From IMG/VR virus record IMGVR_UViG_3300038427_000024, positions 1 through 42,953 of that record: a DNA stretch of 42,953 bases. One strand, written 5' to 3'. The first letter of the stretch is position 1; every line of letters begins with the position of its first letter. This stretch comes from a virus. Both the position numbers and the translations under genes were made by a program. This document shows positions 1 to 42,953 of the stretch, piece after piece. The notes beneath the pieces were generated by a model. That model was not told where the DNA came from and did not search any database. It was given only the letters and a program-made list of their open reading frames with translations.

Positions 1-131
1 TCCGAGGCGAAACAGAATGAGTACGGCGATCTCGCGCGCAAGGACATCACCAAGCAAAATATTCAAATGCACGTTGCGGGAATGGACGAACTCACCGGGC
101 GCCAGTTCCTTGTCAATCCCGAGAACCTCAA
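1..131. repeat. Left copy of 131-bp terminal direct repeat
   Basis: Bases 1-131 recur at 42823-42953 with a single difference (C at 127, T at 42949); the first 126 bases are identical. The repeat lies inside one coding frame, and the offset of 42822 is a multiple of 3, so the gene reads through the junction without a frameshift. This is what a circular or circularly permuted genome gives when an assembler leaves an overlap. A physical terminal repeat is less likely because it sits inside a virion gene. Confidence 0.95.
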
Positions 132-1200
132 GTATCGGTCCCGTGACGGCACGGACAAAGAGATGCCCGCTGCGGACCAGGCGAGTCTGCTGAAGTGGTT
201 CACCGATGACCTCACCGTTCGTCGGGAAATGCAGACTCGTGCCGACAAGGTTCAAACGTCCACCGTTGACAGCCAGATGGGGACGGCCCTCATCAATCTG
301 TTGGAAGGAAAACCCGGTGCTTTGACCTTGGACATGATCCAGTCCGGTCAGTGGCCGCAGGTAGACTCTGGTGAGAAGAAGAAGGAGTGGGAAACAAGTC
401 TGAGGTCTGCGATGGATTCGTTCAAAAAGCCGGCAACGGACAAGGAGAATTGGAACGATTCCACGGGTTATCTTCCGCTTGCGGCCCAAGTCTATGCTTT
501 CGACAGGAAGAAAGACCCGGTTTCAGCGGCGGCACTTTCCAATCAGATCGTCAAAGCGGGTACAGTCGATCACTCTATCACCGCCGCACACATGACCTCG
601 CTCCTTCAGGGATTGCAACTCGATCCCGATCCGATTCGATCAACGCTCATCCATGATGCTGGCACTCTTCTACCTACGGGAAAGGACGATCCCGCCGAGA
701 ACACGCAGAGGAATGCCAGTGCGACGGCGGATGTCGAACGTTTCCTAAACTCTCCCAAGGCGCAGACCATGACTCCCCAACAGTTGCAGGAAGGTACGCA
801 GAGGATTCTCGATTTCAACAAGAACCAGTACATCACCGACAAGTTGAACCAGTGGTACGGGACCACGCAGACCCAAGGGAAAATACTTGGCGTCTTGGGC
901 GCACGCAACGAACCTGCAACGGCGTTTGCCACGGTCATGAGTGAATTGCCGAAGATCGATGAGGCGGCGGCGGCAGGTGACAAGGCCGCGATCGCCACGA
1001 AGAAGAAAATACAGACCCTGGCAATGGACGATTTCCTGAAAACTGGCAACAAGATCGCAAGCGTCAATACCTCTTCGGCGCAGATTCGGATTCAGGACAC
1101 CAAGGGCATCTGGTGGACCCCGGTGTATGATCCGCAGACCCAACAGACAACTTGGAAGTGGCTCGATGCGCAGGCCGGACGGCCCGGGGTGTGGAGATAA
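1..1200 (+). CDS. Internal virion protein (T7 gp15-like position), C-terminal part
   Basis: This is the 3' part of the gene that starts at 42244. Joined across the circular junction it encodes about 592 residues; residue 194 is the serine codon at 1-3. The in-frame ATG at 67 is internal and not the start. The protein is polar, Q/D/K-rich and mostly helical, with no membrane segment. It ends in a W-rich tail (IWWTPVYDPQTQQTTWKWL). Its place after the gp14-like gene and before the giant internal protein matches the internal-core or ejection protein gp15 of T7-like phages. The TAA stop overlaps the ATG of the next gene (TAATG at 1198-1202). The identification rests on gene order and size rather than recognised motifs. 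Confidence 0.75.
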   Translation, partial: SEAKQNEYGDLARKDITKQNIQMHVAGMDELTGRQFLVNPENLKYRSRDGTDKEMPAADQASLLKWFTDDLTVRREMQTRADKVQTSTVDSQMGTALINLLEGKPGALTLDMIQSGQWPQVDSGEKKKEWETSLRSAMDSFKKPATDKENWNDSTGYLPLAAQVYAFDRKKDPVSAAALSNQIVKAGTVDHSITAAHMTSLLQGLQLDPDPIRSTLIHDAGTLLPTGKDDPAENTQRNASATADVERFLNSPKAQTMTPQQLQEGTQRILDFNKNQYITDKLNQWYGTTQTQGKILGVLGARNEPATAFATVMSELPKIDEAAAAGDKAAIATKKKIQTLAMDDFLKTGNKIASVNTSSAQIRIQDTKGIWWTPVYDPQTQQTTWKWLDAQAGRPGVWR

Positions 1201-4200
1201 TGTCCGACCTTTCCTTCCCTGAGAACACCAACGCCCCGGCGCTTCCAGGAATCGAACCACTTCCTCCTGATCCCGCTGAGGCGAGACAGGACATTCTCAA
1301 TGTGTCCCCTGATCCGCAGACGGAAGATGCGAAGATGGATCTCTCGAAGTACCTCGCCGAAAAAACGGGGATGTCCCCGGTGTTCATTCACCAGAACTTC
1401 GACTCGGTGGCGGACCAGTTCTACGGGAAGAAGACGCCGAATGCGGTTGAACGGCTCGGCAACACGATCAAGACGGAACAGGTTGGAAGGCAGATTGCCA
1501 AGTTATCCGCTCGACAGGCATTCGGGGATACCTCACCCGAGACGCAAGTGGCGATAGACGAACAGAAAAAATTACTTCCCGACCCTGAGACGACCATCAA
1601 GGGTCTTCCTGGTGACCTTATCAAGCAAATCTACTCCTTCGGTTTTGAACTTCCCAAAGAGGCTTACACCGGCGCTCTCACCGATCCCAAGGCATCGACC
1701 GTTGACAAGGTTGTGGCGGGGATTGCTTCCGTTCTCGCCCTCTCACCCGTTGGCGTCGTTCCGATCCAGGGCGGCAGGATCATCAAGGACATGAACGAGC
1801 AGGCCATCGGAGCCAGTTACCGAGCCTCGATTGACGCAGGAATGGATCCCACGGTCGCGCGTGTGCAAGCGGGGGTATCGGCACTCATCTTTGACGCCAT
1901 GAACACGTTGCAGATCGGGGCGGCGGCCGGCGCAGGAGAAAGGATCGCGGGGACCGCGATTGCAAAGGCCCTGTTGAGCAAATCCGTAGTCCGGCTCGGC
2001 TTGGAAGCCACCCAGCAGGAGGCACTCGCCTACGGCATGACCCTCGCCAACAAAGCCGTGAATGAGGCGGCGGTCGAGGCGAGCAACCAGTGGGCCGGGA
2101 CCAATCTTCCACACGAACAATTTTTGAACATGCTGAAAGAGGCGGGGATCGAAGCGCAACCGATGGCGATCATGGGAACCATGATAGCCGGGGCGAGCAC
2201 CGTGGGAGGAGCATACCGCATCGCCAAGGATTCGGCACTTGAAACGCAGGTGCGAGACACGGTGCGGAACATTGTGACACCCACCACGAAACCCCTGGAG
2301 ACGGTCCCCATCGAACCGCCCCGGCCCGAAATGACCGTCGAGCAGAAACAGACGATCTACGACCAGCGTATGGCACAGGCTCGGGCGCGTGTGGAGGAGA
2401 TCAAGGCGCGGCTGGCCACGGCAAAACCAGAGGAACGTCTTGCACTCGAAGCCGATCTTGCCGACTTGAATAAGACACTTCTGACTACCTTTGGCGAAAT
2501 GCCCGTGACTTGGTTCTCCGAAAAACCCGGTGACCAGAACGTCGGGGATGTACTGCACTCGGAAGACTTCCAGCTCGAACAACCGAAAGAGACGCCGGCG
2601 GTTCCCAAACCCGCGCCAGCGGTGCAGGAGAAGTTTGGTTTCGCAGAAATGACGCCCGGGCAAGTCAAGGATGAAGCGCAGCAGATGCGCATGTTCGAGG
2701 CACCCACGAAAAACGCATGGGATATGACGGGTTCCGAACTCGGAATAATCTATCATGCCGGTACAAAGAAAATTGAATCCGTGGATCTCTCGAAAACACA
2801 ACAACGGGACTATGGATTCTACGGCAAGGGGTTTTATGGAGCTACCAAACCCGAATATGCAAAGGGGTATGGGAACACGGTAAGTGAAATCAAACTTAAT
2901 CCCGAAGCGAAAGTCCTGAATGCATCTCTGAAACCCGAGAAGGCACCCGCAGGTCTTGTCGATGCCGTGGCATCAGATTACTACGATCGTGCGATTGAAG
3001 GAGCGAAGGCGCGCGGAAAAGAGGCGTTTCTTACCGAAGAAATCAAAGGCATTCGGACCAACCCTCTGGAATGGAAAAATGCTGTTGATTCCTTTGCCCG
3101 GAAACACGGCTATGATGTAGTCAAGTATTCAGATGCGGAAATCGTTCTACTGACCGGACGTGCGACTCAATCGTTCGAGAAACCGAAAACGCCAGAGGAA
3201 GTCATCGCGTATCTGTCGGACAAACCGGCTTCGCAATGGACGAAGGGTAACCAGCCCGACTACTACGACATCCTACATCCGAGCACGCGCGAGGGTGGGG
3301 GATGGCAGATTACCAACTTCGAGAGGGCCACCAACGAACCCACCGGCCACATGGACTACGCCACGAAGGAAGAGGCTATTCGTGACATGGTGGGGGCCGG
3401 GTGGGGACTCGCCGATGTCGCCAAGGAAGTACAGGCGTCCATCGTTGCACCTGAGACGGCCCCCCGCGAGCCGCTTCCTGCGGTGACGCAATTCGACCCC
3501 AACAAGATCCCGGTTCAAGAAGTCCCTCTCGACAAGATCACAATCTCCAAGGATGTCCCCAACTTCAAGGAAGGGGCGAATGCGCAGGGCATCATTGAAC
3601 CCCTGGCAGGCAAGCAGTACGAACGCCTCGGGACGGCCCCCATCGTGGTGTGGGAACGGACCGACGGTCGGATGGAAGTCATCACAGGTAGACACCGCTA
3701 CGATCTTGCGGTACGCTCAGGAGAGAAGACGATCCCCGCCCAGGTAGTACGCGAGGCGGACGGTTTCACGGCGGTCCAGGCGGCCACGTTCGATGCAGAG
3801 TCGAACATCCGTGATGGACAAGGAAGTGTAAAAGACTATGCGGCCTACTTCAAAGCCAACCAAGTCACAGAACAAGAAGCATCCAGCCGAGGACTTCTGG
3901 CGCGCGACAAAGGACGAAAGGGCTTCGCAATTGGCCAGTATGCCTCCGATGGTCTCTATACCCTCTATCGAAACGATCAGATTGGCGAAGGAAAAGCCGC
4001 AGCAATAGCGGCGGCAGCTCCCCGCGACGAGGGCCTGCAAAATGCGGGAATCCAGCGCGCGAAGGAACTGACCGCCGACGAACTCTCCAACTACGTCAAC
4101 ATCCTAAAAATCCAGTCCACGACATCGGGTGTCAATCTCGACCTGTTCGGCCGTGACGACACCGTGATGGTCGAGGCCGCGGCAGTCGCCAAGGAAGCCT

Positions 4201-7200
4201 CCCGCAAGATGGCGGGGCTCCGGGACGAGAATGCGGCTCTCAAGTCGGCTCTCCGCCTATCCACCAAAGAACGGGCGGCGCTTGTTGAGAAATATGGATT
4301 CAAGACGGGCGACCGTGCGGCGGTCGAGACACGGATCGGCGAACTCGAGCAACAGATCGCGGACTGGTCGAACTGGTACACGGATTCGGCCAAAGTGCGG
4401 GAGTTGCGCCAGCAGGCGGGATTGTCTGCGGAAGCGGCACCTATAACGAGAACGTTGGAGACAGCGACTACCGCACCCGAGAAGGCTCCCGTCAAGACTG
4501 CCGCGAAGGCCGAGACACCCGAGTTGCCCCCGATCAAACCTTTTGTGCCGGAAGCCGTGAGGCCTGCGGGCAACGAACCCATGACCGCTTCAGACTTCGA
4601 GAACTTCCTCATCCACGACCCGAGCTATGACCGGGCCGTGGCGGAAGTAAGAAGAGTGGAAGAGCAGATTCGCACCAAGGCGGGAAGCATCGAGGATCTG
4701 AACGCCGAACTGAAATCGGCAACGGACCGGGCGAATCAGGTTGCGGATGCCGTCAAGCAGGATTGGCAACACCGCATCGCTGTCAACCGTGCCAGGAGCG
4801 ATGCTCGGAAGTCAGTCAACAGAATGATCCAGGATATCGCCGGCATACAGACCAAGGGTGTGCGGATGCCCGACGAGTACCGAAAGGCCATCGAGGAAGT
4901 CAAGGATGCATTCGCCACGGTTCGGCACACTCAGAAAACGCTCGGTCATTTGAAGGACATTGCGGCCGCACTTGAAAAAGATCCCTACTTCCCCGTGAAC
5001 AAGGAGGACCGGGCCAGACTTGCCGATCTTGGCAAGACGCCGCTTCGGGATTTGTCGGTGGACGATCTGCGCACAATCCACGATGCGGTGATGATGTACG
5101 CGAAATTGGCGCAGACAGCGAACAAGGCTACTTTGCGCGGGCAGGTGGTGGACCGTGATGTTGCCGTGAAGACGATCACGGCTGAAATGCGCCCGACAAA
5201 GGGCATCGACGAGAACATACAGTCCAGCATCCCGACCATGGCCGGTGAGTTTGAGAAGTCAAGGATAAAGGCCGCAACGTTCCTCAAGGACTTGGTGAAC
5301 GACCCCGACATTGCGATCAATTCCGCATTCGGTGGGGAGCAGTCCAACGGCTATGAAATGTTCCAAGGCAAGATACTTGCCAATGAGGAAGTGAAGGCAA
5401 AGTACAACGCCGAGTATCGAAAACCTCTGGACGACTTCGCTGCCAAGCACAACCTGAACTTGGACAGGTGGCGATTGGAACCGAAGTCTTTCGACCTCGG
5501 AGGCGGTAGGAGTGTGAAACTCACCCGCGACGAAGTGCTGGAAATGTGGCAACACGCACAGAGACCGGACAACCTGGCCGATCTTCAGGCCGGGTACGGC
5601 ACGGTCAACGGCGATCATCCCTATCACAAGTACACCCTCAAGCCCGAGGAAATCCAACAGATCATTTCTGGATTGGACCCGAAGGAGAAGGAACTCCTTG
5701 GCATCCTCGCCAGCGAGTACAAAATGCGCGGGCAAGAAGCGGACTCGGTTTCCTATGATGTGAACGGTGCACATTTGGAACTCCTCGCGGACTATGTGCC
5801 CATAACACTTTTGCCCGGCAACCGCGGGGAACCCATCGAGTTCGAGCTCGCGAAAAAGGAATATGCCAACAGACTCACCCGCGCGGGAGTGGACAAGGGC
5901 CACATGCAGGAACGCACGGGGTTTGTCGGACCCCTGATGATCCGGGGCGCCGTGGATGCCTACTTGCGGCACGCCGATAACATCGCAACCTACCGATCGA
6001 TGGAGAAGGACATCCGCAACGCCGGGCGCGTGTTGTACTCCAAGGATTTCCAGGACCAGGTGCGGGCGAGAAGTGGAGGGGACTGGCTTCTCTCGGTGAT
6101 GGACCGCAACCTCAAGGATGCGGCGGGAATGAAGGAACCGAACCGGGGCGCGGCCAAAATGGTGATGGATCTCCGGCGTAAGGCCATGACCGCCATTCTA
6201 TTCGGACGCCTGCAGACCGCCGTGATCAACTCGGTACTACAGTTCCGGGGCATGATCTATGCGGGATTCGGACACGGCCTCACGGGAATCGCCGAAAATC
6301 TATTCAACCCCAAGGGTGTCCATGATCTTCTGATGGCGGTCAACCCCTACTACCACGAGAGAAGTACCAGAGGTTTCACGCGCGAGCAATCCGACATCTT
6401 CGCATCGACGACTCCCCAAAAGATACTCGGCAAGGTGGGCCGGGCAGGGGCGCTTCCGACGAGAATATTGACCCAATGGGCCATCGCGGGGGAGATGAAA
6501 GGCGCGTACAACCGAGCCATGGCAGAGATCAAAGCCCTGCGCACACGGGATACGCCCCTTTCTGCCAGCGTTGGGTTGGCGATGCGGGATGAGACGGGGA
6601 ATATCTTGACCGCCGACCAGATCAAGGCGATGCCCGCAGAGAAGTTGCCATTTCTGGCATCCAAGTTCGGCACATACTCGGTCGAACGTACGCACGCATC
6701 GAGTCTGCCCGAGATGCAGGCGATTCTTTCCAAGAATCCCGTGGGGGCACAACTCACCACGTTTCAATCCGAGTTTCATGCCGCCCTTTCCGCTGTCCGC
6801 CGTTCGTTCATGGAGGCGAAATACACGCCGAACGGATGGTGGAAGGCACTCCGTACCGTGGCGATCCTCGGCGCTTTGGAACCGACGGCGATATGGGGGG
6901 CGCGGACTTTGTTTGCGAAGTTGCTCGCCAAGCGTGACCCGAAATGGACCGACGAAATGATCACTCAGGCCATCGGCGGGTTGCCCGTGGCGCGTGATGT
7001 CGTTGGCTCGGGACTTCGTATGATCGAATACGGTCCTTCATCCCCGGCCGCTGACGCCAACACCTTCTTTCTGGACAAGTACGTGGGGGATGCTGGCAGG
7101 AATGTCTATCTCATGGACCGTGCGTTTACGGCGGCCAGTCAGGACTCCCGCCGGAAAGCGGCGTGGAAGATGGTGGACAACATGGCCAACACCACCATCA

Positions 7201-7298
7201 GCCTGACGACCGGCGTGAGTTATCAGGCCATGCGCGATCTTGTGGTGGGAGTTTACAAAACCTTGAGCGGTACTGGCCCAACGGTGAAGAAGGAGTAA
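1200..7298 (+). CDS. Giant polyvalent internal virion protein with ART-like and ParB-like domains
   Basis: The protein has 2032 residues, counted from the ATG at 1200, which overlaps the previous stop and has GTGGAG just upstream; an in-frame ATG at 1152 lies inside the previous gene and is less likely. Its position matches T7 gp16 (1318 residues), but I see no lytic transglycosylase domain. N-terminal residues about 165-360 are Ala/Gly-rich and hydrophobic. Residues about 515-660 look like an ADP-ribosyltransferase fold: H519 in a YHAGT motif, GKGFYGATKPEYAKGYG at 542-558, and YSDAEIVLL near 643-651. Residues about 770-900 look ParB-like, with GRHRYDLAVRSG near 830 and a following NIRDGQGS motif. 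Long helical or coiled-coil regions follow, and residues about 1660-1935 are hydrophobic, as in ejection proteins. It is probably packaged in the virion and injected with the DNA. The domain calls follow the known polyvalent-protein theme; the activities are inferred. Confidence 0.82.
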   Translation: MSDLSFPENTNAPALPGIEPLPPDPAEARQDILNVSPDPQTEDAKMDLSKYLAEKTGMSPVFIHQNFDSVADQFYGKKTPNAVERLGNTIKTEQVGRQIAKLSARQAFGDTSPETQVAIDEQKKLLPDPETTIKGLPGDLIKQIYSFGFELPKEAYTGALTDPKASTVDKVVAGIASVLALSPVGVVPIQGGRIIKDMNEQAIGASYRASIDAGMDPTVARVQAGVSALIFDAMNTLQIGAAAGAGERIAGTAIAKALLSKSVVRLGLEATQQEALAYGMTLANKAVNEAAVEASNQWAGTNLPHEQFLNMLKEAGIEAQPMAIMGTMIAGASTVGGAYRIAKDSALETQVRDTVRNIVTPTTKPLETVPIEPPRPEMTVEQKQTIYDQRMAQARARVEEIKARLATAKPEERLALEADLADLNKTLLTTFGEMPVTWFSEKPGDQNVGDVLHSEDFQLEQPKETPAVPKPAPAVQEKFGFAEMTPGQVKDEAQQMRMFEAPTKNAWDMTGSELGIIYHAGTKKIESVDLSKTQQRDYGFYGKGFYGATKPEYAKGYGNTVSEIKLNPEAKVLNASLKPEKAPAGLVDAVASDYYDRAIEGAKARGKEAFLTEEIKGIRTNPLEWKNAVDSFARKHGYDVVKYSDAEIVLLTGRATQSFEKPKTPEEVIAYLSDKPASQWTKGNQPDYYDILHPSTREGGGWQITNFERATNEPTGHMDYATKEEAIRDMVGAGWGLADVAKEVQASIVAPETAPREPLPAVTQFDPNKIPVQEVPLDKITISKDVPNFKEGANAQGIIEPLAGKQYERLGTAPIVVWERTDGRMEVITGRHRYDLAVRSGEKTIPAQVVREADGFTAVQAATFDAESNIRDGQGSVKDYAAYFKANQVTEQEASSRGLLARDKGRKGFAIGQYASDGLYTLYRNDQIGEGKAAAIAAAAPRDEGLQNAGIQRAKELTADELSNYVNILKIQSTTSGVNLDLFGRDDTVMVEAAAVAKEASRKMAGLRDENAALKSALRLSTKERAALVEKYGFKTGDRAAVETRIGELEQQIADWSNWYTDSAKVRELRQQAGLSAEAAPITRTLETATTAPEKAPVKTAAKAETPELPPIKPFVPEAVRPAGNEPMTASDFENFLIHDPSYDRAVAEVRRVEEQIRTKAGSIEDLNAELKSATDRANQVADAVKQDWQHRIAVNRARSDARKSVNRMIQDIAGIQTKGVRMPDEYRKAIEEVKDAFATVRHTQKTLGHLKDIAAALEKDPYFPVNKEDRARLADLGKTPLRDLSVDDLRTIHDAVMMYAKLAQTANKATLRGQVVDRDVAVKTITAEMRPTKGIDENIQSSIPTMAGEFEKSRIKAATFLKDLVNDPDIAINSAFGGEQSNGYEMFQGKILANEEVKAKYNAEYRKPLDDFAAKHNLNLDRWRLEPKSFDLGGGRSVKLTRDEVLEMWQHAQRPDNLADLQAGYGTVNGDHPYHKYTLKPEEIQQIISGLDPKEKELLGILASEYKMRGQEADSVSYDVNGAHLELLADYVPITLLPGNRGEPIEFELAKKEYANRLTRAGVDKGHMQERTGFVGPLMIRGAVDAYLRHADNIATYRSMEKDIRNAGRVLYSKDFQDQVRARSGGDWLLSVMDRNLKDAAGMKEPNRGAAKMVMDLRRKAMTAILFGRLQTAVINSVLQFRGMIYAGFGHGLTGIAENLFNPKGVHDLLMAVNPYYHERSTRGFTREQSDIFASTTPQKILGKVGRAGALPTRILTQWAIAGEMKGAYNRAMAEIKALRTRDTPLSASVGLAMRDETGNILTADQIKAMPAEKLPFLASKFGTYSVERTHASSLPEMQAILSKNPVGAQLTTFQSEFHAALSAVRRSFMEAKYTPNGWWKALRTVAILGALEPTAIWGARTLFAKLLAKRDPKWTDEMITQAIGGLPVARDVVGSGLRMIEYGPSSPAADANTFFLDKYVGDAGRNVYLMDRAFTAASQDSRRKAAWKMVDNMANTTISLTTGVSYQAMRDLVVGVYKTLSGTGPTVKKE

Positions 7299-7302
7299 AG
7301 CG

Positions 7303-8745
7303 ATGAGCGTCACGAATCCACTGTACAAGAAGTCCTACACCGGCCGCGGTGATACTGGCCCGTATGCGATCAACTTCTCGGTGAATCTGGACGCCGGAGG
7401 AAACGCCTCCGATATCCTGGTGCAGGTTCAAGACTCGGCGGGAGTGATAACCGACATCACTGCCACCAGCACCATCACGGGAATGAACGTCTACACCACA
7501 GCCTCCTATGACGCCACCAACACCGTGACGCTGTTGCGGTATCCTGACCTGACCCAACCCTACACCTTCCCCTACGGGACGAAGTTTCCATCGAGAACCT
7601 TTGAGTCGGCGCTGGATCGCCTGTTGTTCGTGATTCACCGAATCGCGGGGAACTCTGATTACGCGATCAAGACACCTCTGGCTGATGCCGCACCTCCTGC
7701 GGAACTCCCTGGCAAGAACGCTCGCAAGGGTCACTTCCTGTATTTCGACGTGACTAACGGTGATCCTATTCCCGCAGACCCCGCAAGTAGTGTTGGCATC
7801 AGTGCGTTCATGCAGACGGTCGTGGATGATCTGTCGGCGGCGGCGGCGCTGACCACATTGGGGATTCACACTTTCTGGCAAGCGGGCCTTGCGTCGGCTG
7901 ATATTAAACTCCTTTCGGCGTTGTTTGAGGCACCGACAATTCTGAGTACGGGAAGCCCTTACACACTCGTTGCCTGGTCCACTGAAAAACTCATCATTAC
8001 GGCGACCACGAACCCGTATATCGTGAACCTTCCGCAAGCGACTACGTGTGTCGGGTACCGGGTCAAGATCATGGACGGTAGCGCACTGGCAACGGGACTC
8101 GTCAAGATTGTTCCCTACACCGGCGACGCGATCGGTTCACTCGCCGCGAATACAGAGGTCTATCTCCAAAACCTTGACCAGAGCGGTGCACCGTACCTTT
8201 TCCAATACATCGAACTGGTTGCAACGAAAGCCGGCTACTGGGATGTGGTCGGAGGCCAGTTCTGCCCTCACCAGACAGTGGACACCGATGGCTCTCAGTA
8301 TCACCTGGGAAAGTTCAAGCACCTGCCGCTGGGAAATACAACAGCCAGGGGGACGAGTTTCGTTCCTGTCGCGCAGGGTAGCTGGTATGGGTCACCAATT
8401 CAGGTGACCGGATCTTACGGAGTACCCGTAGGGGCGAAGGTTGTACGTCTCCGCTTCGCCGTGATTCCTTATGTTACGGCGGCTGGTGTTTTCGGTCTCA
8501 CTATCTGTCTCTCTGACAACAACGGCCAAACCCCAACCGGCACTCCTACCTATATGGCATTCCCAACAGTAGGAGGAAATGGTTATGCCGCTGCGGCAGG
8601 AGGGTTCCAGCTACCCTATACAGAGGTAGACGTTCCGCTCAATTCCAGTGGTCAGTTTTATGCGTTTTCTCTGGTTCTCACCAATGTCAATCAGGCACAA
8701 TGTGTAGTCGGATGGGCCGTCGTCGAGTGGTCCATGGGAGACTGA
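7303..8745 (+). CDS. Tail fibre protein with T7-type N-terminal domain
   Basis: The protein has 480 residues. Its N-terminal 115 residues match the T7 gp17 tail-attachment domain pattern: an opening Y.G.G.TGPYAINF-like segment, a D-x-T-x-T segment, LLRYPDLTQPYTFPYGTKFP, then SALDRLLFVIHRI. This part would dock the fibre to the tail tube. The rest is Thr/Gly/Ala-rich beta structure, presumably the trimeric shaft and receptor-binding tip at residues about 320-480. AGAAGGAG lies 10 bases before the ATG. It follows the last internal virion gene, the same order as in T7-like genomes. Its receptor cannot be predicted. The beta-helix protein at 27725-29287 is a second receptor-binding candidate. Confidence 0.88.
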   Translation: MSVTNPLYKKSYTGRGDTGPYAINFSVNLDAGGNASDILVQVQDSAGVITDITATSTITGMNVYTTASYDATNTVTLLRYPDLTQPYTFPYGTKFPSRTFESALDRLLFVIHRIAGNSDYAIKTPLADAAPPAELPGKNARKGHFLYFDVTNGDPIPADPASSVGISAFMQTVVDDLSAAAALTTLGIHTFWQAGLASADIKLLSALFEAPTILSTGSPYTLVAWSTEKLIITATTNPYIVNLPQATTCVGYRVKIMDGSALATGLVKIVPYTGDAIGSLAANTEVYLQNLDQSGAPYLFQYIELVATKAGYWDVVGGQFCPHQTVDTDGSQYHLGKFKHLPLGNTTARGTSFVPVAQGSWYGSPIQVTGSYGVPVGAKVVRLRFAVIPYVTAAGVFGLTICLSDNNGQTPTGTPTYMAFPTVGGNGYAAAAGGFQLPYTEVDVPLNSSGQFYAFSLVLTNVNQAQCVVGWAVVEWSMGD

Positions 8746-8748
8746 CGG

Positions 8749-9132
8749 ATGAACTGGCTGGTGCTTGCCTTCGCCCTGACACTCGGGTACACGCCGAACA
8801 ACAACGTGTGGCAGTACCAGCCTCCGCCCACGGTCTGGTCAACGGAGTCGGCGCTGATCGTGGTCATGGATGCCGAGGTCCGGGCCTGGGGCAGACTGTA
8901 CGTCGGCGGGTCGCTCGGCGTCCCCGTATGGTCGGTCCCCGGCGGCTACTGGCCGCAGTCCTTGCAGAGCGTGGTCCGCGCGGGCGTGCGGTTCGGCGGC
9001 GTGGAGGTGGGGTGGAGTCACCTCTGCACTCACCCCGTGATGCCGTTCCAGCCCACATACAGCGAGCAGACACTTTGGGAAGGTGGCTATGACGAGTTCC
9101 ACGTCAAGTTCTCGGCGGAGGTCCACCTGTGA
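8749..9132 (+). CDS. Secreted small protein, possibly beta-barrel-like
   Basis: The protein has 127 residues and starts with a short hydrophobic signal-like segment (MNWLVLAFALTLGYT). The mature part alternates polar and hydrophobic residues with many Gly/Trp/Tyr. It shows strand-like runs such as LYVGGSLGVPVWSV, VRAGVRFGGVEVGW and a final FHVKFSAEVHL ending near the C-terminus, as in outer-membrane barrel proteins. A GGGAG ribosome site precedes the ATG. It begins four bases after the tail fibre stop and overlaps the next gene, so it opens the lysis/envelope operon. An outer-membrane or surface-exclusion role is possible. I do not recognise the family. Confidence 0.6.
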   Translation: MNWLVLAFALTLGYTPNNNVWQYQPPPTVWSTESALIVVMDAEVRAWGRLYVGGSLGVPVWSVPGGYWPQSLQSVVRAGVRFGGVEVGWSHLCTHPVMPFQPTYSEQTLWEGGYDEFHVKFSAEVHL

Positions 9133-9389
9133 TGGAAAAAGCGTGGCTCGTTGTCGGGATCATCGTAGCGGCGATCGCCTGCATTCTTTCTCTCATCGCC
9201 GTCGTGCAGGTCTGGAAAAAAACATCAATGGTCGAGGGAAGGCACCTTCAAGAGGTGACTGCCCTCAAAGAAAAAGTATCGGCTCTTGAAGCGCACGAAA
9301 CAAAAATAGATGAAATGGCCGGGGACATTCGAGAAATCAAGGCTGACATCAAGTGGCTCAAGAAGGAGAGGAACTCATGGGGAGAATGA
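9132..9389 (+). CDS. Membrane-anchored coiled-coil protein of lysis cassette
   Basis: The protein has about 85 residues from the ATG at 9132 (TGATG overlap with the previous stop; a GTG at 9129 is also possible). One N-terminal transmembrane helix, residues about 5-27, is followed by a short basic junction and a heptad-rich coiled coil (VTALKEKVSALEAHETKIDEM). This N-in, single-span arrangement suits an inner-membrane i-spanin or an accessory holin-like protein. GGAGG lies 11-15 bases upstream. The neighbouring endolysin candidate supports a lysis role, but the family is not recognised. Confidence 0.65.
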   Translation: MEKAWLVVGIIVAAIACILSLIAVVQVWKKTSMVEGRHLQEVTALKEKVSALEAHETKIDEMAGDIREIKADIKWLKKERNSWGE

Positions 9390-9390
9390 A

Positions 9391-9864
9391 ATGATCGCAG
9401 AACTTCAGAACCTTGCCCTGGCCCTGGGGAAGTGGGGCTGCTTCGAGTTTGCCATCATGCATGCGGCCGAGGTCGAACGCGGCACGGAAGCGGGACCCCC
9501 CTTGGCGTTGCACGTCGAGGCACTGCGCCGCGGGTACGTCACCCCCGACTGCACGGTGGGACCTGCGGGGGACATGATGGGGTGGCTCTGCGGGGACGGT
9601 TCGCGCTGGGACTGTCTGAAGGCGGGGATCGGCGTGGACAGCCACGGACGGCCCTACGATCTGCCGATGGGCTACGTGATCCAGCCAAGGGAGCATGACA
9701 TCGGGCGTTACGAACTGGTCGTCAAGGACGGGGCCGGGGTGACCACAACGCTGGGGCACTTCGTCTACCTGGCGCCCGGGATGTTGTGGGACTCGTGCGG
9801 AGAGAGCAATTGCCGTCTTCACGGCACGCTCATATCAAGACGGATTCTGAGGAGGGTAGGATGA
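9391..9864 (+). CDS. DUF261-like putative cysteine peptidase, endolysin candidate
   Basis: The protein has 157 residues from the ATG at 9391. The N-terminal segment LALGKWGCFEFAIMHAAE resembles the W-G-C-[YF] motif of DUF261-type phage proteins, placing a possible nucleophile at C17. Towards the C-terminus, LGHFVYL (H123) followed by LWDSC (D134) gives the His...Asp order of C39/papain-like peptidases. No signal peptide is present, so a holin would have to release it. It sits between two membrane proteins, the usual place of an endolysin. The reading as a peptidoglycan peptidase is inferred from triad geometry and context. A structural or assembly peptidase is the alternative. Confidence 0.6.
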   Translation: MIAELQNLALALGKWGCFEFAIMHAAEVERGTEAGPPLALHVEALRRGYVTPDCTVGPAGDMMGWLCGDGSRWDCLKAGIGVDSHGRPYDLPMGYVIQPREHDIGRYELVVKDGAGVTTTLGHFVYLAPGMLWDSCGESNCRLHGTLISRRILRRVG

Positions 9865-10085
9865 GAACAGGTACAAAGTTCTGGCTGGCACTCGGATGCG
9901 TGGTCTTACAGGTACTCATGTTCATGGTGCTGGTGGCGACCGGCAAGTTCACGGGCGACATGGTGCTCCCGTTCCTCGGCGGGCCCGTGGCGGTGTTCTC
10001 AGCGTTCGGCATCCTGAACGTCGTGGCAAGCGGCCAGCCGGTAGTGACCACAGTGGTGACCACAACCGACAAGCCGGGGGGTTGA
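9861..10085 (+). CDS. Small two-helix membrane protein, holin candidate
   Basis: The protein has 74 residues from the ATG at 9861 (ATGA overlap with the endolysin candidate), with GGAGGGTAGG immediately upstream. Two hydrophobic segments (residues about 7-26 and 33-57) are separated by a short GKFTGDM turn and followed by a polar Thr/Val tail ending DKPGG. Size, topology and neighbours fit a class II holin, which would open the inner membrane to release the product of 9391-9864. Alternatively it could be a neutral membrane accessory protein. Confidence 0.65.
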   Translation: MRTGTKFWLALGCVVLQVLMFMVLVATGKFTGDMVLPFLGGPVAVFSAFGILNVVASGQPVVTTVVTTTDKPGG

Positions 10086-10089
10086 GTCC

Positions 10090-10446
10090 ATGAGAGTCGG
10101 CATTCTCGCTCTGTTTGCTCTCCTGGCCATCAGCGTCGCGTCGTTCGCGAATCCGTTCATCGGGACGTGGAGGGCCGATTTCATCACGGTGGTCGTGAAT
10201 GAATCGATGATGGCCATCACCGTGGCTTCGGACGATCCTAACTGGTCACCACTGGCAGGAACCCACCGCTATATCTACGACGCCGACGTGATTCGCGTGG
10301 GGGATTTCGTGGCCGTGTACGACATCTCATCCGATGGCAGCATGGTGGTGGTCATCGGTCTGCTGAGGGCCTCCGACAATTTCCTCAAGGTCATATTTTC
10401 CAGGGAGTCGCCGGGGCAGTTACGACAGGAGAGTTTCAAGTCATAA
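10090..10446 (+). CDS. Secreted small protein, lipocalin-like pattern
   Basis: The protein has 118 residues with a clear signal peptide (MRVGILALFALLAISVASFA), cleaved near SFA-NPF. The mature part begins NPFIGTWRADF, a G-x-W start seen in lipocalin-like and META-type small barrels, and continues with alternating strand-like segments (DFVAVYDI, SMVVVIGLL, LKVIFSRE). It lies in the lysis/envelope operon directly before the nested pair at 10457-11035. A periplasmic role is likely from the signal peptide; the function is unknown. Confidence 0.6.
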   Translation: MRVGILALFALLAISVASFANPFIGTWRADFITVVVNESMMAITVASDDPNWSPLAGTHRYIYDADVIRVGDFVAVYDISSDGSMVVVIGLLRASDNFLKVIFSRESPGQLRQESFKS

Positions 10447-10456
10447 GGAGGGAGGA

Positions 10457-11035
10457 ATGAAATGGTCAAATGGAAGTGGCTCCTCGCTACGCTGGGCCTG
10501 GGTCTTTTTCTTGGCGCTGGCGCTATGTTTGCCATCTACCACGGTGGCGGGTCAGGACTTGACGCCGCCCTCGCCGGCTATCGCGCTTCTGAATCCGCAG
10601 ACTACGCCGATAGAAAACTTCGTATCGCAGACCTTATTGCCAATGGCCGAGGGAGCGCTCTCGTCATCCGAGAACTCGGATCAGAAGTTTCTGACCTTAA
10701 ACAGCGACTACTCATCGCTATTGGAGCAGAACAAGATCGACAACGCGCAGAGAATGAGCGATTTGACCAATTGGCAAACGATCTCAGAGACGCTCAGTCT
10801 TCGAGTGGGAACACTACAGACCTTCTCAGACGACTTGTTGAAGCAATTAGGAATTTTCTCGGGATCGGAGGATGAGAAGCACGCAAAGGCAATGGTTGCC
10901 CTGGGCCATATCCAAGACGGGGTGAAGGCCGTGGAGTTGGAGAACAAGATCCTGAAGATCGGCGGGTCCGTGCTCCTGGTGGCTGCAGTCGTGATCGGAG
11001 GCTACGAGGGCGGGAAAGCGTTGCGGTGGTGGTAG
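10457..11035 (+). CDS. Signal-peptide protein with C-terminal membrane helix, spanin-like
   Basis: The protein has 192 residues from the ATG at 10457, with GGAGG at 10447-10451 five bases upstream. An N-terminal signal segment (residues about 11-32, FFLALALCLPSTTVAG) contains C24 in a weak lipobox-like context. A Ser/Gln-rich helical periplasmic region follows, then a C-terminal transmembrane helix (residues about 166-186, ILKIGGSVLLVAAVVIGG). An N-terminal secretion signal plus C-terminal inner-membrane anchor is the topology of unimolecular spanins. The codons favour G/C in third position, like neighbouring genes, and the frame continues alone after 10875, so this is the likely ancestral frame. 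It overlaps the 10462-10875 frame along that gene's whole length. Confidence 0.65.
   Translation: MKWSNGSGSSLRWAWVFFLALALCLPSTTVAGQDLTPPSPAIALLNPQTTPIENFVSQTLLPMAEGALSSSENSDQKFLTLNSDYSSLLEQNKIDNAQRMSDLTNWQTISETLSLRVGTLQTFSDDLLKQLGIFSGSEDEKHAKAMVALGHIQDGVKAVELENKILKIGGSVLLVAAVVIGGYEGGKALRWW
10462..10875 (+). CDS. Nested membrane protein in alternate frame, i-spanin-like
   Basis: The frame encodes 137 residues and lies wholly within 10457-11035. Its ATG at 10462 has its own GGAGG at 10451-10455, six bases upstream. An N-terminal transmembrane helix (residues about 4-26, LLATLGLGLFLGAGAMFAIY) precedes a helical, charged region rich in Arg/Asp/Gln. This is the arrangement of an Rz-type inner-membrane spanin subunit. 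Third codon positions are less GC-rich than in the enclosing frame, which suggests overprinting. Shared hydrophobicity between overlapping frames can be a coding artefact, so reality depends on the paired ribosome sites and on conservation. Confidence 0.5.
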   Translation: MVKWKWLLATLGLGLFLGAGAMFAIYHGGGSGLDAALAGYRASESADYADRKLRIADLIANGRGSALVIRELGSEVSDLKQRLLIAIGAEQDRQRAENERFDQLANDLRDAQSSSGNTTDLLRRLVEAIRNFLGIGG

Positions 11036-11059
11036 GCAACGGAACGAGCATTGTGATTA

Positions 11060-11461
11060 TTATGGCGATTCCGAAGTAATGTCATGCCAACGTAGTATGA
11101 GGGCTAGAAATGCTTGGGTGAGAACTGCGTCTTTGTGATAAGTGAAATAGTCATCCATAAAGTTCATGCCATATTTGAAGAAAGGCCAATTGTCCGTTGC
11201 CTTCGGCATAAATGTCAGATAGTCATGGACGGCGACAATCAGTTCTGGTGAGGAGTGGCGATCAAGATACTCTCCCATCTTTCCCTTACCCGTGATTGTT
11301 ATCCCAACGCAGAAACCTTGATGAAGTGCTATAAGAGTATGCAGTTTTTCATCGACCGGCCAATTTGTGTCCCATAAAGAACTCGGGGCAGGGGATTGCG
11401 CCGTTGCCATGAGTGGGCCGAGAAGGATTACGACCAAGAAAAGAACGATCACCTTCTTCAT
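11060..11461 (-). CDS. Leftward secreted protein of unknown function
   Basis: The protein has 133 residues and is one of only two minus-strand genes supported here. A classical signal peptide (KKVIVLFLVVILLGPLMATA) is followed by QSPAPSS, so the product is exported. The mature part has W, H and Y clusters (KATDNWPFFKYGMNFMDDY) and one Cys (HQGFCVGI). GAGG lies seven bases before the start on the minus strand. A leftward promoter with 17-bp spacing sits at 11482-11510. The base composition is more AT-rich than the surrounding operon. Independent expression and export suggest a moron or superinfection-exclusion type gene. The family is not recognised. Confidence 0.65.
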   Translation of the reverse strand: MKKVIVLFLVVILLGPLMATAQSPAPSSLWDTNWPVDEKLHTLIALHQGFCVGITITGKGKMGEYLDRHSSPELIVAVHDYLTFMPKATDNWPFFKYGMNFMDDYFTYHKDAVLTQAFLALILRWHDITSESP

Positions 11462-11481
11462 ATCGACCTCGATTCAACATA

Positions 11482-11520
11482 AGAATAGCACTTGACAAGT
11501 GCAAAGACAAGTGATAGTGT
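11482..11520. promoter_or_regulatory. Overlapping divergent promoters with palindromic operator
   Basis: A perfect 15-base palindrome GCACTTGACAAGTGC spans 11488-11502. On the minus strand it fills the spacer of TTGTCT (11510-11505) and TATTCT (11487-11482), exactly 17 bases apart, ahead of the secreted gene at 11060-11461. On the plus strand its TTGACA (11492-11497) serves as a -35 with a weaker TAGTGT at 11515-11520, also 17 bases apart, ahead of the HTH gene. A second ACAAGTG half-site lies 12 bases downstream (11507-11513). A regulator bound to the palindrome would block both directions. Confidence 0.6.
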
Positions 11521-11585
11521 CAGCATCGGGAGGGGATAATGTTCTGGTCTGAACGGGAACAGAGTCTTACCGGAGGCGCTATATC

Positions 11586-12134
11586 GTGCCAGACACAAAT
11601 CCCCCTGAGGACGATAGGTTCCGCAATAGTAGACAGAATATCTACTTGCCCGGAGCAGAAGGACTGTTCTCCCCGCGCGAGGTGGCCCGCATGACCGGAT
11701 ACAAGCCGGTTAGCATCAGATTGATATGTCGGCAACTCCTGATAGGACAAAAAGTTGACGGCCGATTCCTTCTCAATGCCGATGATGTTTCAAAGATTAT
11801 CGGAAGGAAAAATCTTAAACATCATCAGGGAAAGGGGGATTCGGTCAATATGTCAAAAACACCCATTCGTCCGCTCGGTCTTGACCCACTCATCTGGAAG
11901 ATGTTCGACAGCAACAGGTACTACACCGAACAGTTGGAAATCGCTCTGAAAAAGCAAAGCGACCGTTTGTGGGATATGGGAAAGTCCCTTGCTGTGGTAG
12001 CAGGTGATGTTGAGGAACTGCGCAAAAAGGTAGATGTCATCAAAAAGAGGGAGGAGGAAAAGGGGCGGGCGGTGCTGCAACTTGGCAGGAGCGCACCCTC
12101 CACCCTCGTCACCTATGAGGCCGAAGCCGCATAG
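11586..12134 (+). CDS. HTH DNA-binding regulator with C-terminal coiled coil
   Basis: The protein has 182 residues from the GTG at 11586, with GGAGG nine bases upstream. Residues about 27-70 form an excisionase/MerR-like winged helix-turn-helix: LFSPREVARMTGY, then SIRLICRQLLIG and a wing-like DGRFLLNADDVSKII. The C-terminal half is helical and charged (VEELRKKVDVIKKREEEKG), presumably for dimerisation. It is transcribed away from the palindrome at 11488-11502 and could bind it to regulate itself and the leftward secreted gene. Its composition is more AT-rich than the recombination genes to the right, in line with a separately acquired regulatory module. Confidence 0.7.
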   Translation: MPDTNPPEDDRFRNSRQNIYLPGAEGLFSPREVARMTGYKPVSIRLICRQLLIGQKVDGRFLLNADDVSKIIGRKNLKHHQGKGDSVNMSKTPIRPLGLDPLIWKMFDSNRYYTEQLEIALKKQSDRLWDMGKSLAVVAGDVEELRKKVDVIKKREEEKGRAVLQLGRSAPSTLVTYEAEAA

Positions 12135-12174
12135 ACATCAACTTCCTACTATAGAAAGACGCACACGTCAAGCA

Positions 12175-12354
12175 CTACTTCCTTGCCCTGTCCTTTATCT
12201 CTATCTGAGGCCGATTCCAGTATCTCGTGAGGATCAATTCGATTACGGCTGTGCGGTCGGGGCCGAGTTCCCCGATACGGGAGTCCACATTCTGCACGAG
12301 TGGAATCGGGAGCCAGAGATGCACAGCTTGGCGCCCCTCCCGCTTCCTGCTCAC
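12175..12354 (-). CDS. Ribbon-helix-helix repressor candidate, probably leaderless
   Basis: The protein has 59 residues on the minus strand from the GTG at 12354. Residues about 9-50 fit the RHH (Arc/CopG) pattern well: a strand QAVHLWLPIPLVQ, helix NVDSRIGELG, turn GPDRT and helix AVIELILTRYW, with the usual LP at the strand end. A basic tail (IEIKDRARK) follows. No ribosome site precedes the GTG. Instead a -10/-35 pair is placed so that transcription should begin at the GTG itself. It runs opposite to the RHH gene at 12474-12629. The most likely role is repressor of the rightward promoter at 12415-12444. The in-frame TTG at 12405 would lie upstream of this -10. Confidence 0.62.
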   Translation of the reverse strand: MSRKREGRQAVHLWLPIPLVQNVDSRIGELGPDRTAVIELILTRYWNRPQIEIKDRARK

Positions 12355-12360
12355 AGGCCA

Positions 12361-12389
12361 AAGATAGCACAAAGTATGTCCATATGCAA
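12361..12389 (-). promoter_or_regulatory. Leftward sigma70-like promoter for leaderless mRNA
   Basis: On the minus strand TTGCAT (12389-12384) is followed after exactly 17 bases by TATCTT (12366-12361). Six bases separate the end of the -10 from the GTG at 12354, so +1 would be the first base of that start codon. The -35 match is only moderate. Confidence 0.5.
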
Positions 12390-12390
12390 C

Positions 12391-12444
12391 ACAAAAAAAA
12401 CACAAAAAAAACTCTTGACAACGTGGCTAAGGTGTGGCTATACT
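12391..12444 (+). promoter_or_regulatory. Strong rightward promoter with A-tracts and direct repeats
   Basis: TTGACA (12415-12420) and TATACT (12439-12444) are separated by 18 bases. Two phased A8/A8-9 tracts at about 12393-12411 resemble an UP element. GTGGCTA occurs twice, at 12423-12429 and 12434-12440, one helical turn (11 bases) apart and between the -35 and -10. That layout is typical of RHH repressor operators. The promoter lies directly ahead of the gene at 12474 and would drive the long rightward operon. Confidence 0.72.
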
Positions 12445-12473
12445 TTCGCCATGCTACGAGAAGGAGGGGAACT

Positions 12474-12629
12474 GTGAAGAAGCAGAAGGTCATGCGGATG
12501 AACATCCCGTTTGATCCAGACGTTTACCGGGCGCTCCGGAAGGCGAAAGAGGCCAACGAGGGCGAGTCCATGGTGCGCCTCATCAACCTGGCGATCCGCG
12601 AGAAGTATGGCCTTGTGAAGGAGGGCTGA
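12474..12629 (+). CDS. Small ribbon-helix-helix protein, first rightward gene
   Basis: The protein has 51 residues from the GTG at 12474, preceded by AAGGAGGGG. Basic N-terminus KKQKVMRMN, strand-like MRMNIPFDPDVY, helix RALRKAKEANEG, turn ESMV and helix RLINLAIREKYGL fit an RHH DNA-binding fold. As the first product from the strong promoter at 12415-12444, it may act as a Cro-like partner opposing the leftward RHH protein at 12175-12354, or as a general early regulator. The opposing roles are inferred from position alone. Confidence 0.65.
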   Translation: MKKQKVMRMNIPFDPDVYRALRKAKEANEGESMVRLINLAIREKYGLVKEG

Positions 12630-12759
12630 GAGGGTTTGGCGGAAGCCCGGCGTCACTCGCTTCATAGTGCGTCGGGCCTCCTGCGGTGGCCGGGGAGAGT
12701 TGCAACAGTGCCCCGCCACCGCTTTCTTGGACAGCGCCCGAGGGCGCAGGAGGCTTGTC

Positions 12760-12948
12760 GTGAAGAGTACCGCAATTCCCACTGTTGACGAAACACCGTT
12801 CTGCTGGGTCTGCCAAGATCCAGTCGCGCCCGGCGAGAATCTGTGCCGAGTATGCCGTGAGGAAGTCCGGGCGGTCGATGTCGCAAAAGCACTGAGGCCC
12901 ATCCCCCGAGGACCCTGGCCTCAGCAGCACAGGGACGGCTTAGATTGA
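12760..12948 (+). CDS. Small zinc-ribbon protein
   Basis: The protein has 62 residues from the GTG at 12760, with GGAGG six bases upstream; the same frame is open further left but has no comparable ribosome site. Two CxxC pairs (FCWVCQD and LCRVCREE, 12 residues apart) would bind one zinc ion. The C-terminal part is basic and Pro-rich. A perfect GCGCCC/GGGCGC inverted repeat (12733-12746) lies just before it. It sits ahead of the recombination genes and could bind nucleic acid or protein; the function is unknown. Confidence 0.55.
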   Translation: MKSTAIPTVDETPFCWVCQDPVAPGENLCRVCREEVRAVDVAKALRPIPRGPWPQQHRDGLD

Positions 12949-13076
12949 AACTATCCCTCTATTCCGGGATCGCGACGAGAAAGGTCAAAGGACCGTTCCA
13001 AATTGTCGTCATCGGGTTCACCCCGGATCGGGGGAAGCATTTCAGGATTTCCACGTTCACCATCGGGCTGAACTGA
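12945..13076 (+). CDS. Possible 43-residue protein, TTG start
   Basis: A short frame from the TTG at 12945 overlaps the previous stop (TTGA) and ends at 13076. Its product is plausible for a real small protein: strand-like KGPFQIVVIGFTP and FRISTFTIGLN separated by a basic DRGKH turn. The weak AGGGACGG upstream could serve as ribosome site. TTG start/stop overlaps occur elsewhere in this genome (21591). There is no family match; kept at low confidence. Confidence 0.35.
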   Translation: MKLSLYSGIATRKVKGPFQIVVIGFTPDRGKHFRISTFTIGLN

Positions 13077-13120
13077 GATGAGAAAGGAGGTAGGTCGTCG
13101 GCTGAGTGTTGGGCCTCACC

Positions 13121-13148
13121 GGGGCGCCCGTGAAGAGGTGGGCGCCCC
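13121..13148 (+). other. Strong RNA stem-loop in leader of the erf gene
   Basis: GGGGCGCCC (13121-13129) and GGGCGCCCC (13140-13148) form a perfect 9-bp stem with a 10-base loop. No T-run follows, so it is not a typical intrinsic terminator. A second, shorter stem GGCCCG/CGGGCC pairs 13166-13171 with 13189-13194. Bases 13077-13267 otherwise contain only a doubtful 44-codon frame (13078-13212). The region looks like a structured leader or processing site ahead of the recombination operon. Confidence 0.5.
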
Positions 13149-13267
13149 ACTTTGGAAAATGAAAAGGCCCGCGCAGTTTGGCTTGCAACGGGCCATGGAG
13201 GGGAAGTCGTGAAGGCTTCCGTTGTGAAGCTACCCCGCCACGAAAACTCTTTCAAGAGGGGTGTGGA

Positions 13268-14197
13268 ATGAAAACGAAGGTTTCCAAAAAGACCGCCGGG
13301 GTGCCAGCGGTCAGGAAGAAGGCGCAGGTCGAGAAGGCCAGCAAGGTGATCGCCGCGGTCGCCGCGGTTGACCCTCAGGCCCTCCTCGCCCGGGCCATCG
13401 ACAAGAACCTTCCCATCGAAACGATGGAGAGGCTCCTCGCAATGCGGGACAAGATGAAGGCCGAGTGGGCGCGGGACCAGTTCTTCGCTGCCCTCGCCGG
13501 CTTCCAGTCTGATTGCCCGATCATCGACAAGAAGAAGACTGCGAACATCAGGTCGAGGAAAGGGGAGGACAGCAGCTTCTCCTACAAATACGCCGCAATT
13601 GAGGACCTGGCGGAGCCAGTGAAGCATCTGTTTGTAAGGTGGGGTCTTTCGTGGACCCTAAAACCAGATCAGACGAAAGAAACTGTCACGGCGCATGTCC
13701 ACGTCCATCACAAGGACGGACACGAAGAGGTGACCAGCTTCACCGTTCCGATTGATCCCGACAGTTACATGGCTGACCCGCAGAAGGCCGGCGCCGCACT
13801 GACCTACGCCAGCCGCTACGCCTTCAAGGCTGCATTCGGGATCCAGGCCAGGGGAGAAGACAACGAGCAGAAACTCGAGGGCGATGGTAGGCGTGCGCCG
13901 ATCCATCAACCGCAGGCCAGACCCGCAACCGCCGCCGCGAGCGCCGCGGTCCCCGTCCACCACGAGGAGAAGCCGGCCAGCGGGGAGTACACACAGATCA
14001 TGCAACTCCTCTCCAAGAGTGTGAAAGCCCCGGGCACCAGCATTCAGGTCCGGGACTTCACCAGCGCCGAGGCCATCGACTTCAAGGCCATGGCCGACCA
14101 GGCCAAGACGAACCAGCCGGAACTCGTGGCACTCCTTGCGAAGGTGAAGGAGATCGCGGCCGACCGCGAGAAGAAGATCCTGGGAGGTGCCGCATGA
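13268..14197 (+). CDS. erf: Erf-family single-strand annealing protein
   Basis: The protein has 309 residues from the ATG at 13268 (GAGGGGTGTGGA upstream); the in-frame start at 13178 is less likely. The core domain, residues about 75-205, shows the Erf pattern: AALAGFQ near the start, SYKYAAIEDL, WGLSWTL, VHHKDGHEE and AGAALTYASRYAFKAAFGI followed by the acidic GEDNE. A Pro/Ala linker and a C-terminal domain follow. Erf proteins pair complementary single strands, allowing recombination and genome circularisation or concatemer formation. It overlaps the next gene by ATGA and works with the exonuclease at 14859-15452. Confidence 0.85.
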   Translation: MKTKVSKKTAGVPAVRKKAQVEKASKVIAAVAAVDPQALLARAIDKNLPIETMERLLAMRDKMKAEWARDQFFAALAGFQSDCPIIDKKKTANIRSRKGEDSSFSYKYAAIEDLAEPVKHLFVRWGLSWTLKPDQTKETVTAHVHVHHKDGHEEVTSFTVPIDPDSYMADPQKAGAALTYASRYAFKAAFGIQARGEDNEQKLEGDGRRAPIHQPQARPATAAASAAVPVHHEEKPASGEYTQIMQLLSKSVKAPGTSIQVRDFTSAEAIDFKAMADQAKTNQPELVALLAKVKEIAADREKKILGGAA

Positions 14198-14862
14198 GTA
14201 ACCCGATCGAACTTGCCGAGTACGGAACCCTGGCGGTCAGGAGCGAGAAGGCGATGCAGTCGATCATGCAGAAGGCCACAGCCTTCGCCGTGGTCGACGA
14301 GCAGACCTACCTGGACGCCGACGAAATCATCAAGGCCATCCGCGTGAAGGTGGAGGAGCGGAAGGCCGAACTCCTCCCGCCGAAGGAAGCGGCCACCGAA
14401 ACCTGGAAGCGCATGTGCGCCCTAGTGAAGAAGTACATCGACGACCCGCTGGAGGCGTGCAAGACCCTGGACCGCAAGCGGTACGCCTGGAAGAAGGCCG
14501 AGGACCGGCGACGCGAGGAGGAGGCGGAGGTCGCGCGGAAGGCCGAACAGAAGAAGATCGACGACGAGCGGGCGAAGGTCGCCAAGAACCTTGAGGCCGC
14601 CGGCCTGCCCGAGCAGGCAGCCGAGGTCCGCAACGCGCCAGTGGCACCCTCAGTCGCCCAGGCCGCGCCGGTCGCAAAACCCGTGGGCCAGTCGAACCTC
14701 GAAAACTGGCAGGCCGAGGTCACCGATGCCGACAAGGTGCCACGGGAGTTCTGCACTCCGGATCTCTCGAAGTTGAACAAGTACGCCAAGCTGATGAAGG
14801 GGAAGGCGAGCGTCCCTGGCGTCACCTTCACCGATGTCGGCACCGTTCGGAGGACTTCGTGA
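14194..14862 (+). CDS. Coiled-coil protein of recombination module
   Basis: The protein has 222 residues from the ATG at 14194 (ATGA overlap with erf). The N-terminal half is a long charged helix region (KKAEDRRREEEAEVARKAEQ) that should form a coiled coil, followed by an Ala/Pro/Val linker and a compact C-terminal segment (NWQAEVTDADKVPREFCTPD). Proteins of this build commonly lie between the annealing protein and the exonuclease in phage recombination cassettes. The biochemical role is not established here. It probably acts as partner or scaffold of the annealase/nuclease pair. Confidence 0.6.
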   Translation: MSNPIELAEYGTLAVRSEKAMQSIMQKATAFAVVDEQTYLDADEIIKAIRVKVEERKAELLPPKEAATETWKRMCALVKKYIDDPLEACKTLDRKRYAWKKAEDRRREEEAEVARKAEQKKIDDERAKVAKNLEAAGLPEQAAEVRNAPVAPSVAQAAPVAKPVGQSNLENWQAEVTDADKVPREFCTPDLSKLNKYAKLMKGKASVPGVTFTDVGTVRRTS

Positions 14863-15452
14863 TCTCTTATACCCTCCCGGCCGGCCTCACCTTGAGTCAC
14901 TTCGACGACGGGGGGACCTGGCCGTGGAGGGACGGGAAACCTATCCGGTCGGTGTCGAAGATCCTCGACCGGATCTACCCCCTGCCCGAGAAATTAGATC
15001 CCTGGTATCTCAAACGGGGGAAACTCGTCCACGCCGCCACCGTCTACATCGACCAAGGACTCCTAAGTTGGGAGGAGTTGGACGAGAAACTCCTGCCCTT
15101 CTGCCAAGCGTACAACGATTTCCTGTTGCTGGTCCGCCCGATCATCGAAGCCACCGAACTCAACGTCGTTCATCCTTCCTACGCCTTCGGCGCGCGGCTG
15201 GATCGAGTTTTCAGGTTGCACGATGTTCTCCGGCCTATCGTCACGGACATCAAGTGCGGCGTCGGCAAGGAAGATCGGTATTGGCTCCAGGTGGCCGCAT
15301 GCGCGTGCGCCCTGGACGAGGAACATGTTCAGGACTACGACCTGGCCCTGCTGAACCTGGACAACAAGGGGCACCCTCACTTCACCGTGGCACCGCACCC
15401 GGGTTCGTGGATCAACCAGTGGCGGCAGGTCCTCGAGGCAGACAACCCGTGA
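14859..15452 (+). CDS. PD-(D/E)XK exonuclease (Cas4/RecB-like)
   Basis: The protein has 197 residues from the GTG at 14859 (GTGA overlap), with GGAGG five bases upstream. The nuclease signature is visible: an early GKLVHAA, then FGARLDRVFRL with the first acidic residue, VTDIKCG as the D-I-K catalytic motif, and YWLQVAACA supplying the Q-x-x-x-Y/A helix. This is the layout of lambda-like and Cas4/RecB exonucleases that resect double-strand ends. It follows the erf and coiled-coil genes, so the three form a recombination operon. Confidence 0.78.
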   Translation: MISYTLPAGLTLSHFDDGGTWPWRDGKPIRSVSKILDRIYPLPEKLDPWYLKRGKLVHAATVYIDQGLLSWEELDEKLLPFCQAYNDFLLLVRPIIEATELNVVHPSYAFGARLDRVFRLHDVLRPIVTDIKCGVGKEDRYWLQVAACACALDEEHVQDYDLALLNLDNKGHPHFTVAPHPGSWINQWRQVLEADNP

Positions 15453-15916
15453 GCATCATCGTTCCGAACGCCATCGTCCTGGCGTGGTCCGAGGGGGATC
15501 TCCATCTGAGGGTGCCTTCGGCCTATCGGGCCGCGGTCGGCGATGTCGTCGCCCGCTGCTGGAGGAAGCATAACAACTACGCGAAAGTCGGGATCGACGA
15601 GCCGTTCAAGCCCAGAACGTCAAGAGCCCAGGGCAAGCTACATGCTCTCATCAGCGCCCTGGCCCCGATCATCGACATGACGTTCGATGACTGCAAGTTG
15701 TTCGTGAAGAAAGAGGCGACGGAGTTGGGTTACCCGATGGTGCAGAAGACCAAGTTCAAGGGCACGAAGCACGAATACACGTACAGCGAGCCGCAGTCGG
15801 AGGCGGACGCATCCACGGCGCAGGAACACATGCTGATTGTCACCGCGCAGAAGATCGGGGCCGAGAGAGGCCATGACCTTGAGGCCGAGTACGAAATGCG
15901 GATGAGGGGGATGTGA
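15449..15916 (+). CDS. Putative recombination-associated protein, NinB-like pattern
   Basis: The protein has 155 residues from the GTG at 15449 (GTGA overlap with the exonuclease stop); the same frame is open upstream inside the exonuclease gene but that part is not meaningful. The segment TSRAQGKLHALISALAP, then FDDCKLFVKKEATELGYP and a C-terminal helix after STAQEHML, resembles NinB/Orf-type proteins, which help the phage annealing system load on ssDNA. Similarity is at the level of pattern and position only. Confidence 0.5.
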   Translation: MSIIVPNAIVLAWSEGDLHLRVPSAYRAAVGDVVARCWRKHNNYAKVGIDEPFKPRTSRAQGKLHALISALAPIIDMTFDDCKLFVKKEATELGYPMVQKTKFKGTKHEYTYSEPQSEADASTAQEHMLIVTAQKIGAERGHDLEAEYEMRMRGM

Positions 15917-16074
15917 TGAAGATGTGCGTGAACTGCAAGAGAGAACTCGACAGGAAGACCCCGCTCACGAGATACGACATCGACATCGGGGACGGGCTCT
16001 GCGAGACCTGCCGAAATGCAGAGCAGGTCCGTGAGGCGAAGCGTGTGTGGTACGGAAAGGAGGCAGCAACGTGA
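15916..16074 (+). CDS. Very small zinc-binding protein
   Basis: The protein has 52 residues from the ATG at 15916, which overlaps the previous stop (TGATG). Two CxxC pairs, CVNCKRE near the N-terminus and CETCRNA near residue 34, are separated by a polar loop and should form a treble-clef or rubredoxin-like zinc knuckle. A basic helix follows. Its stop overlaps the next GTG start. This is one of several one-zinc proteins in the early region; the function is unknown. Confidence 0.6.
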   Translation: MKMCVNCKRELDRKTPLTRYDIDIGDGLCETCRNAEQVREAKRVWYGKEAAT

Positions 16075-16370
16075 CGTATCCTTATGATATCCAGCAATTT
16101 TGCAAACTGCGCGGGTACAGTGCCGAGTACACGGCTTACTGGCTTGCGCACCCAAAGGATGAGGCGAGGACCGGAGAGTTCTCCGTCGCACCGCATCATA
16201 TCCGAACCAGGGGAGCAGGCGGAGGGGATGAAGCCGGGAATCTTCTGGCGCTTTCGTGGGAGAAGCACCGGGAGATCGAAAAAGGCGGAACGACACGGTT
16301 CTGCGAGCGGCATCCCTGGCTGAGGTACAAGATCGAGGCCGCGCTGGCGGCAAGGAGGGTGCCGGCATGA
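16071..16370 (+). CDS. HNH-like nuclease domain protein
   Basis: The protein has 99 residues from the GTG at 16071, with AAAGGAGG upstream. The core APHHIRTRGAGGGDEAGN, followed by LLALSWEKHREIEKGG, is the HNH pattern (H-H, G-G-x-D-x-x-x-N, K/H). The usual metal-binding CxxC pairs are absent, and the last His is in EKHREIE. It resembles the short NinG/YajD-like HNH proteins of phage recombination regions, which resolve branched DNA, more than a homing endonuclease. Activity is uncertain because the final histidine context is atypical. Confidence 0.55.
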   Translation: MTYPYDIQQFCKLRGYSAEYTAYWLAHPKDEARTGEFSVAPHHIRTRGAGGGDEAGNLLALSWEKHREIEKGGTTRFCERHPWLRYKIEAALAARRVPA

Positions 16371-16576
16371 TGGAAGTCCTTGGCTCTCTCCGAACCGACC
16401 CCACTTTCGCATATCTGTTCGCCGTCAGCGGGGGCGGTGCGCTTTTCTTCGTGGCTTGGTGGCTTTTCTGCATCCTGGTGCGCAACGGTATAGACGGCGT
16501 GGCGGCTCTCTCGAAGGCCGTGGGCGAGCGACGCTGGCCGGATGCGAAGAAGATCCTTCTTGGAACGTGGAAGTAA
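16367..16576 (+). CDS. Small single-span membrane protein
   Basis: The protein has 69 residues from the ATG at 16367 (a second ATG follows directly), overlapping the previous stop, with AAGGAGG eight bases upstream. One long hydrophobic helix spans residues about 17-38 (YLFAVSGGGALFFVAWWLF) and is followed by a basic C-terminal tail (KAVGERRWPDAKKILLG), so the N-terminus is probably outside. It is not recognised. A membrane role in the early region, such as superinfection control or replication anchoring, is possible. Confidence 0.5.
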   Translation: MMEVLGSLRTDPTFAYLFAVSGGGALFFVAWWLFCILVRNGIDGVAALSKAVGERRWPDAKKILLGTWK

Positions 16577-16586
16577 GGAGAAAAGT

Positions 16587-17318
16587 ATGAACGGACGTGA
16601 CACCGAACTGCGTCGGGGGCTGGATGCGCTGGCGGATGAACTGGAATCCACGAGTAGCGATGGGATCTCTTATGGCAGCGTGGGAAAGATAGTCGCTGCT
16701 CGTCTCCGAGCCCTTCTCGCCTCCACGAAAGAGGAGCCGGCTTGCCCTATGTGTAACGGAACTAGCGAAATAACCGTGTACGAAACAGGCGGAATGGCGA
16801 TTGGCACAGCGCCATGTCCACACTTGAATAAAGCAAAAGAGGAGCCGCCCTCACGCGAGGATAAGGCCAGTGCTAAACATATGGCATCACTTGAAATGCG
16901 CCATGAAAATATGCTCCTGACGCTAAATAAATTGAACGATGAAAATGAACGTTTAACGGCCCTTCTCGCCTCCACGAAAGAGGAGCCGCCCTCACGGCCT
17001 GCCGAGCCGAACGAATGGGAATGTGATGATTGCCGGTTCACTTTCAATACCGAAGAGGGCGCAAATGCTCATCACGCAATGGTCGGTCATTCAATAAGCA
17101 GGCATCCCGCCACCGCCCCCGCCTCACGCGAGGAAACACGCCTGATATGCGACGCGCCCTTTGACGAAGAAATCTGGCGGTGTGAAGCCTGTGAGGATGA
17201 ATGGATTTTCACGGATGGAACGCCGGAGGAAAACAACATGAATTACTGCCATCGATGCGGGCGAAAAATCACGGAAATCGTGAGGCCAGAACCAGAAAGG
17301 GAGGATGACGATGAATGA
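16587..17318 (+). CDS. Modular zinc-finger protein with repeated segments
   Basis: The protein has 243 residues from the ATG at 16587, with AAGGAG upstream. Distinct cysteine modules are seen: CPMCNG near residue 53, a C2H2-like finger CDDCRFTFNTEEGANAHH near residue 151, and a C-terminal four-Cys ribbon (WRCEACEDEW with YCHRCGRK). Between them the ALLASTKEEP segment occurs twice, encoded by a 30-base exact repeat, with PSRE-like spacers. The C-terminal ribbon is paralogous to that at 18732-19097. The repeated linkers suggest assembly by module duplication. The nucleic-acid or protein target is unknown. Confidence 0.6.
   Translation: MNGRDTELRRGLDALADELESTSSDGISYGSVGKIVAARLRALLASTKEEPACPMCNGTSEITVYETGGMAIGTAPCPHLNKAKEEPPSREDKASAKHMASLEMRHENMLLTLNKLNDENERLTALLASTKEEPPSRPAEPNEWECDDCRFTFNTEEGANAHHAMVGHSISRHPATAPASREETRLICDAPFDEEIWRCEACEDEWIFTDGTPEENNMNYCHRCGRKITEIVRPEPEREDDDE
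16710..16988 (+). repeat. Exact 30-bp direct repeat within zinc-finger gene
   Basis: Copies lie at 16710-16739 and 16959-16988. A further 20 bases of the second copy's right end (16977-16996) recur at 16836-16855. The shorter word CCTCACGCGAGGA appears again at about 16849, 17121 and 17321. The copies stay in frame and encode Leu-Ala-Ser-Thr-Lys-Glu-Glu-type linkers. Confidence 0.85.
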
Positions 17319-17373
17319 ACCCTCACGCGAGGAGCTACACGTGAATAGCGTTGAAAGGAAATTGGAAAAGTGA
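17311..17373 (+). pseudogene. 5' fragment of gene interrupted by HNH insertion
   Basis: A 20-codon frame from the ATG at 17311 (ATGA overlap with the previous stop) reads MNEPSREELHVN and soon stops. Deleting 17337-17849 joins it in frame to the gene at 17833-18735, giving a product starting MNEPSREELREKIIVAIHSY. This fragment is therefore best read as the original start of that gene, cut off by the HNH insertion. Confidence 0.6.
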
Positions 17374-17849
17374 TAGAATCCTTGGTCATGAACAGAAAAG
17401 AAAGATTCTTGGCCAAGGTTGAGAAGTCGAATAGGTGTTGGTTGTGGGTAGGGGCGACAAAATCCAGAAATCCCGATCGAGCTTATGGACAATTCTGGGA
17501 TGGAGGGAGAGCACGCCCTGCCGCACAAGTGGCATGGGAAATGGCAAATGGTAAATCATTTCCTATCGGGATGGACGCACTTCATCATTGCGATAATCCC
17601 CGGTGTGTGAATCCGGATCATATATTCCCCGGTACAGCCTCAGACAATGCAAAGGATGCATCCGCCAAAAAGAGATTGCTCAATTCATCGAAGATGCATT
17701 GTAAACGGGGTCATTTACTTTTAGGAGACGATTTAATAATCAGATATGATGGAAGCCGCGAATGCCATCAATGCAAAATTGAATGGGAGAGAACGCATAG
17801 ATCGGTTGCCGTTGGATACCACAGGAGGGACCATGCATAACGAGGAGCT
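17337..17849 (+). mobile_element. 513-bp HNH homing-endonuclease insertion with 9-bp flanking repeat
   Basis: The word CGAGGAGCT occurs at 17328-17336 and again at 17841-17849, flanking the HNH gene. The distance of 513 bases is a multiple of three, and excision restores one continuous frame. The insert is more AT-rich than its flanks. It brings its own AGGAGGG (17823-17829) and ATG (17833), which re-initiate the interrupted downstream gene. There is no room for a group I intron. Confidence 0.6.
17370..17840 (+). CDS. HNH homing endonuclease
   Basis: The protein has 156 residues from the GTG at 17370 (GTGA overlap), or 150 from the ATG at 17388. The family pattern is clear: CWLWVGATKS, YGQFWDGG, AAQVAWEMANGKSFP, then the HNH core ALHHCDNPRCVNPDHIFPG with the following TASDNAKDASAKKR. 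A C-terminal zinc segment (CKRGH, CHQCK) is also present. Such enzymes cut target DNA at intron-less or allele-specific sites and spread their own gene. It is AT-richer than its neighbours and sits between flanking repeats inside an interrupted gene, so it is a recent mobile arrival. Confidence 0.88.
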   Translation: MIESLVMNRKERFLAKVEKSNRCWLWVGATKSRNPDRAYGQFWDGGRARPAAQVAWEMANGKSFPIGMDALHHCDNPRCVNPDHIFPGTASDNAKDASAKKRLLNSSKMHCKRGHLLLGDDLIIRYDGSRECHQCKIEWERTHRSVAVGYHRRDHA

Positions 17850-18735
17850 GCGGGAGAAGATAATCGTTGCAATTCATTCCTATGAGCGTGAGATCAAACA
17901 GGAGTTGCCACTCTCCGACAGCGAATATGGCGATCTTGCCGATCGCATCCTCGCCCTCATGCCGCCAGTGGGGGAGAAGGGCCTGCGGGAGGCGTTTCTC
18001 GCCGGCGCAAAATGGTGGGAGTTCCACACCACCGATGCGACAATGTGGCAAAGCGATCAAGCCGATACATGGAAGGAGGCTGAAAAGCGATACGGCCCTG
18101 GCGAGCGTTCCGATCCTATCGCCGCCCTTCGCCCCGCCGCGCCGCAAGTCGTGGAATGCCCGACATGCAAGAGCCAAGACGTGAACTGTTCTGACCCATG
18201 GCATATCGACCATTCCCCCGCACAACAGCCCGAGGTGGTACTATCCCCGCTTGATCGATCTCGGATGGTAGAGGCGGTCACTCAGATGCCCGAGGATGAT
18301 GAACTTGCGCAACAGCCCGAGGCCGGGGTGGACGACGGGCTCCCCTTCATGTGCAATATGTCCTGCTGCGGCCGAGACGATGGCATCATCGTGTTTTCTA
18401 CTTGGGAAGAAGCAGAAAAGTTCCGGGAGTCCTACACGAGTGGTGTTGCCGTTGCGGAGCATGGATATTCGGCTGGTCCGCATGAATCAGGGCACAAACG
18501 CGCAGTTGTTATCACACAAGCTCAGTGGGATGGACCATTGGGCATCTGGCGACCACGTGCCGCTATCGCCTCACCCGCTCCCGGGGCTCCCGCCGCGCAG
18601 AAGTGGTGGAGATACCGATGTGACGTTGAGCAGTGCGGATTCGAGAGGACATCCCGTAACTATTTCAAAGTCTATGGCACATGTCATGCGTGCGGAGTCG
18701 GTGCCATGCGCGTCGTGGAAGAGGGCGAGGCGTGA
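17833..18735 (+). CDS. Accessory protein with Cys-rich and Trp-rich domains
   Basis: The protein has 300 residues from the ATG at 17833, with AGGAGGG supplied by the HNH insert. The N-terminal helical part contains FLAGAKWWEFHTTDATMW and TWKEAEKRY, a phage domain often found in accessory proteins. A CPTCKSQDVNC zinc motif follows, then MCNMSCCGRDDG, and a C-terminal ribbon with CDVEQCGF and CHACGVG. Pro/Glu linkers (PAQQPEVV, AQQPEAGV) are repeated. The gene probably began at 17311 before the HNH insertion. Its function is unknown; its neighbours are other zinc-module accessory proteins. Confidence 0.6.
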   Translation: MHNEELREKIIVAIHSYEREIKQELPLSDSEYGDLADRILALMPPVGEKGLREAFLAGAKWWEFHTTDATMWQSDQADTWKEAEKRYGPGERSDPIAALRPAAPQVVECPTCKSQDVNCSDPWHIDHSPAQQPEVVLSPLDRSRMVEAVTQMPEDDELAQQPEAGVDDGLPFMCNMSCCGRDDGIIVFSTWEEAEKFRESYTSGVAVAEHGYSAGPHESGHKRAVVITQAQWDGPLGIWRPRAAIASPAPGAPAAQKWWRYRCDVEQCGFERTSRNYFKVYGTCHACGVGAMRVVEEGEA

Positions 18736-19097
18736 GTGCGCTGAATCTCATCTGGATTATTCCTCTGGTATTCTCCACCGGGTGTGGCTTCGCCTGCCTG
18801 CTTTTCGCGAACACGCTGGAGGCGAAGAAGCCCGAGACGACCCGCTGGATCTGCGACGAGAACCCTTGGGATGGCGAGGTGTGGCGGTGCGAGAAGTGCG
18901 GGCTGGAGTGGGTCTTCGAGGAGGAAGGACCCGCAGAGAGTGAGGTGGCCTTCTGCCCTTGTTGCGGGCGAAAGATCATCGAGTTCGTCCCCTGGAAGGA
19001 CCTGCTGCTGGAAGAGGAGGAGGACGACGAGGGCCCGCGTGACACCGAGGACGTTGATTACCGTGAGCGCCTGGACTCCGCCAGGGGAATGAAGTGA
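18732..19097 (+). CDS. Membrane-anchored zinc-ribbon protein
   Basis: The protein has 121 residues from the GTG at 18732 (GTGA overlap). An N-terminal hydrophobic helix (residues about 4-26, LIWIIPLVFSTGCGFACLLF) is followed by a four-Cys ribbon: EVWRCEKCGLEW, then AFCPCCGRKIIEFV. The ribbon matches the C-terminal ribbon of 16587-17318 almost residue for residue in its key positions (ICD, W-R-C-E, C-G-R-K-I). The tail is strongly acidic (LLLEEEEDDEG). The duplicated ribbon attached to a membrane anchor suggests module reuse; the role is unknown. Confidence 0.6.
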   Translation: MSALNLIWIIPLVFSTGCGFACLLFANTLEAKKPETTRWICDENPWDGEVWRCEKCGLEWVFEEEGPAESEVAFCPCCGRKIIEFVPWKDLLLEEEEDDEGPRDTEDVDYRERLDSARGMK

Positions 19098-19495
19098 CCG
19101 AACTGACCTTCCGCCAGTCCTGGCAGAGACTCGCGCGGGCAGTGCTCGAGCGCAGCTTCGAGGATCTGGAGGAGGGGAGCCAAGGCTTCGGCTCGGCCCC
19201 TCACTGGGAGAAGGTGAAGTGGAAACGGGACGCCGAGGTCTTCTTCGAGCGCCTCTGGTACCGGGCGTATTCCGAGGCCGCGGGGTACACCGATGAGGAC
19301 ATCGAGGCGGCATTCAAGGGGAGGGGACATGAAGATGGTCGCATTCGGGGTGACAGAAGAAGAAAAGTTGAGTCTGGAGGCCGCCGCCAGGGCCAAACAC
19401 TTCAAGGATGTACCCGCACTGGCCCGATACGGCATTTTCGTCTGGCTGGGCATGAACAAGCCCGGATCGCATCGCCGCCCAATTACCCGGAATAG
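19094..19495 (+). CDS. Hypothetical protein, possibly missing its stop by frameshift
   Basis: From the GTG at 19094 (GTGA overlap) the first 78 residues look real: WQRLARAVLERSFEDLEEG, HWEKVKWKRDAEVFFERLW, and AGYTDEDIEAAFKG. After about 19325 the frame runs through the next gene as an Arg/Gly-rich shadow until 19495. One extra base in the G-rich run GGGGAGGGG (19320-19326) would place a stop at the ATGA of the next gene, as elsewhere in this genome. The true protein is therefore probably about 79 residues. The function is unknown. Confidence 0.5.
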   Translation: MTELTFRQSWQRLARAVLERSFEDLEEGSQGFGSAPHWEKVKWKRDAEVFFERLWYRAYSEAAGYTDEDIEAAFKGRGHEDGRIRGDRRRKVESGGRRQGQTLQGCTRTGPIRHFRLAGHEQARIASPPNYPE

Positions 19496-19565
19496 CCCGA
19501 AAAGTGCGGGCGTAACGGAACGCCCCGCTTCTGGTGGCAATCTAGCACCCGGCCGGGAGGTATAA
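19329..19565 (+). CDS. Small regulator-like protein, possible RHH fold
   Basis: The protein has 78 residues from the ATG at 19329, with GGGGAGGGG just upstream. A strand-like MVAFGVTEEE is followed by helices LSLEAAARAKHF and VPALARYGIFVWLGM, a ribbon-helix-helix-like pattern. The C-terminal tail is basic and Pro/Ser-rich (RRPITRNSPKSAGV). It overlaps the preceding frame by 167 bases in this sequence. It may be a DNA-binding accessory protein; similarity is weak. Confidence 0.5.
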   Translation: MKMVAFGVTEEEKLSLEAAARAKHFKDVPALARYGIFVWLGMNKPGSHRRPITRNSPKSAGVTERPASGGNLAPGREV

Positions 19566-19566
19566 A

Positions 19567-19941
19567 ATGCCCTGCGGAGTGTATGCGATCTACAACCACA
19601 TTACCGGCCTAGTATATGTAGGTTCCTCAGTGGACATTGGGAACCGGAAAAGTCAGCACTTGGATGCTCTGAGGAGAGGCAACCATCATAACCCTTACCT
19701 TCAAAGGTCATTCACAAAGTACGGGGTGGCCGCCTTTTCCTTCAAGGTTCTCGAACTCTGCCAGCCGGAAGAACTGTTGTGCAGGGAGCAGGCGTACATC
19801 GATTCTCTCCAGCCAGTGTACAACGTGCGTCATGCCGACGAGGAAGTGATTGAAGAACTCGTGCGCGACAAAAACGACTGGCATCGCTGGGTCTACGGCG
19901 GATGTCGAAACCCTATAAACAACCAGAGAGGACTCCGATGA
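19567..19941 (+). CDS. GIY-YIG homing endonuclease
   Basis: The protein has 124 residues from the ATG at 19567, with GGGAGG upstream. The N-terminal catalytic domain shows GVYAIYNHITGLVYVGSS (the GIY and YIG strands), then RKSQHLDALRRG with the conserved Arg, and KYGVAAFSFKVLE before the Glu in REQAYIDSLQPVYN. No clear DNA-recognition domain follows the nuclease. It is a free-standing mobile nuclease like those found between phage genes. It overlaps the next gene by ATGA. Confidence 0.88.
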   Translation: MPCGVYAIYNHITGLVYVGSSVDIGNRKSQHLDALRRGNHHNPYLQRSFTKYGVAAFSFKVLELCQPEELLCREQAYIDSLQPVYNVRHADEEVIEELVRDKNDWHRWVYGGCRNPINNQRGLR

Positions 19942-20435
19942 ACCCAAGATATGAAGTCGAACGGGGATTGAACGAAAAGCAGATCGTAAGGGGACGGCCG
20001 GTAAATGGCAAAACACTTCCGGGGATGCTCAAAGAAATCAATTCCCTGCCAATCGCGGCGAATACGATAAAGAAACGCCGTTCAGCTCTGAGAGACTTCT
20101 ACTACAAAGGAAGTCTGGATGGCCTCGTTATGTGGGAAAAATCAAATCTTTTGGTGCCAGCGCGACGCGGCGGAGCGAATCACATCCTGTATCTGGATGG
20201 CAACCAAGCTGAAAAAATCCTGAGCAACGTGGAGCGGATTTCAAAGTACCACCACCTACTGAAGAACTACCGGAATAACCGTCTCGGCCTTCAGGAAACT
20301 ATCGAATTCATGGACATCCGGACTCCATCGGGCAAGTTCGTGCGTTGGCGCTACATAACAACGCAGGTCGCAAAATGGGGCCGGCGATTCCTTGGTATGG
20401 ACATCTCGGCGATGAGTCTAAAGAAAAGGCCATGA
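19938..20435 (+). CDS. Basic protein of unknown function upstream of replication gene
   Basis: The protein has 165 residues from the ATG at 19938 (ATGA overlap; GAGAGGA upstream); an in-frame start at 19902 lies inside the GIY-YIG gene. The protein is rich in Lys/Arg/Asn with NTIKKRRSALRDFYY, YHHLLKNYRNN and a C-terminal KWGRRFLGMD. It may be the continuation of a DNA-recognition domain once linked to the GIY-YIG nuclease, or an independent DNA-binding protein. It overlaps the replication gene by ATGA. The family is not recognised. Confidence 0.5.
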   Translation: MNPRYEVERGLNEKQIVRGRPVNGKTLPGMLKEINSLPIAANTIKKRRSALRDFYYKGSLDGLVMWEKSNLLVPARRGGANHILYLDGNQAEKILSNVERISKYHHLLKNYRNNRLGLQETIEFMDIRTPSGKFVRWRYITTQVAKWGRRFLGMDISAMSLKKRP

Positions 20436-21211
20436 CCAAGCACCGTTACGTCAGCACTTGCTTTTGGGATGATGCCTACATCATGCGCCTGGACCCCAGC
20501 GAGAAGTTGCTTTTCATGTACCTGCTGACCAACCCTCTGACCAATATCTCGGGAGTCTACCAGGTGACCGTGAAACGGATAGCCTTCGACACCGGCTTCG
20601 ACCAAGATGTGGTTACGCACATCCTGGAGCGGTTCGAGTGCGATGGGAAGTGCATCTACCGAGACGGCTGGGTGGCGATGCACAACTGGTTGAAGCACCA
20701 GAACCCATCGTCGAAGGTGCTTACGGGTATCTCCGCGCTGCTGAAAGAGGCTCCCGAGGATCTGGCAAACTACGTCCAGGGATATGGTATCGATACTCAA
20801 TCGCATCTTAATCCTAATTCAAACTCTAATTTCAATGAGAGTACTCAGAAGATGAGTACATCTTCTGCACCGGCGCATCTGGATGCTTCGGTGCCGCAAG
20901 TTGCAGCCTTGATCTCAAAGTTTCACAAAGAAGCAAGAGAAAAACTCGAACAAGAGGCTTCGGCACGTCTCGGGAATCCTAAAAAGAAAATCTTCTACGA
21001 CTACGACGAGAAGGTGTGGCGTGGAATCACGCAGGCGGACATTGACTTCTGGCAGGACGACTTCGACGGGCTGGAGATCATCAGCGAACTCAAAAAAATG
21101 AAAGCCTGGCTGGACTCGAACCCAAAGAAGAAGGACTTCAAGAGGTTCATCTCAGGATGGCTACTGCGCGGCCAGGGAAGAAGCACGACGTTCGCAAGGG
21201 GTAAGAAATGA
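20432..21211 (+). CDS. Replisome organizer / replication initiation protein
   Basis: The protein has 259 residues from the ATG at 20432 (ATGA overlap). The N-terminal domain has the replisome-organizer pattern: CFWDDAYIMRLDPSEKLLF, MYLLTNPLTNISGVYQ, KRIAFDTGF, ERFECDGKCIYRDGW, then NWLKHQNPSSKVLTGI. This part binds origin DNA with a winged helix. An Asn/Ser linker leads to a C-terminal helical region (DFKRFISGWLLRGQG) that in relatives contacts host replication proteins. No phage polymerase or helicase is visible, so this is the likely link to the host replisome. Iteron-like origin repeats were not seen inside the gene. Confidence 0.75.
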   Translation: MTKHRYVSTCFWDDAYIMRLDPSEKLLFMYLLTNPLTNISGVYQVTVKRIAFDTGFDQDVVTHILERFECDGKCIYRDGWVAMHNWLKHQNPSSKVLTGISALLKEAPEDLANYVQGYGIDTQSHLNPNSNSNFNESTQKMSTSSAPAHLDASVPQVAALISKFHKEAREKLEQEASARLGNPKKKIFYDYDEKVWRGITQADIDFWQDDFDGLEIISELKKMKAWLDSNPKKKDFKRFISGWLLRGQGRSTTFARGKK

Positions 21212-21594
21212 CCGTGGCCGAGAGTCTCGCCGCCGGGATCTGTCCGAACTGCTGGAGCAACTCCATACGGGTGCAGCCGGGTCACATCTCCTGCGCGACG
21301 TGCGGAATCAACGGAGATCCGGGGAAGATACGGTGGTGCGAGAAGGTGCCGCTATTCCGATCGGTGGCGAAGGAAGACATCTGGCTGACCAGCGGGCAGT
21401 TATACAAACACGAGGACAGACTTTTCACGCTCGTCGGATACATGCCAGGATGCGGGAGAGTTTTCGAGGGGGAGTGGTGTGTTTCCTGCCGGCCGTTTCT
21501 GCCGACCCCGGTGGAGCGACCATCGAGGAAGGCGAAGAGGAAGTCGGGCAAGGATGCGGCGACGGGCGAAGCCGAGGAGGAGGTGGCGGTTTGA
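21208..21594 (+). CDS. Zinc-ribbon protein
   Basis: The protein has 128 residues from the ATG at 21208 (ATGA overlap with the replication gene). An N-terminal ribbon ICPNCWSNSIRVQPGHISCATCG is followed by a mid-protein CGRVFEGEWCVSC, so one or two zinc sites are likely. The C-terminal tail is charged (KAKRKSGKDAATGEAEEEV). The opening ribbon resembles those of primase-like and transcription-factor-like proteins, but no primase catalytic motif follows. Coupled to the replication gene, it may assist DNA transactions. Confidence 0.55.
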   Translation: MTVAESLAAGICPNCWSNSIRVQPGHISCATCGINGDPGKIRWCEKVPLFRSVAKEDIWLTSGQLYKHEDRLFTLVGYMPGCGRVFEGEWCVSCRPFLPTPVERPSRKAKRKSGKDAATGEAEEEVAV

Positions 21595-22121
21595 AAGACG
21601 GAGCGATCATGCTTTTCAAGGGTGGCAACGATTTGGTATCGCGCGCCATCCGTTACTTCACGGGGAGTCCCTACGTTCACGCCGCGGTGTTTCTCGCGGG
21701 GATGACCTTCGAGTCAACCGTATGGTTGCCGGAAGGGAAGAAGGTCTGGATGCTGTGGGCCTACAAGAGCGGCATCCGTGAGACGTGGGGATACTTCTCT
21801 GCGGACAAGACGATGGAACTCGCGAGGTTGCTGATAGACGAAGAGTACATGGCAGGCAGGAACTATGCCGTCGAGCAGATCAACGATCGGCACTGGTACA
21901 ACTTCCTCCTGACTTTCTTCGACATCATCATCTACCCGACTCGATGGTTCTGGCAGAAGGTGGGCTGGATTCCGTTCAGCTCCCGCTACCTGGGGGCAAA
22001 CTGCTCGGAGTTCGTGGACCAGGTGTACAAGGCCATGGGCATTGACCTGTGGCCGGACCGGGGGGAGGCGAGTACGGTGCCGGGGGATTACCCGAGTTGT
22101 CCACTGCTGGTGGCAGAATGA
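21591..22121 (+). CDS. Permuted NlpC/P60-like (YiiX/YebB-type) hydrolase
   Basis: The protein has 176 residues from the TTG at 21591 (TTGA overlap, with GGAGGAGG upstream) or 170 from the ATG at 21609. AIMLFKGGNDLVSRAIRYFT and SPYVHAAVFLAG (H30) are followed by ANCSEFVDQVYKAMG with C138. This His-before-Cys order is that of circularly permuted NlpC/P60 enzymes of the YiiX group, which act on acyl or amide bonds. No signal peptide is seen. It lies in the early region, away from the lysis cassette, so a role in host lipid or peptide modification is as likely as cell wall cleavage. Confidence 0.7.
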   Translation: MKDGAIMLFKGGNDLVSRAIRYFTGSPYVHAAVFLAGMTFESTVWLPEGKKVWMLWAYKSGIRETWGYFSADKTMELARLLIDEEYMAGRNYAVEQINDRHWYNFLLTFFDIIIYPTRWFWQKVGWIPFSSRYLGANCSEFVDQVYKAMGIDLWPDRGEASTVPGDYPSCPLLVAE

Positions 22122-22615
22122 AAGCCAAGCGAATCCCCGGGGTCCAAATAGAGGCGACCCTGACAACCAGCGACGTGCTGGCATTCCTGCGCAAGACGGC
22201 TGACCCGCGGTTCAGCACCGCTCGATGGGACGGCTGGATCCGTCAGGGGTTGGTCAGCGAGCAGAAGGGTGACAACGGCAGGCGCGTTTTTGACCTCGAA
22301 GACCTCGTGGTTGCCCGAACGGTTCTGCACGTTCTTACGCTGGCCGGGGTGGCAGTGACTAAGGAACTTTGCAAGGACATCCGCGCAGGCGGGATGGACG
22401 GTATGAATTTGATCCTGGCGAGCCCGAGCGTGTTTAAGGAGGCCGCCGAGTTGTTCTGGAGCAAGAACCCGGAGAAGATCGTGGACCGCGGCCTCGGCGA
22501 GGGTCGCACTTTCCTGATCCTGCCCGTCCATACGTTCTACAACCAGGCGCGTGAGTACATGGCTGATCTGGAGAAGCATCGGACGGAGCCGTTAAAGATG
22601 GGGTTGAAGGCATGA
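22118..22615 (+). CDS. MerR-like helix-turn-helix protein
   Basis: The protein has 165 residues from the ATG at 22118. After MKAKRIPGVQIEATLTTSDV, residues about 20-70 fit a MerR-type winged HTH: VLAFLRKTA, DGWIRQGLVSEQKGDNGRR, then VFDLEDLVVARTVLHVLTL. The C-terminal half is helical (FKEAAELFWSKNPEKIVDRG). Its opening MKxKRIPGV is repeated at the start of the next gene. A transcriptional regulator of the late operon is plausible because the packaging genes follow downstream. The effector is unknown. Confidence 0.65.
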   Translation: MKAKRIPGVQIEATLTTSDVLAFLRKTADPRFSTARWDGWIRQGLVSEQKGDNGRRVFDLEDLVVARTVLHVLTLAGVAVTKELCKDIRAGGMDGMNLILASPSVFKEAAELFWSKNPEKIVDRGLGEGRTFLILPVHTFYNQAREYMADLEKHRTEPLKMGLKA

Positions 22616-22740
22616 AACCCAAGCGGATCCCCGGCGTGAAGGGTGTGTACATCGGCAACCGTCTGGTGGCCATGACCGATGCTGAGGTGCGGGACCTGGT
22701 GAAGAAGACGAAGAAGGTGAAGCGTGGAAGCACTGCTTGA
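22612..22740 (+). CDS. 42-residue basic protein sharing start motif with upstream gene
   Basis: The frame opens at the ATG at 22612, overlapping the previous stop (ATGA). The product begins MKPKRIPGVKGVYIGNRLVA and ends in KKTKKVKRGSTA. The first nine residues nearly match those of 22118-22615, and the DNA is also similar, suggesting a partial duplication. It is too small for a fold assignment; a peptide partner or a decayed duplicate is possible. Confidence 0.45.
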   Translation: MKPKRIPGVKGVYIGNRLVAMTDAEVRDLVKKTKKVKRGSTA

Positions 22741-23035
22741 GCCGAAGGCGCTGTGCAAGCACGCGCTGGATGTGCGGATGCAGGAGTTGGATAAGATCCT
22801 CATCGGGATCCGGGCCACGGGTGGCTACAAGTACCGAGACAAGCTGACGAACACCGACCAAGAGATCACGGCCTTTTGCGAGGGGGCGGAGAGGACCCTG
22901 CGGCGGATGGTCTGTTGCGCCGTGGTCGCCGAGACCGTGATGATGGAACCTGACGGCTACTCGGGGGAGAACCGGATGCGCCGCTACGCCGAGCGGCTGA
23001 ACGAGGTTCTTGCGGAGAGGGGGCTGCTGGCGTGA
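22724..23035 (+). CDS. Small helical protein of unknown function
   Basis: The protein has 103 residues from the GTG at 22724, overlapping the end of the previous gene by 17 bases. It is mainly helical with a Cys pair (MVCCAVVAETVMM), an Arg-rich helix (RMRRYAERLNEVLAERG) and KYRDKLTNTD in the middle. It is the first of a run of coupled tiny genes reaching to 24329. No family is recognised. Confidence 0.5.
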   Translation: MEALLEPKALCKHALDVRMQELDKILIGIRATGGYKYRDKLTNTDQEITAFCEGAERTLRRMVCCAVVAETVMMEPDGYSGENRMRRYAERLNEVLAERGLLA

Positions 23036-23181
23036 GGTGGTTCCAGTTGGCGTACAAGCCGGGGCTGAAGTGGTGGCAGTTCCGTAAGCGGTGGCTCATG
23101 GCCAAGTTCCTGAAGGTCTTGGGGGATTGCCTCGAAGCCCACACCCACACGCCTGACTTGAATTGGTGGAGTTTGAAGTGA
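23032..23181 (+). CDS. 49-residue Trp-rich protein
   Basis: The frame starts at the GTG at 23032 (GTGA overlap) and ends at 23181. The product is basic and Trp-rich (WWQFRKRWLMAKFLKV) with an amphipathic helix that could lie on a membrane, and a CLEAHTHTPD segment. Coupling on both sides supports translation. The function is unknown. Confidence 0.45.
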   Translation: MRWFQLAYKPGLKWWQFRKRWLMAKFLKVLGDCLEAHTHTPDLNWWSLK

Positions 23182-23357
23182 CCTTCATCCAGTTCGAGGG
23201 CTTCGCCTCCTGGGGCGAGGAGTTCGGCGGGGATCCACCGCCGGCCGAGTATCACGGCGGCAAGTACCTGGGGTCATTCCCGATGTCGTTTCACTTCAAC
23301 CCGTGGTGCCTGATGCTCATCGTGGCGTGCGTGAAGCACCCGTGGATACAAAACTGA
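23178..23357 (+). CDS. Small protein of unknown function
   Basis: The protein has 59 residues from the GTG at 23178 (GTGA overlap; GGTGGAG six bases upstream). It is aromatic-rich with GKYLGSFPMSFHFNPWC and a hydrophobic LMLIVACV stretch near the end. It is part of the coupled small-gene chain. It has no recognised domain and is soluble or weakly membrane-associated. Confidence 0.45.
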   Translation: MTFIQFEGFASWGEEFGGDPPPAEYHGGKYLGSFPMSFHFNPWCLMLIVACVKHPWIQN

Positions 23358-23608
23358 TGATCGACCTCTTCGGCCAGGAAGTATCAGAAACCCCGCGGCG
23401 CCCGCCGGGCTGGACCCTAAAGCGGGCGTTCCTGCTGCACTACCACAAGGCGGCGGAGACCGAAGAACGGCGCTGCAAGACCTGTGTACATCTCCTCGGG
23501 CACACGCACCAGCGCCGGTACTACAAGTGCGCCAGGCTGGGCGAGTCCTGCGGGACGGCAACCGACATTCGCCTGAGTTACGTCTGCGACTGGTGGGAGA
23601 AACGCTGA
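23357..23608 (+). CDS. Cys-rich small zinc protein
   Basis: The protein has 83 residues from the ATG at 23357. Cysteines in CKTCVHLLGHTHQ, YYKCARLGESC and YVCDWWEK form a likely zinc-binding fold with four Cys and flanking His. The N-terminus has IDLFGQEVSE, a segment often seen at the start of phage proteins that bind DNA or modify it. It is coupled to the neighbours by one- to four-base overlaps. The function is unknown. Confidence 0.55.
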   Translation: MIDLFGQEVSETPRRPPGWTLKRAFLLHYHKAAETEERRCKTCVHLLGHTHQRRYYKCARLGESCGTATDIRLSYVCDWWEKR

Positions 23609-23784
23609 TGGAACCCATGCTCGAGGCGATAATGGATCGGCAGATGGCCAAGGCCCCCCATATCCTTCAGAAGGCCCTCTGGCGGTCGTCGGTGGCTGTC
23701 AAGGGTGGCCGGGAGATGTGGGAGGAAGTGCTTCTGCACCGTCTCATTCGGAACGTCCTGGCCTTCCAGCCGGGGAGGGATTGA
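23608..23784 (+). CDS. Small helical protein
   Basis: The protein has 58 residues from the ATG at 23608 (TGATG overlap). It is predicted all-helical, with AIMDRQMAKAPHILQKALW and a C-terminal LHRLIRNVLAFQP. It has no Cys, membrane helix or recognised motif. The tight coupling and plausible codon use support it as a gene. Confidence 0.45.
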   Translation: MEPMLEAIMDRQMAKAPHILQKALWRSSVAVKGGREMWEEVLLHRLIRNVLAFQPGRD

Positions 23785-23894
23785 TGAAGTCTCTGCTGTT
23801 GACTTGCTTTCACGATCATGGCTGCTATCTGGTCATCGGATACGGGACTCGAGAGGATCCTGTGATCTTCGCTCTGGTCGTATGGATGAACTGA
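23784..23894 (+). CDS. 36-residue peptide
   Basis: The frame opens at the ATG at 23784 (TGATG overlap, GGGGAGGGA upstream) and reads MKSLLLTCFHDHGCYLVIGY, ending in a hydrophobic ALVVWMN. Two Cys and two His lie close together near the start. The good ribosome site and the overlap with the next start support translation; the role is unknown. Confidence 0.4.
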   Translation: MKSLLLTCFHDHGCYLVIGYGTREDPVIFALVVWMN

Positions 23895-24079
23895 TGGCCA
23901 AAGACACGACGATCCAAGCCTGGGACGGTGACCCTCTGGAGATCCCGCTAAAGGTCTACCTGGTTTGCTGCCGGTGCGGGCTGAAGCACCTCCATCACTA
24001 CAAGATCACCCACCGCGGGAGGAGGCACATCCTGACCCTCACGGCCTGGAAGATTCGAAGGTGGAGGAAGAAAACCTGA
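23894..24079 (+). CDS. Small zinc-like basic protein
   Basis: The protein has 61 residues from the ATG at 23894 (TGATG overlap). VYLVCCRCGLKHLHHYKI gives a compact Cys/His site, and the C-terminus is strongly basic (RGRRHILTLTAWKIRRWRKK), as in small nucleic-acid-binding proteins. Similar proteins occur in early regions of siphophages and podophages near DUF551-type genes, as here. The function is not known. Confidence 0.5.
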   Translation: MAKDTTIQAWDGDPLEIPLKVYLVCCRCGLKHLHHYKITHRGRRHILTLTAWKIRRWRKKT

Positions 24080-24123
24080 TGCCCCGGACCAGCGTGATCG
24101 CCAAGAGGAAGGTGCCAACATGA
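24079..24123 (+). CDS. 14-codon coupling frame
   Basis: A minimal frame MPRTSVIAKRKVPT runs from the ATG at 24079 (TGATG overlap) to a TGA that overlaps the ATG at 24120. It contains the AAGAGGAAGG that serves as ribosome site for the next gene. It may only keep ribosomes coupled between genes and has no expected independent function. Confidence 0.25.
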   Translation: MPRTSVIAKRKVPT

Positions 24124-24329
24124 CGGTGAGATTTTGGGTCCTGGCGAGCAAAGAGCAACCGAAAGAATCAGGTTGGTATCTCATTTGCGACATGCGGCGG
24201 AATGTATATTCAGTGATGGGATGGCTGAGTCCACAGGGGAAATGGTGGGAGGACGGGGAATATGAATGCAGCCCGACCCACTGGATGCGTCTTCCCGATC
24301 CACCTAAGTGGAAGGAGAGCAATGCATGA
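24120..24329 (+). CDS. DUF551-like small protein
   Basis: The protein has 69 residues from the ATG at 24120. The pattern KEQPKESGWYLICD, GWLSPQGKWWEDG and the final THWMRLPDPPK matches the DUF551 group, with its W-[MK]-x-L-P-x-P-P ending. These small proteins are widespread in phage early regions but have no assigned biochemical role. Its stop overlaps the small terminase start. Confidence 0.6.
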   Translation: MTVRFWVLASKEQPKESGWYLICDMRRNVYSVMGWLSPQGKWWEDGEYECSPTHWMRLPDPPKWKESNA

Positions 24330-24769
24330 TCGCCAAGCGGAAGCCTCGGAAGGCGACTCGTTTGCAGAGCACTGCGGGAATACGTGCAAAAAAGAAGCCG
24401 CGCGGACGCCCATTCTCAAAGGGCAAGGATTCGCGGCGAAAGTCGGGAGGTCGTGCGAAGGGAGCGCTTTCCATCACCACCCGGGTCCGTGCAACTTTCA
24501 GCAGCGGAAAGGCGCCGGGCGACCTCGTCGCCCAACTGAAGAAGTTGACCAGAGATCCGGATCCCCGCGTGCGTTTGGCTGCAATCAAAGAGGTGATCGA
24601 CCGCTCTGACGGCAAGGCGCAGGAAAACGTGAACCTGACCGGCGAGGTCGGCCTTCGGATGGACGAGCTGAAGCAGAATCTTGCGGGGCGACGGGCCGTG
24701 CAGTGGGTCAAGCGGAAGCACCCTGCCGAACTTCGGGACTTCCTCACGTCGATCGGGGTGACCGAATGA
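24326..24769 (+). CDS. Small terminase subunit candidate
   Basis: The protein has 147 residues from the ATG at 24326. The N-terminal 50 residues are very basic (KRKPRKATRLQ, KKKPRGRPFSKGKDSRRKSGG), the central part is helical (DPDPRVRLAAIKEVIDRSDG) and the C-terminus is IGVTE. A basic N-terminal DNA-binding part and a helical oligomerisation core directly upstream of the large terminase ATPase fit a small terminase, which recognises packaging sites on the concatemer. The assignment rests on position and composition. The stop overlaps the next start by ATGA. Confidence 0.7.
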   Translation: MIAKRKPRKATRLQSTAGIRAKKKPRGRPFSKGKDSRRKSGGRAKGALSITTRVRATFSSGKAPGDLVAQLKKLTRDPDPRVRLAAIKEVIDRSDGKAQENVNLTGEVGLRMDELKQNLAGRRAVQWVKRKHPAELRDFLTSIGVTE

Positions 24770-25635
24770 TGGACCAGTTCCTCCGCGGTGCCTGGAATAC
24801 GGCAAAGGTGAGCGCTTGGGCGCGAGATCGGTTGGGCTTCGATGCCGACAAGGAGCAAACGCGGTTCCTCGACTCCGAGGCGATGGACGAGATCCTCCTG
24901 TGGGCGAGGCAAGTCGGGAAAACGCAGATCATGGGAATCCGTATCAGCCACACGGCGATCATGGAACCTGGATCTCTCCAGCTCGTCGTCTCCGCCTCTC
25001 AGCGCCAGGCCGGCATTCTCCAGAAGAGAGTACTGAACAGCATGCGGCGGCTGAACATGAATACGAGTGCCCGGGTGGTCCGTGAGATCGATCTTCCCGA
25101 GGATCTCCTGGACCCTGACTCAAGGATTGTGAGTTGCTCCGTGCTTCAGATGCAGATCGCAAACGGCAGCGAGGTCGTGAGCGTGCCCGCGTCCCCTGAC
25201 ACGGTGCGAGGGTACAGCCCCAATGACATCTACATGGACGAGGCGAGCCGCATTCCCGATGACGTGTACCAGGCCGTGAGGCCGATGAGAGCTGCTCACC
25301 CTGTCCGGCTGACCCTGGCATCGACACCGGCGTGGAAGATGGGCTTTTTCTATGAGACGTGGAAAGGCGATGACCCCGCCTGGTGGCGATCACAAGTCCT
25401 CGCCGTGGATTGTCCGCGGATCACTGCGGAGTTTCTCGCGCGGGAACGCAGGACGATGCCCGAGCGAAACTACCAGCAGGAATACGAGTGTGTATTTCAG
25501 GACAAGGTCGGTAACGTATTCAACGAAGAGTGGATCGCCAGCGCTTTCACCAGGGACGTGAAGCCACTGTTCAACCGCAAGGGTGGGCTGGACCCCGGGG
25601 TCAAGGGCCTGGGGATCCTGAAAGGAATCAAATGA
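24766..25635 (+). CDS. Large terminase, ATPase half (split gene)
   Basis: The protein has 289 residues from the ATG at 24766. Walker A is WARQVGKTQ (residues 46-54, with K52 and T53), Walker B is IYMDEASR (D158 and E159), and the coupling segment LTLASTPAWKMGFFYETW follows. The domain order is that of the packaging ATPase of TerL. The frame stops soon after EEWIASAFTRDVKPLF, just where a nuclease domain normally begins with GvDlG. The nuclease half is encoded separately at 26575-27261. The last 20 residues (GGLDPGVKGLGILKGIK) look insert-derived. The two proteins probably assemble into a working motor. Confidence 0.82.
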   Translation: MMDQFLRGAWNTAKVSAWARDRLGFDADKEQTRFLDSEAMDEILLWARQVGKTQIMGIRISHTAIMEPGSLQLVVSASQRQAGILQKRVLNSMRRLNMNTSARVVREIDLPEDLLDPDSRIVSCSVLQMQIANGSEVVSVPASPDTVRGYSPNDIYMDEASRIPDDVYQAVRPMRAAHPVRLTLASTPAWKMGFFYETWKGDDPAWWRSQVLAVDCPRITAEFLARERRTMPERNYQQEYECVFQDKVGNVFNEEWIASAFTRDVKPLFNRKGGLDPGVKGLGILKGIK

Positions 25636-25937
25636 AGTACACCATCGAGGATCTCATCCGCCGCGAGGGGCGGGAGCCGGGGGGAGGACGGTCACTCATG
25701 CCACTCGCCTTCGCACTTGGAAGATATTGGAAGGAACACCCTGCCAAGATCAAGCGGATGTGGCGTGAGGCGTGGCCGAGCGCCCTTCGAGTCATCGACC
25801 CGGTGAAACTGAAACGTGCGGCCATCCGAAAGAAGTTCGATGTCCAACCTTTCACCTTCATCGACATGATGAAGCGGCCGGCTCCGGTCTTTTCCGAGAA
25901 GGATCTTGGCTTTCTGAGGCGGTGGATGTGCATCTGA
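25632..25937 (+). CDS. Insert family protein A between terminase halves
   Basis: The protein has 101 residues from the ATG at 25632 (ATGA overlap with the ATPase gene). It opens with MKYTIEDLIRREGREPGG, shared with the two genes to its right. The rest is basic and helical (KIKRMWREAWPSALRVI, KLKRAAIRKKFDVQP). GAATCAAATGAA around its start recurs before gene B at 25942. It is not a known homing endonuclease: no HNH, GIY-YIG or LAGLIDADG motif is seen. The function is unknown. Confidence 0.6.
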   Translation: MKYTIEDLIRREGREPGGGRSLMPLAFALGRYWKEHPAKIKRMWREAWPSALRVIDPVKLKRAAIRKKFDVQPFTFIDMMKRPAPVFSEKDLGFLRRWMCI

Positions 25938-25947
25938 AGGGAATCAA

Positions 25948-26274
25948 ATGAATATAAGACGCATCTTCAATCGGCTGTGGCGCGCAGAAGTAAAGCGACA
26001 AGTTGGATGGCAACGTCGCGTGACCATCGAGGATCTCATCAGGAAGGAAGGTCGCGAGCCAGGCGGAAAGTCAATGGCGCGTTACCGATTTGTCCCGGAG
26101 CCTGGCCTCGTGTTCAAGAGGTACCCCGAACCGTCCAGGGCAATCAAGTTGTCGTTCGACCGTTCGACTCACGTGACCCTGGGCAAAGCGCGATATGTCA
26201 ACGTGAAGGTGGTGACTACCGGGTTGCCCCCGACCGCGGGCAAGATCGATGCCTACTTGGAACTTGACAAATGA
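25948..26274 (+). CDS. Insert family protein B between terminase halves
   Basis: The protein has 108 residues from the ATG at 25948. The family motif appears at residues about 26-40 as VTIEDLIRKEGREPGG, after a different basic N-terminus (IRRIFNRLWRAEVKRQ). The C-terminal part has strand-like segments (IKLSFDRSTHVTLGKARYV, GKIDAYLELDK), so it differs from genes A and C outside the motif. The stop overlaps gene C by ATGA. Confidence 0.6.
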   Translation: MNIRRIFNRLWRAEVKRQVGWQRRVTIEDLIRKEGREPGGKSMARYRFVPEPGLVFKRYPEPSRAIKLSFDRSTHVTLGKARYVNVKVVTTGLPPTAGKIDAYLELDK

Positions 26275-26594
26275 AGTACACGATTGAGGATCTCATCCGC
26301 CGCGAGGGGCACTACCTGGGCGGCATGCGACCGAAGTGGATTCCGTGGAAAGATGTGAAGCGGAGACTTGACCAGATCCCGGTTCAGCCGATGGACTGGG
26401 GGAAAATGGCGCACGTATTCGCAAAGATGACCCGGCGCTGGTCTCGACTCCTGAAGAGACGCAACCTTCTACTGTCGGCGGTTTCCTGGAGGAAGCCGAA
26501 GGACCCGCTACGCATTCTCTGGTACGGAGGCATAAAGAAGGACGAGAAAATCCACGGCCTCCTTGAGAGATACGATGCACCTCATCGGCGTTGA
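26271..26594 (+). CDS. Insert family protein C between terminase halves
   Basis: The protein has 107 residues from the ATG at 26271. It opens with MKYTIEDLIRREGHYLGG, nearly the same as gene A. The remainder is basic and Trp-rich (WIPWKDVKRRLDQIP, MTRRWSRLLKRRN, WRKPKDPLRILWYGG). Its end overlaps the nuclease gene by 20 bases in another frame, so translation of the two is coupled. The shared opening in three consecutive genes indicates tandem duplication with divergence. Confidence 0.6.
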   Translation: MKYTIEDLIRREGHYLGGMRPKWIPWKDVKRRLDQIPVQPMDWGKMAHVFAKMTRRWSRLLKRRNLLLSAVSWRKPKDPLRILWYGGIKKDEKIHGLLERYDAPHRR

Positions 26595-27261
26595 CCTCGG
26601 ACGGCGCAACGACTTCGCTGCGCCCGTGATCTTCGAGGACGAACTCTACCAGAAGCCCGTGACCATCATGCCTGATGGCACCCCGCCGCGCTACCGGGAT
26701 GTGCCCTCACTCCTGGTGCGCCGCTACAACCTGGTCGACATGATGCAGTGGACCGGCGTGAGTTACCCGATGACCGCGAAGCGCATCAAGAACATCGTGG
26801 ACAACCCGCAGGTCTCCCGCGACTACATCCTCGCCGTGGACGCCACGGGCGTCGGCCAGGCGGTGATCGATATGCTGCGGGGCGACTATAACCTGAACCC
26901 GATCGGTGTGACCTTCACTTCGGGGGCCGCCGTGACGATGAGCCAGTATGGCTACAACGTCCCGAAGCGCGACTTGGTGGTGAACCTTCAACTCCTCTTC
27001 CAGTTGGAGCGCGTGAGGATCGCCGAAGAACTCGAGCTCGCAAAAGAGTTCAAGGGGCAGCTAGAGCACTACAGCAGCCATGTGAACGAACGCGGATACG
27101 AGTCCTTCGCTGCCGACGCGGAGATCGAGCACGACGACCTGCCGATGGCTGCGGCGATCATCCTCTGGTACGCCGAGAAGGTGATGGCGCACCGCATCGA
27201 GTTGCCCCAGGGCGAACCTCAGAAACCTTTTAATCCCGCAACGCACGGTTTGACCGACTGA
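26575..27261 (+). CDS. Large terminase, nuclease half (split gene)
   Basis: The protein has 228 residues from the ATG at 26575. It starts MHLIGVDLGRRNDFAAPVIF with the first catalytic Asp (D7) of the RNase H-like terminase nuclease. YILAVDATGVGQAVIDML carries the second acidic residue (D89), and EIEHDDLPMAAAIILW the third pair (D187 and D188). All three nuclease motifs are therefore intact. It would cut concatemers at packaging start and end. It has no ATPase motifs and depends on the product of 24766-25635. The ribosome site is weak, so expression probably relies on coupling from gene C. Confidence 0.82.
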   Translation: MHLIGVDLGRRNDFAAPVIFEDELYQKPVTIMPDGTPPRYRDVPSLLVRRYNLVDMMQWTGVSYPMTAKRIKNIVDNPQVSRDYILAVDATGVGQAVIDMLRGDYNLNPIGVTFTSGAAVTMSQYGYNVPKRDLVVNLQLLFQLERVRIAEELELAKEFKGQLEHYSSHVNERGYESFAADAEIEHDDLPMAAAIILWYAEKVMAHRIELPQGEPQKPFNPATHGLTD

Positions 27262-27267
27262 CCCCTC

Positions 27268-27295
27268 TTGACGCTTTCCAACGTGGGGATAGGAT
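27268..27295 (+). promoter_or_regulatory. Possible promoter ahead of tail-spike operon
   Basis: TTGACG (27268-27273) and TAGGAT (27290-27295) are separated by 16 bases in the longest gap of this region, upstream of the gene at 27335. The -10 matches consensus at only four of six positions. Confidence 0.35.
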
Positions 27296-27334
27296 AGCCA
27301 CAGTCTGTCTAGAGTGTGGACTGGGAGGGGACTG

Positions 27335-27490
27335 ATGCCAACAGGAACGAAGGTCGATCGGCTCTACCGGGATCTCCTGGCGAAGGGCTATTCAAAATCA
27401 TCCGCCGCGCGCATCGCGCAATCACAAACCGGCCAGGCACTCGCCACGGGCCGCAAACCAAAGCACAAGAACAAGGGGAGGGGACGCTGA
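27335..27490 (+). CDS. Small conserved-type phage protein
   Basis: The protein has 51 residues from the ATG at 27335, with GGGAGGGG upstream. The sequence pattern GTKVDRLYRDLLAKGYSKSS, then AARIAQSQTGQALATGRKPK, is a recurring small phage protein found near terminase genes. It is basic and helical, possibly DNA- or capsid-associated. Its stop overlaps the next ATG (TGATG). Confidence 0.6.
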   Translation: MPTGTKVDRLYRDLLAKGYSKSSAARIAQSQTGQALATGRKPKHKNKGRGR

Positions 27491-27693
27491 TGGCGAAGTC
27501 CAAGGATCCGTACTGGATGGAAAAGGCATTCGGCAACGCGCACGGGCAACTCAAGGCCAAGGCCAAGGCCGCAGGCAAGAGTACAAAGGCATTCGTGAAG
27601 AGTGCCACCAAGAAGGGTAGCAAGGCTTCGACCAAGACGAAGCGGCAGGCCAACCTCGCCAAGCAGGGCATGAAGTACGGAGGGAAAAAGTAG
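27490..27693 (+). CDS. Small lysine-rich protein
   Basis: The protein has 67 residues from the ATG at 27490 (TGATG overlap). It is extremely Lys/Ala-rich (LKAKAKAAGKSTKAFVKSAT), with histone- or protamine-like composition, and ends in YGGKK. Such proteins are frequent next to packaging genes and may bind DNA during packaging. This role is inferred from composition only. Confidence 0.55.
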   Translation: MAKSKDPYWMEKAFGNAHGQLKAKAKAAGKSTKAFVKSATKKGSKASTKTKRQANLAKQGMKYGGKK

Positions 27694-27724
27694 AGTGTCT
27701 GCCTCGGCGGTGCGGAGAGGATAG

Positions 27725-29287
27725 ATGAGGCAGTTCTTCAGATCGCTTCTTCTCAGCTTTCTTTACTCCGCCGCACTCACCTTCCTCCTCAATTTCGTAG
27801 TGCGTCCGCTATTCAAAAAGCTTTGGAACGCAATCTACCTGAGGAGGCACCCGAAGGCCGCAGGGTGGCTCGAGGTCGTAAAGAGTCTCGACCCCGACGT
27901 TCAGCACGGCCGGCTCGTAGCTGACACGATAGTTCCTGACAAACTGAAACCCAGGAGGAGGATTTTGTTTCTCCCCCTCATCCTGTTCGTGGGATTGTTC
28001 TCCAACGTACATCTTCAATGGTTCTCCCCAACGACGTACACCGCAGCAAGCGCATCCTATGCGGATGTCTCGTATGCATACGGCCTGTGCTCTGACGGTG
28101 ACACGCTTTCGATCCCTGCGGATTCGAAAACATGGACATCTACCCTCACGGTCACGAAGGCGATCACCATGCAGGGCGCGGGCAAGGCGCTCACTCTCCT
28201 AAATGGCACAGTCGATGAGCAGTACCTCATCCTCCAACCCGGGTCTAACAAGGCGCAGAGGGTCACGGGGATCGGGTTCATCGGCGGGGGTGTCTCGTCC
28301 GGCGGGAGATATGGGAAGATTTATATCGCAGGAAGTGGCAGCGGAAGTTACGTCTTAGACAAGATCCGCATTGACCACTGTGACTTCGAGAATCATAAAG
28401 AGGCGATCTTTGTCTCCGGTTGGGTTGAAAGTCTCATAGATCACAACTCGTTCACTGACAATAACCGGACGATCCTGATCAAGGGAGATGACGATTCCAG
28501 CTACTCCTGGAGTCGGGAGATAGCGGCAGGCACCTCGCACTCGCTCTTCATCGAGGACAACACTTTCGTCTACACAAATAATCACGTAGGTCTTGACCAG
28601 TGGATCTATCATCAAGAGGGCGGCAGAACGGTCGTTCGCTACAATACTTTCACTGCTACCGCCGAAACGGGGGCCGACTGTGCGTGCTTCGATTCCCATG
28701 GCAATCAGAACTACTGGACAGGAGGAACTGATTTCCGTGGGCAACCTCTCATAGAGATCTATAACAACACGTTCGCCGTTCACCACACATACCAATTTGT
28801 CATATTGCGTGGTGGATCAATCATCATGCATGATAACGCCCTCACGTACATCACAAGCGGGTCAAATCCTATTCAACTTGGCGAAGAAGAGGGAGACCCG
28901 GGCCATATTAGTTGGTTTAATCCCACCAGAACGGCGTGGCCCGCACAGGATCAGATCAATAACAGCTTCTTCTGGAACAACACGCTTAATGGAACGACTA
29001 TCACGGATGTCACTCTTTGGTTTCCGTCGACTGACCCCACCTTTATTCAATCGGGTCGCGACTACTGGATGGCGCAACCCGCAGCAAGCGGAGGGCACGA
29101 GTACTATACCGGAGCACGGCAGGGAGGTTCGCAGACAGATCCGACTTCCAGTGACACAGGGAGCATGGCTTTTACCGGAAGCGGAGCAAACGCCTACTAT
29201 CCATACACCCCGTACACATACCCGCATCCTCTTCAGGGCGGCGGCGGCGGTGGTGGTGGTGGCTCTTTGATCATGGGGAAGAAGTGA
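27725..29287 (+). CDS. Right-handed beta-helix tailspike or depolymerase candidate with membrane-like N-terminus
   Basis: The protein has 520 residues from the ATG at 27725 (GGAGAGGA upstream). Residues about 5-30 and 80-100 are hydrophobic (LLLSFLYSAALTFLLNFVV and ILFLPLILFVGLFSN), unusual for a tailspike. From residue about 105 the sequence shows pectate-lyase-like coils with I-D-H-C-D-F, SLIDHNSFTDNNRTILI, LFIEDNTFVYTNNHVGL and IEIYNNTFAV repeats typical of right-handed parallel beta-helices that cut or bind polysaccharide. A nine-residue glycine run lies near the C-terminus. It could be the capsule-binding spike, or a membrane-anchored enzyme made in the host. Confidence 0.7.
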   Translation: MRQFFRSLLLSFLYSAALTFLLNFVVRPLFKKLWNAIYLRRHPKAAGWLEVVKSLDPDVQHGRLVADTIVPDKLKPRRRILFLPLILFVGLFSNVHLQWFSPTTYTAASASYADVSYAYGLCSDGDTLSIPADSKTWTSTLTVTKAITMQGAGKALTLLNGTVDEQYLILQPGSNKAQRVTGIGFIGGGVSSGGRYGKIYIAGSGSGSYVLDKIRIDHCDFENHKEAIFVSGWVESLIDHNSFTDNNRTILIKGDDDSSYSWSREIAAGTSHSLFIEDNTFVYTNNHVGLDQWIYHQEGGRTVVRYNTFTATAETGADCACFDSHGNQNYWTGGTDFRGQPLIEIYNNTFAVHHTYQFVILRGGSIIMHDNALTYITSGSNPIQLGEEEGDPGHISWFNPTRTAWPAQDQINNSFFWNNTLNGTTITDVTLWFPSTDPTFIQSGRDYWMAQPAASGGHEYYTGARQGGSQTDPTSSDTGSMAFTGSGANAYYPYTPYTYPHPLQGGGGGGGGGSLIMGKK

Positions 29288-29295
29288 GATAGAGA

Positions 29296-30108
29296 ATGGC
29301 ACGTGAATCTGGTTGGATTGGAGTAGACGCCGAGGATGAGACCCCTCCCGGCGTGGCCATGTTCACGTCGGTTTCGCACAACGGGGCAAATACCTTCACA
29401 TCCACTGTGGGGTCAGCCCTCCATGGTTCCATCGGATACGATGCTTACTTCGATGGAACACATAGTAGTGCGTATGGAGATAAGAGCCTCGGAGCCAGTT
29501 ACGCCAATGTCTATGCAAGAGTCTATTTTATGTTTCACGCCGGTTTCAGTTTACCGACAGCTACGGGTATGGCTCTTATTCAAATTTCATCCGGAGAATC
29601 AACCGTATGTGCGATCATGAAGGCCCAGAGGCAGGCCGGGGGCAGTGGGCTTCCTGATATCATATATCTTTACACCGCGCAGGGCGGGACGTATCAATCG
29701 AACAACGGTTCCTTCGCTTTCGCTGCGGACACCCTGTACTACGTGGAAATCCATTACAAACAGGATGCCTCTGTGGGCGGCGTTGAAGGATGGCTGAACG
29801 GGAGTCTCCCGGATTACAGCTTCTCGAAATTAAACCTTGATACCTCTGCGCAGCCATGCAATACGGTCCTAGTCGGGAATTGGATAGGGACTCCCAATGC
29901 TGCCTGTGATATGTACATCGACGACTTGAGAGTGGAGCAGACGGGGCCAATCGGGGCTTATATGGCTAGCGGCGGCGGAGGATGGCTCAAGGGTGGCTAT
30001 TGGTGGCAGTCGCCTGCGAGTTCGCATCATCGCCTCTGGACAAAATCGCATGACTTGTGGACTCCCGATAAGGAACGCGCCAGAAGGAGAAGGCTATGCC
30101 AGATTTGA
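29296..30108 (+). CDS. Lectin-like (ConA/LamG-type) structural protein
   Basis: The protein has 270 residues from the ATG at 29296. Residues about 20-215 look like a concanavalin-type jelly-roll: SIGYDAYFDGTHSS, YANVYARVYFMFHAGFSLP, TLYYVEIHYKQDAS, VEGWLNGSLPDYSF and a closing CDMYIDDLRVE, a common LamG ending. A Gly-rich hinge and a basic tail follow. Such domains bind glycans on fibres or capsids. It sits between two other probable surface proteins, so a host-recognition accessory is plausible. The stop overlaps the next start. Confidence 0.6.
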   Translation: MARESGWIGVDAEDETPPGVAMFTSVSHNGANTFTSTVGSALHGSIGYDAYFDGTHSSAYGDKSLGASYANVYARVYFMFHAGFSLPTATGMALIQISSGESTVCAIMKAQRQAGGSGLPDIIYLYTAQGGTYQSNNGSFAFAADTLYYVEIHYKQDASVGGVEGWLNGSLPDYSFSKLNLDTSAQPCNTVLVGNWIGTPNAACDMYIDDLRVEQTGPIGAYMASGGGGWLKGGYWWQSPASSHHRLWTKSHDLWTPDKERARRRRLCQI

Positions 30109-30773
30109 CTGTAGATTCTGGGACAACGAGCAAGATAATCGAGGTCGATATTTTCGACTCGTCATCCGCGGTCGGCGCGTTGCTTGCGGGGCTGACTTAC
30201 GCCAGTTCAGGTCTTGTCTGCTGGTACGACATCGAGGGAGTCGCGGGGGCTGCAATTCAACTCAACCTTGTCACCATGACGAAGGGAACGTGGGTTTCTG
30301 CCGATGCCACTCACGCAGGCTTCTGCCCCGTCGATAACACGAACCTGCCGGGCAAGTATCAACTCTGCGTGCCGAATGCACTTCTCGCGGGAGCTGATGG
30401 GACAACGGTGGATTTGGTGCTGAGAGGTGCCACGAACATGGTGCCCCGGCCCATCAAGATACAATTAACCCCGATACCGAAGAAGGCACTTGCCACGGCG
30501 CCCGTGAGGAAGAATGTGGCCCTGGCGAAGTACGGTTTCGTGATGAGGGATTCTGCGACCGGCCTTCCCGTTGCGGGAAAGACAGTCACCTGCACACGCT
30601 CTATCGATGCCGGTGCCCAGGCAGCAGGAACTCTCGCAAATGTCGCTGAGGTAGGTAACGGGGAATATTGTGTCGACTTCGGAGCCGGAGACACGAACGG
30701 GAACGTCATCGTGCTTCGTTGCACGGCAACAGGGTGCAAGGACACATTCTGCACATTGGTACCCTGGACATGA
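30096..30773 (+). CDS. Structural protein of fibre/baseplate type
   Basis: The protein has 225 residues from the ATG at 30096. The first 125 residues follow a pattern common in phage tail accessory proteins: GLTYASSGLVCWYDIEG, then CPVDNTNLPGKYQLCVPNAL, followed by VDLVLRGATNMVPRPIKIQL. Residues about 140-225 resemble an Ig-like or carbohydrate-binding module (FVMRDSATGLPVAGKTVTC, NVAEVGNGEYCVDF). It overlaps its neighbours on both sides. It is probably a virion surface component, with no enzymatic motif. Confidence 0.6.
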   Translation: MPDLTVDSGTTSKIIEVDIFDSSSAVGALLAGLTYASSGLVCWYDIEGVAGAAIQLNLVTMTKGTWVSADATHAGFCPVDNTNLPGKYQLCVPNALLAGADGTTVDLVLRGATNMVPRPIKIQLTPIPKKALATAPVRKNVALAKYGFVMRDSATGLPVAGKTVTCTRSIDAGAQAAGTLANVAEVGNGEYCVDFGAGDTNGNVIVLRCTATGCKDTFCTLVPWT

Positions 30774-30925
30774 TCTTCGAATGGGACGGAGAGGTAATGG
30801 TCTACACCGGCGAACCCTCAAGGGCGTGGCTCGATGATGCGCCTCTATTCGTCATCACGGTGACCAGCAGTTCAAAGCGGGGTCTCCTTGCTCGCAGGAA
30901 AGACCCCAGAATGGTAAGGAGATAA
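30770..30925 (+). CDS. Small basic protein
   Basis: The protein has 51 residues from the ATG at 30770 (ATGA overlap). It is compact and strand-rich with VMVYTGEPSRAWLDDAPLF and a basic end (KRGLLARRKDPRMVRR). It is coupled between two structural genes. Its role is unknown and may be a minor virion or assembly factor. Confidence 0.45.
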   Translation: MIFEWDGEVMVYTGEPSRAWLDDAPLFVITVTSSSKRGLLARRKDPRMVRR

Positions 30926-30927
30926 AG

Positions 30928-31179
30928 ATGATACCACAGCAGGACTTAGGGAAATACGGATCGGTCCTGATTGCAAACACCGATGCGGTGACAGGAAGGT
31001 TCACAGCGATCCAAGTCCTTGCGGATACCGTATTCGCGGTGCTCACCGGGACGATGACCGCGGTACACGGAAGCCTTCCGACTTTCCACGATGGTGATTG
31101 GCTTTTTGGACTGTTCACGGCGATCACCCTGACCAGCGGAGCGGTCATCGCGTACAACGAATCCCCGGCGGCTGTATAG
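30928..31179 (+). CDS. Small virion protein, decoration-like
   Basis: The protein has 83 residues from the ATG at 30928. The pattern VLADTVFAVLTGTM, PTFHDGDWLFGLFTAITLTS and GAVIAYNE is that of small beta-rich virion proteins common in phage structural operons. It could decorate the head or a fibre. No membrane segment is clear. It lies among other structural genes. Confidence 0.5.
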   Translation: MIPQQDLGKYGSVLIANTDAVTGRFTAIQVLADTVFAVLTGTMTAVHGSLPTFHDGDWLFGLFTAITLTSGAVIAYNESPAAV

Positions 31180-31187
31180 GAGGGACC

Positions 31188-31388
31188 ATGCAAATCAGCA
31201 TCGACAAGGATCTGGAGACTCTCGGGGGGGCCGTGGGTCTGTCATCCTCAGACCTGCACGCCGCAGGTTTCCAGTATTCGGCGCAATACGGGGAGAACTG
31301 GAGGGTGCGGCTCATCGCAGACATCGAGGGGCGGAAGGCCGACCAAGAGAAGGACATGGCCGCAATGGATGCGGAGGCGGCAACCTGA
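31188..31388 (+). CDS. Small protein upstream of glycosyltransferase
   Basis: The protein has 66 residues from the ATG at 31188 (AGGAGGGA upstream). It is mixed in character with LGGAVGLSSSDLHAAGFQY and an acidic C-terminal helix (ADQEKDMAAMDAEAAT). The GGAGG inside its end serves the CTG start of the next gene. No known family is seen. Confidence 0.45.
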   Translation: MQISIDKDLETLGGAVGLSSSDLHAAGFQYSAQYGENWRVRLIADIEGRKADQEKDMAAMDAEAAT

Positions 31389-32116
31389 CCATCCAACTCT
31401 GCACGCCCACGGGTGGGACGATCACAGAAGGCTACATGAAGAGCGTTCTCCGTCTCATCGGGGCGTTCAAAGGGAAACACATCGTCAACTGGTGCACCTG
31501 GGGTGGCGGAGATATCTACATCGCACGGAACTATTGTCTCATCCCTCCTGCGCCCGAACTCGGGCCGCCGGTGAAGTTGTTCAGCGAGCGCAAGCCCTGG
31601 GGCGGGAAGGTCGAGTACGACCGAATCCTGTGGGTGGACAGCGATGTCGCCTTCAGCCCGCAGGATGTAGAGAACGTCATCTCCCATGATGTCGATGTCT
31701 GTACGGGCTTGGTCAAGCGCGACTTCAACGTCTTTGCCCTGAAGTTCTACGGAAAGCTGGACAACGGCCTCAGCGCGATGGCCGATGTCGTGGAGTACGC
31801 GCGGGACGAACAGGGGAACCCGATCAACGGCTTCGACGAGTTCCTGAAGTTGCGCAACGAGGACGGCCTGGTAGAGGTCGGCGGTTGTGGGAGCGCCTTC
31901 CTCTGCGTAAAGCGCGGAGTCTATGAGGCCATCCCGTATCCCTGGTATCGCACTCGCAGCCTCAAGCAGTGGGAAGGCGAACCGGCCTACTTGGCAGCGG
32001 AACTCGATCTCACGGAGGACCTGGGATTCAGCGAGACCTTGAAGGAAGCCGGCTTTCGGATATGGGCTGACCCCATGGTGAGGCCCACACATGAGAAGAG
32101 GATCGGGTTGAGGTAG
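31385..32116 (+). CDS. Glycosyltransferase (GT-A type) with apparent CTG start
   Basis: The protein has about 243 residues when begun at the CTG at 31385; the first ATG in frame is at 31436. The segment before that ATG, TIQLCTPTGGTITEGYM, has the beta-strand and PTGG loop typical of the start of GT-A nucleotide-sugar transferases, so it is probably translated. ILWVDSDVAF holds the DxD metal site, and VEVGGCGSAFLCVKRGVYEA follows, with a C-terminal RPTHEKRIG His. GGAGG (31373-31377) lies seven bases before the CTG, and CTGA overlaps the preceding stop. It may modify host surface polysaccharide or virion proteins. Confidence 0.72.
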   Translation: MTIQLCTPTGGTITEGYMKSVLRLIGAFKGKHIVNWCTWGGGDIYIARNYCLIPPAPELGPPVKLFSERKPWGGKVEYDRILWVDSDVAFSPQDVENVISHDVDVCTGLVKRDFNVFALKFYGKLDNGLSAMADVVEYARDEQGNPINGFDEFLKLRNEDGLVEVGGCGSAFLCVKRGVYEAIPYPWYRTRSLKQWEGEPAYLAAELDLTEDLGFSETLKEAGFRIWADPMVRPTHEKRIGLR

Positions 32117-32126
32117 GGAGGAATAT

Positions 32127-32414
32127 ATGGACAAGGTTTCAATCGGGAGAATCGTTCATTACGTTCTGGCAACTGGCGAGCATCGACCGGCGATCATTGT
32201 CCGGGTGTGGCCAGGGGAATACGGGAACGATGAAGTGAAGGACGGAATCAACGTCCAGGTTTTCCTCGACGGCAAAAACGACAGTGATTGCGCTGGAGAG
32301 GACGCTGGCCGTGTACTTTCCAGTGAGTGCTCGGCGGGGATGGCGTGGCGTACCAGCGTTCGCTACAACGGCGACAACCTTGCGGGTAGTTGGCACTGGC
32401 CTGAGAGGGAATAA
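32127..32414 (+). CDS. Small phage protein of unknown function upstream of portal
   Basis: The protein has 95 residues from the ATG at 32127 (GGGAGG upstream). It has IGRIVHYVLATGEHRPAIIV, VWPGEYGND and a C-terminal WHWPERE. The pattern, an SH3-like strand start and a final Trp-His-Trp-Pro, is widely seen in small phage proteins with no assigned role. It is encoded just before the portal gene and may be a head-assembly accessory. Confidence 0.5.
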   Translation: MDKVSIGRIVHYVLATGEHRPAIIVRVWPGEYGNDEVKDGINVQVFLDGKNDSDCAGEDAGRVLSSECSAGMAWRTSVRYNGDNLAGSWHWPERE

Positions 32415-32426
32415 GCCGGTAAGCAC

Positions 32427-34091
32427 ATGGCGGACCCCGCAGTTCTTTTCAAGGAGCTGACCGACACCTTCACCCGGGCGAAAACCTACCGGGAACGGAA
32501 AGTCGAATCTCGCTGGAGGGATGTCGTTCACCTGGTTGTCCCTCGCTACGGGGATCTTGGTGACTATCCAAGATGGGAAGACCGGCGCTTCAACTCGGTG
32601 GGCACTGAGGACTCGAGCCTCCTGGCTGAGGCGATGTTCGGAAACCTGTGTCCTTCGAACTCAGAATGGTTCCGCTACCAGTTCGTCAAGGAAGAACTGA
32701 ACAGTACGCCCGCGGGTGGGGAACACCTGGAGAAGCTCACCGAGTACATGACCGACGTTTTCACTCGCTCGACCTTCTACAACGTCGTGCCTGAGTACCT
32801 TCAGATCGGGAACAGTTTTGCAACGGCGACGATGGACATCCGGGAGGACAAGGAAGAGGAACGCATCATCTGCACGATCGAACACCCTCGCTCCGTGTAC
32901 TGCAAGGTCAATGCCAGGAACGAGGTAGTGGAAAGCTACGTCATTAATTTCCTCACCGCCGAGCAGATCTCCCTTGAATATGGCGAGGATGCACTCACGG
33001 ATGCGATGAAAAGCGAGATCTCCAGTCTCGGGAACTCCGAGTACAAAGTCATCACCTGCGTGCGCCGGCGTGTCACTGCCAAACCCGAAAGCCCCCTGGC
33101 GGCCGACTGGAAGTACGGGGAGTACGTGTTTCTGTTGAATGACGACCGGGAGAAAATGATCCTGGAGTCGGGGGCTAAGGAACTGCCCAGGGTCATCTGG
33201 CGCTGGAGTGTTCGCGGAAATGAACCCTACGGATGGGGTCCTTCGGATGATTGTATGCCTGACATCAGGACTTGCAACCAGATGATCCGAACGCTCCTCT
33301 TGGTGGCAAACAAGCAGGCTGAACCCGCCAAGTTCCTCCCAGAGGAAGGCAGGGCATGGTCACTTGACCCGGATGCCACGAACTACTATCGAGACCCTAA
33401 CCGGAGGGCGTTCAAAGACGAAATCTCCGGGTACAGATTCGACTACGAGGCCCTCCAGCAGATGGAAACCAAGGTCCGCAAGGGCATGAAGGTTGACTAC
33501 TACCTGATGCTCCAGCAGATGGAACAGCAGATGACCGCTCGTGAAGTAAACGAACGCAAGCGGGAGGCACTTTCAGTCGTGGCATCGACGGTCGGCAAGT
33601 TTGAAACCGAAGCTCTCGATAGGATTCATTCCCGGTTTCTCCAGATCGAGGCAGATGCCGGTAGGCTTCCCGATCTACCCCAGGAACTGATGAGTGAGGC
33701 TCTGCGCGTCGAATACCAGGGGCCTCTTTCCCAGCAGCAGAAGATGGTCGCCATGGAGCAGGGGATCACCAACGCCCTGGAGACTGCGCTTCCCGTGTTC
33801 AAGTTGTGGAACCAGACCTTGATGAAGGTGAAGCCGCAGATTCTCATCGACCGGATATGGGCGGCCAACGGTGCGCCGAGTGAGAGTCTTCGGACAGACA
33901 AGGAGTATCAGGACGCCCTGGACGCTGCGGCAAAGGCCGCGCAAGCCGCACAACAGGCGGCGGTCGCCAACGCTCAGAAGAGCCAGGTCAACCCGCAGCA
34001 GACCGTCGAACCGGGCAGCCCGATGGCTCCCGCAATGACTCCCCCAGCGGGCGGAGGGATGGCACCCGTGCAGACACTGGGAAGTCCTTGA
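32427..34091 (+). CDS. Portal / head-tail connector protein
   Basis: The protein has 554 residues from the ATG at 32427, a typical size for T7-type portals. Conserved-type segments include YRERKVESRWRDVVHLVVP near the start, RRFNSVGTEDSSLLAEAMFG, WFRYQF, EYLQIGNSFATATMDI, NEPYGWGPSDDCMPDIRTCN and QMEQQMTAREVNERKREAL (the long crown/wing helix region). The Ala/Gln-rich C-terminus (AAKAAQAAQQAAVANAQKSQ) forms the barrel end. Portals form the dodecameric ring for DNA entry and exit. The stop overlaps the next start. Confidence 0.88.
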   Translation: MADPAVLFKELTDTFTRAKTYRERKVESRWRDVVHLVVPRYGDLGDYPRWEDRRFNSVGTEDSSLLAEAMFGNLCPSNSEWFRYQFVKEELNSTPAGGEHLEKLTEYMTDVFTRSTFYNVVPEYLQIGNSFATATMDIREDKEEERIICTIEHPRSVYCKVNARNEVVESYVINFLTAEQISLEYGEDALTDAMKSEISSLGNSEYKVITCVRRRVTAKPESPLAADWKYGEYVFLLNDDREKMILESGAKELPRVIWRWSVRGNEPYGWGPSDDCMPDIRTCNQMIRTLLLVANKQAEPAKFLPEEGRAWSLDPDATNYYRDPNRRAFKDEISGYRFDYEALQQMETKVRKGMKVDYYLMLQQMEQQMTAREVNERKREALSVVASTVGKFETEALDRIHSRFLQIEADAGRLPDLPQELMSEALRVEYQGPLSQQQKMVAMEQGITNALETALPVFKLWNQTLMKVKPQILIDRIWAANGAPSESLRTDKEYQDALDAAAKAAQAAQQAAVANAQKSQVNPQQTVEPGSPMAPAMTPPAGGGMAPVQTLGSP

Positions 34092-34378
34092 TGGCCGATA
34101 TGGATGAGAAGGGACTTGGAAAACTCACCGTCTCCCCGGAGGAGTTGGGCCGGCGCAACCGGCTACGGGCGGCTTTCCAGATTGCCTTCACCGGGGATGC
34201 GGGCCTCACGGTTCTCGAAGAAATCGGGGAGATTCTGCACTTCTTCGGACCCGCCTACAACGAACAGGACATGGCCCTGCAAAACGCCATGAAATCGATC
34301 CTCCACCGCCTCGGCGTGTGGGGCGATGCTGACGGGGACCGCCGCGCGATCCTGCGCCGGCTGAGGATGGCACCGTGA
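34091..34378 (+). CDS. Small helical protein after portal
   Basis: The protein has 95 residues from the ATG at 34091 (TGATG overlap; a TTG at 34088 is alternative). It is helical, with SPEELGRRNRLRAAFQIAF, LEEIGEILHFFGPAYNEQD and a basic end RRAILRRLRMAP. The pattern ILHFFGPAYNEQDMALQNAM is reminiscent of small proteins next to portals of T7-like environmental phages. A minor head-completion protein is possible. Confidence 0.5.
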   Translation: MADMDEKGLGKLTVSPEELGRRNRLRAAFQIAFTGDAGLTVLEEIGEILHFFGPAYNEQDMALQNAMKSILHRLGVWGDADGDRRAILRRLRMAP

Positions 34379-34611
34379 GTGAGGAGATGTTCCCGCTCGA
34401 CTGGAGGGAAGCTCTCGGGGTCAAGAGCGTCGAGGAGCGCAGTGACATCGTATGGGTGTACTACGTTCTTACCGTGAAGGTAGGTTCGGATACAAAGAAG
34501 GTCGGCGTTCGGATCTCCAGGCGCGACCTGCGCACAGTGGATGACGTTGACATGGCCATTCGGGATGCTGCACGGAAAGCGATAGACGCGGCCCTGGGGA
34601 AGTTCGTATGA
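34375..34611 (+). CDS. Small protein of unknown function
   Basis: The protein has 78 residues from the GTG at 34375 (GTGA overlap). After WREALGVKSVEERSDIVW come strand-like VYYVLTVKVGSDTKKVGVRI and a helix DMAIRDAARKAIDAALGKF, a compact alpha/beta fold. It is encoded between portal and methyltransferase genes. The family is not recognised. Confidence 0.45.
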   Translation: MSEEMFPLDWREALGVKSVEERSDIVWVYYVLTVKVGSDTKKVGVRISRRDLRTVDDVDMAIRDAARKAIDAALGKFV

Positions 34612-35177
34612 ACAGGATCATGGCCGACCCGATCCAGAACCGCGGCCTCTCCAGTCTCGAGGTCCGTAAGTGGGTCACTGAGTACATCTGCACCGTGATA
34701 AAGCCGCGGACCGTCTTTGACCTCGGCTGCGGGATCGGGCTGTACGGCGCCTGCGCCCACGTCTGGTATAAGTACGAGTGCAAGTGGATCGGCCTCGATG
34801 GTTTCCTTCCCTACCTCATGCAGGACCAGGTGCGACAGTACTACGCCGACCTCATCTACGCGAAGATCGAGGACGTTCTGGACGGGACAATCCAAGTGAA
34901 GGCGGATCTCATTCTTTGCATGGATGTCGTCGAGCACTTCGAGAAGAAGGCGGCACTACGCCTCCTGGAGTTGCCCGGACGTATGATCGTCTCGACACCT
35001 CTTTTCCAGTACCCGCAGGAGAAAGTCGAGGGCAACGAGCTGGAGCGGCACCGCTGCTGGTTCGACGAGCAGGAGTTCTACGAGACGGACCTCGGCTACA
35101 GGAGGATCTGCAAGTTCCCCCACGTCGCCGAGATGGGATGGAAGGGCGATATCGCCGCATTTGAGAAAGGAGCGTGA
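34608..35177 (+). CDS. Class I SAM-dependent methyltransferase
   Basis: The protein has 189 residues from the ATG at 34608 (ATGA overlap). Motif I VFDLGCGIGLYG (residues about 39-50), acidic motif II WIGLDG, and ADLILCMDVVEHFEKKAA as motif IV/V are clear. The last part, MIVSTPLFQYPQEKVEGNELERHR, resembles Methyltransf_11/UbiE-like enzymes on small molecules or sugars. No DPPY or NPPY DNA-methylase motif is seen, so protection of DNA is unlikely. With the glycosyltransferase at 31385 it may modify surface sugars. Confidence 0.75.
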   Translation: MNRIMADPIQNRGLSSLEVRKWVTEYICTVIKPRTVFDLGCGIGLYGACAHVWYKYECKWIGLDGFLPYLMQDQVRQYYADLIYAKIEDVLDGTIQVKADLILCMDVVEHFEKKAALRLLELPGRMIVSTPLFQYPQEKVEGNELERHRCWFDEQEFYETDLGYRRICKFPHVAEMGWKGDIAAFEKGA

Positions 35178-35178
35178 A

Positions 35179-35577
35179 ATGCTACTGAGTGAGCAAGCCC
35201 TGGCGCTGGCTAAGGAAATAGGGATGGGCGAGCAGGAAGCCTACGACCTGGGCCGGCAGTTCTTCGCCGTGTACCCCGACAACTGGGAGACGATGCTCCT
35301 GGAGCGCCTGGAGCAGCGGAGAGGACAAAGTACGGAGAACATTCGCATCGCGGAGAAGCGTGAGTTGATCCGGGCGAAAGAGAACCAACTCCGCGCACTC
35401 GATCGGGTCAACCTGGAGAAAAGCCTGGACAAGCGCCTAAAGGACCTGGACAAGATGATCGAAGACGTCACGCCGGAGCCGACGGAGGAGCCGGAGGTGG
35501 AACCGAAAACTGAGGAGTGGAGAAAGGAAAAGAGCGCCGAAATGGGCGCAGGAGGAGTGAACGATGCTGTGCAGTAA
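35179..35577 (+). CDS. Coiled-coil protein near scaffold
   Basis: The protein has 132 residues from the ATG at 35179 (AAAGGAG upstream). A helical N-terminus (ALALAKEIGMGEQEAYDLGR) is followed by a long charged coiled coil (AKENQLRALDRVNLEKSLDK) and an acidic/Pro linker (TPEPTEEPEVEPKTEE). This composition is like assembly chaperones. It immediately precedes the scaffold region and may be a minor scaffold. Confidence 0.5.
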   Translation: MLLSEQALALAKEIGMGEQEAYDLGRQFFAVYPDNWETMLLERLEQRRGQSTENIRIAEKRELIRAKENQLRALDRVNLEKSLDKRLKDLDKMIEDVTPEPTEEPEVEPKTEEWRKEKSAEMGAGGVNDAVQ

Positions 35578-35779
35578 CCCGGTTGCAGTGGTTGTCGGTC
35601 AGACGAACGGCATCATCGACAAGATGGTGCTGGGTGTCTACACGACGGGCAAGGAAGAGTCGAAGTTCCTGGCGAAGTACAAGACCGCCCTGGCGGGAAC
35701 GAGGACGAAGCTCTCGGACGACCTGTACTTCCTCCAGCTCTTCATCAAACACTGGCTCATCATGGCGGCGAAGAAGTAA
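35564..35779 (+). CDS. Small protein before scaffold
   Basis: The protein has 71 residues from the ATG at 35564 (GGAGGAG upstream). VAVVVGQTNGIIDKMVLGVY and a helical end (DLYFLQLFIKHWLIMAAKK) give a hydrophobic but not clearly membrane-spanning protein. It overlaps the previous gene by 14 bases and the scaffold start by TAATG. The function is unknown. Confidence 0.45.
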   Translation: MLCSNPVAVVVGQTNGIIDKMVLGVYTTGKEESKFLAKYKTALAGTRTKLSDDLYFLQLFIKHWLIMAAKK

Positions 35780-36465
35780 TGGGAGACGCTGCATCGACGC
35801 CCACTCTTGAAGAGCGGGCGCCGTGGATGGCGCAGATCCCCGTGGGGGACCGAGGCGAGGACTTCGCGAAACTGGGCAGCACCTTCCCGGAGTTTGCCAA
35901 GAACGTCCGCACCATCATCAAGGAGCACGCTGAGCTGAAGGCGAAGGTCGGCCCGAAACCGGGAGTCCCTGAGAAACCCGAAGGCTACGCCTTCACCTTC
36001 CCCCAGGACTTCCCCGAGGAGTTGAAGAGACCCGAGGACACAAAGGGGTTCGCTGCCCTGGCCCTGGAGTTGAAACTCGACGGCAAGGAAGCTCAGCGCC
36101 TCGTGGACTTCGAGACGGCGCGGACTGTCTCTGCCCGCAAGGCATACGCCGACCTTCAGAAGGAGAACGCGAAAAAAGTCCGCGACGAACTCCAGACCGA
36201 GTACAAGGAGAAGGCCGAGGAGCGCCTGGCGGGTGCCTTCACGCTGGTGGAGAAGTTCGGCGGCAAGGAGCTGAAGGACGAGCTGGACGCCACCGGCCTC
36301 GGGAACAACCCGCGGCTCATCAAGATGCTGGTGAAGATCGGGACCCTCTTCACCGAGAAGGGCATAACCGCATCGTCCTCGGGCGGAGGCACGGGCGCTG
36401 CTGACGAAGGACCCGACTTGAAGGAAGTATACAAGAAGAGTTATCTTACAGGCGCGATGCACTAA
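35779..36465 (+). CDS. Scaffolding protein
   Basis: The protein has 228 residues from the ATG at 35779. It is highly charged and helical, with a disordered Pro-rich linker (GPKPGVPEKPEGYAFTFPQD), a long helix (SARKAYADLQKENAKKVRDE) and a basic C-terminus (EVYKKSYLTGAMH) that could bind the capsid. Position immediately upstream of the major capsid gene and composition fit scaffolds that guide procapsid assembly. The start overlaps the previous stop. Confidence 0.75.
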   Translation: MGDAASTPTLEERAPWMAQIPVGDRGEDFAKLGSTFPEFAKNVRTIIKEHAELKAKVGPKPGVPEKPEGYAFTFPQDFPEELKRPEDTKGFAALALELKLDGKEAQRLVDFETARTVSARKAYADLQKENAKKVRDELQTEYKEKAEERLAGAFTLVEKFGGKELKDELDATGLGNNPRLIKMLVKIGTLFTEKGITASSSGGGTGAADEGPDLKEVYKKSYLTGAMH

Positions 36466-36482
36466 GGCGGGCGTTGCCCGCC
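36466..36482 (+). terminator. Perfect stem-loop after scaffold gene
   Basis: GGCGGGC (36466-36472), a GTT loop and GCCCGCC (36476-36482) follow the scaffold stop by one base. A T-run is lacking, so it may act as an mRNA stability or processing element, or a weak terminator that adjusts the scaffold-to-capsid ratio. Confidence 0.55.
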
Positions 36483-36487
36483 GGCGA

Positions 36488-36634
36488 TTGAGGGACCTCT
36501 ACCTCGTTCGCTGCAAACCTTTCAAGGCCGTCTGGCCCGACCACTTCGGGAAGACCGACCCCCTCGACTGGGTAGCAGGAACGCACGGGCTGGGACCGAG
36601 CGATTCTGAGGGGGTAGGTCATGGCAGGAATTGA
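36488..36634 (+). CDS. Possible 48-residue protein before capsid
   Basis: A frame from the TTG at 36488 to 36634 gives a protein-like product (RDLYLVRCKPFKAVWPDHFG, then TDPLDWVAG), but no ribosome site precedes it and it runs 14 bases into the capsid gene. It may be a decayed gene or chance. Apart from this and the stem-loop, nothing else is seen in the 155 bases before the capsid ATG. Confidence 0.25.
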   Translation: MRDLYLVRCKPFKAVWPDHFGKTDPLDWVAGTHGLGPSDSEGVGHGRN

Positions 36635-37619
36635 CCTCTCATCGGTCTATACGATAGTCGATATCGCGAAGACCCACGACAACAAGGTCCAGTTGCAGAT
36701 CTCCACGAACCTCCACCGGAAAAACGGGGTGCTCCGTTTCACCGGCTGGGAGCAGGCGAACCAACTGACCAGCCACATCTACAGCAAGGAAGTCGGCCTC
36801 CCTGATGCCGCAGAGCGGGCCATCGGGGAAGGTTCGGTCGGAAGCAAGGGCCAGGTCGGGCAGGGGACGGAGGCCCTGTCCTACATCGAAAGCCGGTCCG
36901 AGCAGGACATCATCCTGGAGCGCATCAAGGGCCCGGCGTTTGCCGAGTACCGCTACGCCATGGACATGATCCACTCGGAAGGTCTCGGCCAGGGAATGGC
37001 ATCCCGCATCTTCTACGGGGCAGGAACCCCCGGGAAGCTACGCGGGTTGAACGTCCGCTACGGAACGCTGGCGCAGACGGTAAGCGTGAAGAACGCAGGA
37101 GGCGCGGTCTCATCCGCAAACACCTCCCTCTGGGTCATCCAGCCGGGATTCGCGAAGTTCAATCTCCTCTACGGTGAGGCGGCACAGCCGGCCAAGCCCG
37201 TTGGGGAGTGGAGCGGCGGATTCATCCGGATGCAGGACATGGGGCTGGAGTGGTGCATCACCGTGGCGGCCACGGGTGCGGGACTCCACAAGTACATCAC
37301 CCTCTTCGACATTTTCATGGGAATGGTGCCCTACGATGACCGCGCAGTCCAAAGGCTGTGCAACATCAACACGACCACGGGCGCAGGCGAAGTCGATCCC
37401 GACATGGTGATCTGGATGATCGAGTCCCTGCCCGATCCCGAGGGTGAGCGGTACATCTTCTGCAACAGGCAGGCGAAGTACCAGCTCAAGAAGAACACGG
37501 TGAACAAGGCCCTCCTGGGGATGAGCCCCGACAAGTACGGGGAGATGAGGGACAACTTCTACAACACGTCGATCGTGTTGACCGAAGCCCTCACCAACGT
37601 CGAAGCCGTGGTCTCGTAA
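36621..37619 (+). CDS. Major capsid protein
   Basis: The protein has 332 residues from the ATG at 36621 (GAGGGGGTAGG upstream). It begins MAGIDLSSVYTIVDIAKTHD, and segments IFYGAGTPGKLRGLNVRYGT, NTSLWVIQPGFAKFNLLYGE and MVIWMIESLPDPEGERYIFC match the capsid class of BPP-1/T7-like environmental podophages. HK97-fold strands and a long spine-like helix region are expected. Position after scaffold and before the Bbp16-like cement protein fixes the role. Confidence 0.88.
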   Translation: MAGIDLSSVYTIVDIAKTHDNKVQLQISTNLHRKNGVLRFTGWEQANQLTSHIYSKEVGLPDAAERAIGEGSVGSKGQVGQGTEALSYIESRSEQDIILERIKGPAFAEYRYAMDMIHSEGLGQGMASRIFYGAGTPGKLRGLNVRYGTLAQTVSVKNAGGAVSSANTSLWVIQPGFAKFNLLYGEAAQPAKPVGEWSGGFIRMQDMGLEWCITVAATGAGLHKYITLFDIFMGMVPYDDRAVQRLCNINTTTGAGEVDPDMVIWMIESLPDPEGERYIFCNRQAKYQLKKNTVNKALLGMSPDKYGEMRDNFYNTSIVLTEALTNVEAVVS

Positions 37620-37634
37620 GAGAAGGAGAAGGAA

Positions 37635-38054
37635 ATGGGAGAACTACAAGACAGCAACCTTCGATTCTCGAAGGACCAGGCAATCACCGCCTCCGCGATC
37701 TCCACGAACATCATCGACGGGAAGGCACTCAGGGACATGGCGAGGGGGAATCCGATCTTCCTGAACATCTACCTCACCACGGTCTTCACAACCTCAGCGA
37801 ACGGCCTGACCATCCAGCTCGTCTGCTCCTCAGGAGCCGACCCTGGGTCCTCGGACGTGTTCATGGAAGTGATGAAAGCCAGACTGGCATCGGCCATGCT
37901 CACCACGGGCCTTCTGATGCGCATGGCGCTTCCGGAAGGAATCCCCTACGAGCGACTGGGCCTGTACTACCTGGCGACCACGGCACTGGTGGCGGGCACG
38001 ATCACCGCATTCCTCACCCTCGGTGAGGACAGCGACGTGCGAACGACCACGTAA
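37635..38054 (+). CDS. Bbp16-like capsid cement protein
   Basis: The protein has 139 residues from the ATG at 37635 (AGAAGGAGAAGG upstream). The pattern LRFSKDQAITASAISTNIID near the start, ALRDMARGNPIFLNIYLTT, SGADPGSSDVFMEVM and PYERLGLYYLATTALVAGT, then ITAFLTLGED, fits the Bbp16 family from Bordetella phage BPP-1. There this jelly-roll protein decorates and stabilises the capsid at threefold or quasi-threefold positions. It follows the capsid gene directly. Confidence 0.82.
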   Translation: MGELQDSNLRFSKDQAITASAISTNIIDGKALRDMARGNPIFLNIYLTTVFTTSANGLTIQLVCSSGADPGSSDVFMEVMKARLASAMLTTGLLMRMALPEGIPYERLGLYYLATTALVAGTITAFLTLGEDSDVRTTT

Positions 38055-38066
38055 GGAGAAAGTCAG

Positions 38067-38741
38067 ATGGCAGACAGCGAGGTCCAGATCTGCAACATCG
38101 CCTTGGCAAGAGTGCAGGGAGAACCGATCACGGATCTGGTGTCCGACACCACGAAGTCGGCCACGCTCTGCCGAACGTTCTACGAACCGACCAGGGATGC
38201 TCTTCTCGAGGAGCGTCCCTGGGCTTTTGCCATCCAACGTCAGGTGCTTTCAGTCGTGACGGGAGTGAACCTGACATCGAAAACGTACATCTATCAATTG
38301 CCGGAGGAACCCTACTGCCTGCGGCCCCTCGTCCTTCTCGGCCCGATCTCTAATTTCTTGCTGATGTCCGACACGGAAGGCGAGAGCGGTCTATGGGAGG
38401 ATCCATTCGGCTCCGGGTCCTATCTTGAACTCATCGGCTACGTCTTCAAGAGAGAAGGGCGGACGCTGATTACCAACCTGGCAGTCGCAGGGTTGAAGTA
38501 CGTGGCGAGGATCACTGACCCCACCCAGTTCCCGCCCACCTTTGTCGATGCCCTGGCGTGGTTGCTGGCCTCCAACCTCGCGAAACCGATCAATGGGGAG
38601 TTCGATCCTGGCCTGTTGCAGATGTATCAGGCATCGGTGCTCGCCGCATTCGGGGCCGATTCCCAGGGAGCACAGGAACCTCGCCTGAAGGATGAGGGTT
38701 GGGTCCAAGGGAGGTTCGGTAATCCGCGGGGAAGGCTCTAA
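38067..38741 (+). CDS. Tail tubular protein A (T7 gp11-like)
   Basis: The protein has 224 residues from the ATG at 38067 (AAGGAGAAAG upstream). The family signature is strong: EVQICNIALARVQGEPITDL, CRTFYEPTRDALLEERPWAF, YQLPEEPYCLRPL, and the C-terminal DALAWLLASNLAKPI. It forms the gatekeeper ring between portal and nozzle. Its stop overlaps the ATG of tail tubular protein B. Confidence 0.9.
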   Translation: MADSEVQICNIALARVQGEPITDLVSDTTKSATLCRTFYEPTRDALLEERPWAFAIQRQVLSVVTGVNLTSKTYIYQLPEEPYCLRPLVLLGPISNFLLMSDTEGESGLWEDPFGSGSYLELIGYVFKREGRTLITNLAVAGLKYVARITDPTQFPPTFVDALAWLLASNLAKPINGEFDPGLLQMYQASVLAAFGADSQGAQEPRLKDEGWVQGRFGNPRGRL

Positions 38742-41020
38742 TGCCTGCCACCGATTACCCCATCGCATCATTCGCCTACGGGGAGCTGTCGGAAAAGTAC
38801 GTCGGCAGGTCCGACTCCGCCTTCTACAAGCAGGGATGCCGAAAGCTCAGGAATGCTTTCGCTCTTTCCCAGGGACCGGCGGAGAAACGAAGCGGCACCC
38901 TCTACGCCGCAAGCGCGAAGACCCTGAGCAGAAAAGTCCTTCTGATTCCGTGGGTCATCTCTCCCACCGAGGGGCGCGTCCTGGAGTTCGGCCACAACTA
39001 CATCCGTTTTTACAGCGGAGTCACGGGGCTACGGATCGAGAACCCACCGGGGACGCCGGTAGAGACGAGTACCACCTACACGGAAAGCGACCTTCCCCTC
39101 ATCAGGGTGCGCCAGGTCTCATCGTATATGTACATCGTCTGCAAAGGCCACAAGGAGGCGATGCTCACAAGGGTATCGGACAACTCATGGACCCTGGCGG
39201 ACGTGACGAACACCGCGGGTGCGGGTGAAGAGAACTTCGCGACGAATTACCCTGCGCTGATCGAGTTCTATGAGGACAGGAAGATACTGGCAAAGACTCC
39301 GGTTGCACTCTCTACATTCTGGGGTTCGAGGACGGCGCAGTACAACAACTTTTCACTTGAAACATCGGCGGTTGTCACCTGCCCGGTGGCTTCCCCTGGC
39401 GTGGTCTACTGGACGGCGCATGGACTGACGGCGAATCAGTCAGTGGTCTTCACCACCACCGGCGCACTTCCCACCGGCCTTCTGGTCGGGGTGGAGTATT
39501 ACATCATTGGCTCCTCCATCACTGCGGACACTTTCCAGGTCAGCGCGGTTGCCGGGAGCGGGACTCCGATCAATTTCACGGGTTCGACCTCCGGAACTCA
39601 TACGGGATATGCGACTCCCGCTCTTGCTACCGACGCCTGGCAGAAGACGCCCCTGGTCCAGAAGAACGCGGAAATCCTCTGGCTTCTTGCCGGTGATGCG
39701 TTCCTGTTCGGAACCTCCCTCGGGCCGTACCGAGTGGCAGGCGAGGAAAGCACTCTCACCGGGGATGCGGTGTGGTGGCCGCAACTCCAGGCCGCAGTCG
39801 GTTGCGGGGACGTGCCTGCGATCATGGTCGATGATTTCGCATGTTTTGTCGGGAAGTCCGGAAAGAAAATCTATCGGTTCCAGTTCGAGGCCAGTACTCA
39901 GAAGTACCTGCCCAATGAGATCACCTTTCTCGCCGGTCACATCACCGGGCATGGGGTCATTGGGATGGTTCACCAGCGCGATCCTACGACCATCCTCTGG
40001 GCTTGGACGCAGGATGGTGTGCTCATCAGCGGGAGTTACGGAAGGATTCCTGAGCAGACGGAGACGATGGTGCAGAGCGGGATCTACGGGACCACGGTGC
40101 ACCCGAGCACCATTGTCATCGGATGGAGCCAGCACGACCTCACCGGCCTGGTAGAATCCGCTTGCGTCATCCCGACCACTGTAGAAGACCAAGTTTGGGT
40201 CTCTGTTGCCAGGACCATCGGAGGAGTGTTGGTCAGGCATATCGAGCATTTCGCACCTCGCGATTGGGACTACATGGAAGACTACCACGGCGTGGATGCA
40301 GGAATCGTGTGGGATGGCGGAGCGCAGGTGACGGTGAGCGGGATCACGAAGGCCAATCCCGCGGTCTGCACTGCGATTGCGCATGGATTCGCCAACAACG
40401 ACCTGGTGCGTTTCTCTGGTGTGGCAGGGATCACTGACGCCAACGGTCAGGTCTACACGGTCAAGAACAAGGCAACGGATACCTTCGAACTCTGGACCCG
40501 AGACGGAAGCACCACGATCGACTTCTCAGGGCAGCCCGTACCTGGCAGCGGTGGCCTTGTGGAGAAGGTGTACAACCACATCACGGGCCTGGACCATCTC
40601 GAGGGCTGCACTGTGAAGACCCTGGGGGATGCCTCAGTCATTTCCGATGCGGTGGTCACGGGTGGGGCGATCACTCTGGCCGAGTACGCCAACAAGGTGA
40701 GGGTGGGTCTTCCGTTCACCTCCATCATCCAGCCGATGCCGGTCGCCGTTGGCGGCAACCACCTGAAACGTGTGAAGAAAGTTTTCGCCCATTTCTACAA
40801 GACAGGAGATGCCCAGGCGGGGGACGGGGTACATGCGGATGAGCAGATCGTCTTCGACGGGGTGCCCACGATGGACGTAGACCCCGTCGAGGAGACCGAA
40901 GGGATGAGGTTCCTTTTCGACGGATTCTCCGACTTTGAGGGCAACGTTCGGATCACCAGTACGCAACCGCTCCCGCAGACAGTCGCGGAACTCGTCTACG
41001 AATTGCAGGTGGGTTCATGA
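38741..41020 (+). CDS. Tail tubular protein B (T7 gp12-like nozzle) with inserted repeats
   Basis: The protein has 759 residues from the ATG at 38741. The N-terminal segment FAYGELSEKYVGRSDSAFYK, with GCRKLRNAFALSQGPAEKRS following, is typical for the gp12 nozzle family, as are FEFGHNYIRFY-like and VGKSGKKIYRF-type beta-propeller strands. Two inserted beta-sandwich modules (residues about 210-290 and 530-590) share the pattern AHGL/AHGF...V.F..tG/sG...YtV/YyI...TF. They may add carbohydrate-binding surfaces to the nozzle. It overlaps the next gene by ATGA. Confidence 0.85.
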   Translation: MPATDYPIASFAYGELSEKYVGRSDSAFYKQGCRKLRNAFALSQGPAEKRSGTLYAASAKTLSRKVLLIPWVISPTEGRVLEFGHNYIRFYSGVTGLRIENPPGTPVETSTTYTESDLPLIRVRQVSSYMYIVCKGHKEAMLTRVSDNSWTLADVTNTAGAGEENFATNYPALIEFYEDRKILAKTPVALSTFWGSRTAQYNNFSLETSAVVTCPVASPGVVYWTAHGLTANQSVVFTTTGALPTGLLVGVEYYIIGSSITADTFQVSAVAGSGTPINFTGSTSGTHTGYATPALATDAWQKTPLVQKNAEILWLLAGDAFLFGTSLGPYRVAGEESTLTGDAVWWPQLQAAVGCGDVPAIMVDDFACFVGKSGKKIYRFQFEASTQKYLPNEITFLAGHITGHGVIGMVHQRDPTTILWAWTQDGVLISGSYGRIPEQTETMVQSGIYGTTVHPSTIVIGWSQHDLTGLVESACVIPTTVEDQVWVSVARTIGGVLVRHIEHFAPRDWDYMEDYHGVDAGIVWDGGAQVTVSGITKANPAVCTAIAHGFANNDLVRFSGVAGITDANGQVYTVKNKATDTFELWTRDGSTTIDFSGQPVPGSGGLVEKVYNHITGLDHLEGCTVKTLGDASVISDAVVTGGAITLAEYANKVRVGLPFTSIIQPMPVAVGGNHLKRVKKVFAHFYKTGDAQAGDGVHADEQIVFDGVPTMDVDPVEETEGMRFLFDGFSDFEGNVRITSTQPLPQTVAELVYELQVGS

Positions 41021-41514
41021 TCCCTCTGCGGCAACTTCACCACCGATTCGTCTTCGACGGAAAGATTCGTCAATTCGAAGAGCAGGACCTCATCGACATC
41101 CTCAACGAGACCGCACCCGGCATGGAGGAACTGAACGCGCGCACGGCACGCACCCGCATGGGTCATGGGCCGGCGCTCACCTTCACGGTCAACGACCTGG
41201 TGGTGGCCTGCTTCGGGGCGACGATCTACTGGAAGGGCATGGCGGAGGCGTGGCTGGCGTGTTCCTCACTGTTGAAATCCTACGCCTTCGAGGTGGTCAT
41301 CTGGACGCGCGACATCCTGGACTGGCTCCAGTTGGAGTTCCATCTGAGGCGGCTCCAGGCGGACGTACTTTCCATCAACAAGGTCGCCTGCCGATTCGTC
41401 GAGCATTTCGGCTTCGTGGCTGAAGGAGTGATGCGCAGTTACGACATATTCGGCCGCGACATGATCCGTTACGCGCGCATCAGGGAGGACATCGATGGGC
41501 GCAAGTCCGGCTGA
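41017..41514 (+). CDS. GNAT-like small internal/assembly protein (DUF2833, T7 gp13 position)
   Basis: The protein has 165 residues from the ATG at 41017 (ATGA overlap). Segments ALTFTVNDLVVACFGATIYW, AWLACSSLLKSYAF, RRLQADVLSINKVACRFVEH and FGFVAEGVMRSYDIFGRDMI follow the GNAT acetyltransferase fold, as in the DUF2833 group of T7-like phages. It is encoded between the nozzle and internal virion proteins, the position of T7 gene 13 needed for virion assembly. Whether it acetylates anything is unknown. Confidence 0.75.
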   Translation: MIPLRQLHHRFVFDGKIRQFEEQDLIDILNETAPGMEELNARTARTRMGHGPALTFTVNDLVVACFGATIYWKGMAEAWLACSSLLKSYAFEVVIWTRDILDWLQLEFHLRRLQADVLSINKVACRFVEHFGFVAEGVMRSYDIFGRDMIRYARIREDIDGRKSG

Positions 41515-42244
41515 CGAAGCCGCGGTCCAGCAGGTACAGTACAACGCTGATATGTCCCGGCGGGATGCCGGCAACCTGATGACCGAGGCGACCGCGAACG
41601 CTGCGATGTTCACCACGAAGGCGGAGCAGCAACTCGCCCAGGGAATGACCGTCCTGGCAAAGACGGGCAACCTCTCCGTGGACACGGGAACCGCGATGCA
41701 GTCGGGGATTGCAACCGGGCCGAAGGACACGACGGAGTTCTCCTCCATACAGTCCGACCTCCAGAACCAGGCCACGGATCTCAACAAGCAGATCGCAGAC
41801 GCGCAGGCGAAACTGGCCATGGCCTCGAAACTTCCCACCGCTTCACAGGTGGAGGGAGGGAAGGGAGGCCAAAACGGGCCTTCCGAGTACGACACGCTCC
41901 AGACGCAGATCAAGAACGCTCAGAGCAAACTCACCGACGTCCAGACGAAACTCACTCCCATGGGTTCGGGCGGAGCGGGACTCCAGGATATCAAAAATCC
42001 CGATGCCCTCCTTCACGCCGGCGGGAGTGACCTCCTGACGATGGTGAGCACGCGCGACCAGATGGAACGTGACAAGCGCACCCTCTTCCGAAGCGGGGAG
42101 AATACAGCCGTGTCCATGCTGAAGGCGGGTGAGCAGTACGATGTGAATGCGCAGTACGCGAAGGAGGCGGCGAGCTGGAACTCCTGGCAAACGATCTTAG
42201 GTGCCGGCATTAAGATCGCCGGCCTGGCAAAGTTGCTCCTCTGA
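41495..42244 (+). CDS. Internal virion protein (T7 gp14-like)
   Basis: The protein has 249 residues from the ATG at 41495. It is Ala/Gln/Thr-rich and helical, with coiled-coil portions (FSSIQSDLQNQATDLNKQIA, TQIKNAQSKLTDVQTKLTP) and a hydrophobic C-terminus (WQTILGAGIKIAGLAKLLL). T7 gp14 inserts in the outer membrane during DNA ejection and has a similar size and position. The stop overlaps the next start. The assignment comes from gene order and composition. Confidence 0.75.
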   Translation: MGASPADEAAVQQVQYNADMSRRDAGNLMTEATANAAMFTTKAEQQLAQGMTVLAKTGNLSVDTGTAMQSGIATGPKDTTEFSSIQSDLQNQATDLNKQIADAQAKLAMASKLPTASQVEGGKGGQNGPSEYDTLQTQIKNAQSKLTDVQTKLTPMGSGGAGLQDIKNPDALLHAGGSDLLTMVSTRDQMERDKRTLFRSGENTAVSMLKAGEQYDVNAQYAKEAASWNSWQTILGAGIKIAGLAKLLL

Positions 42245-42953
42245 TGGGTATCATCAACCTTCCCACCTACGAGGCAAAGGAAGTCGAGAAGCCGGCCCCC
42301 AACCAGCCGAACCCTTCCTTCCAGGGTCTCGCTGCCCTCCAGAACGCGCAGAAAAACTTCTATTCCACCCTCTTCGACGGGGCGGTTCAACTCGCAGACT
42401 CCACCATCACGAAGATCGAGAACGACCAGTACAGCGCGAAGATGAAGCAGATCTCCGACGGGGACACCACGGACCTGCGCAACATCGAGGAGAAGCCGAT
42501 CACCTCCCGGGATCCCCGGATGAACGATGTTCCCGACAGTATGAAGGCCACTCCGAACCTCTGGCTCTTCCAGCAACAGCGCCAGGCGCGGATCGACACG
42601 GTGATGAAAGATGTGCAGATCCCAAAGGTGAGGCAGGCCCTCCAGGCTTGGTCCGATGAAAGAGCGATCGCGCAGAAGGACAGTCTGGCGAGGTTCGACT
42701 TTGCGAAGGCGAAAGAGGTCAGGGCCGACAACCTCACCAGCGATGTATCAAGTGCGATCGAGCAGGGAAACATCGGCCAGGTCGATGACCTCCTTCAGGC
42801 GGCAACCCTGGACGGCACGATTTCCGAGGCGAAACAGAATGAGTACGGCGATCTCGCGCGCAAGGACATCACCAAGCAAAATATTCAAATGCACGTTGCG
42901 GGAATGGACGAACTCACCGGGCGCCAGTTCCTTGTCAATCCCGAGAACTTCAA
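42244..42953 (+). CDS. Internal virion protein (T7 gp15-like position), N-terminal part
   Basis: This is the 5' part of the gene continued at 1-1200. The ATG at 42244 overlaps the previous stop. The protein starts MGIINLPTYEAKEVEKPAPN and is helical, Gln/Asp/Lys-rich (LWLFQQQRQARIDTVMKDV), with no membrane segment. Bases 42823-42953 repeat 1-131; unique sequence up to 42822 encodes residues 1-193. The full product of about 592 residues is presumably ejected with the genome to build the periplasmic DNA conduit. The terminal mismatch changes Leu to Phe at residue 236. Confidence 0.75.
   Translation, partial: MGIINLPTYEAKEVEKPAPNQPNPSFQGLAALQNAQKNFYSTLFDGAVQLADSTITKIENDQYSAKMKQISDGDTTDLRNIEEKPITSRDPRMNDVPDSMKATPNLWLFQQQRQARIDTVMKDVQIPKVRQALQAWSDERAIAQKDSLARFDFAKAKEVRADNLTSDVSSAIEQGNIGQVDDLLQAATLDGTISEAKQNEYGDLARKDITKQNIQMHVAGMDELTGRQFLVNPENF
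42823..42953. repeat. Right copy of 131-bp terminal direct repeat
   Basis: Identical to 1-131 except T at 42949 in place of C at 127. See the left copy for interpretation. Confidence 0.95.

Follow-up and report, generated by a model that had tools for sequence, protein, structure and literature searches.

We describe here a small regulatory region in the 42,953-base genome of an uncultured podovirus-type phage (the whole stretch of DNA that was analysed, called the window below), in which two short genes of ribbon-helix-helix (RHH) character, RHH1 and RHH2, are read in opposite directions from back-to-back promoters. On balance, we favour the reading that RHH1, translated from a leaderless mRNA, is autoregulated and represses the rightward early promoter, and that the module derives from the switch of a temperate phage. 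It is from the anatomy of the region that we infer the action of RHH1, namely its operator, repression, control of its own expression and any part in lysogeny.

Promoters, start codons and proteins of the window

The window record is probably complete: its ends (1-131 and 42823-42953) are identical except for one mismatch and the record of a sister phage spans its end-to-start join, which together make completeness very probable; it is classed linear. Genes were called with a codon-score script of our own, not a published gene finder, giving 62 predicted genes, and all the genes that it called in the window are rightward. Two leftward frames, RHH1 and that of a 133-aa protein, the only other leftward gene called, were added by hand with weak codon scores (the 4.6 of RHH1 being mildly positive). 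The features of the region are collected in Table 1.

Table 1. Features of the switch region and of its left flank (window coordinates).
Feature	Position	Strand	Remark
133-aa protein, signal-peptide-like N-terminus	11060..11461	-	codon score 1.2; SD -6.6 kcal/mol
182-aa protein, HTH-like N-terminal by eye	11586..12134	+	convergent with RHH1; no family match
RHH1, RHH-like, 59 aa, GTG start, proposed leaderless repressor	12178..12354	-	direct reading
Leftward promoter TTGCAT-17-TATCTT, extended -10, +1 on G12354	12361..12389	-	direct reading
Candidate left operator AAAGTATGTCCA	12371..12382	+	imperfect inverted match to 12435-12446, 10/12 pairs
Two A8 tracts 11 bp apart, UP-like element of rightward promoter	12393..12411	+	direct reading
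Rightward promoter TTGACA-18-TATACT	12415..12444	+	11/12 consensus match
Proposed operator GTGGCTA-N4-GTGGCTA	12423..12440	+	repeats at 12423-12429, 12434-12440
8-codon frame ATGCTACGAGAAGGAGGGGAACTG-TGA, possible leaderless leader peptide	12451..12477	+	direct reading
RHH2, Arc-like, 51 aa, strong ribosome site AAGGAGG, GTG start	12474..12629	+	direct reading

Direct reading of the minus strand bears out the 59-residue frame from the GTG at 12354 (12354-12178) that had been proposed in a sequence-only reading of this DNA. Ahead of it, TTGCAT (12389-12384), a 17-bp spacer and TATCTT (12366-12361) are followed by TGGCCT and the G of the GTG, G12354 lying six bases past the -10. The leftward promoter of that earlier reading therefore holds in its coordinates, spacing and +1, but its -35 is weak. 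TTGCAT matches 3/6 consensus positions, and the extended -10 TGC-TATCTT (TG at 12369-12368) is the better promoter element, judged by a consensus that assumes an ordinary sigma-70-like factor in the host. The minus strand of the genome has a single extended -10 with at least 4/6 matches and an ATG or GTG 5-7 nt downstream, exactly at RHH1; shuffles yield 0.66 such pairs per genome strand, or about 5e-4 per start codon, a figure uncorrected for the RHH1 start having been picked first. The absence of a ribosome site was also confirmed: ahead of RHH1 the pairing with anti-SD amounts to -0.9 kcal/mol, where the median of the 62 predicted genes is -8.3, and is nearly the weakest in the genome. Only 1/62 genes has a weaker one, and the start of that gene is doubtful. 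Apparently, the RHH1 mRNA starts right at its own start codon.

The facing promoter is strong, as had been claimed. TTGACA (12415-12420) and TATACT (12439-12444) form the best-scoring promoter of the region, with the two A8 tracts ahead of it. Two GTGGCTA repeats 11 bp apart do lie in its spacer, except that the second overlaps the first two -10 bases. Genome-wide, the paired motif has a single mismatch-free copy, and allowing up to 3 mismatches 4 copies are found where 1.81 are expected. As a left operator, AAAGTATGTCCA is suggestive only and not significant alone.

A second RHH gene does stand behind this promoter. RHH2 matches phrog_3180 (Arc-like repressor) with E 0.0095, its sole link to Arc, and may be Cro-like, Arc-like or something else in its role. 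It leads into the early operon of ERF recombination and DnaD-type replication genes; the next gene called after RHH2 is the ERF gene (13268). The ATG of the 8-codon frame falls on the predicted rightward +1 and its TGA overlaps the GTG of RHH2. Both its ATG and its stop are kept in the sister, within a diverged stretch, and the frame may be a product of chance. That both promoters would fire on start codons, with this leaderless frame spanning the RHH2 ribosome site and gating RHH2, we regard as distinctly unlikely.

The RHH pattern of RHH1 is weakly backed by the tools. By eye, the protein reads VHLWLP, a helix, and then LGPDRTAVIELILTRYW, as in the RHH pattern. Residues 3-43 match the NCBIfam BrnA antitoxin, an RHH family, with E 0.0053, far under the curated cutoff (no family match of RHH1 exceeds any such cutoff), while nine shuffled copies and one reversed copy gave zero matches at E up to 1. 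Single-sequence monomer models place two helices where they should be in each protein, at 17-27 and 31-45 in RHH1 (low confidence, pLDDT 55) and at 15-27 and 33-45 in RHH2 (pLDDT 76), with low to moderate confidence overall; RHH strands form only in dimers. Foldseek searches of both models against the PDB returned no significant match; the one ranked first for RHH1 was an Arc mutant with E 4.6, meaningless alone. In a five-row alignment addressing the Mnt/Arc relationship, RHH1 shares 8 to 18 percent identity with the others, and family searches with RHH1 and RHH2 gave no HTH repressor match. We infer an RHH fold for RHH1 from these signs.

An integrase is not visible in the window, in agreement with the sequence-only reading: tyrosine (PF00589) and serine (PF00239) integrases are absent, and the Pfam scan of the 62 genes contains none. 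The same scan recognised no partition gene and, among its matches, no antirepressor (ant) family, the PHROGs matches listed being 25 of 43. A tRNA-like attP was sought in the window and not found. Two further observations concern the left part of the genome. A 1,998-aa protein (1302-7298) has weak DUF3990, ParB_N and ART-PolyVal matches, as in polyvalent proteins. Also, the palindrome GCACTTG-A-CAAGTGC and the repeated GACAAGTG lie at 11486-11516, within the likely promoter of the 133-aa gene (TTGTCT-17-TATTCT), and a related site is found at positions 4799-4833 of the sister record.

A sister and a distant cousin of the module

The only close relative of the switch that we found is IMGVR 3300041418_000023 (the sister, 23.7 kb). 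Searches with RHH1 and RHH2 returned one sister only in IMG/VR and no credible match in INPHARED phages. ERF, terminase and tail proteins gave the sister or nothing in IMG/VR, and tail and ERF proteins gave no confirmed relative among genome contigs. When RHH1, RHH2 and ERF were searched in seven further records, only the ERF of the cousin described below matched. The module is absent from the annotation of two related podoviruses, BcepC6B, in which a CI-like regulator and an integrase are annotated, and LS06-2018-MD07, whose listed genes are all on one strand.

For the most part, the genome shared by sister and window is almost 100 percent identical; in tail genes at 38.0-39.0 kb identity falls slightly, to about 97-98 percent. 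Around the switch, identity is 71-94 percent at 10.25-11.03 kb (250-base bins), the window's 11.03-12.31 kb is mostly without counterpart in the sister, whose record lacks the 182-aa gene, and 12.31-12.46 kb is divergent. Recombination may be the source of the diverged sister block. The window carries ATCGGGAG at both edges and the sister GGGAG, which suggests that a deletion may have occurred in the sister's lineage.

As far as its record shows, the sister lacks a full RHH1. The first 15 codons of the frame are kept, with two synonymous changes (AAG/AAA and CAA/CAG) and the substitutions A10H and W14F, whereas past codon 15-16 the frame has other sequence and continues into a leftward membrane-protein frame, so that conservation of the 59 residues holds for the first part and fails for the remainder. 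Similarly, the position of the GTG is kept but the codon is ATG, and one base inserted between -10 and start leaves it still at +1/+2. Because this indel shifts the frame ahead of the start yet leaves the start and subsequent codons in place, we take the RHH1 start codon to be real and correctly placed in the earlier reading. Both hexamers of the leftward promoter are unchanged, and the block formed by this promoter and the A-tracts is 55/60 identical, with one A deleted from the tracts. In the rightward promoter, the spacer is 10/18 identical and 12445-12462 is 11/18 identical; from 12463 on all is identical, and RHH2 is unchanged.

Conservation of the GTGGCTA repeats among relatives, which the earlier reading had put forward as a check, is therefore not observed: the repeats are changed in the sister, whose RHH2 is identical, and for this reason they are more likely a target of RHH1 than of RHH2. 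In an alignment with Arc, A10 and W14 of RHH1 stand opposite Q9 and R13, two of the three Arc residues that contact operator bases. The chance that two random changes among 15 residues both hit three contact positions is about 3 percent (3/105), for an argument made of two substitutions in one comparison of one phage pair. Both substitutions fall on presumed contacts, and the spacer is altered where RHH2 is not; taken together, this favours RHH1 over RHH2 as the probable reader of the sites in the right spacer. A second operator family, AAAGTGT, present three times in the sister, is not claimed, as 7.5 percent of shuffled sequences equal it.

The cousin, IMGVR 3300031999_000050 (45.3 kb), was found by a scan with the DnaD-like protein, and it shares with the window 43 percent identity in DnaD, 36 percent in ERF and 24 percent in the portal, with gene order partly in common. 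Its ERF operon is preceded by a leftward gene of 76 aa that matches PF07878 RHH_5 (E 1.2e-7) and an Arc-like family in PHROGs (E 2.7e-4), and whose protein found only itself in IMG/VR and nothing in phages. A tyrosine integrase (PF00589, E 2e-16) lies beside this gene, with ERF and DnaD on the other side. The left flank reads membrane frame, tRNA 3'-half-like stretch, tyrosine integrase. Recognised by eye at about 4200-4400 and scored by neither ARAGORN nor Rfam, the tRNA-like stretch is a likely attP.

TATACT stands seven bases before the ATG of the cousin's RHH gene, and a transcript starting there has no ribosome site: the anti-SD duplex of -5.1 kcal/mol comes from an AAGGG upstream of the -10, and thus outside the transcript. 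By eye we found no usable -35. The leaderless placement of the repressor start, proposed for the window, is thus repeated independently in the sister and in the distant cousin, with distances from -10 to start of 6 nt in the window (TATCTT-GTG), 7 nt in the sister (ATG) and 7 nt in the cousin (TATACT-ATG), a geometry known from the sequences of a small sample of three phages, two of them close. The switch-like position is supported as well, the cousin's gene having a tyrosine integrase on one side and the rightward early/ERF operon on the other. As read from its sequence, the cousin thus appears to have an opposed RHH gene with leaderless placement, in the position of a repressor, in an integrase-bearing phage. 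In contrast, a switch of two RHH proteins holds for the window's opposed pair but is not general: the gene facing the cousin's RHH gene, rightward and of 68 aa, is MazE/AbrB-like (just under the Pfam cutoff) and not RHH.

Proposed mechanism and alternative readings

In the mechanism that we propose, RHH1 dimers would be made from a leaderless mRNA beginning at its own start codon and would bind within the rightward promoter and near it, the best candidate for the sites being the GTGGCTA pair. Binding would block the early operon, that is, RHH2 and then the ERF recombination and DnaD-type replication genes, and occupancy near the leftward promoter would probably lead to autoregulation. The module would descend from a temperate phage's immunity region.

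A different assignment, which we consider unlikely, makes RHH2 the main regulator of the GTGGCTA sites by Arc-like autoregulation, and leaves RHH1 as a gene that is minor or in decay. The evidence for RHH character is better for RHH2, this gene follows immediately on the promoter, like arc in P22, and most of RHH1 is missing in the sister; against this, an identical RHH2 would there face different sites in the altered spacer. That a non-coding or differently started stretch has by chance been read as the RHH1 frame, or as its leaderless start, is in our view very unlikely. The weak codon score, weak -35 and low-confidence model would fit such a reading, but the sister keeps frame and start position, with synonymous changes, despite an indel immediately before them, and the opposed layout is the same in the cousin.

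To an RHH1 that is a BrnA-like antitoxin or its remnant, and not a phage repressor, we give very little credence. The best weak match of RHH1 is indeed to BrnA, and the protein facing the cousin's RHH gene matches MazE; yet no toxin gene adjoins RHH1 on the same strand, PADLOC gave no match, and both position and orientation of RHH1 are those of the cousin's repressor-like gene.

If RHH1 is the leaderless repressor that we favour, a primary phage control switch would be built on RHH proteins and not on lambda-type repressors, and a leaderless repressor message would have been kept across three phages. Window and sister would then be a natural phage pair in which the presumed DNA contacts of a repressor have changed along with its operator and the facing gene has stayed the same, and thus a ready test of operator-specificity divergence.

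Comparison with known phage switches

By composition, the nearest known system is the immI region (mnt/arc) of P22, a secondary region in a phage whose C2 repressor is separate from it. In both, two small RHH genes face each other (the fold being weakly supported for RHH1), and the candidate operator, the GTGGCTA pair, is at the position of the Arc operator, in the spacer of the rightward promoter (Pant in P22), with one helical turn between subsites. Unlike those of the window, which stand back to back, the P22 promoters overlap; mnt has a leader with an SD (-5.9 kcal/mol) where RHH1 has none; and arc leads into ant, whereas RHH2 leads into the ERF/replication operon.

By expression, the nearest is the telomere phage PY54, a divergent repressor pair whose cI and cro mRNAs are leaderless, both starting at AUG as mapped by RACE, and whose cro promoter has an A/T-rich UP-like element (PMC4488713), as the rightward promoter does here. 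CI and Cro of PY54 are lambda-type repressors, whereas those of the window are RHH-like, and in the window only the leftward gene is placed leaderless, the rightward +1 falling on the mini-frame. Lambda cI transcribed from PRM is likewise a leaderless repressor mRNA, with a weak promoter facing a strong early one (PMC4488713), and the predicted leaderless start and weak opposing promoter of RHH1 resemble it, but the repressor fold differs, there is no lambda-type operator set and no integrase was found. The module thus shares features with P22 immI and with the lambda/PY54 switches, fails a defining feature of each, and is a member of neither.
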